DNA of 64,000 nucleotides, from positions 7,516,582 through 7,580,581 of the forward strand of contig OZ004583.1 of assembly GCA_963924555.1 (NCBI GenBank), read 5' to 3'. Numbering within the stretch: the first letter of the stretch is position 1; each line of letters starts with the position of its first letter. Made by a program: the position numbers and the translations under genes. Below, in pieces: positions 1-64,000 of the stretch. The stretch is from Crambe crambe. Taxonomy: Eukaryota > Porifera > Demospongiae > Poecilosclerida > Crambeidae. The notes beneath the pieces were generated by a model that was given only the letters and a program-made list of their open reading frames with translations, searched no databases and had not been told where the DNA came from.

Positions 1-3000
1 AAGTAATAATATCTCTTTGAATTTCACAATTGCAGGTTGGTATTATGCATGAGAGCTATAGCTATTGGTCAAGATGGAAGACCTGGCGATTGTAATTTCT
101 GCTCCCCCACTCTATTTCTCCCTTCCCCCACCCTACTGTTATTGAATTAGCATAGTGGAATATATACACTCGCTAGCATTTCACGTTTCCCTTATTGTCT
201 AACCCCCCGGCCCACTCTTTGCGTGGTTAGAACCATGTACATACATGCTAGACTAGTTACATGAACCCATGGTATAATGCATGCAAGTTAGGTTAATTCT
301 TGAAGGATTGAATTCTAGCTATATATTCACGTTGCTTATCGCGCATATCATAATTAAGATTTAGCTAGCAAGTTAAATACAGTATATAGTGATATGTAGC
401 TGTATGGTTGGTAATAAACTTTTCTTCATCATCATACATCATTGAAGCACCTCAAGATCCAAGTCCCGATCAACTCATTCCACTTTATAACAGCTCTTTT
501 CTGCTCATTTCTGTCACAGCTACCTGGAGACAACAAATTGTGAGCAAGCAAAACATATGTAGCTAGTCAATTTTAGCTACATTATGATTGTAATAAATTA
601 TTTAAAAGTGGCATCTGGTTTGATGTATATAGTGAGAATTCAGTATTGAATTTATCACCTATAAAATGCTATCCCTTGCAGCCAGAACCATGCCCAAGTA
701 TTTTTCTATACCACATCCTCCTAAAAAGGAATGGAAACTTTGAAGATGAAAAGTTCGTCAGATCTGATGTGTGTAATAACTTAATGTGCTCCACTGAATT
801 TCAAATTGATTCAGTTCAGTATGAATTGGAGGATATATTTTCTGTTAACCTAAAGAGTGGGGATATATTTGGCAATTACAATGGAAATTTGAACTTTTCA
901 GATACTTTCAGTAAGTATATCATAACAATGTATTAGTTTACGTGCCAATTCCATGCATGTTCTCCACGGTGAGCAATAACAAATGACTGTATGTGATGTG
1001 CTGATCCAACATGAAAGTAATCTATTAAAGACATGTACGTAGTTAGTTTTGAAGGCATACTATTGTGGAAAAAGTAAACAGTACAATTTTCATGGAATAT
1101 CCATATGTGTAGCTAGCTACATTGGTCCTATAAGGTAATGCAATTTGAAAATTTCCTTGTACACTAAACACCTTTTGGCATTGTTCTGTAATCATGTCAT
1201 CATTGACTTGTTGTAATCCTACAGAGAGTACTGTTAACACTAACTTGAACTTTTCATTAACTGATGACACTTGTACAACTACACTAACTTGCTCATACCT
1301 TGATGAGATTGGGTGTATGATACAGTACAGTCAAAACCCTTCATATGAAGACCTTGGTTCTCCACTTGTCATCCCACTCAATGGATCATTAAAACTTCAC
1401 AATCACATCAGGCAATCCACCGCCTACTACTTCCAAATCACAGTCAACATCAGTGTTACCTTCAAAATTCAACTTCAAGGCCAGATAGAACTCGGTAGTT
1501 AGTGGAGTAGCTATAGCTAGCTATTATAGAGTTTGCATAACTTCATTATTCATTGTGCAACTGCATGCTGGGTGCTCAGAAACCGACAAATAATCATGCG
1601 TAGCTACTGATGCTACTGACAATCATTGTACGTAGCTATATAGGTTAATATTGATTCCCTTATCACTGATGCAGCTATTAATCGTCTCACCTCTTCCAAT
1701 GAAGGATTACTGAGTGCTGGTGTGATTCTCCTCCTAATCACAACTCCATTTGTCATTATCCTGCTCCTCTACTCATGGAGGATATATGGTCAAGGTGGAT
1801 AGCTGATTGCATAATAATTATCACTTGTATTGTGCATCATGTAGCTACATATACAATGGGAATTAAATCATAGTTCAGTAATAGTGTCAGCTTAACTTAC
1901 CCTTCCTTATTCCCCTCCCTCCTATAATTATAGTAGAAAAACATTTTCAAACTGGACTGATCATCTGTGCTGTTGTCAAAACAGTAGCTGTCATCTCTTG
2001 TTTTGTGTTGTGGATATCCCTTGGTCTTGTTATTGGACTGCAAAAAGGTATTATTATACTGCACCCTTTCCATGTTGTTCTATAGCACATAAATCCAATT
2101 AGCTATGGCTAGCTAAAGTTGTTTTCTCTTTGCAGATTCCTGTGATTTGAGTTGGCAGTCCACTAGAAATGTTCTCCTTGCTTGTTCTTTTGTCTTTACA
2201 CTCGTCACTTTTGTTCTGGTCATGACCTCAATTGGGACAGCTTGTTCAACTCAAAGTAAAGGTGTGTTTAATATCATGCATGCATGCATTATGTACAATA
2301 ATACATAATATTATAGTCTCTCAGCCTTGTCTACGGCTATAGCCAAATAGGATGAAAGCTGCAAACCACTAGCTATTAGCTATAAAACAAGTACATATCA
2401 ACTATACATTGTCAATATAAAAGCTAATAATTCAACTAGTTGTTATGTATAGCTCTAGCACAAGTCAAACTATCTTTATACTTATTGGAGCAGGTAGAAT
2501 TATGTCCTTATCGAAAAGAAAGAGAATCTCTATTGATGAGACTGGCACAACAGCTGAAATGAAACCTCAAGATCACACCTCTGATTCAGAGCTCTCAGAG
2601 AGAAAGGGAATTGATTCAGTTCCTAATGAGAAACATGAAAGTGTAGATTTGGAGCTCTCAGAAAGAAAGGAAATCAAGGCTTTATATTCAGTTCCTAATA
2701 AGAAACATAAAAGTGTAGATTCAGAGCTCTTGAAAAGAAAGGAAAGAAAGGGAATTGATTCAGTTCCTAATAAGAAACATGAAAGTGCAGATTTGGAGCT
2801 CTCGGAAAGAAAGGCTTTATATTCGGTTCCTAATAAGAAACATGAAAGTGTAGATTCAGAAAGAAAGGAAAGAAAGGCTTTGTATTCAGTTCATAATAAA
2901 AAACATGAAAGTGTAGATTCAGAGCTCTCAGAAAGAAAGGGAATCGAAGCTTTTCCTGAACATGAAAGTGTAGACGATGATAAAGTAATTCAAGCAAGAA

Positions 3001-3422
3001 AAATTCAACAGTGTGATCACTTTCACAAGGAAAGTATAAATTATTCAACCAAATTAGAAGGAGGAAGCTCACTGCCTCACTATTCTTCCATACAAAAAGC
3101 AATGGTCCTGGAAACCCTCTTGTATGACCTACCACGAAAAGAAGAAATTCCATCACACAAGTCTCCTCAGGAAGAAGAGATGATACAAGAAAATCCAATG
3201 TACAGCTGCCTCCCTCGACAGGAATACAACTGCATCAAAGAAGAGGAACAAGAGAATCCAGTATGCAGCCTCCCTCGAGAGGAATACAACCCCATCAACG
3301 AAGAGGAACAAGAGAATCCGGTGTACAGCCTCCCTCGAGAGGAATACAACCCCATCAAGAAGCTGTGTAATAAAGATCCTAGTGAAAAGGTATCTTCCAG
3401 CTATAGTAGAAAGGGTGAATGA
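1..3422 (+). CDS. Receptor gene A1 (3' part): Ig/FN3 three-helix protein with YxxP tail
   Basis: The gene enters from the left edge. Exons read by splice sites and frame: 1-35 (end of Ig exon), 448-539, 682-910, 1225-1494, 1675-1794, 1934-2047, 2136-2261, 2494-3422. Phases keep one reading frame to the TGA at 3420. Exons 448-910 encode an FN3-like domain, 1225-1494 a membrane-proximal domain with Cys pairs, and the next three exons one hydrophobic helix each. The last exon is a 308-residue highly charged tail with a repeated SERK/NKKHESVD block, tyrosine motifs YSVP, YDLP and YSLP, and two EYNPI motifs. It is nearly identical to A2, so the duplication is recent. Likely a plasma-membrane receptor whose tail recruits SH2 proteins; ligand unknown. 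The domain assignment is by pattern, not by search. Confidence 0.72.
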
Positions 3423-3666
3423 AGAAAAACAAGAGGGCAATATGAAGAAAGTTAACAGAGAACAAATTATTACTCCATAGATATACATGCACTGCTGTGA
3501 CATTATCCGATTATTATCACATATACACTGCACCTTGGTAGTATCTTTTTGGATTTCCCGCGTAAAACTGCGCATGCGCATAATGGTTATCAGAGCAAAG
3601 TACTGTGCATAAAGCCCTGTGCGTGCGGTAGATGTATTAACGAAATATTTGCTGGACTGGATTCAG

Positions 3667-6600
3667 ATGGATGAGAAAAAGTGCTTTTTTATCTTCAATA
3701 CCTTATTATCATTGATATTCAAAGGTAAAATAGCTAGTTCTAATGACTCAAGCTAGCTAATCATCCTGTATAAAATCTGTATACATGTAGCCTCATGTAA
3801 TTTTCTATTGACATCTGATCCTTCCCCCCTTGAGGGAGTGTCTGTCTGTCCTGGATCTATTCATCTACACTGCATCGCCAGCAATGTCAATGTGGATGCT
3901 GTCCGATGGTTTTTCAGTAGGAACGCAATGAATAGCAAGGTCTTTGCAGATAATGCCTTTGAAAACAATGAAATGCTCCCCAAATCAATTCGCTTAGTAG
4001 AAATGATTCCCGGAGTGGAGGTCATCCTGTCCAAAACCTCCATCAGTGACGATAAATATATTGGTTATGAATCGACCTTGACAGTCAATTTATCAGCATT
4101 CAATGAAAGGGAGTTGAGTTTTACTTGTGGGACCTTTTCACAAAAAAGTAATAATATCTCTTTGAATTTCACAATTGCAGGTTGGTATTATGCATGAGGA
4201 GCTATAGCTATTGGTCAAGATGGAAGACCTGGCGATTGTAATTTCTGCTCCCCCACTCTATTTCTCCCTTCCCCCACCCTACTGTTATTGAATTAGCATA
4301 GTGGAATATATACACTCGCTAGCATTTCACGTTTCCCTTATTGTCTAACCCCCCGGCCCACTCTTTGCGTGGTTAGAACCATGTACATACATGCTAGACT
4401 AGTTACATGAACCCATGGTATAATGCATGCAAGTTAGGTTAATTCTTGAAGGATTGAATTCTAGCTATATATTCACGTTGCTTATCGCGCATATCATAAT
4501 TAAGATTTAGCTAGCAAGTTAAATACAGTATATAGTGATATGTAGCTGTATGGTTGGTAATAAACTTTTCTTCATCATCATACATCATTGAAGCACCTCA
4601 AGATCCAAGTCCCGATCAACTCATTCCACTTTATAACAGCTCTTTTCTGCTCATTTCTGTCACAGCTACCTGGAGACAACAAATTGTGAGCAAGCAAAAC
4701 ATATGTAGCTAGTCAATTTTAGCTACATTATGATTGTAATAAATTATTTAAAAGTGGCATCTGGTTTGATGTATATAGTGAGAATTCAGTATTGAATTTA
4801 TCACCTATAAAATGCTATCCCTTGCAGCCAGAACCATGCCCAAGTATTTTTCTATACCACATCCTCCTAAAAAGGAATGGAAACTTTGAAGATGAAAAGT
4901 TCGTCAGATCTGATGTGTGTAATAACTTAATGTGCTCCACTGAATTTCAAATTGATTCAGTTCAGTATGAATTGGAGGATATATTTTCTGTTAACCTAAA
5001 GAGTGGGGATATATTTGGCAATTACAATGGAAATTTGAACTTTTCAGATACTTTCAGTAAGTATATCATACGGTGGCCCATAAGGGCCATGTCAAAGTAA
5101 GATTTTTCAATTTCCAAACTGAATCTATTTTCTGAAATGAGTATTTCTAAAATGCATATTTCCAAAATGCACATTTCCAAAATTGCAAAATGTACAATTC
5201 CACTACATGGTGGAACCCCACATACTTTACCACTTACCTAGGCTAGCTACATGAATAATTTCAGCCAGATTGTGGTCTCATTCAGTGTAGTTTTTTGAAT
5301 AGTGGCGGATCCAGGATTTAGACAAAAGGGGGGGGAGGGGGGCAAAGGTTACTAGCTAGTGGTTATCGTCTCATGAACCAGACCCTACGCATGCGGGTTC
5401 ACGAGACTAATCACCACCCATTTGCTGAATAAACTACTGATGCAGTTTCATAAAAGAAATCTAACTTAAAACCAAACAGCTGAAATATCAATCTACATAG
5501 CTAATCACACACCGAAGTCATAGGCGGTGGAACAGGTCAGGCCAGTCAGGCCCAGGCCTGACCAATATTTTTGGGGGGAAAAGTTAACGTATCAATGACT
5601 ATCAATCAATGAGAAAAGAAAGTATCCTATGATGCCCAAATAATTATAGTATAAATTGTTGAACTGGGGGATTACAGGCCTGACCAATCAAATCTTGCTT
5701 CCAACGCCTCTGGAATTAGGTCAGTGCCACACCTTTTTTCATGGCAAAAGGGGGGGGCAATCACCTCCATTGCCCCCCTCTGGATCCGCCTTTGCTGAAG
5801 AGTTTGAAGGCTAGGCTAGCTGATATAGTTACACGATTCTATATAGCTAGGTTGGAATTTTGAAAAAGCTTGTATGCTGCCTAGCTAGCTGCATGTAAGT
5901 TCATGTTTGATCACTCTGTTTCTAAATGTTGCTCACTCCTCTGCATAGACAGCAAGCAATATAGCTATTTCCAATCTTGCCATTTCCAACCTTACCATGA
6001 AGAGCAAAATAGCAAGATTGAAAATAATAAGATTGGAAATAGTAATTGGAAATAGCAAGATTAGAGATAGCAAGAATGGAAAAGTTCACTTTGCAAACTA
6101 GCATTATTATTATTATGTGGAGGAGTAAGCAACATTTAAAAAGAGAGTGATTGAACTTAGGCACACAAGCTTTTCAAAACACTCCAACCTACATAAAATT
6201 ATCAACTGAATGTGACCACACCCTCCAACTAGCCTATTAATTTGAGCCTGAGTTGGGTAAATTGCCATTGATGTATAGCCATGTAGCCTAGGTAGATTTA
6301 GCTATCTATATAGCTATTTATGATCTCAAAGGAACAACAGAAACAAAGCTTAGGTTGATAACACTTTACCTATCTGAAATCTTTCAGTTGATGCATTATA
6401 GATAAACATTTTTAGTCATGTTAATTAGTAGTTATATGCATAAACCTAGTATCCAGGGGAGGCTGCATTGCCTATAGTCTCTATAAATTGGTATACCCAA
6501 CAAGACTACCTATCAACTACTATCTATGTGCATGCATGTTTTCAGAATCTTATCGATTTTGGAAATGTACATTTTAGAAATAGTCATTTCAGAAAATAGA

Positions 6601-9157
6601 AATGTTCAGTTTGGAAATTGAAAATTCTTACTTTGACATGGCCCTTATGGGCCACCGTAATATCATAATAATGTATTAACGTGCCAATTCCATGCATGTT
6701 CTCCATGGTGAGCAATAACAAATGACTGTATGTGATGTGCTGACCCAACATGAAAGCAATCTATTAAAGACATGTAGTTAGTTTTGAAGGCATACTATTG
6801 TGGAAAAAGTAAACAGTACAATTTTCATGGAATATCCATATGTGTAGCTAGCTACATTGGTCCTATAAGGTAATGCAATTTGAAAATTTCCCTGTACACT
6901 AAACACCTTTTGGCATTGTTCTGTAATCATGTCATCATTGACTTGTTGTAATCCTACAGAGAGTACTGTTAGCACTAACTTGAACTTTTCATTAACTGAT
7001 GACACTTGTACAACTACACTAACTTGCTCATACCTTGATGAGATTGGCTGTATGATACAGTACAGTCAAAACCCTTCATATGAAGACCTTGGTTCTCCAC
7101 TTATCATCCCACTCAATGGATCATTAAAACTTCACAATCACATCAGGCAATCCACCGCCTACTACTTCCAAATCACAGTCAACATCAGTGTTACCTTCAA
7201 AATTCAACTTCAAGGCCAGATAGAACTCGGTAGTTAGTGGAGTAGCTATAGCTAGCTATTATAGAGTTTGCATAACTTCATTATTCATTGTGCAACTGCA
7301 TGCTGGGTGCTCAGAAACCGACAAATAATCATGCGTAGCTACTGATGCTACTGACAATCATTGTACGTAGCTATATAGGTTAATATTGATTCCCTTATCA
7401 CTGATGCAGCTATTAATCGTCTCACCTCTTCCAATGAAGGATTACTGAGTGCTGGTGTGATTCTCCTCCTAATCACAACTCCATTTGTCATTATCTTGCT
7501 CCTCTACTCATGGAGGATATATGGTCAAGGTGGATAGCTGATTGCATAATAATTATCACTTGTATTGTGCATCATGTAGCTACATATACAATGGGAATTA
7601 AATCATAGTTCAGTAATAGTGTCAGCTTAACTTACCCTTCCTTATTCCCCTCCCTCCTATAATTATAGTAGAAAAACATTTTCAAACTGGACTGATCATC
7701 TGTGCTGTTGTCAAAACAGTAGCTATCATCTCTTGTTTTGTGTTGTGGATTGCCCTTGGTCTGGTTATTGGACTGCAAAAAGGTATTATTATACTGCACT
7801 AAAGAAAACCCTTTCCATGTTGTTCTATAGCACATAAATCCAATTAGCTATGGCTAGCTAAAGTTGTTTTCTCTTTGCAGATTCCTGTGATTTGAGTCGG
7901 CAGTCCACTAGAAATGTCCTCCTTGCTTGTTCTTTTGTCTTTACACTCGTCACTTTCGTTCTGGTCATGACCTCAATTGGGACAGCTTGTTCAGCTCAAA
8001 GTAAAGGTGTGTTTAATATCATGCATGCATTATGTACAATAATACATATAGTCTCTCAGCCTTGTCTATGGCTATAGCCAAATAGGATGAAAGCTGCAAA
8101 CCACTAGCTATTAGCTATAAAACAAGTACATATCAACTATACATTGTCAATATAAAAGCTAATAATTCAACTAGTTGTTATGTATAGCTCTAGCACAAGT
8201 CAAACTATCTTTATACTTATTGGAGCAGGTAGAATTATGTCCTTATCGAAAAGAAAGAGAATCTCTATTGATGAGACTGGCACAACAGCTGAAATGAAAC
8301 CTCAAGATCACACCTCTGATTCAGAGCTCTCAGAGAGAAAGGGAATTGATTCAGTTCCTAATGAGAAACATGAAAGTGTAGATTTGGAGCTCTCAGAAAG
8401 AAAGGAAATCAAGGCTTTATATTCAGTTCCTAATAAGAAACATAAAAGTGTAGATTCAGAGCTCTTGAAAAGAAAGGAAAGAAAGGGAATTGATTCAGTT
8501 CCTAATAAGAAACATGAAAGTGCAGATTTGGAGCTCTCGGAAAGAAAGGCTTTATATTCGGTTCCTAATAAGAAACATGAAAGTGTAGATTCAGAAAGAA
8601 AGGAAAGAAAGGCTTTGTATTCAGTTCATAATAAAAAACATGAAAGTGTAGATTCAGAGCTCTCAGAAAGAAAGGGAATCGAAGCTTTTCCTGAACATGA
8701 AAGTGTAGACGATGATAAAGTAATTCAAGCAAGAAAAATTCAACAGTGTGATCACTTTCACAAGGAAAGTATAAATTATTCAACCAAATTAGAAGGAGGA
8801 AGCTCACTGCCTCACTATTCTTCCATACAAAAAGCAATGGTCCTGGAAACCCTCTTGTATGACCTACCACGAAAAGAAGAAATTCCATCACACAAGTCTC
8901 CTCAGGAAGAAGAGATGATACAAGAAAATCCAATGTACAGCTGCCTCCCTCGACAGGAATACAACTGCATCAAAGAAGAGGAACAAGAGAATCCAGTATG
9001 CAGCCTCCCTCGAGAGGAATACAACCCCATCAACGAAGAGGAACAAGAGAATCCGGTGTACAGCCTCCCTCGAGAGGAATACAACCCCATCAAGAAGCTG
9101 TGTAATAAAGATCCTAGTGAAAAGGTATCTTCCAGCTATAGTAGAAAGGGTGAATGA
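3667..9157 (+). CDS. Receptor gene A2: complete Ig/FN3 three-helix protein with YxxP tail
   Basis: Exons: 3667-3724, 3791-4180, 4594-4685, 4828-5056, 6960-7229, 7410-7529, 7669-7782, 7881-8006, 8229-9157; the sum predicts 775 residues. Residues 1-19 form a signal peptide with core FFIFNTLLSLIF. Residues 20-149 are Ig-like, with a Cys (LHC), Trp (RWFF) and Cys (FTC) core. Residues 150-256 are FN3-like and 257-346 a Cys-containing membrane-proximal domain. Helices lie near 360-382, 393-420 and 437-460, then a 309-residue tail. With a signal peptide and three helices the tail should be cytosolic. Tail motifs: two YSVP, one YSVH, YDLP, YSLP, a mutated CSLP, plus EYNPI twice. The fourth intron carries a 1591-bp transposon absent from A1. 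The tail stops earlier than that of A3, whose matching sequence runs on to another exon. Confidence 0.78.
5069..6659. mobile_element. 1591-bp DNA transposon (non-autonomous) in A2 intron 4
   Basis: The ends are perfect inverted repeats beginning TACGGTGGCCCATAAGGGCC, and similarity of the arms continues inward through AAACTGAA and runs of aaatg/catttc. It is flanked by ATATCA at 5063-5068 and 6660-6665, a single copy in the empty A1 site, so this is the target duplication. No transposase is visible inside. It holds further elements: a block at about 5301-5790 with ends reading ggcggatcc/ggatccgcc, an inner block at about 5525-5712 with its own arms, and a foldback at about 5850-6190 whose arms match over some 70 bases. 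Confidence 0.88.
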
Positions 9158-9402
9158 AGAAAAACAAGAGGGCAATATGAAGAAAGTTAACAGAGAACAA
9201 ATTATTACTCCATAGATATACATGCACTGCTGTGACATTATCCGATTATTATCACATAATACACTGCACCTTGGTAGTATCTTTTTGGATTTCCCGCGTA
9301 AAACTGCGCATGCGCATAATAATTATCAGAGAAAAGTACTGTGCATAAAGCCCTGTGCGCGCGGTAGATGTATTAACGAAATATTTGCTGGACTGGATTC
9401 AG

Positions 9403-12400
9403 ATGGATGAGAAAAAGTGCTTTTTTATCTTCAATACCCTATTATCATTGATATTCAAAGGTAAAATAGCTAGTTCTAATGACTCAAGCTAGCTAATCAT
9501 CCTGTATAAAATCTGTATACATGTAGCCTCATGTAATTTTTTATTGACATCTGATCCTTCCCCCCTTGAGGGAGTGTCTGTCTGTCCTGGATCTATTCAT
9601 CTACACTGCATCGCCAGCAATGTCAATGTGGATGCTGTCCGATGGTTTTTCAGTAGGAACACAATGAATAGCATGGTCTTTGCAGATAATGCCTTTGAAA
9701 ACAATGAAATTCTCCCCAAATCAATTCGCTTAGTAGAAATGATTCCCGGAGTGGAGGTCATCCTGGCCAAAACCTCCATCAGTGACGATAAATATATTGG
9801 TTATGAATCGACCTTGACAGTCAATTTATCAGCATTCAATGAAAGGGAGTTGAGTTTTACTTGTGGGACCTTTTCACAAAAAAGTAATAATATCTCTTTG
9901 AATTTCACAATTGCAGGTTGGTATTATGCATGAGAGCTATAGCTATTGGTCAAGATGGAAGTCTAGATGCATCTGGCGATTATAATTTCTGAATGTCAAG
10001 ACCAGCACATTAGCTAACTAAGTATTGTATGCTGGTTCTGACGGTATAATTAAGGCTCTACAGTGGACCCTCTGAATAAAGGAAAGGGGACACACTTAGT
10101 GACAGTTGTCCATTAGAGAGAGAGAGAGAGATACCTCTCTTTGGAAGTAAAAAATATAATATAGAGAGTTTGGCCATTTCTAAGTATAACTACATAGTTG
10201 TCTTCTTCAAATTCCACTGCAGTCCATACAAGTCAAAAGTCTCAAGTTATTTGGTTCAGATTTATAATACAGTCAATTGTGTAGTTGTTGAGATGATACA
10301 CAACCCAAAACTAGAAGCCATTATTATAATATCAGAACAGTTGTTTTTTTTTTTTTGTGAGAGGAGAAACTCAACTCTTGAGCATTTTGTGTTGTGTTGT
10401 AGCTATCTGCTTAGCTATAACTATAACTTATGCAAGAAAATTTTTTATGATTGTACCTATAATAATTATGTAGCTCCTCCAGATCCACTTCCCCGGCAAC
10501 TTATTCCCAGTTATAACAGCTCTTATCTTCTCATTTCACTGACAGCAGTATGGAAACAAACACATGTAAGTCGTGATAACTACAGCTGTAGGCTATTGAC
10601 GGTAAATAAGCCTCATCTTCACTTTCACCCCACACTAGTGATAATGTATCATCACATACGACGTAGCTATGCATGCAAATAAATTTTCACACTTTTACCC
10701 GATAGCTAATGTACCATAGCTACGTAATAGTATGCTCTAATATTGCAGCTTCTTTTCATGATAATCTTGAGCATGCACGCTTGCCCAACACACAATGCTT
10801 GCATTCCCTAGTACTGGTACATATAGCTGATAGCTGTTACAGTCCAAGGTTGGCCACTTCTTCATAATGTACTTTAGCTCTCCACTACATAATCCCTAGC
10901 ACCTAGCCGTAGCCCTAGCATAGCTTTAGGACTGGAGTTTAATGTAGAAAATAATTTAACATGATAAAGCTTTGGGATAAGTATTTTTTATCAAAGCATG
11001 TTAGAGAAAATAAAATTAGCTATGGCTATTATTTTTAATTAAGTTAATGAAAACAGCAATTACTATGGTAGTGAGTGGAACCTTCAATACAAGATCTCCT
11101 ATGCATAAGAAAAGGATGACTATTAGTTATCAAAAACTAGCAGAATTTCACAACAAATTCCTACGTAGATGAAAATATGAGACAATACCATTTAAGTTGT
11201 AACCATCATTATTTCACTCATATGGCACATTTTCTGTATAAACAGCTCTCCCATTCAAAGCGATGCTCAAGTCTGTTTGTCCACCACGTCGTCCTCAACA
11301 AGAACGGAAACTTCGAAGATGAGGAAGTAGTTGGATTTGATCAGTGCAATGAATTGATGTGTTCTGTTGGATTCAAAGTAGCATCAGTTGCTTCATCAGG
11401 GGATCTATTTTCTATTAGTATTCAAAGTGGAGATGTTTTTGGTCACTACAATGAGCAACAGTTGGTGTTTTCAGATAGAATAAGTGAGTGCTGTGTGTAG
11501 CCATGAAAGATAAATAATTTGGGGGCAATTTTATCAAAGAAATGTTATTTGGGGGCAATTTTATCAAAGAAATGTTTTTACTTACAATGCCAACCTGCCT
11601 ACAGGAAAGCAGATTGTTATTAATACAGAGAATAGTTTAAAATTACAAGAAAATTTAGTTTGATCTCTCTTTCTGTTTATTATCTCTTGCACAAACAGAT
11701 AGCTCTATTCAAGCTTCATTAAAATACTCCTTCAGTGAGGAGATTTGTGCCAGCACACTTCGCTGTTCATATCGTGATGAGATTGAGTGTATGTTTCAGT
11801 ACAGTTTGGACCCTCCCCGTGGAGACCCCGTTTCTCCACTTGACGTCCCACTCAATGGATCATTAATGATCCCCAATATCAAGTACTCCACTGCCTACAA
11901 CTTCAAAATAACAGTCAATATTAGCACTTCCCTCGAAATTCAACTCCAAGGATCATTCATGACAATACTTGGTTAGTTTTCCAATTAAGAATGTATACAA
12001 CATCTCCATACTCCAAATTCATTGTTTGTTACTACTAGTCTTTGGGAAAGCACAATTTGGGTGAGCCATTAAGGCTACCTATGATTACAACAATTCTCAA
12101 ATTAATAGCTATATATACATGTCATTGTTTGTATTATTTTTACAAGTGGGCATAAGGCAAAAAATTTTCCCGCACATGAGCGCGCGGATATTCTTTCCTC
12201 CCCTATTAAAAATTCCTAGATAGAACCCTGATATGATGTTACTGTATTTTGCATAGCTGTTGACTACCTCACATCCAGCAATAAGGGTGTACTGAGCGTT
12301 GGTGTGAGCTTGTTCCTAACTACAACTCCATTACTCATTATTCTGCTACTGTATTCATGGCGGATATACAGACAAGGTTATTATTCAATAAACACTAGTA

Positions 12401-14183
12401 ATGAAATTCTCCCAATAAATGACATGTCAATAATAATTATTATTACGTAGCATTGATAAACCAACAGCTATATTTGCTGTTTATACTTTCTTTGTGCAGT
12501 TCCCAAGTTGTTTCAGGTTGGACTGGTCATCTCTGTTGTTGTGACAACAGTGGCTTTCCTACTATCTCTCATACTCTGGCTAGTTGTGGCCTTTGTACTT
12601 GGTTTGCAAAGAGGTGCATAGCTTTAAGTTAATGCTCGCATAATAGCTAGCTATGGGTGGTTCGACTAAACAGAAAAAAAAAATTCTACTTGCATAATTA
12701 TGTACATGCAACATGTCAGAAATTGATTTTGTACACATTTTGGGATCTTTTAAGATAACATCAAACAAGTTGCATTATGCAGATATTTGTGATTTGAGTT
12801 GGCAGTCAGTTAGAAATAACCTGCTTGGCTGTTCTCTTTGCTTTACGCTGACTGCGTTCCTTCTGGTGATCACTATTGGAGCTACAATTCTTTCAGTTAA
12901 ATACAAAGGTGGGTCTTATGAAATTCACCAATAATTAGCTAGCTAGCATGCTTTTAGGTATAACATTCACAAGATTTAGCTAGACACTTTCGATTCTTTC
13001 AAAAACAGATAAAATTACCCTTTTCTGGAAGAAGTTGAGAAAGAGTGCATCCACAGATGAGCCTGACACAACAACGGCTGGAAGTGGATTTCGAAATCAA
13101 GTCACAGATCCAGAGCACTCTGAGATGGAGAGAGAAACAAAAGAATGTGCTCTCCCTCATGACCAAGGGAAGTGTATCACTCAAGCAAGAAAAAGCCCAA
13201 TGAAAAAGGAGCATGAGCAACAGTGCAAGGAAAACATCAAAGTCACTAAATTGCACACCGATATGGTTAAGAGACGTTACGAGGTGTATTACGCACATGG
13301 GGAAGGAAACAATACTAACTCTATGCCTTATGGGAACCACTATTTCCCCATACAGGAAGGTGAAGTCCAGAAAACTAGCTTTTATGACCTCCCTCTGGAA
13401 GAGGAAACCCCATCACACAAATCTCCATGGTTGGAAAAGTTACAGAGGACAAGACAGATGTATGACCTCCCTCGAGAAGAAGAAGACCATGTGGATCATC
13501 ACCCTCTTCAGATGAAAAAGTCACAAAGGTCAAAACCAATGCATGATCTCCTACAAAATGAAGAAGCTCGTTTGGATGTCTTGCATCATCGGTCAGAAAA
13601 GCTTCTAAAGTCAAGACGAATGTACAACCTTCCTCAAGAAGAAGAAGAAACTCGTGTGGATCCCTACAAGTCAAAAGAACAGTCCGATTTGATGTATGAC
13701 CTTCCACGAGGGGAGAGAAGTGACACCAAGGCATCTCATTCCAAGAATCACGATGAAGAGGTGCCATGTGAGATGACCAAGGACAGAGAACTGTATTACA
13801 ATGATTCTATGATGAGTGAAGGAGAAACAAGAGACTATGTTAACAGTGAGAAGGTTTGTTGTTATCAATTTTCAAAGTGTGGGATATTAGTGTGATAATT
13901 GTGATGCTTTTAGCTACACAATGAAGATAACACTGATGTTTTTGCTAGTTACATGTATGACAAGTTTAATCTACCCATTAATATTGCACAAAGGCCAGAG
14001 TTTTATGAGATAGGCATATGCTGACTTGATGGATATCATTAAAACTGACCAACAATATTATACTGTATGTAGAATCAGTTTGTTTGTTTGTTTCTGCAGG
14101 AAATTGATGCAAAGAATAAGCCCAGAAACTATGTCAACAAACAGATGGAGAAGAGATTTTGGCCGTACGGGGCTATACTGTGA
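9403..14183 (+). CDS. Receptor gene A3: Ig/FN3 three-helix protein with p130Cas-like YDLP tail
   Basis: Exons: 9403-9460, 9527-9916, 10474-10565, 11246-11483 (acceptor at 11261 also possible), 11699-11971, 12257-12376, 12500-12613, 12783-12908, 13009-13853, 14100-14183; about 779 residues. The first two exons (signal peptide, Ig) are almost identical to A2, while all later exons are clearly diverged, which marks a duplication breakpoint near 9960. The tail has YDLP three times, YNLP once, and HDLL where a fifth copy lost its tyrosine; each is followed by an acidic run at roughly 20-35 residue spacing. DYVNS and NYVNK near the C-terminus fit the YxN (Grb2-type) consensus. YDxP repeats are the Crk-binding substrate motif of p130Cas in other animals. 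Function as a phosphotyrosine receptor is inferred. Confidence 0.78.
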
Positions 14184-14223
14184 CAACTAGCTTCCCATAA
14201 TACATTAATGTAGGTGTGTTCTA

Positions 14224-14295
14224 GGGGATATAGCGCAGCGGAAGAGCGCTTGCTTTGCATGCGAGAGGCCTCGGGTTCGAACCCCGATATCTCCA
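14224..14295 (+). tRNA. tRNA-Ala(TGC)
   Basis: The 72-nt cloverleaf is complete. Acceptor GGGGATA pairs with TATCTCC (one G-T). D stem GCGC/GCGC has a loop with GG. Anticodon stem CTTGC/GCGAG flanks loop TTTGCAT, anticodon TGC. The T arm contains GGTTCGAACC. Discriminator A, no encoded CCA, no intron, and a T-rich run shortly downstream suits Pol III termination. It lies just downstream of A3. Confidence 0.95.
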
Positions 14296-14496
14296 AACCA
14301 AACCTTTTTTTCCTTATTGCTTAATACTACTACTTTTTTCCTTTTTTGTGTTCATTCTAAACACAATAATAAAAACAACAACAACATTGAATAGCAGCAC
14401 ATGATTCCCTGTTTATTCAAAAAATAAATTTTAAACTACATAATACTCTGTACAAGGTGTGTTTAAGGATTGCTAAAAGTTTGTAGGCAAACCCTG

Positions 14497-17400
14497 TCAC
14501 ATGTTGTTGTAGTTCATCTGCCGGTTGGCTCGCCACTTGATGAAGAAAGCAGTGTCAATGAAAACCCAGTAGATGTTGGCACCCCACAAGAATACATTCA
14601 CAAACCCAAAAACCTGCAGATACGAAAAAATTGAACCTGTTTCACTAGCAAAGAAGTGCTAAAGGTTGCAAGTCCCAGTTGGTATTTCCCTGTTTCCCTT
14701 GTATTCCACAAAACCAATATGGGGGGGTGCTTCCCTTGCTCCCCCATAAAATGCAGCCCTGCAATATATTTAATCTATTTTCTCCTTCTGGCTTACAAGA
14801 CTAAATTAATTATAATCAGGTTGATTATCTCACTGAGGCTACAGCTGCCTGCTGATAGGTGTCCTGCGAAAATTGCGGTGAGCCTGACTGGCAGCTGTAA
14901 CTACTGGAGAGAAGAGGGAAGACTTTGGTTGGAACATCTCGCTCCATGGCATGAAAAGCTACCGTCCATTCAACACTTGCAATGAACCAACAGAGCACCC
15001 AGGCGATGTTAAAGGCAAGATCCTGAACGTATGAACAGAGAGGAGGGGGGGGGGGGGGGGGGGGGGGGGGGACAAAAAAGTGAGTAAGAACAGACATACA
15101 AAGTACATCAAGTAAATATGGCTGGCATTGATTGGATCCGATCAGAGGAGCATGATTTGGGATACTTTAAAAAAGAAAAGCACTGAAGTGCTAACCCTCT
15201 GCGCACAATGTGTATGAGTTTGCAGATATTGAGCAGATGACCGATGAGGAATATTAATTTGAATCAATCATCTATAAAGCATTCCATACTGTTGAGCTAG
15301 CTAGCAGTGTCTGTGCTACAGACTCCACATTCTCATTTTGAATTATCATCACTGCTTGGAGAACTGCACAGGTATGATTAAGCATGCAGGTAAGACAGTA
15401 GCAGCTAGACTAAATGCTGTAGACTTGTCACTAAAGCTGCTAGCTATGAGATTTATGCTGTTGCTCTAATCAACTTACCTTATAGTGTAGCCTAGATGGA
15501 GTAGGTAATGGTTGGCAGCACAGAGTGTGCATTATATGGAGTATAGGCTATAGTATAGTACGGACTGGAATCGTGCCTTCTTTCGCCTTTTTTTCAAAAA
15601 TCCTTAAACACTCGAGAGTATCGGCTAGACATCATTGAGACTGAAGTTGAGGCATGGTAAGCACCGCTGGCTCCAGAATAACAGACAGACTGAGTACTAC
15701 AACCCTTGCGCATGCGCAAAGTACATGTGCATCAGGTAAAACATGGCTGATAGTGACTGGATCTGATCCGAGGAGCATGATTTGGGAAGTTTTAAATACA
15801 TAGTACGTATGTACATACCGAGTAGACCAGCCAATCCATCACTTTTTCCAACCGTTCATTGGCAGTGAACAGCATATAAACAGCCATTGCTGCTATGCAG
15901 TAGATCATGGTCAAAACACCCCAGGCCACCATCAGCTGACTGGCACCATTCATACTCGTTATTGGGAAATCTAAGTTCATCTGCACGGAGCGATTTTTGA
16001 AGGATATTGTGGAGAAAGGGTACCTCATGGGAACAGTGGCCACTTCACCGACATTTTGACACGAAACGTGAGCGTTGATCAGGAATCCAGCGACTAGGGA
16101 GAATGTGAGTATGGCAAGAAACTGCAGGAATCAATAGCAACATTATGTACATAATAATTTACAATACTGAGCATTCTTCTTTTATTCATAACAGAAAGTT
16201 TACTGTACAATGAAGTACGCACTTAAACAAGAGAGTTTGTCCATTCTGAGGAAATTGGGATGGAACAAATGGGAAAGAGATAGAGACTGGTTGGTTGTCA
16301 TGTAGAGCCTGCAACTTTAACACTCTGAGCCCAAGGTACTACAGGCTTAAATTGGAAGTAGAATGACAAAGTGCTACGGATTACAGTATAGTATATACAG
16401 ACATAACAGATATAGCTACACACCAGAGGCATAATTCACTTTCAGTCAAGTCTGTTGTTGTATTGTCTTTGAAATGGACATGACATAACTGGGCCCCCCT
16501 TCTTTAAAGATAATAGTCGGTAATAGCCGTCCTCTCCAGGTAACTAGGTCTCCAGGTAACTAGGTCTCCAGGTAACTAGGTCTCCAGGTAAACTAGCAAG
16601 TCCAGGTAAACTAGGTAGTCCAGTAGCCTCGTACCCAGGCTCCCATTTTTTTTTCGGGGGGAGGGGGCCTGGTATACACTGCTTGCGCATGCACCAGAAT
16701 TCCGTGAAAATAGGATACTATTGTTATACCATCCGTGTTACGGCCTGGGCTAGTACGTAATAGAATGGGTGTGGTTTGTCAATACATCTAGAGGCTCCAG
16801 AGACTACTAGAGACATGCAAATTATGCTTCTTCTTTTTTTGCTATGCTCCAATAACAAAACCCCTGCCCTATTATGCTCAACAAAAATGCCTATTATGGT
16901 TTTAAAAAATTGGTAAGCAAATTTAAAAGTGTAGCATACAGTGGCGGATCCAAGATTTTCTATTAAAAGAGTACTTCTTATTAGTGGGTGTCCCACTACC
17001 ACTCCTATAACCACACCCATTTTTATATTTTCATTGCAAATGCTGTCAGGGCTGGATCCAGGGGTGGGGGTTGAGAGGGTTGCAACCCCCCTCTCTATAG
17101 CTAATGCAATTAGACCATGCCTACTTCCATATCTATTTTTCTTGTGTTTCTGCTCTGAAGTAGTATAATTAGAGGAACATAATATATGAGTTAACTTAAC
17201 CAATGTAGATACTACAGCCATCATCATCTAAGGCTATGTCAAGAAAAACTATGCACACATGACGCATCCATTTTGGCTTGCACTTTCAAGGTCACACATT
17301 AGATAACTCGGTGCATACTAACTGAGACCTCCTTAAAAAATTACACCTGTGATCTTGCATGTGTCACTTTAAAGATATCTTTTGGAGCACTGGCTTTCAT

Positions 17401-19449
17401 TTTTAAGGTCACACATTAGACATACTAACTGTGATCTCCTTCATGAACACCTGTGACCTCGTATGTGTCACTTCAGAGTTTGAGTATAATAGCTAGCTAG
17501 CAATTTTTGAGATGGTTCACCCTTTGCCTATACTCATGCTGTCATATAATGCACACAAATATGTGCTAGGGAAATTTGGGGAAAAATTTGGACTTCTTGG
17601 ATCCAATTTGTGCATTATGAAACAAAAATGGCTAAATGCTCAAAAAGTGGCAGCCTCAACATGGATCCTCCAAATAACTTGCTCTTTCTTGCAGCCTTCC
17701 CCATGGCCTAGGGGGCCCTAGCTGTGCTCAATTTTAAGATGTGAATTAAGATGGGTACTTCTAAGAAACTCCCTAAATCCGCCACTGGCCATAATCGTAG
17801 CCTCTTTTAGTCATCAAAAACAGCAGCAGAAAACAGTTATAATAGTTGTTTTGTTTTTTTGTTACCACCACCAATTATGTAGGTGGCTACTCTAATTCAG
17901 CAGTTTATACAAAGGAACTCAAGAGTCAACATCAATACCTCCATATCTGCCAACCCCTGGAAGTAAAAATCCCCTATTATGCATTTTGCTGCATTAAGGT
18001 TCAACCCATTATGCCCAAAACTATGCTGGCATGTCCCTAGAGGCTACCCGTACTTGCTGCTGCTGGAGATGGCTACTGTTTTGCTGCTGCTGTTTTGTCT
18101 TGGAGATATCAAGAAGTGTTTTAGCGTCCCAAGAGACCTTCTAGCTATGACAGGCACGAAGGATCCCGCCTGTATAATCTATAATGGCTGAGCCTACCTT
18201 TCTGAAAGCCTTGGGTGCCCGGTATGCTAGAGAATTAAGAGAAGAAAGTATCAACTACGTGATCGTCATTTTTTGTTATCGCTCTGCGTGTCTAGGGTTT
18301 TGTGGTTAAATAATTTCACGCATGTACAAGCAGTGCATATACCAGGCCCTATTTTTTATTGGGCCTGGGTACGAGGCTAGGCAGTCCAGGTACATACTGC
18401 ATGTACTGACTACTGAATAGACAAGATAACATTAGTCTTTCTGGATAACGACAGGCACAGACATCCACAGAGATCGAACAAACATGGAGTACGCCCAGAA
18501 TAATTTCCTTACCAGTACACAAATACCATAACAACATGATATGAACTTTAAACTCAGAAAGAGATAAAAATAACAGAGGACATCTATGATCAAGTTGATT
18601 GCTCTCTATTGTGCTTGCAGTAGATGGAGTTACTTACAACTGCAGCCATATATATGCATTGTTGATAGACATGGATTCTACACCATTGTTTCCCAGCAGA
18701 CATGTAGTGTCCAGCAGGCATAATGAGGTGTAAAAATCTGTTCTGGCCTGTCAACTCAAAAGCAGCAGACTTATTGTACAAAGTAGGATGGCATGATACA
18801 ACACACACAAGGCTGTAATATTGACCGCCTGGGACCCCTGATATGATCCAAATACCATGGACCCCTGTAATAATACCCCTGCCCTGGGACTCCTAATAGA
18901 CTCCTGGGACAACTATAATACACTCCTGTGATCAGGACCCAAAATAACCCTGGACAACCTCCCGGGATTTGGGACCATACTCTGGAAATGCCATCCTTAT
19001 TGGTAAGTTCAAAGGTCAGTAATACTTTCACTCTTACAAATAATGTCACACACATCCAGCACCAATCTCCCACTAGTTTCTAAATAAAGAACACCATTCG
19101 ATACAGAGAAAGGCTATTATAGCAGGACCAGGTACTCGCCACAGGCCAATAGTGCATCCCAAACTCCACCACATGGCAACCTAGCAAGCAGCTTAGAAGG
19201 TCTAGGTTCATGATCTTTTATTTGTGTACATGACATTGCATAAAAGCTAGCTGAAACTACTATCAAATAAATACAGACCAGAGCTACACAATATACACAC
19301 GTGTACACCTAGAACAAGCCAAGTGAACAAGCCAGCTAACTGTTTGCTAGCCTAGCTAGGCTTGTATACTGAATACTCACAAACTCTATGATTTTGATAA
19401 ATCCTTTTGATTGCAGAGGTGCTTTCCAGTGAATTTTAAAGTCGGTCAT
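14497..19449 (-). CDS. Synaptophysin/synaptogyrin-like (physin family) tetraspan protein
   Basis: Minus-strand exons: 19381-19449, 15819-16121, 14834-15022, 14497-14613; total 225 residues with all junctions in phase 0. Exon 1 encodes the physin-type N-terminus (KAPLQSKGFIKIIEF, compare FRVVKEPLGFVKVL of vertebrate synaptophysin). Helices follow at FLAILTFSLVAGFLI, at MVAWGVLTMIYCIAAMAVYML, in exon 3 (LAFNIAWVLCWFI) and in exon 4 (VFGFVNVFLWGANIYWVF). Four helices with Cys in the luminal loops fit the MARVEL fold of synaptic-vesicle/microvesicle proteins. A polyadenylation signal AATAAA (minus) lies at 14412-14417. Intron 1 is 3.3 kb and full of repeats. The tail is short and lacks the long tyrosine repeats of vertebrate synaptophysin. 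Synaptophysin versus synaptogyrin cannot be settled by eye. Confidence 0.82.
15044..15071. repeat. Poly-G run next to physin exon 3 acceptor
   Basis: About 28 G bases (+ strand) lie about 22 bases upstream, on the minus strand, of the exon at 14834-15022. On the transcript this is a poly-C run near the 3' splice site. Confidence 0.9.
16537..16620. repeat. 17-bp tandem repeat (ctaggtctccaggtaa)
   Basis: About five copies of a 16-17 bp unit lie directly left of the nested transposon; a partial unit (agtccaggta) resumes to its right at 18382. Confidence 0.8.
16624..18379. mobile_element. Nested transposon stack in physin intron 1 (outer element)
   Basis: The outer ends are inverted: TAGCCTCGTACCCAGGC at the left and its complement at the right, continuing through a match of GGGCCTGGTATA-CACTGCTTG. 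Inside, a second pair with arms around 16793-16850 and 17963-18045 (GCATGTC-CTAG, ATTATGC) encloses a third, hAT-like element at 16939-17787. No transposase is visible at any level. Confidence 0.75.
16939..17787. mobile_element. hAT-like non-autonomous element, ends CAGTGGCGGATCCA / ATCCGCCACTG
   Basis: The inverted ends start CAGTGG, typical of hAT-type elements. Related ends occur at about 5303 and 5783, and a single end at 47390, so this is a family. I see no clean 8-bp target duplication. Confidence 0.7.
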
Positions 19450-19624
19450 GATTACATACAGACACAGAGATTCAGCTATCAAAGAAAGAGCTAGAGCCAC
19501 GCCCACAAAGTGCACGTGACAACTGTAGGGGGGTGTGGTGTTGGGGTGTAGGCACCACTTTGAAAATTTTTAAGTCTTGCTAGAAAATTTATAGCTGTGG
19601 AGATCTCGCGGTCGCAGTTGGAAG
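19450..19624. promoter_or_regulatory. 175-bp bidirectional promoter region of the two physin genes
   Basis: Only 175 bases separate the two start codons, so both 5' untranslated regions and core promoters must sit here or overlap. A perfect E-box CACGTG is at 19513-19518, and a GC-rich stretch follows. No TATA box at a convincing distance is seen. Confidence 0.6.
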
Positions 19625-21134
19625 ATGGTGCAGTGGGAATACAAAGTCGGACCTTTGACGGTCAATTTCCGTGTCTTGGCAGAGCCAAAGGGATTTCTAC
19701 GGATAGTTCTCTTTGTAAGTTGTTTACTTGACTGCAATATTGAAGGGAGAAGGCAAGGGAAGAATGGCAAACTACTAGGAAGTAGCTCCTTACGACATAC
19801 GTAGCTAGGCTTGGCTGGTAGCTGAGCATGCTAGTTGGATCTTCACTATTATTACTATTAAAAGGGCAGGGCTGCCTCATGCTTTTAATTAAGACTTTGA
19901 CTTCCTTCTCTGATTACTTCTGTGAAACTGTCACTGACCTGTGTATCTGCAGAATATGTGGTGTATGAGCTCAGGGCAGAGGTGGAATGTCTGGTTCCTC
20001 TTCTCTGAGCTTAGGGTGGGTGTGACCCGTGTGAAGCTATACTTTTTGAGCTTTTTTTACAGGCAAAAAGATGCACATTCTTACAGTCAAAGTCTTAATT
20101 GACTAGGGGCATATAGCTGGTGATTATTATTTGCAGTGTTTTCATAATCAAATATCAATTTTAATAATGAGCCAATCAGTCTAAAGCTGATTATGTTGAT
20201 CGATGGTGTGACGGTTATAGTGTTCATGCATTGCAATATTGTCAGCCACAAACAACTGAGAGTCATTATAAGAATGTTTTGTTTTAGTGTAAATCCTGCA
20301 ATCTTTCTCAGGCCTTTCCCGCCTTTTCCCATGTCTATTGTCTAGCCAGTTTCAATAGATCACTCTACTCCACTCAATGTACTCTAGGTACCTACTCTAT
20401 CAGTTCACTCCTATAGTAACCAAATCTAAACCACCTTAATAATCCCCCTTGAAAGTCTATACTACATCATAATGTTGTTTCCCCTTGCTGTCACCCTGTT
20501 CCACCTGTGTTCCTGTGTTCCTTCCCCTCATTGGCACCCTGTTCCACCTGTGTTCCTTCCCCTGGTTCACCTTCTTGTTTCTTGAGAGTGTATGCCATGT
20601 GATAATCAATATGTGGTATCTAATCTAATCTAATGGTGACATTTTTTTCCTTTTTTTAGCACTAGTTAGTGTGACATTTCTAGGTCTTACATGCAGTACA
20701 TCATGCACCCTATAGTGGGACCCAATGTCCACTCCCCCCCATCTGCTCCCTTAGTGTCCATTCCCTGAATAAGGTCCAGAAAATGGGTGTGTAACAACCT
20801 TTTATTACACATACAGTGAGAAATGAGGAGGGCCTGAAATTTTCTACCCAGGAGTACGTCATTTATCCCTCTCCCCTCTTTCCTTCCCCTCCCCCCCCCC
20901 CTTTCAGCTTTACAATAGCATGAGCTCATCACAGGTGTGCAAACACAGCCTGTGCTATAGGATTATAATGATCCTGAAGGGTGGCCAGTAGAGTTAAATA
21001 AACTTGTACCAATCTAAGATCTTGTGTGCGTTGATCATGAAAGTGATGCCTAGCTCTTTTTCTTATGTGACGCTAATTGTATCTAGATAATTATTATGAT
21101 CTTGCTTCAAGGTATGTTTGTGGGTCACTGGTTG

Positions 21135-21228
<94 letters not shown>

Positions 21229-23681
21229 ACGTTTGGAGACTGATGTTGATCAGAGTACTATGCATTGGTAGGAGGGGTCACTGCCAGTGTTCCACCTATC
21301 CACTCTGCTGAAATGGGGTACCTGGAACTTATAGCATGTAAAAATATAGTACATATAAAAAATTTGTCCCCTAATACTAACAGTAAAAATTTAATAGTGT
21401 TCTCAACCCACCTCTCCATACACTCAACCCACCTCTCCATACACTCATACCCACCTGTCATACCTACCTGTCCAGATGCCATATTATTATGCACTTGCAC
21501 AATGTGGACCATCTCTTGGTGTATACCATCAATGTCAGATGTGCAGTTTCTGATTTCTACTTGAAATTTTAGTGGGCTTCTCTATCTATCCTGGGACCCA
21601 CATGAAGTTTCAATGCCTCCCACTTCAAAATGGTCATAACTATAGGTACTTCATTTGGTAAAGGGTCGTAATTAGCTATCAGCATGATCCATATCTCGTC
21701 ACATAAGTACTTTATGACCAGTAAAGGGTCATTTGGTAAAGGGTCATCACCAGAATTTCAATATGGGGCTGTAATTGCATTTTGATTTTGTTTGGTGCAA
21801 AGGTAATCATCATGATATTCTTCCAGTTTATAGCCCTCTTGGCATTCTCCATAACCGCTGGCTTTAGCTCTACTTCCAACCCCACCTCAAACTCTATTAC
21901 CTGTCAGGGCTTTAACGGCACCACCAACTCCTACATAACTTTCCAGTATCCTTATTCTAGCCAGGACTTCGACATCAAAGTAAACAGTTCCAACAGGAAC
22001 ATAACCACCTGTCGTGATGCCCTACGCTATCAAAATCTTGCCCTGTCCTCATCGGCAGGGTTCTTTGTTGCCATGGGGGTTCTCACAATTATCTACATCC
22101 TTCCGGTCATTTTGGTGTATATGCTCTTTATCACTCCCGACCTCTTCATGGCCAAATGGCTAGTCCTCGGGGTAAGTCTATGTATGTTATCTTGCTACAT
22201 ACATGTATGGACACGGTAGATACATGCACAAGCTTAATCCTGCTACATACATGTATGGACATGATAGATACATGCACAGGCTTATCCTGCTACATACATG
22301 TATGGACATGGTAGATACATGCACAAGCTTAATCCTGCTACATACATGTATGGACATGATAGATACATGCACAGGCTTATCCTGCTACATACATGTATGG
22401 ACATGGTAGATAGCCTGTGTATGTACCTACCATGTCCATATATGTTATAATTCAAAGACAACTAGCCAAGGTGATGCATGAAGATGAATATGATTGTGTA
22501 ATCCTAGTGTGTGTATAGCATGCTACTTTTCCTCTCCGTGTGTTTATTATGTCTCCTCAGGACTTTTTCATAACTATCATTTTCGGAGTTCTCTACTTGA
22601 TAGCGTGTATTGCATGGTCAGCAGGAGTGGGCCAGTTGAATTCGTACATTAAGACAACCCTCGAGACTTTCGGCCAAAAATGTACTGGCTGCGTGGGTGA
22701 TGATGTTCCCACTGCTGGACTGCAGACCTTTGGGCAACCTGCAATATCTCTGGTGAGTTCTTCAGTATTCTAGCTGTCTATATTTTGACTCTGGTCTGAG
22801 GATTTTAAAGATAGCCCAAACCATTACATCAATAATTGGGACTGACACAATCACAATACTTCTGCCATGATACTCCAAATAATGCCCACCCAATTGATAA
22901 CTAGCTATTTGGCTATGATTCCCCATTACGGGGAAACCTCAATAGTGGGACCCTTTTGGGCCTTTGAATTGTACTGATGTACAGTGGAACCTCCATTGTG
23001 AGTCAAACATAGTCATTCATTGTTTGTGTTGTTGAACGTTTATTTTATGCATGCAGATATTCGGTTATCTGGCTTCCTTTATCTGGTTGGCCAGTGTGTG
23101 GTTTGTGTATAAGGACACCTTCTGGCATAAAGACCAGACAGGACCTCTAGCATCCATCTACAACGTCACCAACAAAAACAAAGGACCCTCAAGTCCAACA
23201 CAACAAGGTAGCTATTAGCTATTATAATAATTATGATTATAAAGGGGAATGTAATATTATATGTGTGGTAACTTAGTGATAGCATGCAGAAGCAGCAATA
23301 GTATTGTATTAAATTGAAATACATGAATTAAAAGAACTAGTTCAGGATGAACATAAAACCACAAATTATTATTATTATTATGCACAAGTGATTAGAGAGT
23401 AATATTAAAGTAATGCATACAAGTTTGTAAAGAGTATCACACTTTACCACAATATTATGTAGCCAATCCCTAGCTGTTCAAATATTAGTGACACATTATT
23501 GAGCTACTGAGTAATGTAGTGCTCATCAGATATGATAATAACACAATCTGTTGCTATCTTATCAGAAAGTGTACTATTATTCGTAATTTCCACTATCTTA
23601 TTATGTGATATTCTCTGTATACATAATTATACAGTTCTCTAATCATAATCTCTCTGTCTTGCAGAAGGAGGAGGAGAGTGA
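19625..23681 (+). CDS. Synaptophysin/synaptogyrin-like (physin family) tetraspan protein, second copy
   Basis: Exons: 19625-19714, 21827-22171, 22561-22752, 23057-23207, 23665-23681; about 264 residues. The N-terminus FRVLAEPKGFLRIVLF is the hallmark of the family. Helix 1 is FIALLAFSITAGF, helix 2 AMGVLTIIYILPVILVYMLF, helix 3 FFITIIFGVLYLIACIAW, helix 4 IFGYLASFIWLASVWFVY. The luminal loops contain CQGF, CRDA and a CTGC pair, matching the Cys-bearing loops of physins, and several N-glycosylation sites. The last exon adds only EGGGE before the stop. It shares exon boundaries with the divergent neighbour, so the two are ancient paralogues. A vesicle-membrane role is inferred from the family. 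Confidence 0.85.
20450..20640. other. Possible LINE 3' tail in physin intron 1
   Basis: A duplicated phrase (ccctgttccacctgtgttcc) is followed by a stretch ending in short tandem atcta units (taatctaatctaatgg), as LINE 3' ends often do. No coding part is recognisable. The rest of the intron (19715-21826) shows only the CT repeat. Confidence 0.3.
21138..21227. repeat. (CT)n microsatellite in physin intron
   Basis: About 45 CT dinucleotides in intron 1 of the plus-strand physin gene. The Ser-Leu open frames it creates are not genes. Confidence 0.97.
22193..22430. repeat. Tandem repeat of alternating 48/47-bp units
   Basis: Five copies of a unit starting tgctacatacatgtatggac. Odd copies carry acaagcttaatcc and even copies acaggcttatcc, giving a 95-bp higher-order period. 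It lies in intron 2 of the plus physin gene and just before its end turns back on itself (catgtccata). Confidence 0.85.
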
Positions 23682-26319
23682 GGTTTTATTTCCTAGCAAG
23701 ATTTCTTTTAGCAGGTTACAGCTATCTGTTAGGCCTAAAAGCTGCACATTATGTTTTTCTTTTATTTTTTTTCGATTTTTGCCTTGTTTAAGATAATTAA
23801 TTTCCTTAGAACTCATTACTACACACACGACGTGCACTTTCAATGCTTGATTTGTCACCCTTACCCAATGTTATTTGATTTTATGACTACCATAGTTTTT
23901 GTTATTTCATTGTTTCAAATTAAATTTTAAGATTAGTTTTCATAGCTTTATGGCGAACAGCAGTAAATGTTATTTTATAGTACCACAAAGATATCTACTT
24001 ATTGATGACACTATAGCAGTAGTGACTGATTCAGTTGCTTATGTAGTCATACTCAGTGTTTTCAGTGTAATCCTCTTTGTGTCCTCCATACACTATGTTC
24101 TTCTCCATCACTATCTCTCCATGTCCATGGAGGGCATCGCTCACACCATACACCTGGTTTGCCTTCATCTCTATGACATCGTCAGGAGTTTGGGAGGTGT
24201 TGATGTTGTAAACCCGATTCTCATTCGTCTCCTTATGTTTACCTGCATGTGTTGCATTTTGATCTCAGTATTCTAAGCATGCATGAATATTTTCCCTGAA
24301 TATGTCCAAAGCTATAAACAGAACCGAAATACTTCCTTTTGGAGCTGATTATTATCAGATTACCTCTCAATTTGTAGTAAATAACAGCAAAAAGTAGTCC
24401 ACCAATTGCTATCAGGAAACTGGTGTCTGAGAGAACATGGGCTGAGATGATGAGGCCATCTCTTGGAGACCGCCAAGAAGTATCACATGTATCTATTGGA
24501 ACAGTATTCAACAGTTATATCTATACATGCTTATGGCTATAGGCACATGTATATGTCTTTACTTTCATGCACTAGTCCAACATAAAGTCCCAGTGCAACC
24601 CATAGCACCAAGGAAATGATTGTCAAAAGACTTCCTATGACAGAGAGTGTACATAACAGCCATTGAGCTGCAGAAAAAGAAAGAAAGAAAACTAAAACAA
24701 GATGATTATGGTTAGTAGCTATATCTAGCTATAAGCTACCTTCTTTGTTTATGCATGAGATAATAATCATCAAGACTATGGCCACACTTAACAGTACCAC
24801 TCCCACTGCCAGTAGACTTTGGTGAGTAGATGTCAACCTTGCACCTGCACATTATGATGCACTAACTTCTATTATCGAAAATCAGTAGCTATAGCTATAC
24901 CTTCACCAGAAGTGAAGTTTCCTCTGACCTGGAGGTAAAGGGAAGAAGTGTTGATGGTCACCTGATAATGATGAATTGTAGCAGCATCTGAGACAGTTAT
25001 TTGGAGAGGGGAATTGAGGGAGGTAGACAATGAAGGGCTCAGGTCCTGGTAAGAGGAGTCACGGCCATATTGGAAGAAGCAATGACCTTCTCTCGTAGGG
25101 TAGGAACAGAGGACAGAGGTCACACAACCCTCAGAAGAGAAGGAAACATCAAAGGAAGATGGGATGGAAGCATCTAACTCAAAAGTATGTATTATTATGC
25201 ATAATAATAATTATTATAGCTAGAATTCAGCTCACTTAGAGATGTGGATGTGCCAGTTGATCCAAAGGCTCCTGCAACATTAACACTGATATAATACCTT
25301 TGGTCTGATGAGGAGATGGGGAAGGATATGGAGCAGAGGTTACTGCAGTTATTTGAGTTGATCATCCTCTGATCCACCCTCTCCCTTGTGCTGTCCTCCA
25401 GGACCACTGTGTAGCTTAGGAGTTGGTTAAAGGAACATCTCTCAGACAGAGATTGAATCTGGAGAACGAAAAAGTGATTAGCTAGCTGCCATTACAAGTT
25501 TGTTTCACAGTAACTTGTTGCATCCACCACACTGTCAGATTAAGTCGTCCATTCTGATCATATGCTGGAAAAACTGTAACCTCAGGAGGTTGAGGAGCTA
25601 TGATTATGCATAAAATTTAATGCATAAACACCAATGCAAACTAACTATTATTGAAAGAATAATACATAGCTATGCTACGTACATACTGCATGGGTGCATA
25701 CCATTGAGGCAGCTATCTATCCTCCTTTGAAAGCTAGATTCACATAGCTAAAATCCATTGATATCCCTGTTGCCCCTGGCACTGCTCATTGGTATGATAG
25801 CTAGCTACCAGATTCTGGAGTCAGAGCTAATTAGCTCACAAAACTGATTGTCAACACTATGCATCAAAAGTACTCATATAGCTTATACGTACGTTGTGGG
25901 TAAACTGTGATAGTACTCTCAGCCCCTTCTTGGTTCCCACAGTTGATGGCACTGACTGTGAAGGAGTAGCTTGTTCCTATGACCAATCCAGGGCAGTTAT
26001 AATTCTCACTGGGTCTCTATAACAATAATGTATAATGAGAATAATGGGATTAGAGAAGTAGGATGAAAGGAAATGGGGTTATGAAAGACTTTCTGATTAG
26101 TGTATTTATATAAACTTTCTAAAAATCACTTTGACACACTTGGCCATAAGGGACTCACAGCTACTTAATTGGCATACATAGCTACCTGACACACCCCAAC
26201 ACACCCCACAGCATGCATGACATTGTGCCCTAGTGGAGATTGGTACGTATACTAGTAACAACCACAAAGGATACTATTAAGATCACTGTTTTGGGGATTA
26301 TCTTTTCCCATACTGATAA

Positions 26320-28608
26320 TTGTCACTTGCTCCAGAGAGCAGGTACGTACATCACAACCTTCTCAACACACAAAGGCCTGAGACGGTTTACAAGACTGAA
26401 TTTCGGAACTAACTCAGCGAGCGAATTGTTTCAACATGTGGTGAGTGAACAAATCAGGGACATTCCAAATGTGATGAATGTGAGTGATGACATCATTATT
26501 TTTGGGAAGACACAACAGGAACATGATAATGCTCTAGAAGCCGTCTTCAATCGGTTTGCTAAGATTGGTCTGACTCAACAAGAAGAAGTGTGAATTGAGC
26601 AAGAACTCTTTGTCATTTTTTGGATTTGTTTTCTCCTCCACAGGTGTTTCTCCTGATCCGGCAAAGGTGAAAGCAATTCATGAAGCACAGCCACCAACAT
26701 CGGCAAGTGGAGTCAGAAGCTTTCTCAGTATGGCCACTTACTGTGCAAAGTTTATTCCCAATTTTAGTGATATCACCAAACCATTGAGAGAATTGATAAA
26801 AAAGAATACTCATTTCCAGTGGGGAGATGATCAGCAACAAGCCTTTCAGAGAGTTAAAAATTTACTCACCAGTGATACTGTAATGGCATATTTTGATAAC
26901 AACAAAATAACAGAGCTGGTTACAGATGCATCACCATGGGGATTGTCGGCAATTCTCTCACAGCATACATCTGGTCACAATGATCGCAAGATAGTTGCTT
27001 TCGTCAGTAGATCACTGTCAGATGTTGAACAGAGATATTCTCAAACAGAAAAGGAGGCACTCGCCATTGTCTGGGCGGTGGAACGTCTTCACTTGTATCT
27101 CTGCGGTGGTCATTTTCAACTCATAACGGATTGCAAGCCAGTGGAGTTGATTCTTAATAATCCAAAATCAAAGCCACCTGCTCGAATTCAGAGATGGAAT
27201 TTGCGTCTCCAAGAGTACGATTTCACAGTAGTCCACACAAAAGGAATCGACAATCCATCTGATTTTCTGTCAAGGCATCCTAGTCAATATACAACTCCAC
27301 AACAAGAACAAATGGCTACAAGATACGTAAACTTCATCTCCTCCCATGCTGTTCCCAAGGCAATGTCACTATCTGAAATTGAGGAAGCAACAAAAGAGGA
27401 TGTCACATTGCAGAAATTGGCAGATCTCATCCGCACCAATGGCTGGGACTCACTAAATGATTTATCTGACCAGACAGGAGTGAATATGACGCAATTTTCA
27501 AAGATTAGTGAGGAATTAACAGTGAATGACGAGGCCAGCATTATATTGAGAGGATCTCGAATTATAATGCCAGAAAAGTTAAGAGAAAGAGCAGTAAACA
27601 TCGCTCATGAAGGCCATCAGGGCATAGTGAAAACCAAGCAACTTATCAGAGAAAAGATATGGTTTCCAGGTCTGGATGACGAAGTGAAGAAAGTTATCAG
27701 TGACTGTTTAGCCTGTCAAGCAAATGGACCAGACCAACGTCCTGATCCGTTGCAAATGTCTCCATTGCCACCAGACCCTTGGCATACTGTACATATTGAT
27801 TTTTGCGGACCGTTCCCAACTGGAGAGTATCTTTTGGTTACAATTGATGCATATTCGAGGTTTCCTGAAGTTGACATAGTTCGGTCAACCGCAGCCAAAG
27901 GGACAATTAGCAAGTTGCAGAGGATCTTTTCTACACATGGTATCCCAAAGATTGTCAGAAGTGACAACGGTCCACCTTTCACTAGCCATGAATTCAAGAT
28001 ATTCATGAATGAGTATGGCATCCAACATCAACGATGTACTCCCCTATGGCCACAAGCAAATTCAGAGGCTGAGCGGTTCATGAAACCATTGACGAAAGCT
28101 GTTCGATCAGCTCGTTTAGAAGGACGTGATTGGCACAAAGAGTTGTATGTTTTTCTACTTAATTATCGTGCTACTCCACATGTGACTACAGGAGAGTCTC
28201 CATCCAAATTGCTTTTTTAATCGTATGATTAAGACCAAACTTCCACAACTGGCACCAGAAAATAACCAAAGTGATAAAGACTTACGACAAAAGGATGAAA
28301 AAGCCAAGGAAAAGATGAAGAGATATGCTGACAAGAAAAGAAAAGCACAGCCATCGAAACTTGTAGTCGGAGATATGGTGCTGATGAAGCAAAAGAAACA
28401 TACAAAATTCTCCAGCAAGTTTGATCCAGTGCCATTTCAAGTTGTCCGACTGAAGGGTACTATGGTAACAGTTGTTCGAAACGGCAAATATGTAACTCGA
28501 AATGCATCTCTATTGAAAGCAGTACGCTGTTCTGGCAACGTAGATATTGAAAGCAGTGAGGAAACTGATGATATTGTGGATGGCGATGAGAACGGTGTAC
28601 AACCTTGA
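26320..28608 (+). pseudogene. Gypsy pol fragment: RT (partial), RNase H, integrase
   Basis: Order: RT palm part with the altered active-site box VSDD near 26485; thumb/connection with FFGFVFSSTGVSPDP; RNase H with TDAS at about 26923 and the EKEALAIVWA helix; integrase zinc finger (H-H-C-C, HEGHQG to CLAC) near 27607-27720; DDE core with HIDFCG, SDNGPPF and the E in SEAERF; and a basic C-terminal region. Coding frame is broken near 26585 and again near 28220, so it cannot make one protein. Typical of a dead retroelement copy. Confidence 0.88.
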
Positions 28609-28611
28609 ACG

Positions 28612-28643
28612 CGTGGGTTCGTATCCCATCCTCGTCGCCAGTT
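28612..28643 (+). other. 3' end of a tRNA-Ser-like sequence including CCA
   Basis: Immediately after the Gypsy stop lies a T arm (GTGGG TTCGTAT CCCAT), a 7-base acceptor strand CCTCGTC, discriminator G and CCA. This matches the 3' part of eukaryotic tRNA-Ser(GCT) from memory of that family. Nuclear tRNA genes do not encode CCA, so it was copied from a mature tRNA or is the complement of a primer-binding site. Confidence 0.6.
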
Positions 28644-30463
28644 GTATATTCCAACTCTATGGATGACAATGGATTCTTTAATTTCTTTTCCAATGTCTAC
28701 CTAATCATGAGGTCTATATCACATGTCTATCTATTACATCATAACATGTTTATGATACAAGGAAATAACAAGAGTGATACATAATTAGATAATAATGATA
28801 CAGTCATTGTGATACACTAAACACTATACTCACTGGGTCTCTATGATGATCATACAAAAAATTGTAGATGAAGTTCTATGTGATTTTCCCATTTGAAATT
28901 GTGAATTAAAATGTACCATATCAAATTTATTTACATACTCCCCATCAATAGTCATCATAATTATTTTTCAGTTAGCTATGCTCAACACACAAGATTATAG
29001 TGAGTATAATAGAGACTCACTATCATCAGATCACTGGGACAGGAGGGGGTGGCAGGGTTCACTACTACACGATACATCTCCACGTCATACTGAGAGGTGA
29101 AGGAGGGGGACCACTGGATGGAGACCACTGTGACAACATTGGTTTTGAAGAAAGAGCAGCTAGCAAAGGAAGGCTGAGGAGGGACTATATCAAAGTAAAG
29201 ATGTTCATAATAAGTTCTATAGCTAGCTATGGTAGCTATAACAATTTTTCACCTCCAATTTCTATGACATTGAGCACTTCACTGAGAATTATAGTTCTGC
29301 ACTGAATCATTGATCCTCTCAGAATAGAAACATTACTACTCAATGTAGATACAATGTCAATGGCCAGTAGACTATTCTGGCTTATAGAAGCACTGATGAT
29401 CCTTACTTCTGCACCCAGTAAGGGAGGATTGAGGTTAACAGTTCGTGGGAAGGTGTGGTCTAGTCGTAATGTATAAGCTGTATGGTCAGTATCATTCACT
29501 CTCCATGATAACCCACTGCCCACTTCAGTGCCTGTACAAGTGAACTGAATTGGTCCAGTACAAATAGGTCCATTAGAGGGAGGGGAAGAAGTTAACGAGA
29601 GTTGTGGAATGGCGCTAACTACTGTATTCAGAGAGAAAAAAAAAATATTATCAGTAATGAATGGTTCAGCTAGCTAGTTACTTACAGTTCACATTGTACA
29701 TCAATAAGATACCTGATAAGTACAGCACAGTATGTGACAGCAACTACAGTGTGATATTCAGCTAACTATAGCTATACATATTATTTAGTATATCCTCACC
29801 ATGATTGAATGAAGTTAGCTAGCTCAGGGCGCTCAGTCTACAATAATATCAAGCTAAAAATTTGATGAAACATGATTTATGTTGTGACCTAATAAGGAAC
29901 TGGGTTGTTTTATAATGATATTTTGGGACTTGTGTGTCGTAATCTACAAACCACTCTGAAAATAATGTTTTTCGCTTTTTGGTCTGGTTCACGAGAAGCT
30001 ACACTTGATACAGAATTTGGCTAACTGCAACCATCTGGAATATTAGCTGGGCATGCACGCGCAAATGCACCATAATTTAATAATTTTTGGAATTAGATTA
30101 TACACAGACAAACAAACAAGTCCAAGTCATGGCACTCCGTCTAGAGAGGGGGGGAGAGTTGGGAGGCGATGTAGCCATAAACAGGCGTTGCCACGCAAAT
30201 GCACCACGCGTGCGCACATGATTATCAGGCCTGTATTTGTATAACGGATGCTTCAGTAATTGAGTTAACTAGTATAGGCAGTTCGGTTAGGTTTAGGAGC
30301 TACTAGTACTACATCACTAACATACTGTAGCATATTAAAGAGTCATGGTAAGTAAGCATTATGATAGCCAGGAGCACATAAAATGCTTCTATCTAGCTAT
30401 TTGTATAATATCATTCAGCTGGCATGTTCTAAACAAATAACTTCATGATTACAGTTAACCAAA

Positions 30464-34648
<4,185 letters not shown>

Positions 34649-35598
34649 TGAATCTTAACTACAATATTTGGACAAAATATGATCTAAACACATTAGGACC
34701 TAAAAATATGAAGAAAAAACAGCTTTTACTGAATATTGTGGAAATTTACCTTGTGCTAGGATGGCAAAGAGAACTGTAGAGGTGATACTGATGCTGGTGG
34801 AAGACATTATCAAGATTGGAGACCTTAACTAAATGAATTATGGAAATTATGAGCTAAAGAAAGTGAATCCCACACCCGTTTTAGGTACCTTCGCGTGCAG
34901 TTGTTGATAAACAATATGATTTCATTTTCAACATTGAAATTTGTACTGTAGTGAAAGTGATAGCTGATTTATATTCTTGCTGAGTTTCAGACCCTTCTGA
35001 CCTGTAACTTAGGAAATACAAACTCTGGAACACAGAAACATGAAAATTGCAAAAGTTCTACTCTTTAAGCCTGTGGCACTGTAGAAGCTTGCCAAACTTT
35101 CTAGACATAGCTATTTATGGTGGCAGCTAATGTCACAGCCTTAACCCCTCCCCATTAATCTCAATATGATGCTATAAGCAAGAGATTCACAAGATCATTT
35201 ACAACATTTTTTTCCTGCTGGCACAAAAGAATGTTTCAGCTCCATGACCAATCTCAGAGGTACAAAATATTTGACCAACCCCCATAGCTAGCTAGATAAA
35301 GGTGCTTTCAAGACTTAGTCAGAGGGCCTCACTATTCTACGGAACGGATGGAACGGAACGGTTCCGGGACCTCAGCAACCTCGTTGTCCTTTGCCGTCTA
35401 ATTTTTATCTCCATAATTTTTTTTTTTTTTAATGATTGACCTTCAAAAAAAATTCATGGAACGTGTGCACACACATGCGCATTATACTTAGGAATTAGTA
35501 CAATCTCAGGAATCAGTGGAACTGAAAAAATAACACTCATAATAATACTAGGTTATGTGCAATAGGCATCAGCAACTATATACACATTTACGTACCTT

Positions 35599-35886
35599 GT
35601 GGGTGGACTGGTAGCCCCTTCTTGGTTCCCACAATTGATAGCACTGATATTGAAGAGTAGTGTGTCCCCGGGACCACCTGTAATCTTCATTGGAGCTCTG
35701 TGTAATTGGAAATCAGCTACTTACCATAGCTATAACCTTACTAACACAGATTATCAGGGATCTGATTACTGAGACAGGAGGGGGTGATAGGTGAAGGAGG
35801 GGGACCACTGGATGGAGACCTCTGGACCTCCATTAGTGTGGATAAGAGAAAAAGTAGCAGAAGAAGGGGTAGGAGGAGGGTCTATA
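35599..35886 (-). pseudogene. Relic of class B FN3 exons
   Basis: On the minus strand, remnants of the two exons encoding the first FN3 domain are recognisable (ATLxFSLIHTNGG-PEVSIQWSPSF and INCGNQEG-like parts), but with internal deletions and no open frame. It is flanked by inverted copies of a 50-bp sequence (about 35490-35545 and 36048-36100). Confidence 0.6.
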
Positions 35887-36061
35887 TTGATTGCTTTCAA
35901 AACTTCACAAATAAGGCACGAGAAAATTAATGATCAGGATAATGTCTAAACTGACTGAATAATTATGTCCAGTATAGTCAGACTGGTAGTTCAGCGGGGT
36001 CAGATTCTGATGATGAACTTATGGCCGATCCCACATACTGTAACCTATGAGTGTTATTTTT

Positions 36062-36160
36062 TCAGTTCCACTGATTCCTGAGATTGTACTAATTCCTAAG
36101 TACGTATGATGAAGAAAATTCACTAAATCAGCTGACAGTAACTTGGCAAGTAAAGATAGA
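36062..36160 (+). pseudogene. Relic of class B second-FN3 first exon
   Basis: After a ttttttcag acceptor the sequence resembles the exon starting APDITVLPVYDQNG in B2 (here IPEIVLIPKY, then a frameshift, then NSLNQLTVTWQV). The frame break marks it as a relic. Confidence 0.45.
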
Positions 36161-36955
36161 TAAGTGCAATTATTTCTAACATTACCACCACCTCTACTTT
36201 CATAAGGGAAAACATTTCCGTGAAATGAAAAAAAAATGTAGGGATGACAAATGTATATTCAGCCAACAATCCCTACATATACATACACTTTAATTATCTG
36301 AAGCTACCCGATGTATAATTATGTAGCGATTGTTGGTTGGATATACAGAATAAAGATTGATCCCATTTTCATCCTCATCCCTACTCTTGTGAGGGTAAAC
36401 TCCACTTTCTACTGGTCAAGAAAAAGTTTCATGACTGGAGGATGTAAAGGTTGTATTCCTGTTCATGATTATAGAATGATTTCTTCCTTATACGTTTTAC
36501 TGATACCAACATTGGGCTTTTGATAGTTGGTGTCACATTATCATTGTAATTGTGTGGATAGCTACATACCACTTTTAATGTGACTCTGCAAGTAAGTCAT
36601 GATTTCCAGACCTATAAACTAATCTTTTTTTTTTTTTTTTTTTTTTTGGTATTCAGGCACTAAACGTGTGTGGATTACATCAGTGACACAGAACAACATA
36701 ACAACAGCTAGCAGCTAAACCAAGCAGAACACTGACATGAACAATTATAATTAAACAGCTTGGTGGGAGGCAGTGATGTAGGGATTATTATATTGAAGGC
36801 AGCATAATTTTGATGTTTGTTCACAGAAACTGCTATAGACTAACCCTACATGGCCTTTTTATTTAGCATAAATTATTTTCCCTTCATCTTAGCTCTAAGG
36901 CAGTTTGTCCTATTTTATATGCCATTCACACACAAACTTGTAGAAGTCACTGCTA
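36161..36955. other. Non-coding stretch with poly-T
   Basis: No supported gene. It holds a 30-nt T run near 36624-36648 and a short phrase (cagccaacaatccctacatat) at about 36258 that recurs at about 58868, a dispersed repeat. Confidence 0.5.
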
Positions 36956-39900
36956 TCAATTGGTTACATAGTCATACTCAGTGTTTTTACTGTCCATGCC
37001 TTCATCCATCTTTTTCTTCTTGTCCTTTCCATGCTTACATCCTCCATACACCATGTTCTTCTTCATCACTATCTCTCCACCACCATGAGTCTGGGAGGTG
37101 TTGATGTCATAAACCTGATTCTCTATCTTCTGACATTTTATACCTGCACATACGTACATAATGGCATTCAATGTGAGTGTAATGATATGTCACTGGAATG
37201 TCAATCGGGTAATTTTGTTTTCAATGATGAGTCAAAAACTAGCTTGTCTTGCCAGCATATAGCTAGTAGGGAGATTCAAGTTTAGCTACACTAAGCATAC
37301 ATGGGCATTTTCATTAGATGTGTCCAATGCTATAGTGATTATGAGAAACAACTTGATGGAAATCCTTTTGATCAGATCACACCTTTTAATTTGTAGTAAG
37401 TATAAAAAAGTAGTCCACCAATGGTGATCAGGAAACTAATTTCTGAAAAAACATGGGCTGAGCTGATGAGACCATCTCTAGAAGATTGCCAAGTAGAATC
37501 ACATGTATCTGCATAAATTACACTGAATTAGCTATATAGCTATAACTTGAGAGAGAATGCTTGCTTTTTTGTAGCCCAACATGAAATCCCACTGCTACCC
37601 AAAACACAAGTGATACCAATGCTACAACAAGTCCTGTCATAGAAAGACCCAGAGATAGCCATGGTCCTAGAGGAGAAAATAAAAATAAATAAGTCTTAGC
37701 TTCTTAGAATGATAGTACCTTTCTTAAATTTCAATACCATCACAGTAATGATCACTCCAAGTATAATAGCCACACTTAATAGTAACACTCCCACAACCAG
37801 CAGACCTTGATTTGCAGATGTCAACCGTGCACCTACACACACCAATATGATATATTGTGCACTTCAAGAAATGTACTAACTCACCTTCACCAGAAGTGAA
37901 GTTTCCTCTGACCTGAAGGTTAAGAGAAGAAGTGTTGATGGTCACCTGATAATAATGAATTGTAGCAGCATCTGAGATAGTTATTTGGAGAGGGGAATTG
38001 AGGGAGGTAGACAATGAAGAGCTCAGGTCCTGGTAAGAGGAATCATAGCCATATTGGAAGAAGCAGTCTCCTTCTTTCATAGGGTAGGAACAGAGGACAG
38101 AGGTCACACAGCCCTCAGAGGAGAAGGAAACATCAAAGGAAGACGGAATAGAAGTGTCTAAAATCACAAAAAAAAATCAGCAAAGACATATAGCTACATA
38201 CATAATGTAACTGATCAACTTACTTAAAGATTTGGAAGTGCTAGTTGATCCAAAGGCTCCAAAAACAGTAACCCTGACAAAATAATTTTGCTCTGTTTGA
38301 TATGAGAAAGAGAGGGGGAAGGATATGGAGCAGAGGTTATCACTGCAGTTGTTAGAGAGTATCATCCTCTGATCCACCCTCTCCCTTGTGCTGTCCTCCA
38401 GGATGACTGTGTAGCTTAAGCGTTGATTAAAAGAGCATTTATCAGAAAATGATTGCGTCTGAAGGATAAATAAATGTGATTATATGTAATTGTAGTGTAA
38501 ATATGCATGCTACACAGTATATGGATAACCTGTTGTATCCATTGCACTGTCATCTTATTTAACCGTCCATTCTGACCATACACAGGCAAGATTGTAACAT
38601 CAGGAGCTGCATAATAAGTAATTTTATAGCTTAATTTCTCTCTCTGCATATAATCACAGTACATAGCTATAGTAATTAGCTGTATTATTATGTGTGTGGC
38701 TAATGAACTCCATTAAAGTCAATAGCTACGTACCTCGTAACTGGATTATAAAATTGTCTCTGCCCCCTTCTTGGTTCCCACATTTGATGACACTGACACT
38801 GAAGGAGTAGTGTGTCCCTAGGACCAGTCCAGAGCACCTATAACTCTCAGTGGGTCTCTATAATGATACGTAATACCGAAAACGAAGGAAAAAAACATGT
38901 GCATATAGCTAGCCACATGGCTATGTACATTATGTGATATTTCCAAGTAGGAATTATGCTTCATGCACATACCTATAATTATGCCTCATATCCCACGATC
39001 GAATCTATACACTATTTCAGCTATGTTTTAAAATCAGCTCTCCATGATTCATACACCAAACCTGGGACACTTCAGCACACTACAGACAAAAACAGACTCA
39101 CTATCATCTGATCACTGAGACAGGAGGGGGTGGCAGGATTCACTACCACATGATACATCTCCACTTCATACTGAGAGGTGAAGGAGGGGAACCACTGGAT
39201 GGAGACCTCTGGACCTTGAGCAGTGAGGACAAGAGAACAGGTAGCAGAAGAAGGGGAAGGAGGAGGGTCTACCAATAGAATATTTACTTGTTTGACACAC
39301 ATGCACCACACACATACATATACCGACCTCTGATATTTGTGATATATATTGGGTCACTCCTGTATGGAAAACGTCTACAATTTATCTTCGACCCTCTTAG
39401 AAGAGATGCATCACCACTCAATGTGGAAGTTATATTGTAAGAGAGATGGTTTTCATCAGTAGTAATGCTGTTAACCAGCACTTGCACACCAGATGTAAGA
39501 TGGCTTGGATTAATAAGGGTCAGAGTCAGTGGTAAACGTTGTGTAGGATCATAGTTTGAGAATGATGCGAGATTACTATCATTGATTGTCCAAATAAGAC
39601 TAGGTATTTCAATGCCACGACAAGTGAATGTGACTCTTCCAGGACAGAAAGTTCCATTAGAAGGAGCAGATAAGGAAAACATTGAAACAGCTGGAGAGGG
39701 AGGAAGGGAGGAGGGAAGAGGGAGGGAGGGAGGGAGAGGTCGAGTGAGTAGGGTACATATTTTGCTCATATAAAGAAGTTGACAGTTGTGTACTACATAG
39801 CGAACTACCTCTTGCCCAGAAGAAACATAGCAAGAGGCTGCATGTATGAGTATTGTTTATATGCAGCTGCTTGATTAAGATCTGACACTGTAAAAACAGA

Positions 39901-40134
39901 AACACTGAAAATGTCCCAATAAGCTTATACACATTATACATACGTAGGTGTGCAGTGCACATTTTCATCTTCATATACAAGTTAGCTAATAACCAGGAAA
40001 AAAATGTATAACTAGCTATAGCTATTAGTTAGCTATGTCTGGCTACAGACAAACTCACGGGTACAGTTTACAGTTTCTGTCCACATGAAGACAACGATGA
40101 TGATGCATGTAGTAGAGAGCAATGTGCAACTCAT
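36956..40134 (-). CDS. Receptor gene B3: complete Ig/FN3/FN3 three-helix protein with YDYVTN tail
   Basis: Minus-strand exons: 40065-40134, 39328-39690, 39102-39268, 38734-38857, 38530-38606, 38224-38458, 37885-38157, 37719-37832, 37565-37666, 37383-37508, 36956-37143; 612 residues in frame. The architecture is that of B2: signal peptide, Ig, FN3, FN3-like, membrane-proximal Cys domain, three helices. The 62-residue tail has NQVYDIN, NMVYGG and ends EYDYVTN, with a Lys-rich patch between. The intron after the second helix begins GC instead of GT (37564-37563), the known minor GC-AG class. YxN motifs (YDIN, YVTN) suit Grb2-type SH2 binding; this is inferred. Confidence 0.82.
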
Positions 40135-41300
40135 TTTGGTTAACTGCAATGGGATGAATTCATGAAGTACTACCTATAGCTACTGAATTCAGAATATGAA
40201 AAGGACTCTTCAAGCATTGACTATACAAGATATTGACAGCCCCATGATATGTAGCTAGATGTTAGAGCATAATCATTGATAGTTTTGTGATAGGGTTACA
40301 AAGACTTTAGCTATAAGTGTCAAGGTTAGTTAGTTGTTGGCTTACATGAATAGCTGTGTAATAGCTGGCTAGTTATTATTGTCCAGAACACACAATTACT
40401 TGCTAGTGAAGAGTGTAACTATGAATATCAGAATGATTCATAGCTAGCTAGCTGACTGGCATATAATGCATGAACTATAGCTAGCTATAATTATTATTGT
40501 AAGTAGCAACTATTAATTTTATTCACATCTATTACATGTAGCTATAAGAACATAAAATAACATCACGATATCTCACCTATTAGTTTCGTATCCAGGTCTG
40601 ATCTCATATAGCTAGCTAGCTAGCTAACTTTCATCCATAATATATATTTAGTATAGGCTGTTGACTAATTGCTGCATGATTGGGTTAATTCAATCATATA
40701 CAAGCTCCATGTAGCTAATTATTGATTCTTTCATTCTGTATAGATGTTTCATTATCTTGCTTGACTTTATAAGGAACTGCTTAGGATTACCCAGGCAAGT
40801 GGATTTTATAAACACACTATTCATCTAAAAATGTATTTCTTGACTACTATAATTATAGTGATCAATATTAATATTTCTACACTATTCATCTTCATAAAAA
40901 AAAATTATATCCCTTGGTCTCGTTGTCTAACTTATAATTATTTATGCTATAATATTATAGCTGTGCTTTATAGCATTTTCTGTAGGCTTTGTCTCTGCAT
41001 GCATGAAACAGTACCATGCATGTAACTAGCTTTGTTTCAATTTCATCACTGCCTTTATTAGAATACAGCTATATGTACATAATAAGGTTCTTACTAATCT
41101 ATAATGTACGTATATGTTATGAAAAATCTGAAATATCCTCGTAGGAAGAAATTCATAGGATACACAAGGGCACGTCAAATTAGAAATATATCATCCCCTT
41201 GTGTATCTTACACTGTTTACTACAAAAAAATCTCTGCTACAAGACTTGGTAGACTTTTCAATCAACCATAGAATACAGTACAGTGACATCATTATACCTG
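40135..41300. other. Intergenic, AT-rich, no gene seen
   Basis: Dense agctagct words and A/T runs. No open frame with coding character. Confidence 0.5.
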
Positions 41301-41304
41301 AATA

Positions 41305-41990
41305 TTGCCACACGCAGGTAAACGTCAGAAGATGGAGATGAACGAGAATCAGGTTTCTACCTCCCAGATACAGTGGCATAAGAAGATATTTCAGATTAGG
41401 GGCGCTGACCCAACCTGGGGACATGCTCCCCGATGAAAATTAATTTTTTTTGGTCCATTCTAAGCCGTCTGCAGGATGTGATCTCTCTGAGGGGGGGGGG
41501 GGGGGGGGGGGGGCTGTTTCTTGCACTATTGACATGAGCAAGCAAAGTGAGAACTAATTTTATGGAGGAGACTTCATCCCTTAAACACTTTTTAAACATA
41601 TAATGTCTAATCACCTTTAAATTTAAATTGTAGTAAATAACACCAATTTCTACCAGGGAACTGATGTCTGAGAAAATATGGGCTGAGATTACGAGATATT
41701 CTCTAGAAGACTGCCAAGAAGCATCACATGTACATAATTATATATACATGTAAAAATTATGGACTTTAGCTAATAATAAAACCTGAGAGAATTAATGCTT
41801 AATTTTTTAAAGTCCACATATAAAATCACACAAGTGATACAAAATGCTACAGCAAATCCTGTCATGGAGAGACCCAGAGATAGCCATGGTCCTAGAGAAG
41901 ATAACATAGACAACTAAAAGTCTTAGCTACATAGCTATTTATGTGAATGATACGATTTTTAAAATTTAATACGTGATCATTCTAACCCCA
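41305..41990. pseudogene. Scrambled relic of a class B 3' end
   Basis: A tail-exon remnant on the + strand (about 41314-41372, encoding a NENQV-like phrase after a cag acceptor) lies next to minus-strand remnants of the third helix exon (about 41618-41731) and second helix exon (about 41815-41893), both with deletions. Opposite orientations show rearrangement. A 23-base poly-G (about 41490-41513) separates the parts. Confidence 0.6.
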
Positions 41991-42092
41991 ATAATTAATA
42001 AGATAATAAAGTAACCCCTTACCCGTACCCATCACCAAACTCAAGAATCACAGCAATAATATTATTACAAAACTACTATTCCTACTTCACTC

Positions 42093-42546
42093 CTAGGCCT
42101 CCTTATACTCATAATACTCGGGATGTTTACACAGCAGCTGCATGGTGTGTTGTCCTGAGATGGCAGTTGTGCTAGTGGCGGTGCTGTCTGTGGTAGTGCT
42201 GGTTTTAATACAGTGATTTGCTTGTATGGCACTCACTTTCAGTTTCTCACCCAGGCCTAGGCTTTCAGTCTTAGGTGCACGGCACTCGCTGGCATAATGG
42301 CCAACTGCATTGCAGTTGTAGCACCTCCTGAGATACCTGGGATGGTTTGACATATGCCATTCTTCTTAGATGGCATAGATTTTTGGTTGTTGGAGCGATG
42401 GCTACTGACTGTGTGCTGTTCTTTCGAGTCTGATACCTCTTAAATTCAGTCTGCCTCTTCTCTTCATTCTTGGCTGCCATACAGAGTTCCTTGTATGATA
42501 AAGCATTCGGACTCTGCATCAAATCCTGACAAAGGCCATCCTGCAA
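42093..42546 (-). pseudogene. Gypsy gag nucleocapsid remnant
   Basis: On the minus strand a CCHC zinc knuckle is clear (CYNCNAVGHYASEC, spacing C-2-C-4-H-4-C) near 42290-42330, preceded by a basic, Gln/Lys-rich gag-like stretch (ALSYKELCMAAKNEEKR). A frame change near 42345 separates the two halves. No pol follows, so it is an isolated fragment. Confidence 0.75.
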
Positions 42547-43063
42547 CTGAAAGATGTTCTGTGTCTCAGGTCACCTTATCACAACCATGAGCGACATGAA
42601 AAGTCTGCTCCAGTCTCCAAATGAATACAGCCACGTCCTAGCTCCTGACAAGTGTGTCAGAGAACTTCCTGGCCCCACAGAAGATAAGCAATCCAGTACC
42701 CAGAAGTAAAGTGGAGGAGAATACAGTGGTCTCAAGGTAAGGAAAACTCTAACCAATGATAATATTTTCATATCATCTACGAAAGCAATATCCACAGCTA
42801 AGCAGCATAACGTGATGTGTGCAAGACATGTAGCTATGCCCCCTTTAATTAAAACAATCGATGTATTATTATAGTGTACATAGCTAGCTAGCTATAATTA
42901 TGAGGTTATGCATGAAGGATGATTAGCAAGGATGAATGTGGCCATGTGATAGCACTCTTTGTGTTCTCATCTTAGCCATGATTATATCATGACATGACAT
43001 GTAAGGAACTGAATTGCTTTGACCAGCTAGTGATTTTATTTAGTTACTTTAAAACAGCTTGAG

Positions 43064-43276
43064 TAGTATATATTATAGCTATAGCTACCCTGTCTTATCT
43101 ATTACAGTGTGTAGGTTGTACACAAACTTGTAGTATATATTATAGCTATAGCTACCCTGTCTTATCTATTACAGTGTATAGGTTGTACACAAACTTGTAG
43201 TATATATTATAGCTATAACTACCCTGTCTTATCTATTACAGTGTATAGGTTGTACACAAACTTGTAGTATATATTA
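43064..43276. repeat. 67-bp tandem repeat, about 3 copies
   Basis: The unit starts agtatatattatagctata and ends gtacacaaacttgt. Exact period 67, copies differ at two or three bases. It abuts the tail exon of B4; a similar cacacaaacttgtag phrase lies near the B3 tail at 36930. Confidence 0.92.
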
Positions 43277-43288
43277 TATAGTCACTCT

Positions 43289-44348
43289 TCAGTTGGTTAT
43301 GTAGTCATACTCAGTGTGTTTAGTGTCCATGCCTTCATTGACATAATCTACTTCATCCTTCACACCTCCACTCTTCTCCATCACTATCTCTCCATGACTA
43401 TCACTCACACCATACACCTGGTTTGCCTTCATCACTATGACATTATCAGGAGTCTGGGAGGTGTTGATGCCATAAACCTGATTCTCATTCATCTCTATCT
43501 TCTGATCTCTACCTGCATGTGCATGATGCTGTTCAATCATTCAATCTACGTATACGTAGCTATAGTGTAGTGATGTCACGTTATGAAAAAGTTATACATA
43601 GCTATATATACATAATATTACATATTCTATGGTGGGCAATATTTTGTTCAGTAGCTATTCAGTGTTAGCTAACTATTTTGGAGTCTATCAAGTCTTGCGC
43701 AGTACTAGTAGGTAAGGAGTTAGCTACACTAAGCATAGTAACATAAGAAGGTGTCTGGGGGCATACTCCTGTATAAAAATTTGCGAGCCATCTGCAGGAT
43801 ATGGTCTCTCTCTGCATGAGCAAAAATGAGAACTAACTTTATGGAGACTCACCCCTTGCACACTTTTAAAACATTAATGGCTAATCACCTTTAAATTTGT
43901 AGTAAATAACAGCAAGAAGTAGTCCACCAATTACAATCAGGAAACTGATGTCTGAGAAAACATGGGCTAAGCTGATGAGACTATTGCTGGAAGACTGCCA
44001 AGTAGGATCACATGTATCTGCATGTACAATGGAATTAATAATAACCTGAGGGAACTGAGAGAATTATGTTGATACTTTTTTGTAGTCCAACATGAAATCC
44101 CACTGCCACCCAAAACACAAGTGATACCAATGCTACAACTAATCCTGTCATGGAGAGACCCAGAGATAGCCATGGTCCTTCGTAGAAGAGAAGAAAACAA
44201 GTCTTAGTTATGTATTATGTGAATGATATGTACGTACCTTTCAATTTTATTACCATCAGAGTAGTGATCACTCCAAGTACAATGGCCACAATTAATAGTA
44301 TCACACCCACAACAAGCAGACCTTGATTACCAGATGTCAACTGTGCAC

Positions 44349-44402
<54 letters not shown>

Positions 44403-45522
44403 TATTTATATTATTGGCTATAATGTATGTCATTGCATGAAAACATTCTAATTCACCTTCACCAGAAATGAAGTTTCCTCTGACCTGAAGGTTAAGGGAA
44501 GAAGTGGCAATGGTCGCCTGATAATAATGAATTGTAGCAGCATCTGAGACAGTTATTTGGAGAGGGGAATTGAGGGAGGTAGACAATGAAGGGCTCAGGT
44601 CCTGGTAAGAGGAGTCACGGCCATATTGGAAGAAGCAGTCTCCTTTTCTCATAGGGTAGGAACAGAGGACAGAGGTCACACAGCCCTCAGAGGAGAAGGA
44701 AACATCAAAGGAAGATGAGATTGAAGTATCTATCTCAAAAGTTATTATTTATACATAATTATGTTAAATTCAACTCACTTAGAGATGTGGAGGTGCTAGT
44801 TGATCCAAAGGCTCCTGTAACATTAACCCTGACAAAATAACTTTGCTCTGTTTGATCTGAGAAGGAGAGGGGGAAGGATATGGAGCAGAGGTTATCACTG
44901 CAGCTGTCAGAGTTGATCATCCTCTGATCCACCCTCTCCCTTGTGCTGTCCTCCAGGACCACTGTGTAGCTTAGGAGTTGACGAAAGGAGCATCTATCAG
45001 AAAAGGATTGCATCTAAAAAGGAAAAAAGAGGGCTAGTAATAAATAGTAGCAACACATAGTGTGGCTAACCTGTTGCATCCACTGCACTGTCAGCTGATT
45101 TAGTCGTCCATTCTGATCATACACAGGCAAGACTGTAATGTCAGGAGCTGCATGCATTATAAGTAATTTATCTCTTCAACCTACACTGTAAAATGAAAGT
45201 ATTTACTGCACACCATTTTATCCCAATGCACACACTATTTTGTTTTAATTAGTGTGCAGTAAACACTTTCATTTTTACAGTGTAAACTTACAAATGCTAC
45301 CCAACCCAATTCCTTAAGTTAAAAAAGGCTCAAAAATGCATTCATATTAACTACTATGCACAACTATGCTCTTTAAGCCATGTTACTCTGGATACCTCGT
45401 AACTGGATCATAAAATTGTCTCTGCCCCCTTCTTGGTTCCCACAGTTGATGGCACTGACACTGAAGGAGTAGAGTGTCCCCAGGACCAGTCCAGAGCACC
45501 TGTAACTCTCATTGGGTCTCTA

Positions 45523-45596
<74 letters not shown>

Positions 45597-47064
45597 CAAA
45601 TAAGTAAGACAATAATTATCAACTTATTTCACTCTTAATTAGCTATAGCTATACTTTGTGCAAATGCCTAATTATAACACATTGACTCACTATCATCTGA
45701 TCACTGGAACAGGAGGGGGTGGCAGGGTTCACTACTAGATGATACATCTCCACATCATACTGAGAGGTGAACCACTGTATGGAGACCTCTGGACCTCTAG
45801 TGGTGCGGATAAGAGAACATGTAGCAGAAGAAGGGGAAGGAGGAGGGTCTATATCGATGAAATTTAATTCAGCTACGACATACATACACACTAGCTACAT
45901 ACCTCTGATATCTGTGATATATACTGGTCCACTCCTGAATGGATTATGAATACAGTTTATCTTTGACCCTCTTAGAATGGATGCATCACCACTCAATGTG
46001 GAAGATACATTATAAAAGAGATTATCCTCATAAGGATAAACACTGTTAACCTGCACTTGTACACCAGATGTAAAACGGCTTGGATTAATAAGGGTCAGAT
46101 TCAGTGGTAAAGGTTGCATAGGATTATAGTTTGCAAATGATGCAAGATTACTATCATTAATTGTCCAAGTCAGACTAGGTACTTTAATGCCACGACAAGT
46201 GAGTGTGACTCTTCCAGGACAGAAAGTTCCATTCATGGGAGGAGTGGAAGATAAGAAAAACATTGGAACAGCTGGAGAGGGAGGAAGAGTGGGCATGTTA
46301 ACATTTATGTGTATATGTAACTAGGCACCAGGAGTTAGTCAAAAGATGCCAGAAAACTGCAGCTAACTATGGTACAGACAGTTACGTAAGTGAAGCATTT
46401 TGTTATGTGCTAGCTACTAGCTATACTCATACCCATTTTTCTGAGTCTCTACTCTAAGAAATGTAGCGATAGGCTGAGCATCATCTATAATAATATGCAG
46501 CCAGGGTTTCATCTAGGAATTTCACCTTGGGGGGAAGCTCACTGATCGTGTGGCCTTAGGCTACAGTGAGGGGGAGCCCCCTCCTGCACAAAGCGCGAAG
46601 CCAAAAATGCTTACTACTCTGAAATTGGTACTTAATTACTCCCTTTGGTGACTACATGTAACAATTAACCTGGTCACCAAAGGGAGTAGCCTTGGGGGAG
46701 GGGGGAGAGGGGGTAAGATTGAGGGTTTGGGGGGAAGCTTCCCCCCCTGCACCCCCCAGTACATGAAACCCTGTCAGCTGATCTGAAGAGTCAATTAAGC
46801 TAGCTAGATGTACAGCCAACATACAAGGTTGGCTAGCTAATAGATATATATACAGTAAGTAATTATATGTTAGCTATTCAGATACATACGTACATATAAT
46901 GCTGGCCAGATAAAAAATGTATCACTATAATTATGTGCATTGTATCCATTGCATAGTTAACTACATACATAATAAAGTACCCTAACAAACTCACAGTTCA
47001 CGGTCTCAGTCAAGATGAAGATAATGGTGATGATACACGTAGTAGAGAGCATTGTGTGACTCAT
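43289..47064 (-). CDS. Receptor gene B4: complete Ig/FN3/FN3 three-helix protein with multi-tyrosine tail
   Basis: Minus-strand exons: 46995-47064, 45903-46271, 45691-45848, 45396-45519, 45071-45147, 44779-45013, 44457-44729, 44238-44348, 44076-44177, 43889-44017, 43289-43512; 623 residues in frame. Domain order equals B2 and B3; the first FN3 exon is 6-9 bases shorter. The 74-residue tail has NQVYGIN, NQVYGV, VDYVNE and ends EYDYITN. YVNE and YGIN fit the YxN Grb2 consensus. Dinucleotide repeats sit directly at two splice acceptors (an AT run before the exon at 45396-45519 and a TG run before the first helix exon). An intron holds a 103-bp MITE. Confidence 0.83.
44349..44401. repeat. (CA)n = transcript (TG)n running into B4 splice acceptor
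   Basis: On the transcript strand about 25 TG units end in tag, the 3' splice site of the first-helix exon. The same acceptors in B2 and B3 have only three or four TG units. Confidence 0.93.
45182..45284. mobile_element. 103-bp foldback MITE in B4 intron
   Basis: Two near-complementary arms: TACACTGTAAAATGAAAGT at the left and its complement ending TTTACAGTGTA at the right, about 33 bases each, with a short loop. The TA ends suggest a mariner-type or TA-targeting family. Confidence 0.8.
45524..45596. repeat. (AT)n microsatellite beside B4 exon acceptor
   Basis: About 35 AT units end only a few bases upstream, on the minus strand, of the exon at 45396-45519. Confidence 0.95.
46502..46773. 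mobile_element. 272-bp hAT-like MITE upstream of B4 coding start
   Basis: Inverted ends CAGGGTTTCATCTA and CATGAAACCCTG, with G-rich subterminal arms (ttggggggaagct / agcttcccccc). It sits in intron 1 of B4. Confidence 0.75.
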
Positions 47065-47529
47065 TTCTGTTAGAATTAATGAAATTCATGAAGTACTAAC
47101 TATTAGCTAAGTGATGTTATGCCAGCCTCAAGCTACCATGATGATTTATATCCTAGAGCTTAAACATCACAAAATGTTGTGATAGGGTTACAAAGGCTTT
47201 AAGTTTTGAACTACATTTTTACCTTCATATTGTCAGGGTCAGCCATAGTTGTTGTTGGCTTGTACATGAAAATTAATCTCTGATTAGCTGGTTATTATTA
47301 TTGTTCAGGACATAATATACTATACTCGTATATTATCTGAATTATCGTATTATACAGTATAACTATAGCTATAATTTCAGGGCGGATCCAAGGGAGGGAC
47401 ATTGGGGGTAGCTTAATAACTAGCTAACCTTCACTCCTGCAGCCAGGCACGGTGCAAGAGCTAGCTGCAGCCAGGTTGTTTGTGAACTTCAAAATAAAGC
47501 ATATCCTATTAAAGTAATTAAAATTGGGC

Positions 47530-49262
47530 GTAGTCTTTGAAAATGCCCCCCCCCCCCCCGGGCAATTTTTTTTTTTGGATGAGGTTTTGACTTAGAAAAT
47601 TTTTCAGACTCTCCATTGACCTTTGAACCAAGTTGTGCGCATGCCCATGGCAATAGGAGATGAACGTTCCCAGGCCTTTCATTTTGTTTCTCTGAGAAGG
47701 AGTTAGTGAAGCCAGAACCAAGACCCCTTCACTGGTAAGCAAATCTAGCTCTGTGTTAAGCTTAGGTATGACTAAAAATGTATGTTTTCTAGCTACACAC
47801 AGAGCTAGAGGCCAAGGAGGATGAGTACATTATACTGAATCCTAGCCTTAAAGAGATATAAAGTGAAGCTGTAGTGTCTGTATGGAGATGAAGGTTGGCA
47901 AGGGAGCTTGATCTACATACCAACTTTTATACACTGTGAGATACATAATGGCCACCTGTCAACTATCCATCATCTCTCTACAGTTATAAAATGAGCAGTT
48001 TACCAGAGAGAAGCTTGAGGCATGGGAAATATTTCTGAAGTGACAAAATAAATAAATGGTGATAAAAAAGAAATAAGATCCTATGGCCTCAAGGTCCCAT
48101 AGCAAGAGTGTATAAGAAATAAATAAGGTGCTAAATAAGAATGAATAAACCTAGAGAAACTGGGAGGGATGGAGTGAGCTACATGGCTATTCCCTTTGGT
48201 GCTCGAGAATACTATTTCATGAAAATCTGTTCCTTCTCAATGTTCCTTCTCAGCAAAGTTCAGACCTAGTATCTCTGCTTGATGTAGCTGGGGAAAAAGG
48301 GCTTCAAGAACAGTTTTCATGGCCAGAAAGTTCATGGAACATTTCTCAACAACTGCTTGTATTTGAGTTGATGGGCTGTATTGATTGATTCTGTCCAGTT
48401 GTATGGGATAGTTATTTCTATGATGTCAACAATGAGGCAGTATGTTGTAGCTAGGGTAATTCTGAATACAGGGTAATTCTGAATACCTGAGGTTACTTCA
48501 AAGGAAGAGGTGTTTCAAGCTCAAACTTGATACACATAAACTACTCCGCTTGCTCTATCTTTGCAACAACTCTTTTCTTGTGCACTGAGGCTAGCTAGCT
48601 CTGAATAATACCCCCTGATTTCGAACTTCCTAAAATTTACTGAGCGATTGATCTAGCCCTCTGAAGGTGGCACTAGAGATGAAGTTTTGAAAAGCAAGGT
48701 TGTAAGGCTAAGCAGCTTTATGCTTTGTGTGGCCACAACAATCATTCGGAACTACCCCAACCCTCCAATTTTTGAGTGCCTTTATTCTTGGCTCTATAAT
48801 AAATTATCCACAATAATTTAATCTATGAAACTTTCACTGCTAGTTAGAGAAAAGATTTAACTTTCACCTGCAATTTACAGCATGTTTCTATCTGCTCCCA
48901 GTCAGAAATAAGAACCATTTTCCCGAAAAGTATTCAGAATTACCCTTATTTACCTTACTCATCCTCCCTAGAGAACGAACTTAGGGATGCAACTCACAGT
49001 CACACATAACTCAGAGCTAGATTTGCTTACCAGTAACCTTTATGGCGGAATAGCAACAGTTTCTGGGCTACTAACGAACACGTAAAGAGGTCTGTAGAAG
49101 CTTGCTAGTCTTTGGTGGGTGTGGCCTGAGGGACTCTGTCTCCCACGGGCATGCGCACATCTTATCAGTGGAGAGTTGTAAAAAAATTTTCTAAGTCAAA
49201 ACCTCATCCAAAAAAAAAATTCGCCCCCCCCCCGGCCCCCCCCCCCGGCCCCCCCCCCCCGC
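47530..49262. mobile_element. 1.7 kb foldback element with about 240-bp arms
   Basis: Arms at about 47560-47765 and 49000-49230 are inverted copies: aattttctaagtcaaaacct, catccaaaaaaaa, and farther in ctggtaagcaaatctagctc. Runs of C/G mark both ends. No transposase inside; the centre (47770-49000) is non-coding. The arm phrase ttgacctttgaacc also occurs in the ends of the neighbouring MULE. Confidence 0.8.
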
Positions 49263-49554
49263 GCCCGATAGTCTGTCTTTCCGCAATTAACCGCTCACGT
49301 GAATTTTATTTCTTACATGACGTCATTTCCGGAAGTGAAATTGAGCACATGTAATACTTGGACTTACTTGTGCACTTGCGGAAGTCTAATAATGACGGTA
49401 CGTTAACGGTTAACGGTAGCACGCATTAATAAAAATATTAACCACGTCCACGTATTCGTTCGCAGTCGCTAAAAATACGGAGCTACTTAGAGATGATGTC
49501 ATCAAGCATGCGTCATTGAACGTCAGAATACGATATCCCTTTACCTTCAGTAGT

Positions 49555-49691
49555 GCTGTCTTCTCCTCTCGAGAAAGGATCGACACACCAGTGGCAAATT
49601 GGACGGCCAATCTTACGTCATCAATGCTCCCCATGGCAACCTGACTTGCAGCTCGAGCTGCACGAGCCACTCCTTTCCACCGCTTCTTCTC
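49555..49691 (-). CDS. Possible lone exon of an unknown gene
   Basis: Between a tagcag acceptor and a GTAAAG donor on the minus strand lies an open 137-nt stretch rich in Ala and charged residues (AARAASQVAMGSIDDV, then SILSREEKTALLK). It has coding-like composition and good splice sites, but I find no partner exons and recognise no family. Confidence 0.3.
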
Positions 49692-50430
49692 CTGCTAAGA
49701 CCTCCAAACAACTATAGGCTACGTAGGCAAGTAGAGGCATGCATGTCTAGTCATTCCTTAAAAAAAAAGTGATGAAAGCAAACATCAAAGCTTCTTCAAA
49801 GCAAAAGCACTTGAATCAAAGCGCTTATCGATCTTTCTATTGTTCACTGAGATCTCTATTTACTGATAGTGCCGACATGCCGACAATGAATATTCATCAG
49901 CAGGATATTTCCCGTTTTTCTCCCGGATAACTGGATGTGCAAAAATGCACGGTTTTGGAAGCCAAAGGGATATTCATTCATTTAGCTTTCTTGCTAAAAG
50001 TACAAATCCAAGTACTTATGTGTCCCCAGAGCGATTTTTTAATTTGGGCTCACTTTGGGGTTCAAAGGTCAATCGTCAACATTTTTATGTACGCGCAAAC
50101 CCACGTGCACAACTGGATGGGGGCACCATAGATCGGGCAATCAATGACAGCAGATTGGCCTGTTCGCAAGATACTGCTTGACTTGTAACTCACCTTAATT
50201 TCATTGTTTCATCAGTTCAGTTTAATGATATTCACTATAAAAAAAAAAATTAAAAAAAATTAATTTTTATCGTCAACAGCGCGCTCTTCCCACGGATTTG
50301 GCGGGAAATTTCCAAAATGAAAAGGTTGAGTTTGAGCAGAAGAAGGACCCTGAAAAAAGTGTGCGAGTACATATTGAATACAGAGTAATTACAGAGTAAT
50401 AATTATGATAGACAATAATATTTTTAATAG

Positions 50431-51619
50431 GTTCTATTTGTAGTCTTGGAGCACTCAAGCTGATGTTGAGTGATTATAAATATGGGGGAGAGAGACACTC
50501 CATCACACCTCATCCATTACTTGCTTCTTTGCCTGGTAAAAATAAAGTGAATGGACTCGTGGATTAATCATTTCTATTTGGCTACACATTCATTTGCTAC
50601 TGTGCACTATTACAGATATATCATCAGATATAGTAGCTGGCCACCAATATGATTGCCATGAATTCTATCTGGCATTGCTTACCAGCATTGAAAACAGACT
50701 GGATGATAAGTAATTAAGACCACATGATACCATGTTGTACATACCAGTATATACATTATTATGCTATAGGGGTAAAGCTGTCATGGAATCCATTTTTCTA
50801 TGAATGTACACAGCCAGCGTAAGAATGATAATGATAATTTTTTTCCCATCAGTGCTAGCTACAGGGACAATAATTAATAATTTCAGTTACATGTACACAC
50901 TGTGGTTTCAAGTTGCAGCAGGGATGCATCACAAAAACATCATGTTTAGAATTGCAGGTGAGCTGTCCCAAGGAAATTATTCTCATTTCCATTTAAAGGG
51001 CATCAACCCCGTTCATATTCAAGAACTACTATTGGGTCATGTGGCAGGTACTTAAGCAGATATGCTGCATATTCTGTCACAACTACAGTCCCCTAATTTT
51101 TAGATGTGGTACTGAGAATGTGTCATTAGAGTCTAAACATGGATTCTTAAAACCACCCAAGCAACTTTGCATTCACATCACTGACCTGAGTTCTAAGTAT
51201 GCAATGTACACTACATGATAATTATTGTGAACACTTAATTTCAGGAATTACAGGGGTCCAAGTGTTCAGATTCAGGTTAAATAAAACTCTATTGGTGATA
51301 ATATTATACTTTCAATACACACCTTTTTATATTACACATGTGTAGAACTACATACTCAAGATTCCCAATGAAGGGCACTGGTACCAACTTCGTGGGCTTG
51401 TTGTTTATCAGCAGTTAACCAATTCTATAGGACACTATACTGCCTTCTTTAGGTCCTTAAAGGATCCAATGCAATGGTTTCATGCTGATGACAATCATGT
51501 AAGTTAAGCCCTCCCTCATAGAGACACATATTAAACCTGTATACAGGTTATGCCAGTGAGCATAGCAACTGTCCTTCAACAGCATCCCTTCATTTTGTTT
51601 TATGAACTTCATGAAGAAG
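50431..51619 (+). pseudogene. MULE gene part 1: ubiquitin-specific protease (USP, C19)-like region
   Basis: Exons about 50431-50535, 50616-50709, 50770-50818, 50887-50957, 50999-51047, 51104-51196, 51245-51275, 51346-51498, 51547-51619. Landmarks in USP order: AGHQYDCHEFYLALL (QQD-HEF box), two zinc pairs (CTHC; CGRC), LCIHITDL, then the His box GHYTAFF followed by WFHADDNH and the C-terminal FILFYE. The layout resembles USP22-type enzymes, which hydrolyse ubiquitin isopeptides. The catalytic Cys box (GNTC-type) expected upstream is not found before the terminal repeat, an in-frame TGA lies at 50801, and two exon junctions in this part do not keep frame. So the copy is damaged or N-terminally truncated. 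Confidence 0.72.
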
Positions 51620-51673
51620 GTACAGATAGTCTAAACTTGTCTGCTACACAGTCATAACCAATAATAAATACAG

Positions 51674-52461
51674 GAAAGCAGCAACCATCACTTTCATTGC
51701 ACCAGAGCATCCCACTTCTTGGAAAAGTTTGGTTAACAGATGAGGTATATGCAACTATTATTATGCATGAACAATAACAACCAAAAATCTTAGATAATTG
51801 AAGGGTACTTCAACTTAATAGCATTGGAAGGAGCAACAGTGAGTTAATTACAATTTTGAATTTCATTTTTATCGCCATAAATAGAGAGCGAAGAAAGTAA
51901 AAGTGTTTGATGGAAGGTTTCTTAATACATATGCAAGACGTGGTTTTTCTGGCCTCTCATCATCTCATAAATCAGTAAGATATTGATGATTTAATGTTAC
52001 ATATTCATATACATAATATAATGCTTCATAGAAAGATGTTTTGCATAACGATTTATTACTGTTCATAATCAATGATAAAGGAATCCACTGGACCCTTTTG
52101 GTTAGAGAAAAATACTTAAAGAATACAAATTACTGTTACATACTTTAAAGGTACTTGATATGAGAAAGAAAGAGGTCAACTATTATCATAGAAAATGCCT
52201 GTCCAGAAAAATGGATCCGATTGTGGAGTATTTATATGTCAGGTACATACTGCACTGTGGGCTTAATATAGGATGATAGTGATGTTATTAATACAGTATG
52301 CTTTGCACATTGTAAGAGAAGATCCCATGGATTTCAGTCAGGTGAATATTAAATCGCCTCATATGTAGGTCTATGGGTTCAGTCATATGACATTTTCATT
52401 AGGATGATATGGGATTAGTGAGAAAGATGATGTATGAAGAGGTGCTCTGTGGAAGCTTATT
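51674..52461 (+). pseudogene. MULE gene part 2: Ulp1/SENP-like SUMO protease (C48) region
   Basis: Exons 51674-51744, 51794-51838, 51885-51974, 52032-52100, 52151-52242, about 52272-52341, 52403-52461. The start WLTDEIIEGYFNLIA matches the Ulp1 entry motif (WLNDE-I--Y-N-L). Then come LLLFIINDKGIHWTLL with the catalytic His-Trp, VLDMRKKEVNYY (the Asp strand) and the C-terminal FSQDDMGLVRKMM. The catalytic Cys segment is unclear: a candidate HCG lies near 52255, where DCG is expected, in sequence whose frame is disturbed. The first exon continues in phase from the USP part, and the last splices in phase to the next part through the acceptor at 52526. Plant Kaonashi MULEs also carry Ulp1-type domains. 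Confidence 0.75.
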
Positions 52462-52526
52462 GTAAGTTCACCAGACACTAAATGTATATGTAAGCTTTTC
52501 AATACATAATACTACTTACTAATCAG

Positions 52527-54580
52527 AACTAGAAGGGAAAGGGAAAAGATTTTAAGTCAGAGAGTGGACCAGCCTGAAACCTATTACAACCCACAAATAT
52601 TCCTGGAGCCATTACAAGCAAAAAACCTACACAAAACACTCTTGATATCCACCCAGAAAAAAACATCAAATTCTGAAGTCAAAATCATTAGCACTTCTCT
52701 GCCCCCAAGAAATGCAATATCAACACACCTCAATTCTCATACATGCTCTCCTATCAAAAAACAGCAATCAACTCCGTATGCACTTTTGGAAGGTAACATT
52801 GTTACCAAACAATCTCAATTTCCCGTTAGCAAATCCAGCTCTGATAAAAGAAATAATTCACTTCTTCCACCCACTTATAATCCAATAACCAGCCCATGTC
52901 ACTCACTACCTCTACCTGATTCAGTTCATGAATCCAGCATTGATCAAAGAAATAATTTACCTCCTCTACCCACTTACAGTCCTATAATCAGCCCATGTCA
53001 CTCGTTACCTCATGAATCCAGCATTGATCAAAGTTCACATCCTCCACCCACTTACAGTCCTATAACCAGCCCATGTCACTCGTTACCTCATGAATCCAGC
53101 ATTGATCGAAGTTCACGTCCTCCACCCACTTACAGTCCTATAACCAGCCCATGTCACTTGTTACCTCGTGAATGCAGCATTGATATACCTCCTTCACCCA
53201 CTTACAGTCCTATAATCAGCCCATGTCACTCGTTATCTCATGAATCCAGCATTGATCAAAATTCACCTCCTCCATCCACTTACAGTCCTATAATCAGCCC
53301 ATGTCACTCGTTATCTCATGAATTCAGCGTTAATCAAAGTTCACCTCCTCCACCCACTTACAGTCCTATAATCAGCCCATGTCACTCGTTATCTCATGAA
53401 TTCAGCGTTAATCAAAGTTCACCTCCTCCACCCACTTACAGTCCTATAATCAGCCCATGTCACTCGTTATCTCATGAATTCAGCGTTAATCAAAGTTCAC
53501 CTCCTCCACCCACTTATAGTCCTATAACCAGCCCATGTCACTCATTATCTCCATCTGATTCAGTATCTCCCACTAATCCTCCAGAAGTCATTACTCCTAG
53601 TCAAAACCAATTCAATAAAAATTTCGAGATACCAGATCTCCATCATATCACAAAACATGATAATCTTCCACCCTTGCTACATGAAATACTCCCGAAATCA
53701 TATACTTACATCTTTCAAAAAATTGATATTTCCACTAGCAATTTAGTATGTTCAGTTACTTTACTCACCAATACTTCGTCAAGAGATGGTGCAGAACAAT
53801 GGATTGTTGATTTTCAAGACAAAACCAAGACAACCTACCGAATCACTAGAGGTGTACAGCCAAAAGGGAAAAGGATCCTCTACAAAACAGTGAGGCACTG
53901 CCAACATAAAAGGAAAAAGTCGAAGAGAGTACTCAAACGACTGGACAGTATCAGAAACAAAAAAACTGAGTGCAATTCAAGATTTACCTTGAGGGTACAT
54001 AATATGGACACCTCTACAAACATGATCCACAAAACACACCCCTGTGAAATCACTTTAGTGTGGGACCACAATCATGGCCTGGAATGTGCTAAAGCACTTA
54101 GTTTTAGGCCCATTGATCCAGATACAGTAACAAAATTTCATTCTTACTTTGATCAAGGTCATTCACCTTCATCAGCTTTACATTTGCACTGGCTAAATTT
54201 GGCCATAGAGTACAATGATGAATTGGAGTATGTCAGAGCAGATCGTTCCTTCAGTCCTCAGTATGGTGACGTTTTTTACCTATACAGAAAATGGAGAATC
54301 AAAAATCATGATGAACGAAATGGTGAGCCAATGTTCAACAAACTAGAAGAGATGATAAAGGAATACAATCAGAAAAATGGATCAGAGGGGGGCAAAGCAT
54401 TTCTTCAAAAGTTTGAAAGCGTTGACAATAAATCACAGAAGTGGGAAGATAAACCTGGAGAAAGCATTGACACTCCTCTTGTACTAGCTGTATGCACACC
54501 CTTGATGGCTAGGGCTCATACTATGCTACTACAGGCTGGTGAACTAGTTTATTGTGATAGCACTGCCAGCTTAGACAGAT
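52527..54580 (+). pseudogene. MULE gene part 3: PPTY repeat domain and first half of transposase
   Basis: A 2-kb open exon. Residues from about 52850 to 53560 form nine imperfect units of 22-27 residues built on PPPTYSPIxSPCHSL; six keep PPTY, a PPxY WW-domain ligand. The last four units are almost identical in DNA. After a linker comes a Lys/Arg-rich DNA-binding-like region (GKRILYKTVRHCQHKRKKSK) and a Cys/His stretch typical of MULE N-termini, then the transposase core entry ELVYCDSTASLD with the first catalytic Asp at about 54556. The frame breaks near 54578. Confidence 0.82.
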
Positions 54581-56216
54581 GCATACCCTGGGAGTTGTTA
54601 TCACTTCTGGAGAGAGTGAAAGCACACTCATACAATCTTTTTCTTACCTTAGAACTCTTATGCCAAATAATGCTTTCTTTGGACGAGGAAGTAAGGGTCC
54701 ACAGATGTTTATCACAGACGACTGTGAAGCTGAAAGGAATGCCCTTAAATTAGTCTGGCCTGAATCAGTGCAGCTTCTCTGCATCTTTCATTATCTGCAG
54801 AGTTGGTGGAAATGGTTATGGGACTCTAATCATGGTATTGCTGATCAAGACCGACAACCAATCATGCAGGTTATTCATGCTCTAGTTTATATGACTAGTG
54901 AAGAAGACCTAGAGCAGCGGTATAAGAATTTAACAGATCCTAATAATAATTATAGCCAATAGCTTTTGTAACCAGTACCCCCAGCTCTGTAAGCATCTGG
55001 AAATCTTTTGGAAAAGAAAATCAGAATGGGCACTTTCACACAGGATTGCAGCTATCACAAAGGGAAACAACACCAATAATTATGCAGAAGCTGGAATCAG
55101 AGTACTTAAAGAGCTAATATTTGGGAGAGTGAAAGCATACAATCTTGTACAAATGTTTCAGTTTGTTACGACAACAATGGATGCTTACTACTGTAGCCGA
55201 CTTCTAGATATTGCTCACAGCAGATTTCAACCAGGCTTATCTCTTCGGTATAGAGAGTTAAATAAGATGCAGAATAACATAACTGATATGAAACATATCA
55301 GAGATGCAATTTACATGATTAAAGAAAAGATAACACTCAGAGGAGGGATAGAGGTGGTTTTTGAGTATCTAGTTGATATGGAGCTAGGAATATGCTCTTG
55401 CTCTACTGGAAGCAATGGAGCTGCTTGTAAACATCAGGCTGCCATAGCCAAGAAATTTCAAATTGCTTGCCTTAACATAGCTCCTATGCACTCAAAAGAA
55501 GCACGACACACCTTTGCAATAATTGCCAGGGGAGTGCAATACACCAGGAATATAGATTTTTATGCTGATTTACAAGAGAGCAACTCAGAGAAAATTACAA
55601 TCATTACCAATAGCAGTGATGTACAGAAGTACTCTAACACTACAAAGGATAGCCAGGATGTATAATACTGACGGCAACGAATATAGCAATGAGATACCTG
55701 AGAATTACTCTGTCACTGCAAGGGATAGCCAGGATGTCAATAATGAATCGGAAGCACAGGTGTTACTGTACAAAACCTCCTTAATGGACATAGTGGAGGA
55801 CCTTACCAAGAGATTAATGGAAGGAGATCATAACTTGTTATCAGGAACAAACAAATTTATAAATTCCTACAAACAGATGGAAAATTCCCAAGCTCCCAAC
55901 AGTGCTCTATCCTATGCACTACATAATTTTGGGAAATCGGACAGTGAGTAATAATATACATAACTATATTATTTTCAATGCCTTATAAACTATTTTAGGA
56001 GCTGTGTGGTCAAATGGTAGGCATGGTTCCTACATAAAAACCAACTCAGGAGGGATCCAAAGAAGAAGGAAAGGTTTATCAAGAGGTACAAAAATGGCAC
56101 CCCAGGGAAGGCCAGCTAAGTGGAAGTTACAAAATCACAACATACCACTTAAACCCAAACGTCCCAAGCAACCACACAATTTTAGTACAAAACTTAATAG
56201 CAGGAAGAAGACTTGA
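54579..56216 (+). pseudogene. MULE gene part 4: rest of DDE transposase, SWIM zinc finger, basic tail
   Basis: From 54579 the core continues in another frame (LGVVITSGESE, then ITDD with the second Asp near 54711, then CIFHYLQSWWKW). After a stop at 54960 the frame changes again and reaches NNYAEAGIRVLKE, which has the catalytic Glu. A SWIM zinc finger follows at about 55393-55440 (CSCSTG-7-CKH). A third shift occurs near 55655. The last exon, 55999-56216, is joined in phase from 55945 and encodes a Lys/Arg-rich tail. Three frame breaks mean this copy makes no full transposase, unless they are assembly errors. Confidence 0.8.
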
Positions 56217-56401
56217 ACAATATCCATACTTTAACTGAATACTGAATAGGAATATATGCTTACCTGACTTCTTCATGCTTCTTACTAGATGAAAAGAGGC
56301 GATTTGTAGTCACGTTCGCGCGCGCTATGGCAAAAAAATTTGTGCGACGATTGACCTTTGAACCCCAAAGTGAGCCTAAATTAAAAAATCGCGTCCCCGG
56401 C

Positions 56402-57480
56402 CCCAGACCCTTTCCTTCCCTCGCGGTTGGTAAAGGGTCGGCTGCGCCAGACTAGTCCATAGCTGGGTCTTAGAAATTTCTTTAGCGCTTATTGTCGGTC
56501 CAAAAGCCAGCTATGTTGAGTGAAACAGGTCTTGCTTTTTATGGACTGCCCCACTTCTTTAGTTGTTTTCTGCGTAGTTTTTCTTTGCAAGTGGTGTAGT
56601 AGAGTACATGGACCTAAAATACATTCTCAGAGAGATCTTGCGGGAAGCTGGGCACACTTTAAGACTGTGTGGACTTGAAGGTTAGTTCCTAGCAATCAGT
56701 ATTACCATTTTTGAGTAGTCATAAAAAAAGTTTTCACAGGATATAGCTAGCCTATGGTTTCAACTTGCCCCTTGATCTTTCAACATAAAGAACTGCTAAC
56801 TTTCTCAATTCCTGACCAATTATCTGGTTTAATGCATTTACTATACTGCTCTCTGCTGGTATGTAAGAGCAAGAATTGAGAAAGTTATAGCAGTTTAGCA
56901 AATGATCAAGGGGGCAAGGTGAATGCAAATAGACTATGGTTATTTATAACATAGGTACATATTGTAGGCCAGATTTTATGTAGTTCTAGTTAGTGGACTC
57001 GGAATTCCCAGAGAAATACTTTTTGGAGGGGGAGAGTGAGCATGTTCTTTTATAGGTGACAATGAGGTGATCATGACACAAAGATGATTATGGGGTGATC
57101 ATGAGACAGACGGTGTATAATTACACTAACAGGGTTCGCAGTAACAGTCGGACATCAGACATTATTGTTTTGTGTAACCCATAGAAACATTGATCAGAAC
57201 AAATGACCTGACAAGCATGCGCGGTACAAAAAACATGATGTAATAATAATGTGCGTAACCATAAAAATGGCTGAGAGCTAGCAGCAGCAGCTCTGCCTTC
57301 AAGAAAAGGGCTGTGAGTGTCAACACTGTAAAAATGGGTGTTGGAGTTTGATAAGACCCTCAACACAACTACCTGGCTAAAATTTGAGAAGTTATCATGT
57401 GGCTCTACTGAAGTGCATTGTTTGTGAGCGATTTGTTGAGAAGATAACTTCAATAAGGCATTCATCGAAGGCTATATAAG
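56402..57480. other. Unannotated stretch between transposons
   Basis: No coding sequence I can support. It contains an inverted phrase pair near 56770 and 56870 (gaactgctaactttctcaattc / gcaagaattgagaaagttata), suggesting a further small foldback element. Confidence 0.4.
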
Positions 57481-57483
57481 CTA

Positions 57484-58700
57484 ACTTTGAGGACTTCGAG
57501 TTTCAGGGATCATGCCAAAAGTGACATGCATGAAAGGAGGCTACTATTGAGAAAGGAACAGCTTCTGATGTCTGTGACTATACCCCCATTGCTAGAGCCT
57601 TCTACAGAATGGATTAGCAGGTGGAGAAAAGCATAAAAAAAGTTTGATATAGCCTACTGGATTGCCAAGAAAGGTGTAGCTTTTTCCAAGATGAAGTCTT
57701 TGTGCCGGCTAGAGGAAAGGCATGGTGTGGAACTGGGTGAATGATAAGAACAATCATGCAAATACCACTTTTGTCGATTTTATTGCTGAAGATTTATGTG
57801 GTCAGCTAAGTGAAGTTCTGAAAAAGGTTATGTTATTTTTATTTTTAGTGGTGTACTTTGATCTGAATAGTAATGATGGTGCTGTACATGTCCGAAACAG
57901 GTATTTGTGTGTACGACAGCCTATTAAGTCTGCCTGTACAAGTGGTTTGGTTGAATGTTTTGAGAGTGCATTATCATATCTTGGACTGGATGAAGAGCCA
58001 AGCAAACTGATAGGGTTTGGGTGTGATGGGGCTAATGTTAACATGGGTGAAGCAGGTGGTGTTAAAGGTAGGCCATGGGTCATTGCTGTATGGTGCTTTG
58101 CCCACAGGCTGGAGTTGGCTATAAAGGATGCCTTGAAGAAAACTTACTTTTCTACAATTCTTTTAAGAGTATATTATATTTATCATAAGTCACTCAAGAA
58201 GTGTAGAGAATTGGAGGAAGTTGTGTGTGAGCTGAAGGCATGCTTGGACTCTTCTGACTTTCTGGAAATAAGCCTCTACGTGCCTGTGGCACACGGTTTA
58301 TCTCTCATAAAGTATGTGCTCTAGAGAGGGTACTGGATAGATTTGGGGCTTACATGAATCATTTAGTAACTCTCACTGAAGATCCTAAAACTAAATCAGC
58401 AGACCGAGAAAAACTAAGGGTTATATCAAAAAATGGAGGGATTTTAAACTACTATTAGACTGTGCTGTTTTTCACATTTTTGAAACCTATGGCCATACTC
58501 TGTAAGTTACTCCAATCAGATGAGTTAAGTACAGTTAATACTAGCTATTGAAGCCATTCTTAGAGCAACCTCATCACTAACTAAACTAGAGTTGAAAGCT
58601 TACCTTCTGTAAAGAAGATGTTGCTGATGCTTACGCACACAGGTGATTCAAACAGTGCAACTTCTAAAGTGTATCAAGGTGTGGAACTAGTTCAGTATGA
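57484..58700 (+). pseudogene. ZNF862-like hAT transposase fragment
   Basis: Successive pieces resemble the hAT-derived part of ZNF862-type proteins: FDIAYWIAKKGVAFSKMKSL near 57640, a clear GFGCDGANVNMGEAGG block (57722-58324 open frame) with the conserved Cys-Asp-Gly and WCFAHRLELAIKDAL, then a later piece with FGAYMNHLVTLTEDPK near 58340. Stops and frame changes separate the pieces. It is a decayed copy. Confidence 0.75.
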
Positions 58701-59194
58701 CCAGGGGTTGGCAAGTATAGTATGTACATTGATTCTATATTATCATGTTTACACAATCAACTCAAGTCCCAGGCCAATACACCCTTAGCCATGTTTTGAA
58801 AATCCTAGCGACCCATGGATGGGAGAAGACATCATCATTTGGTTATGATGGAATTTGTTCTGTATATCCAGCCAACAAATCCCTACATATAATCTAACTT
58901 GGTACTGACTTGAAAATGTTTATTATAGCTAGCTAGCTATATATGTACACTATACAGTCATGTGACATGAAATAATCAAAAATCTCACTGTTGGGACTTA
59001 AAATAAAGTGATATTTGTGAATTTAAATGATTATTCATCTATGATTATAGCAATAGACAAACAGGTTATGGCAATAGATAAACAGGCAGTTTTTCCTGAA
59101 GTGTATAAAATAACCTGTGTTCGTTAAAGAAATATCTTTAATATGCATGCCACAAGCTAATACACAATGCATATAGCTAGCTAGTAGTCACTCG

Positions 59195-59330
59195 CTAGCT
59201 TAGTCATACTCAGTGTGTGTAGTGCCCATGCTTTCATCCATATTATTCTCCTTGTCCTTTACAGGCTTACGTCTTCCTTAAACCAGATTCTTCTTCATCA
59301 CGGACACCATCTCTTCACCACCTACCATAA
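59195..59330 (-). pseudogene. Relic of a class B tail exon
   Basis: On the minus strand the phrase for HTEYD is kept, preceded by remnants of KKNLV- and MDESMG-like sequence, the end of the class B tail (compare 43289-43400). Frame is lost. It shows that receptor sequence once lay here too. Confidence 0.6.
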
Positions 59331-59334
59331 ACAG

Positions 59335-60235
59335 CAAAACCAAAATTCAAGATCATTAGAGAAAAAGTTGGACAGAAAATTCAATGTAATTGTACATGGC
59401 GTTGAGGAAAGTGCAGAAGGGAAGCCTAGATTTATGAGACAAAAAGAGGACACCGACAAAATTTGTGGAGTTTTTTCACAGTTGGTTGAAAACATTACAC
59501 ATCAGGCAATCAGAGACCAGTTTAGGCTTGGAAAATTCAACCCCTCTGCCACTCGTCCAAGGCCAATCCTTGTCAAACTTATAAGATCTGCAGATGTCTC
59601 TGAAATATTATCGAAGGCACATGAGCTGAGCCATCCCATCCAGGTTAAGCCGGATAAATCACCAGCAGAAAGAGAGAAATACAAATATTTAATGGGGGTG
59701 AGGTGGGCACTAATAAACAGTGGTATAGACAGAAAATAGATCAAAATCAAAGGCCCCTCCCTTTTCGTAGATGACGCTCTACTAGGAAAAGTCAATCAGA
59801 AAAACTCATTTGTTTATGAAGAGGGAAAGGATGACATACTCAATGCCAACAATAGTATTCCGCCTACAGGCAACAGCTCCCACTCTCCTCCCCTTGCTGC
59901 AGATCCCTCCAGTCACTCAGATCTCCAAACACCAGCTGTTCCATTCAGTCCATTGTGCTCGCAATCAACCCCATTCAACCTTCCTAATCCATCCGACCCT
60001 ACTTCCACCTGACTAGGCAAACCTGTAAGTATAAGTCTTCTCAACATACGTAGCATAACAAATAAACTAAAGTTATTTAACAGTTTTGCATATTCATCGA
60101 AATTTGAAATCATCTGTCTGACCGAAACATGGCTAAACAGTTCCATCTATAACAATGAAATTCTGTCAACAGGATTCACGATCTTCAGAAAGGATAGAAA
60201 ATCCAGAGGTGGTGGTGTGTTAGTTGCAATACGAG
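59335..60235 (+). mobile_element. LINE fragment: ORF1-like and start of endonuclease
   Basis: The frame at 59335-59739 has the ORF1 phrases FNVIVHGVEES, RPRPILVKLIRS and VKPDKSPAEREKY typical of CR1/L2-type LINE ORF1 proteins. From about 60025 an endonuclease start follows (LLNIRSI-NKL, ICLTETWLN, FRKDRKSRGGGVLVAI). At about 60236 this stops abruptly and an unrelated ORF begins, so the LINE is cut by another element or by deletion. Confidence 0.75.
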
Positions 60236-62657
60236 ACTATAGCTATAAGCTGGAGGCACGTCTTAAGAAAACAGAACTGTCGCTGAACAGACAAAGGGTC
60301 AAGCTTAATTTCACTAAAAAGCAATCTGAACATGCAACACAAAAAGTGAAAGAGCTGCAGCAGGCAGTTGAAGCATTTGAAACCCATTTAGATGATAAAG
60401 CTGAAGAATTACAAACAGCTGTATCAGATCTTAAGTATGAACTAAATGAAGCTGAGATAGATCGTGATAAATTGCATCAGCATGTTACTGATCTTGAAGC
60501 CAATACAATTTAAACTAAAGAGCATAAACGTAAGTATAGGGATAATGTGAGACAATGTTGCATGGAATTATTGAGCATGAATGTAGGAATAAAGAATGTG
60601 GAGCCAATAATTCAATCTGTTCTAAATCATATTGCAGGTTTGGAAGTAGATTTCCTGCCAAAAACTAGCTCACTTCTACGAATGTTTACTGAAATGAAAG
60701 GTGTAGCTTGCCAGCAGTTAGCTGAAGTTCTTAGTCAAGATGATTGTCTGACCCTACATAGTGATGGAACTTCAAAATTTGGCCAGCACTACTATTCTTT
60801 TCAGATTTCAGGTACTGATAGTGCTTACTCGCTTGGTCTAGCTGAAATGCTCACTGGATCTACATCTCAAGTATTACAAACTTTTAAATAAATATTATCT
60901 GATATTGATTTAGTTGTTGGTGGTGGTGCAGGCGATGCCATCTTAGCATGAATAAAAAATACCATGTCTGATCGACATATAGTTGAAAAGAATTTTAATG
61001 TGTTGCTTGAAGATTATCGGGCTGATATACTTCCCAAGGTTGTTGATTCATGGAAACAGATGATACCTGAAGAACAGCTCAGTATTAGCACACTCAATAA
61101 CTTTTTTTGTGGACTTCACCTTTTGGTTGGGATGGCAGATGTAGCAGCCATAACATTACTAGAATGGGAATCAACTCATTTTGAAGGAGCAGTGGGTGCT
61201 GCTGCATTATCACTATGTTTAAAAAAATCTGAGTCTGGGATAGTTTGTCTTATTCGAACCGCATGCAAGGCCTTCAGCAGGGGTGGCTGTGAGAAAAGTG
61301 GTGTTTATCAAGCATTTACTTCATACTTACGATCTAATGGTGTTAAACGTAACCCATTATCGACTTTCCGTGGGAATAGGTTCAACATCTTATTTTATAA
61401 TTCTGGTGCTTAGTTTTATCTTTCTAATTATGTCCTTAATTTTTTAAAGGATATATGGCAGACACCAAACCAGTTGCTTCATGCTGTCTACAGTGACATT
61501 CAAATAGCTACATGAATATCTTAGTGGTTGCAAAGCACTTGGGTTAGTGAATAAGACTGTCACAGGTCCACTGTGGCGAGTTCTTGAATCACCTGATATA
61601 TCAATTTTGGAAACATTACTTCAAGACACTACTTTCATGCCTGGAACGGTGGTCTGTTGATGCCAGTGATGTTTTGTCTGGAAGTGCTGTCCTCTATGAG
61701 GAACTTCCACCTTCCAATGATGTGATTTGGCAACATCTCATATCGCCATCAGATTATGACAGTACAGCTCAAGAAATTCTTCAGATCCTTTTTCATGCAT
61801 TATCTGGTCTTATTTCTCATCTGGTAAAGGATCATCTTCCAGGTGGAGAGTTTGCCCAGTACTCTTCCACTCAGATAGCAGAAACAAAATCAGTTCCTAA
61901 GACTAATGTAATCAGTGAACAAGACTTTGCTAAACTAGACCGCCTTTTGCGTAAGAAGCCTAATGCAACAACTTTATCCTTAGAAACCATGATTTTGTTC
62001 ACTAACAACAGAACTTCTTCTTGGCTGAATTCTAAGTCTGATACTGAAGTTAAAATATTACTCCAAAAAGCCCGAGAGAAGGCCCCAAAATTTCGCCAAC
62101 TTTATCAAATGAGGAGAGAGAACATGATTAAAGAACGTGCTCATCAATTACAACAAAAACAGCATGCTTTGGAATTAGTTCAAGAGAAGTCTATCAAGGA
62201 AAAAGAAAAATTGACTAATGAAATTTTACAGTATGGTTTGTGGCAGTCACAAAATGATATACAAGCTGGACTAGCCAAACTTAAAACTAAGACAGCAAAA
62301 TTGAAAGCCATTAAAACACAGTTTCAATTTCGAAAGCGTGTACTAGAGCAAAAGCACTCTAAAGAAATTTTCTTCATGTCCAAGAGTGGGAAACAGCTTT
62401 CTATTCCAGATTTATGTGCAAACCTCGAGAAGCTATTTTATAGTACAAGCAGCGAAGATAACACTGAATTTGTGGGGAAGAGAATTCGGCACAAGTGGCT
62501 CCATGGTGAAGATGGAAGTGAACATTGGTACATGGGGATGATTATTAGTTTTGCTCATGAGGGATGGTTTAATATAAAATATGATGATGAAGAAGAAATA
62601 GTTACAGTTAACATAAATGAAGATATTGAAATAGGTGATTTACAGATTATATCATAA
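60236..62657 (+). pseudogene. Transposase-like protein with coiled coil and Tudor-like C-terminus, decayed
   Basis: A coiled-coil N-part (60240-60510, heptads rich in Glu/Lys/Gln) is followed by LTLHSDGTSKFGQHYYSFQI and later FFCGLHLLVGMADV, which look like an RNase H-fold (hAT-type) transposase core. After a frame change near 61430-61590 a long frame to 62657 contains another coiled coil and ends in GKRIRHKWL-WYMGMIISF-FNIKYDDEEE-GDL, a Tudor-like fold signature. In-frame stops at 60511, 60889 and near 60950 break it. The family seems widespread in invertebrate genomes but I cannot name it. Confidence 0.6.
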
Positions 62658-62659
62658 CT

Positions 62660-63297
62660 GCTAACAGAACTTATATTATGTTAACTCTTATCTCATTGAT
62701 GGTGCATGCCATTCTTAACCAAAGTTAGTGGTAATAGTTAAGTGGGTGATGGTGCCACTTTTGTAATACAATATCCTGTAATATCAATTTTCAAGTTGGC
62801 TTGCTTCTTTTGCTTGTAACTTTCTTTTGGTTTGAGCTATTTTGGTCAAATTTGGACAAGCAGATTACCCATACACTGTACTATTCAGATATTGACAATA
62901 TTTTCCGTCATAATGCAATTTTAATTTTAGTTGGAAATCACTATCATAGATATAAGAGGTAAACCTCTTATATCTATGCTTAAATTTTATTATGCAGGCT
63001 ATGCGCGCGCATGATGCACGCACGCGCGTGTACTGGAGGAATCACATGATTAATTTATAATAATGGGCGGCGCGGGGCGGTGTCGTATACCAAAAATAAA
63101 TAAGAAGGAGTGGCACACGAAAAAACCTCACGGTGAGTTTAGCTACATGTATACCTGTAGCTGTTATCAGTGCTAAGTAAACATCATGAGAACCTGGAAC
63201 AAAATTATTGCCTCCAGCTATTAATATTATTTTGTTATGTAATTCAGCTAGCTATCTGATCATGCTCTTGAAATCATCTCATTGCAGTTAACCAAGA
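62660..63297. other. Intergenic region before B5
   Basis: No gene seen apart from the hairpin. A short CG-rich patch (about 63000-63085, gcgcgcatg, gcacgcacgcgcgtg, ggcgcggggcggtg) could be a promoter area of B5; that is a guess. Confidence 0.35.
62945..62978. repeat. Perfect 16-bp inverted repeat (hairpin)
   Basis: Arm CATAGATATAAGAGGT, two-base spacer, exact complement. No T tract follows. It may be two fused transposon ends. Confidence 0.85.
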
Positions 63298-64000
63298 ATG
63301 AGTCATACAATACTCTCTATTTTGTGTATCATCATCATGTTGACTGAGACTGTGAATTGTGAGTTTGTTTGTGTTAAGGTCCACTAAACCACCTTATACT
63401 TATCATCAATTTGTACGGTAGCTGTAATTCTCCTCTCAATGTTAACTTCTTTTGCTGACCAACACTGGCCTGTCATAATGATAGGTTTATTGACTTCAAT
63501 TTTTACAGTCAAATATTAAGTTCTATGGACTGTGGGTTCTGCTCTTAGTATTTAGTTCAATCTCTTTCAACTTATATAAACATGTCAACCCAGTTCTCTA
63601 CCTCCTTCCCTCTCTCCACCCACTCCACACCCTCTCTCCCTCCCTCTCTATACTCCCTCTCTCTAGCTGATCCAGCATTTTCTTTATCTGCTCCTTTTAA
63701 TGGAACTTTCTGTCCTGGAAGAGTCACACTCACTTGTCGTGGCATTGAAGTACCTAGTCTGACATGGGCAATTAATGATAGTAATCTTGCAGAATTCTCA
63801 GAGTATGATCCTATGCAATCTTTACCACTTATTCTAACCCTTATTAATCCAAGCAATCTTACATCTGGTATGCAAGTGTTGGTTAACAGGGTTAATCTTT
63901 ATGAGAACAATTCAATTAATTTTGATATAACTTCCACATTAAATGGTGATACATCTCTTCTAAGAGGGTCAAAGATAAACTGTATTCGTAATCCATTCAG
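63298..64000 (+). CDS. Receptor gene B5 (5' end): signal peptide and Ig-like exons
   Basis: Exon 1, 63298-63358, encodes a 20-residue signal peptide (MSHTILSILCIIIMLTETVN), nine bases shorter than in B2. Exon 2 starts at 63667 after ctctctctag and runs past the window end; it encodes the same Ig-like domain as B2 (NGTFCPGRVTLTCRG, LTW, INC). Both exons are open and the splice phase (1) matches the other class B genes. The remainder lies outside. Confidence 0.8.

Follow-up and report, generated by a model that had tools for sequence, protein, structure and literature searches.

Positions 50031-56392 of the window (the whole 64,000-nucleotide stretch of Crambe crambe contig OZ004583.1 that we analysed) hold a MULE-family element that has decayed. 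The element is bounded by terminal inverted repeats (TIRs) of 47 nt that are 98% complementary, and between them exons with splice-signal borders run along the forward strand in the order USP (exons 2-10), Ulp1 (exons 11-14, part of 15, and 17-19), and linker plus MULE transposase (exon 20) (Table 1). Pfam profiles matched the MULE domain at 54561-54962 (E=4.1e-10) and the UCH His-box exon at 51346-51507 (E=6.1e-5; 23.2 bits, just below the curated cut-off of 23.9 bits), and gave a weak SWIM match in the window frame alone (E=0.043). A sequence-only reading had proposed USP, Ulp1 and MULE pieces on one strand between terminal repeats; the TIRs, the Pfam UCH and MULE matches and the ordered exons bear this out. 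Its claim that most exons connect in phase from 51346 to 54580 also held, and the two junctions it had singled out, 51619/51674 and 52461/52527, were both recovered exactly in our exon model.

Table 1. Features of the window element and its flanks.
Feature	Position	Strand	Remark
5' target site duplication	50022..50030	.	gtccccaga; 7/9 match to 3' copy
5' terminal inverted repeat	50031..50077	+	One of seven elements bounded by the TIR pattern
Exon 1 remnant: ATG, MKRLSLSRRRTLKK...	50317..50363	+	Placed by eye; Cys-box part missing here, present in C3 copy (L048)
Exon 2, USP	50431..50535	+	Placed by eye
Exon 3, USP box HQYDCHEF	50616..50709	+	
Exon 4, USP; frame broken, 1 nt shorter than in C16	50770..50818	+	
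Exon 5, first zinc pair of USP (CTHC)	50887..50957	+	
Exon 6, USP; 28 nt shorter than in C16	50999..51047	+	
Exon 7, region of second USP zinc pair	51104..51196	+	
Exon 8, USP	51245..51275	+	
Exon 9, USP; His box GHYTAF, Asp in ADDN	51346..51498	+	
Exon 10, USP C-terminal strand (FILFYE)	51547..51619	+	
Exon 11, Ulp1 start (WLTDE)	51674..51744	+	
Exon 12, Ulp1	51794..51838	+	
Exon 13, Ulp1	51894..51974	+	
Exon 14, Ulp1 catalytic His (HWTLL)	52032..52100	+	
Exon 15 remnant	52151..52185	+	Placed by eye; 222-nt gap takes its remainder and exon 16
Exon 17, Ulp1 Cys box (NGSDCGVF)	52192..52242	+	
Exon 18, Ulp1	52297..52341	+	
Exon 19, Ulp1 end	52403..52461	+	
Exon 20: linker followed by MULE transposase (DDE, SWIM)	52527..55943	+	End placed by eye
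Exon 21, basic C-terminal tail	55999..56216	+	Placed by eye, by likeness to C16 exon 21
3' terminal inverted repeat	56346..56392	+	
3' target site duplication	56393..56401	.	gtccccggc

The decay of the window copy is visible against its relatives, and its three gaps were sized by direct alignment. Compared with the C8 copy, 215 nt are missing at ~50363, a gap that removes most of exon 1, and the USP Cys box is absent; a second gap, of 222 nt at ~52185, corresponds to the disturbance that had been noticed in the Ulp1 Cys region from the sequence alone. Near 54581, 46 nt of transposase present in the C8:4698 copy are gone, which breaks the frame of exon 20, and further frame changes follow; upstream in the same exon, the linker consists of tandem repeats, mostly of 78 nt (PPTY). 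The stop in exon 4 is found in the C8 copy as well.

A search of the host genome for intact copies found open models in two of the five TIR-paired copies examined. The first, C16, yielded a 21-exon model with GT-AG borders and a single 1522-aa frame; the second, C5, yielded a 20-exon model with an 1836-aa frame, the same domain order, and intron phases equal to those of C16 at 20/20 exons, the joins in these models having been picked manually, guided by splice signals and homology, to hold the frame. A weak donor makes exon 18 uncertain in the C5 model. The TIR arms of C16 measure 54 nt, or 53 nt if the outermost base is assigned to the target site duplication (TSD), which is perfect (9/9 bp, CCTAGGGAG); the TSD of C5 matches at 7/8, and the TSD range given for MULEs is 8-11 bp (PMC6446971). 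In neither relative is the protease part a separate host gene beyond the terminal repeats, and the proposal of one gene joining USP, Ulp1 and MULE is thus supported by two open models within TIRs.

Profile searches on the spliced models found UCH, Peptidase_C48 and MULE domains in both. For C16, Pfam returned UCH at 2.5e-35 (profile 2-254 of 254), Peptidase_C48 at 5.7e-20 (1-208 of 217) and MULE at 1.2e-9; for C5, UCH at 6.3e-27, C48 at 4.6e-20 (profile 1-175 of 217), MULE at 6.9e-10 and SWIM at 1.4e-4, above its cut-off. The SWIM motif CxCx8CxH is present in each, and the SWIM profile is absent from the Pfam listing of the whole C16 protein at E up to 0.1. In both models the three enzymes have their catalytic motifs: firstly, the USP motifs (Cys box, QxDAxEF, two CxxC, GHY and ADD); secondly, the Ulp1 motifs (HW, NGxDCGVF, and YYDS, whose Asp we take to be catalytic); thirdly, DDE and SWIM, with the MULE D, DD and E columns invariant across four aligned sequences. 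The Ulp1 domain, with its His, Asp, Gln and Cys, aligns with SENP1. Among PDB sequences, the C16 Ulp1 part matched SENP1 (4.1e-24) and SENP2 (9.2e-24) and its USP part a Ubp8-type chain, 4fip (8.8e-13), and USP36 (7.3e-11), while C5 matched SENP5 (2.1e-16), a USP30/USP14 chimera (1.3e-14) and USP2 (5.4e-11). Judged by sequence, C5 is a second family that has diverged from that of C16, the two being 32-40% identical in the three domains (USP 32%, Ulp1 40%, MULE 38%), and such similar identities are expected if the parts descend together. Going by these models, full copies almost certainly encode one polyprotein, predicted to be composed of an N-terminal USP, a SENP-type Ulp1, a variable Pro/Ser/Thr-rich linker, a MULE DDE transposase, SWIM and a basic tail.

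Each element might instead carry two genes, a protease and a transposase made from separate transcripts and acting in trans. Exon 20 is a single long exon, and a separate transposase start may lie within it, C16 having an early Met there and the window copy none; the junction of exons 19 and 20 is, moreover, a predicted one. Against this, that junction has GT-AG borders, its phase agrees between the window copy, C16 and C5, and an open frame runs across it, so we regard two genes as improbable. USP and Ulp1 enzymes cleave after the terminal Gly-Gly of ubiquitin or SUMO. The proteases could accordingly be imagined to cut their own chain and free the transposase, in the manner of viral polyprotein proteases, a reading suited by the continuous frame, the N-terminal position of the proteases and the long variable linker ahead of the transposase. 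However, Pfam found no ubiquitin-like domain in the whole C16 protein or in two C5 parts (the repeat linker left out), and Gly-Gly occurs in C16 only at 925 and 1000, both within the transposase; C5 has it at 397, 1228, 1318 and 1654, none of them shared with C16 between Ulp1 and the transposase core. The suggestion in the sequence-only reading that the element might process its transposase is weakened by the lack of a Gly-Gly junction common to both families, and self-processing seems to us a little less probable still than two genes.

In the C9 copy (L032) the transposase frame is split and the automatic model broke at exon 9, and in the C10 copy (L034) the exon 2 donor is unlike that of C5 and the model is broken; a clear TSD was looked for at these two loci and none was found. 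TIR lengths are 54 nt for L031, 53 nt for L032, 93 nt for L034 and 113 nt for L035. A search of the genome with the TIR pattern returned 67 sites, compared to 0 for a reversed control. Pairs 6.1-6.4 kb apart define seven elements, the window copy among them; shorter pairs (six 448-454 bp apart and, for a TIR variant with 2 mismatches, 11 at 1.0-1.6 kb) look like non-autonomous derivatives.

To survey the association genome-wide, we compared the positions of UCH and MULE profile matches. Of the 54 MULE matches, 13 are preceded on their own strand by a UCH match no more than 8 kb away, where 0.15 would be expected, and this count is a lower bound, as the genome UCH search (98 matches) caught only some copies and gave none at the window. 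For 1 MULE match a UCH match lies downstream, and for 0 on the opposite strand. The excess over expectation indicates that the association is not due to chance. Searched with the Pfam C48 profile, the genome yielded 8 matches and none of these at element copies, which we attribute to short exons that are each scored singly. Wnt-family matches number 14 in the genome, and their presence points to an animal host. In a third, distant MULE lineage a USP again lies upstream, and no Ulp1 was seen there; behind the Asp box, the USP of this lineage and that of the element described here are interrupted by an intron at one and the same site, which fits either common descent or an intron of old standing in USP genes. 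Viral contigs scanned with the C16 transposase exon gave three pattern matches and no relative, and since the collection consists of viruses this says little.

We asked how selection has acted on the three parts by comparing the window copy with C16. The dN/dS ratio was 0.185 for USP (bootstrap 0.084-0.298; 183 codons) and 0.092 for the first part of exon 20 (464 codons), rough figures in that dS is close to saturation and the comparison includes exon 6, which has partly lost its frame in the window copy. For Ulp1 (139 codons) dS was saturated and the bootstrap upper bound was 0.135; by this estimate the ratio is probably below 0.14. MULEs are known to pick up host gene fragments (PMC6446971), and the proteases might be passive passengers of this kind, pieces of host USP and SENP genes captured in Pack-MULE style that play no part in transposition. 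The domains are full-length, their frame is continuous with the transposase, phases are equal in two families, USP and Ulp1 dN/dS lies well under 1, and USP also occurs upstream of the distant third lineage. We disfavour passive capture and consider it very improbable.

Taken together, the best overall explanation is a cut-and-paste MULE family with a single USP-Ulp1-MULE polyprotein whose proteases remove tags in cis, and we think it reasonably probable. Countering host ubiquitin and SUMO, as the sequence-only reading proposed, would be a plausible function. The transposase would bring both proteases to donor and target DNA, where they would strip ubiquitin and SUMO off the transposase itself and/or off host proteins for silencing or repair that sit at the element; the transposase would then persist for longer and silencing would be weakened. 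The two activities together would suit mixed SUMO-ubiquitin signals from SUMO-targeted ubiquitin ligases. As to this mechanism (tag stripping at the element, a longer-lived transposase and weaker silencing), our confidence is evenly balanced. Alternatively, the proteases might act on DNA-repair or chromatin marks, such as ubiquitinated histones, and so aid excision or insertion rather than resist silencing or degradation. The PDB matches of the C16 USP include Ubp8 and USP36, and transposon Ulp1 and OTU domains have been suggested to act on repair factors (PMC2836005). Such a role looks the same here as protection or anti-silencing would, and sequence matches this strong do not fix the substrate; we hold it to be unlikely, if less so than two genes.

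A bolder and quite tentative extension of the tag-removal reading is that of a selfish animal transposon with a two-enzyme eraser, deubiquitinase and deSUMOylase chained to the transposase, directed against mixed SUMO-ubiquitin silencing or degradation signals on transposition complexes, with USP captured by MULEs more than once in this genome. The retention of deubiquitinase-type and SUMO-protease-type domains at low dN/dS in the transposase frame points to ubiquitin/SUMO control as a target of DNA transposons, and suggests a jumping gene with its own tools against host protein-tagging controls. Open-model copies in a sequenced animal make this role testable by experiment.

Kaonashi MULEs of plants carry Ulp1 domains. 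The sequence-only reading had treated Ulp1 in MULEs as a plant trait, which is too narrow: Ulp1 is encoded by Mutator transposons of hydra and lancelet as well (PMC2836005), and an OTU (ovarian-tumour) motif is listed for Hydra MuDR-6_HM (PMC6446971). It had also stated that it knew of no MULE with a USP, and of none described in this form in animals. In full-text searches of open-licence literature, judged mainly by titles and the opening lines of abstracts (Repbase and subscription papers being outside this scope), we found no MULE with a USP, whether by itself or together with Ulp1. For Ulp1 and OTU, animal MULEs that carry them are already published; the USP addition was not found in print there and is apparently new. 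Ulp1 and OTU domains are on record from several groups of transposons; their role is left open in the part of the source consulted, which offers only suggestions (PMC2836005).

Several systems resemble the element in part. The MULEs of Arabidopsis, maize, rice, melon, hydra and lancelet likewise encode a C48/Ulp1 domain; compared by description only, they differ in that the passages describing them make no mention of a USP (PMC2836005). Hydra MuDR-6_HM is likewise an animal MULE with a deubiquitinase-class protease domain, but has OTU instead of USP, and Ulp1 is not listed in its table row (PMC6446971). Ginger1 also fuses a transposase to Ulp1 or OTU, but its transposase is of the Gypsy-integrase type, its protease is C-terminal, and no row of the table has both proteases together (PMC2836005). 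In the Trichomonas protein XP_001314237.1 (transposase_11 plus Peptidase C19) a USP-class domain is likewise joined to a transposase, although, by description only, the transposase is of another class and no Ulp1 is mentioned there (PMC2836005). By sequence, the nearest solved-structure relatives of the C16 proteases are SENP1/SENP2 and Ubp8/USP36, host enzymes that, unlike the element's proteases, stand without a transposase fusion.

Two copies of the element in the host assembly gave spliced models with one open frame: that on contig C16 (L031), our reference for family A, which includes the window copy and a C9 copy (L032), and that on C5 (L035), our reference for family B. The C16 copy has TIR arms of 54 nt (53 if the outermost base is assigned to its perfect 9-bp TSD), and its model of 21 exons with GT-AG borders encodes 1522 aa, beginning just inside the 5' TIR. 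The C5 copy has arms of 113 nt and a 7/8 TSD, and its model of 20 exons encodes 1836 aa with Pfam matches to UCH (6.3e-27), C48 (4.6e-20), MULE (6.9e-10) and SWIM (1.4e-4). These models support the proposal of the sequence-only reading that a single gene joins USP, Ulp1 and MULE transposase.

Coordinates of the features in the window and in fetched copies
Feature	Sequence	Position	Strand	Detail
MULE element	window	50031-56392	+	TIRs 47 nt, 98% complementary
UCH	C16 model	aa 36-325		Pfam 2.5e-35
C48	C16 model	aa 348-513		Pfam 5.7e-20
MULE	C16 model	aa 979-1075		Pfam 1.2e-9
Linker repeats	window	52832-53551		
Linker repeats	L035	4408-5700		
Linker repeats	L069	4223-5393		
PHD-finger-like frame	L069	7700-8001		by eye
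Family-B-TIR-like stretch	L069	555-665		
Fetched C9 copy	L032	882-7880		
One 448-454-bp element	C1	280266-280713		

Exon phases agree between the two models in 20 of 20 exons, at identities between families of 32% (USP), 40% (Ulp1), 28% (linker) and 38% (MULE). Motifs with the catalytic residues of the USP, the Ulp1 domain and the DDE transposase, positioned by alignment to Ubp8, SENP1 and SENP5, were found in both; the Asp of YYDS is, by SENP numbering, presumably the catalytic Asp of the Ulp1 domain. Because the splice models were built by hand to keep the frame open (C5 exon 18 is doubtful), an open frame alone is weak evidence; stronger evidence comes from the phase agreement of two families and from full-length Pfam matches spanning many junctions. 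Open models were obtained for two of five inspected TIR-paired copies (C16 and C5), the window copy, L032 and a C10 copy (L034) being broken or lacking one. The predicted transposon polyprotein combines its transposase with two protease domains, each of them full-length and conserved, and a MULE with a USP-Ulp1 pair in frame with its transposase is well supported by these models as real.

The window copy is a decayed family member. It is bordered by 9-bp duplications identical at 7/9 positions, and single reading frames of it match Pfam MULE at 4.1e-10 and, in the exon with the His box, UCH at 6.1e-5; the match to SWIM (0.043) is weak. A script located 16 of its exons by their borders (3-14 and 17-20, exon 20 by its start alone), reproducing exactly the junctions 51619/51674 and 52461/52527 that had been named from sequence; the positions of exon 2, of what is left of exons 1 and 15, of the end of exon 20 and of exon 21 come from inspection by eye, followed by a check by alignment. 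Alignment with the C8 copy shows two gaps in the window copy, one of 215 nt that takes away the USP Cys box and one of 222 nt in the Ulp1 domain; against the C8:4698 copy, 46 nt of transposase are missing. Both exon 4 and exon 6 fall short of their lengths in C16. The C8 copy is also damaged, with the window's exon 4 stop and the Cys box out of frame; this box is in frame in a C3 copy (L048; tblastn 1.2e-18). Nei-Gojobori comparison of window with C16, excluding exons 1, 2, 4, 15, 16, 21 and the remainder of exon 20 and keeping exon 6, part of which has lost the frame in the window, gave, with dS near saturation, a dN/dS of 0.185 for USP (bootstrap 0.084-0.298; 183 codons) and 0.092 over 464 codons from the beginning of exon 20; for Ulp1, where dS is saturated, the bootstrap upper bound is 0.135 (139 codons).

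A canonical USP also lies upstream of the transposase in a third lineage, with copies on C1 (L069), C14 (L070) and C3 (L071), whose transposase aligns with that of C16 at 20% identity. In L069, the USP boxes (Cys 9.6e-9, middle 9.8e-4, His 1.1e-10) are followed by a C2H2 finger (1.5e-5) and then MULE (1.2e-8); two more frames in that stretch matched no Pfam family, and the C16 and C5 models, used as tblastn queries, found no Ulp1 in this lineage. Two occurrences of the repeat AAAGCGACTAATAACGGGAAT, ~8.3 kb apart, mark the ends of the C14 copy, and this copy shows a perfect 9-bp duplication, TTAATAATG, if the repeat is taken to be one base pair longer. In the copies on C1 and C3, the repeat was found at a single end. 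Behind the L069 transposase we recognised by eye a PHD-finger-like frame (CKKCNSHQDMIGCDLCDKWFHW), and a stretch resembling the family-B TIR, absent from the C14 copy, directly precedes the element on C1. A Ulp1-like remnant, weak at E=0.008 against C16 and 0.005 against C5, persists close to the start of a further MULE family on C14 (L067, L068; L067 44.6% identical to family B).

Across the assembly (143 Mb, 119 contigs), at least 67 matches were found to the window transposase query and at least 108 to the C16 protease query, and Pfam gave at least 54 for MULE, 98 for UCH and 8 for C48, none of these 8 at these MULE elements. Matches to the Wnt family (14) indicate that the host is an animal. 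For 13 of the 54 MULE matches (0.15 expected), a UCH match on the same strand lies no more than 8 kb upstream; one has it downstream, as part of an adjacent element, and none has it on the opposite strand. Several of these 13 pairs, with equal Pfam MULE scores for three on C9 and for two on C12, look like recent duplicates, so that independent cases are fewer: family A, family B and the third lineage. Three copies of family A that match the transposase query with equal scores lie within 75 kb, in both orientations, at C9 7.46-7.54 Mb. The fetched one (L032) sits inside a longer, interrupted inverted repeat with no TSD seen, an arrangement that suggests local duplication rather than transposition. 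Of the 67 matches to the transposase query, 21 lie on C10 (~166-881 kb) as short stretches of linker, every one on the + strand, spread across 0.7 Mb, and none of the 54 Pfam MULE matches falls among them; one unit (L066, C10:876500-884500) holds Ulp1 exon pieces with Cys box NGSDYGV. These pieces resemble protease-linker units that have decayed and have no transposase.

A 22-base family-A TIR pattern (up to 2 mismatches) matched 67 genome sites, and the reversed control 0. Seven pairs delimit elements of 6.1-6.4 kb, six are spaced 448-454 bp, a two-mismatch variant accounts for 11 pairs spaced 1.0-1.6 kb, and single pairs occur at 0.6 kb and 2.9 kb. Non-autonomous derivatives mobilised in trans would be spaced like this, and these spacings show past, not present, activity; judged from their TIRs, the six 448-454-bp elements are probably MITE-like derivatives of the window family.

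Family-specific Pro/Ser/Thr-rich tandem repeats separate protease from transposase in three MULE families, spaced mostly 78 nt apart in the window and forming a region that differs in length between the C5 and C10 copies. PPxY motifs, which resemble ligands of NEDD4-type ubiquitin ligases, number six in the window frame, two in C16 and none in C5, and are not conserved in family B.

We infer that the proteases travel in cis with the transposase, where ubiquitin removal would shield it from the proteasome and SUMO removal would oppose SUMO-dependent silencing. SUMO-targeted ligases build SUMO-ubiquitin hybrid chains, and both activities together would be suited to stripping these. The proteases might instead process their own polyprotein, which we consider less likely because neither a Gly-Gly junction common to both families nor, by Pfam in C16 and in C5 outside its repeat linker, a ubiquitin-like domain was seen.

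In the open-licence literature, judged by titles and the openings of abstracts, we found no USP-bearing MULE, and a precedent in Repbase or other literature is possible. PMC6446971 gives extra motifs of MULE groups including FAR1, SET, OTU, PMD, DUF and minisatellites, and its main text never uses the terms ulp, protease, ubiquitin, peptidase or sponge. Protease-bearing MULEs are already known, and the novel part, within this literature, is the USP-Ulp1 pair in frame with a MULE transposase. PMC2836005, which leaves the role of such domains open, describes three related cases: Ulp1 is encoded by Mutator elements in plants and also in hydra and lancelet; Ginger1 carries Ulp1 or OTU; and a Trichomonas transposase_11 protein has a Peptidase C19 domain.
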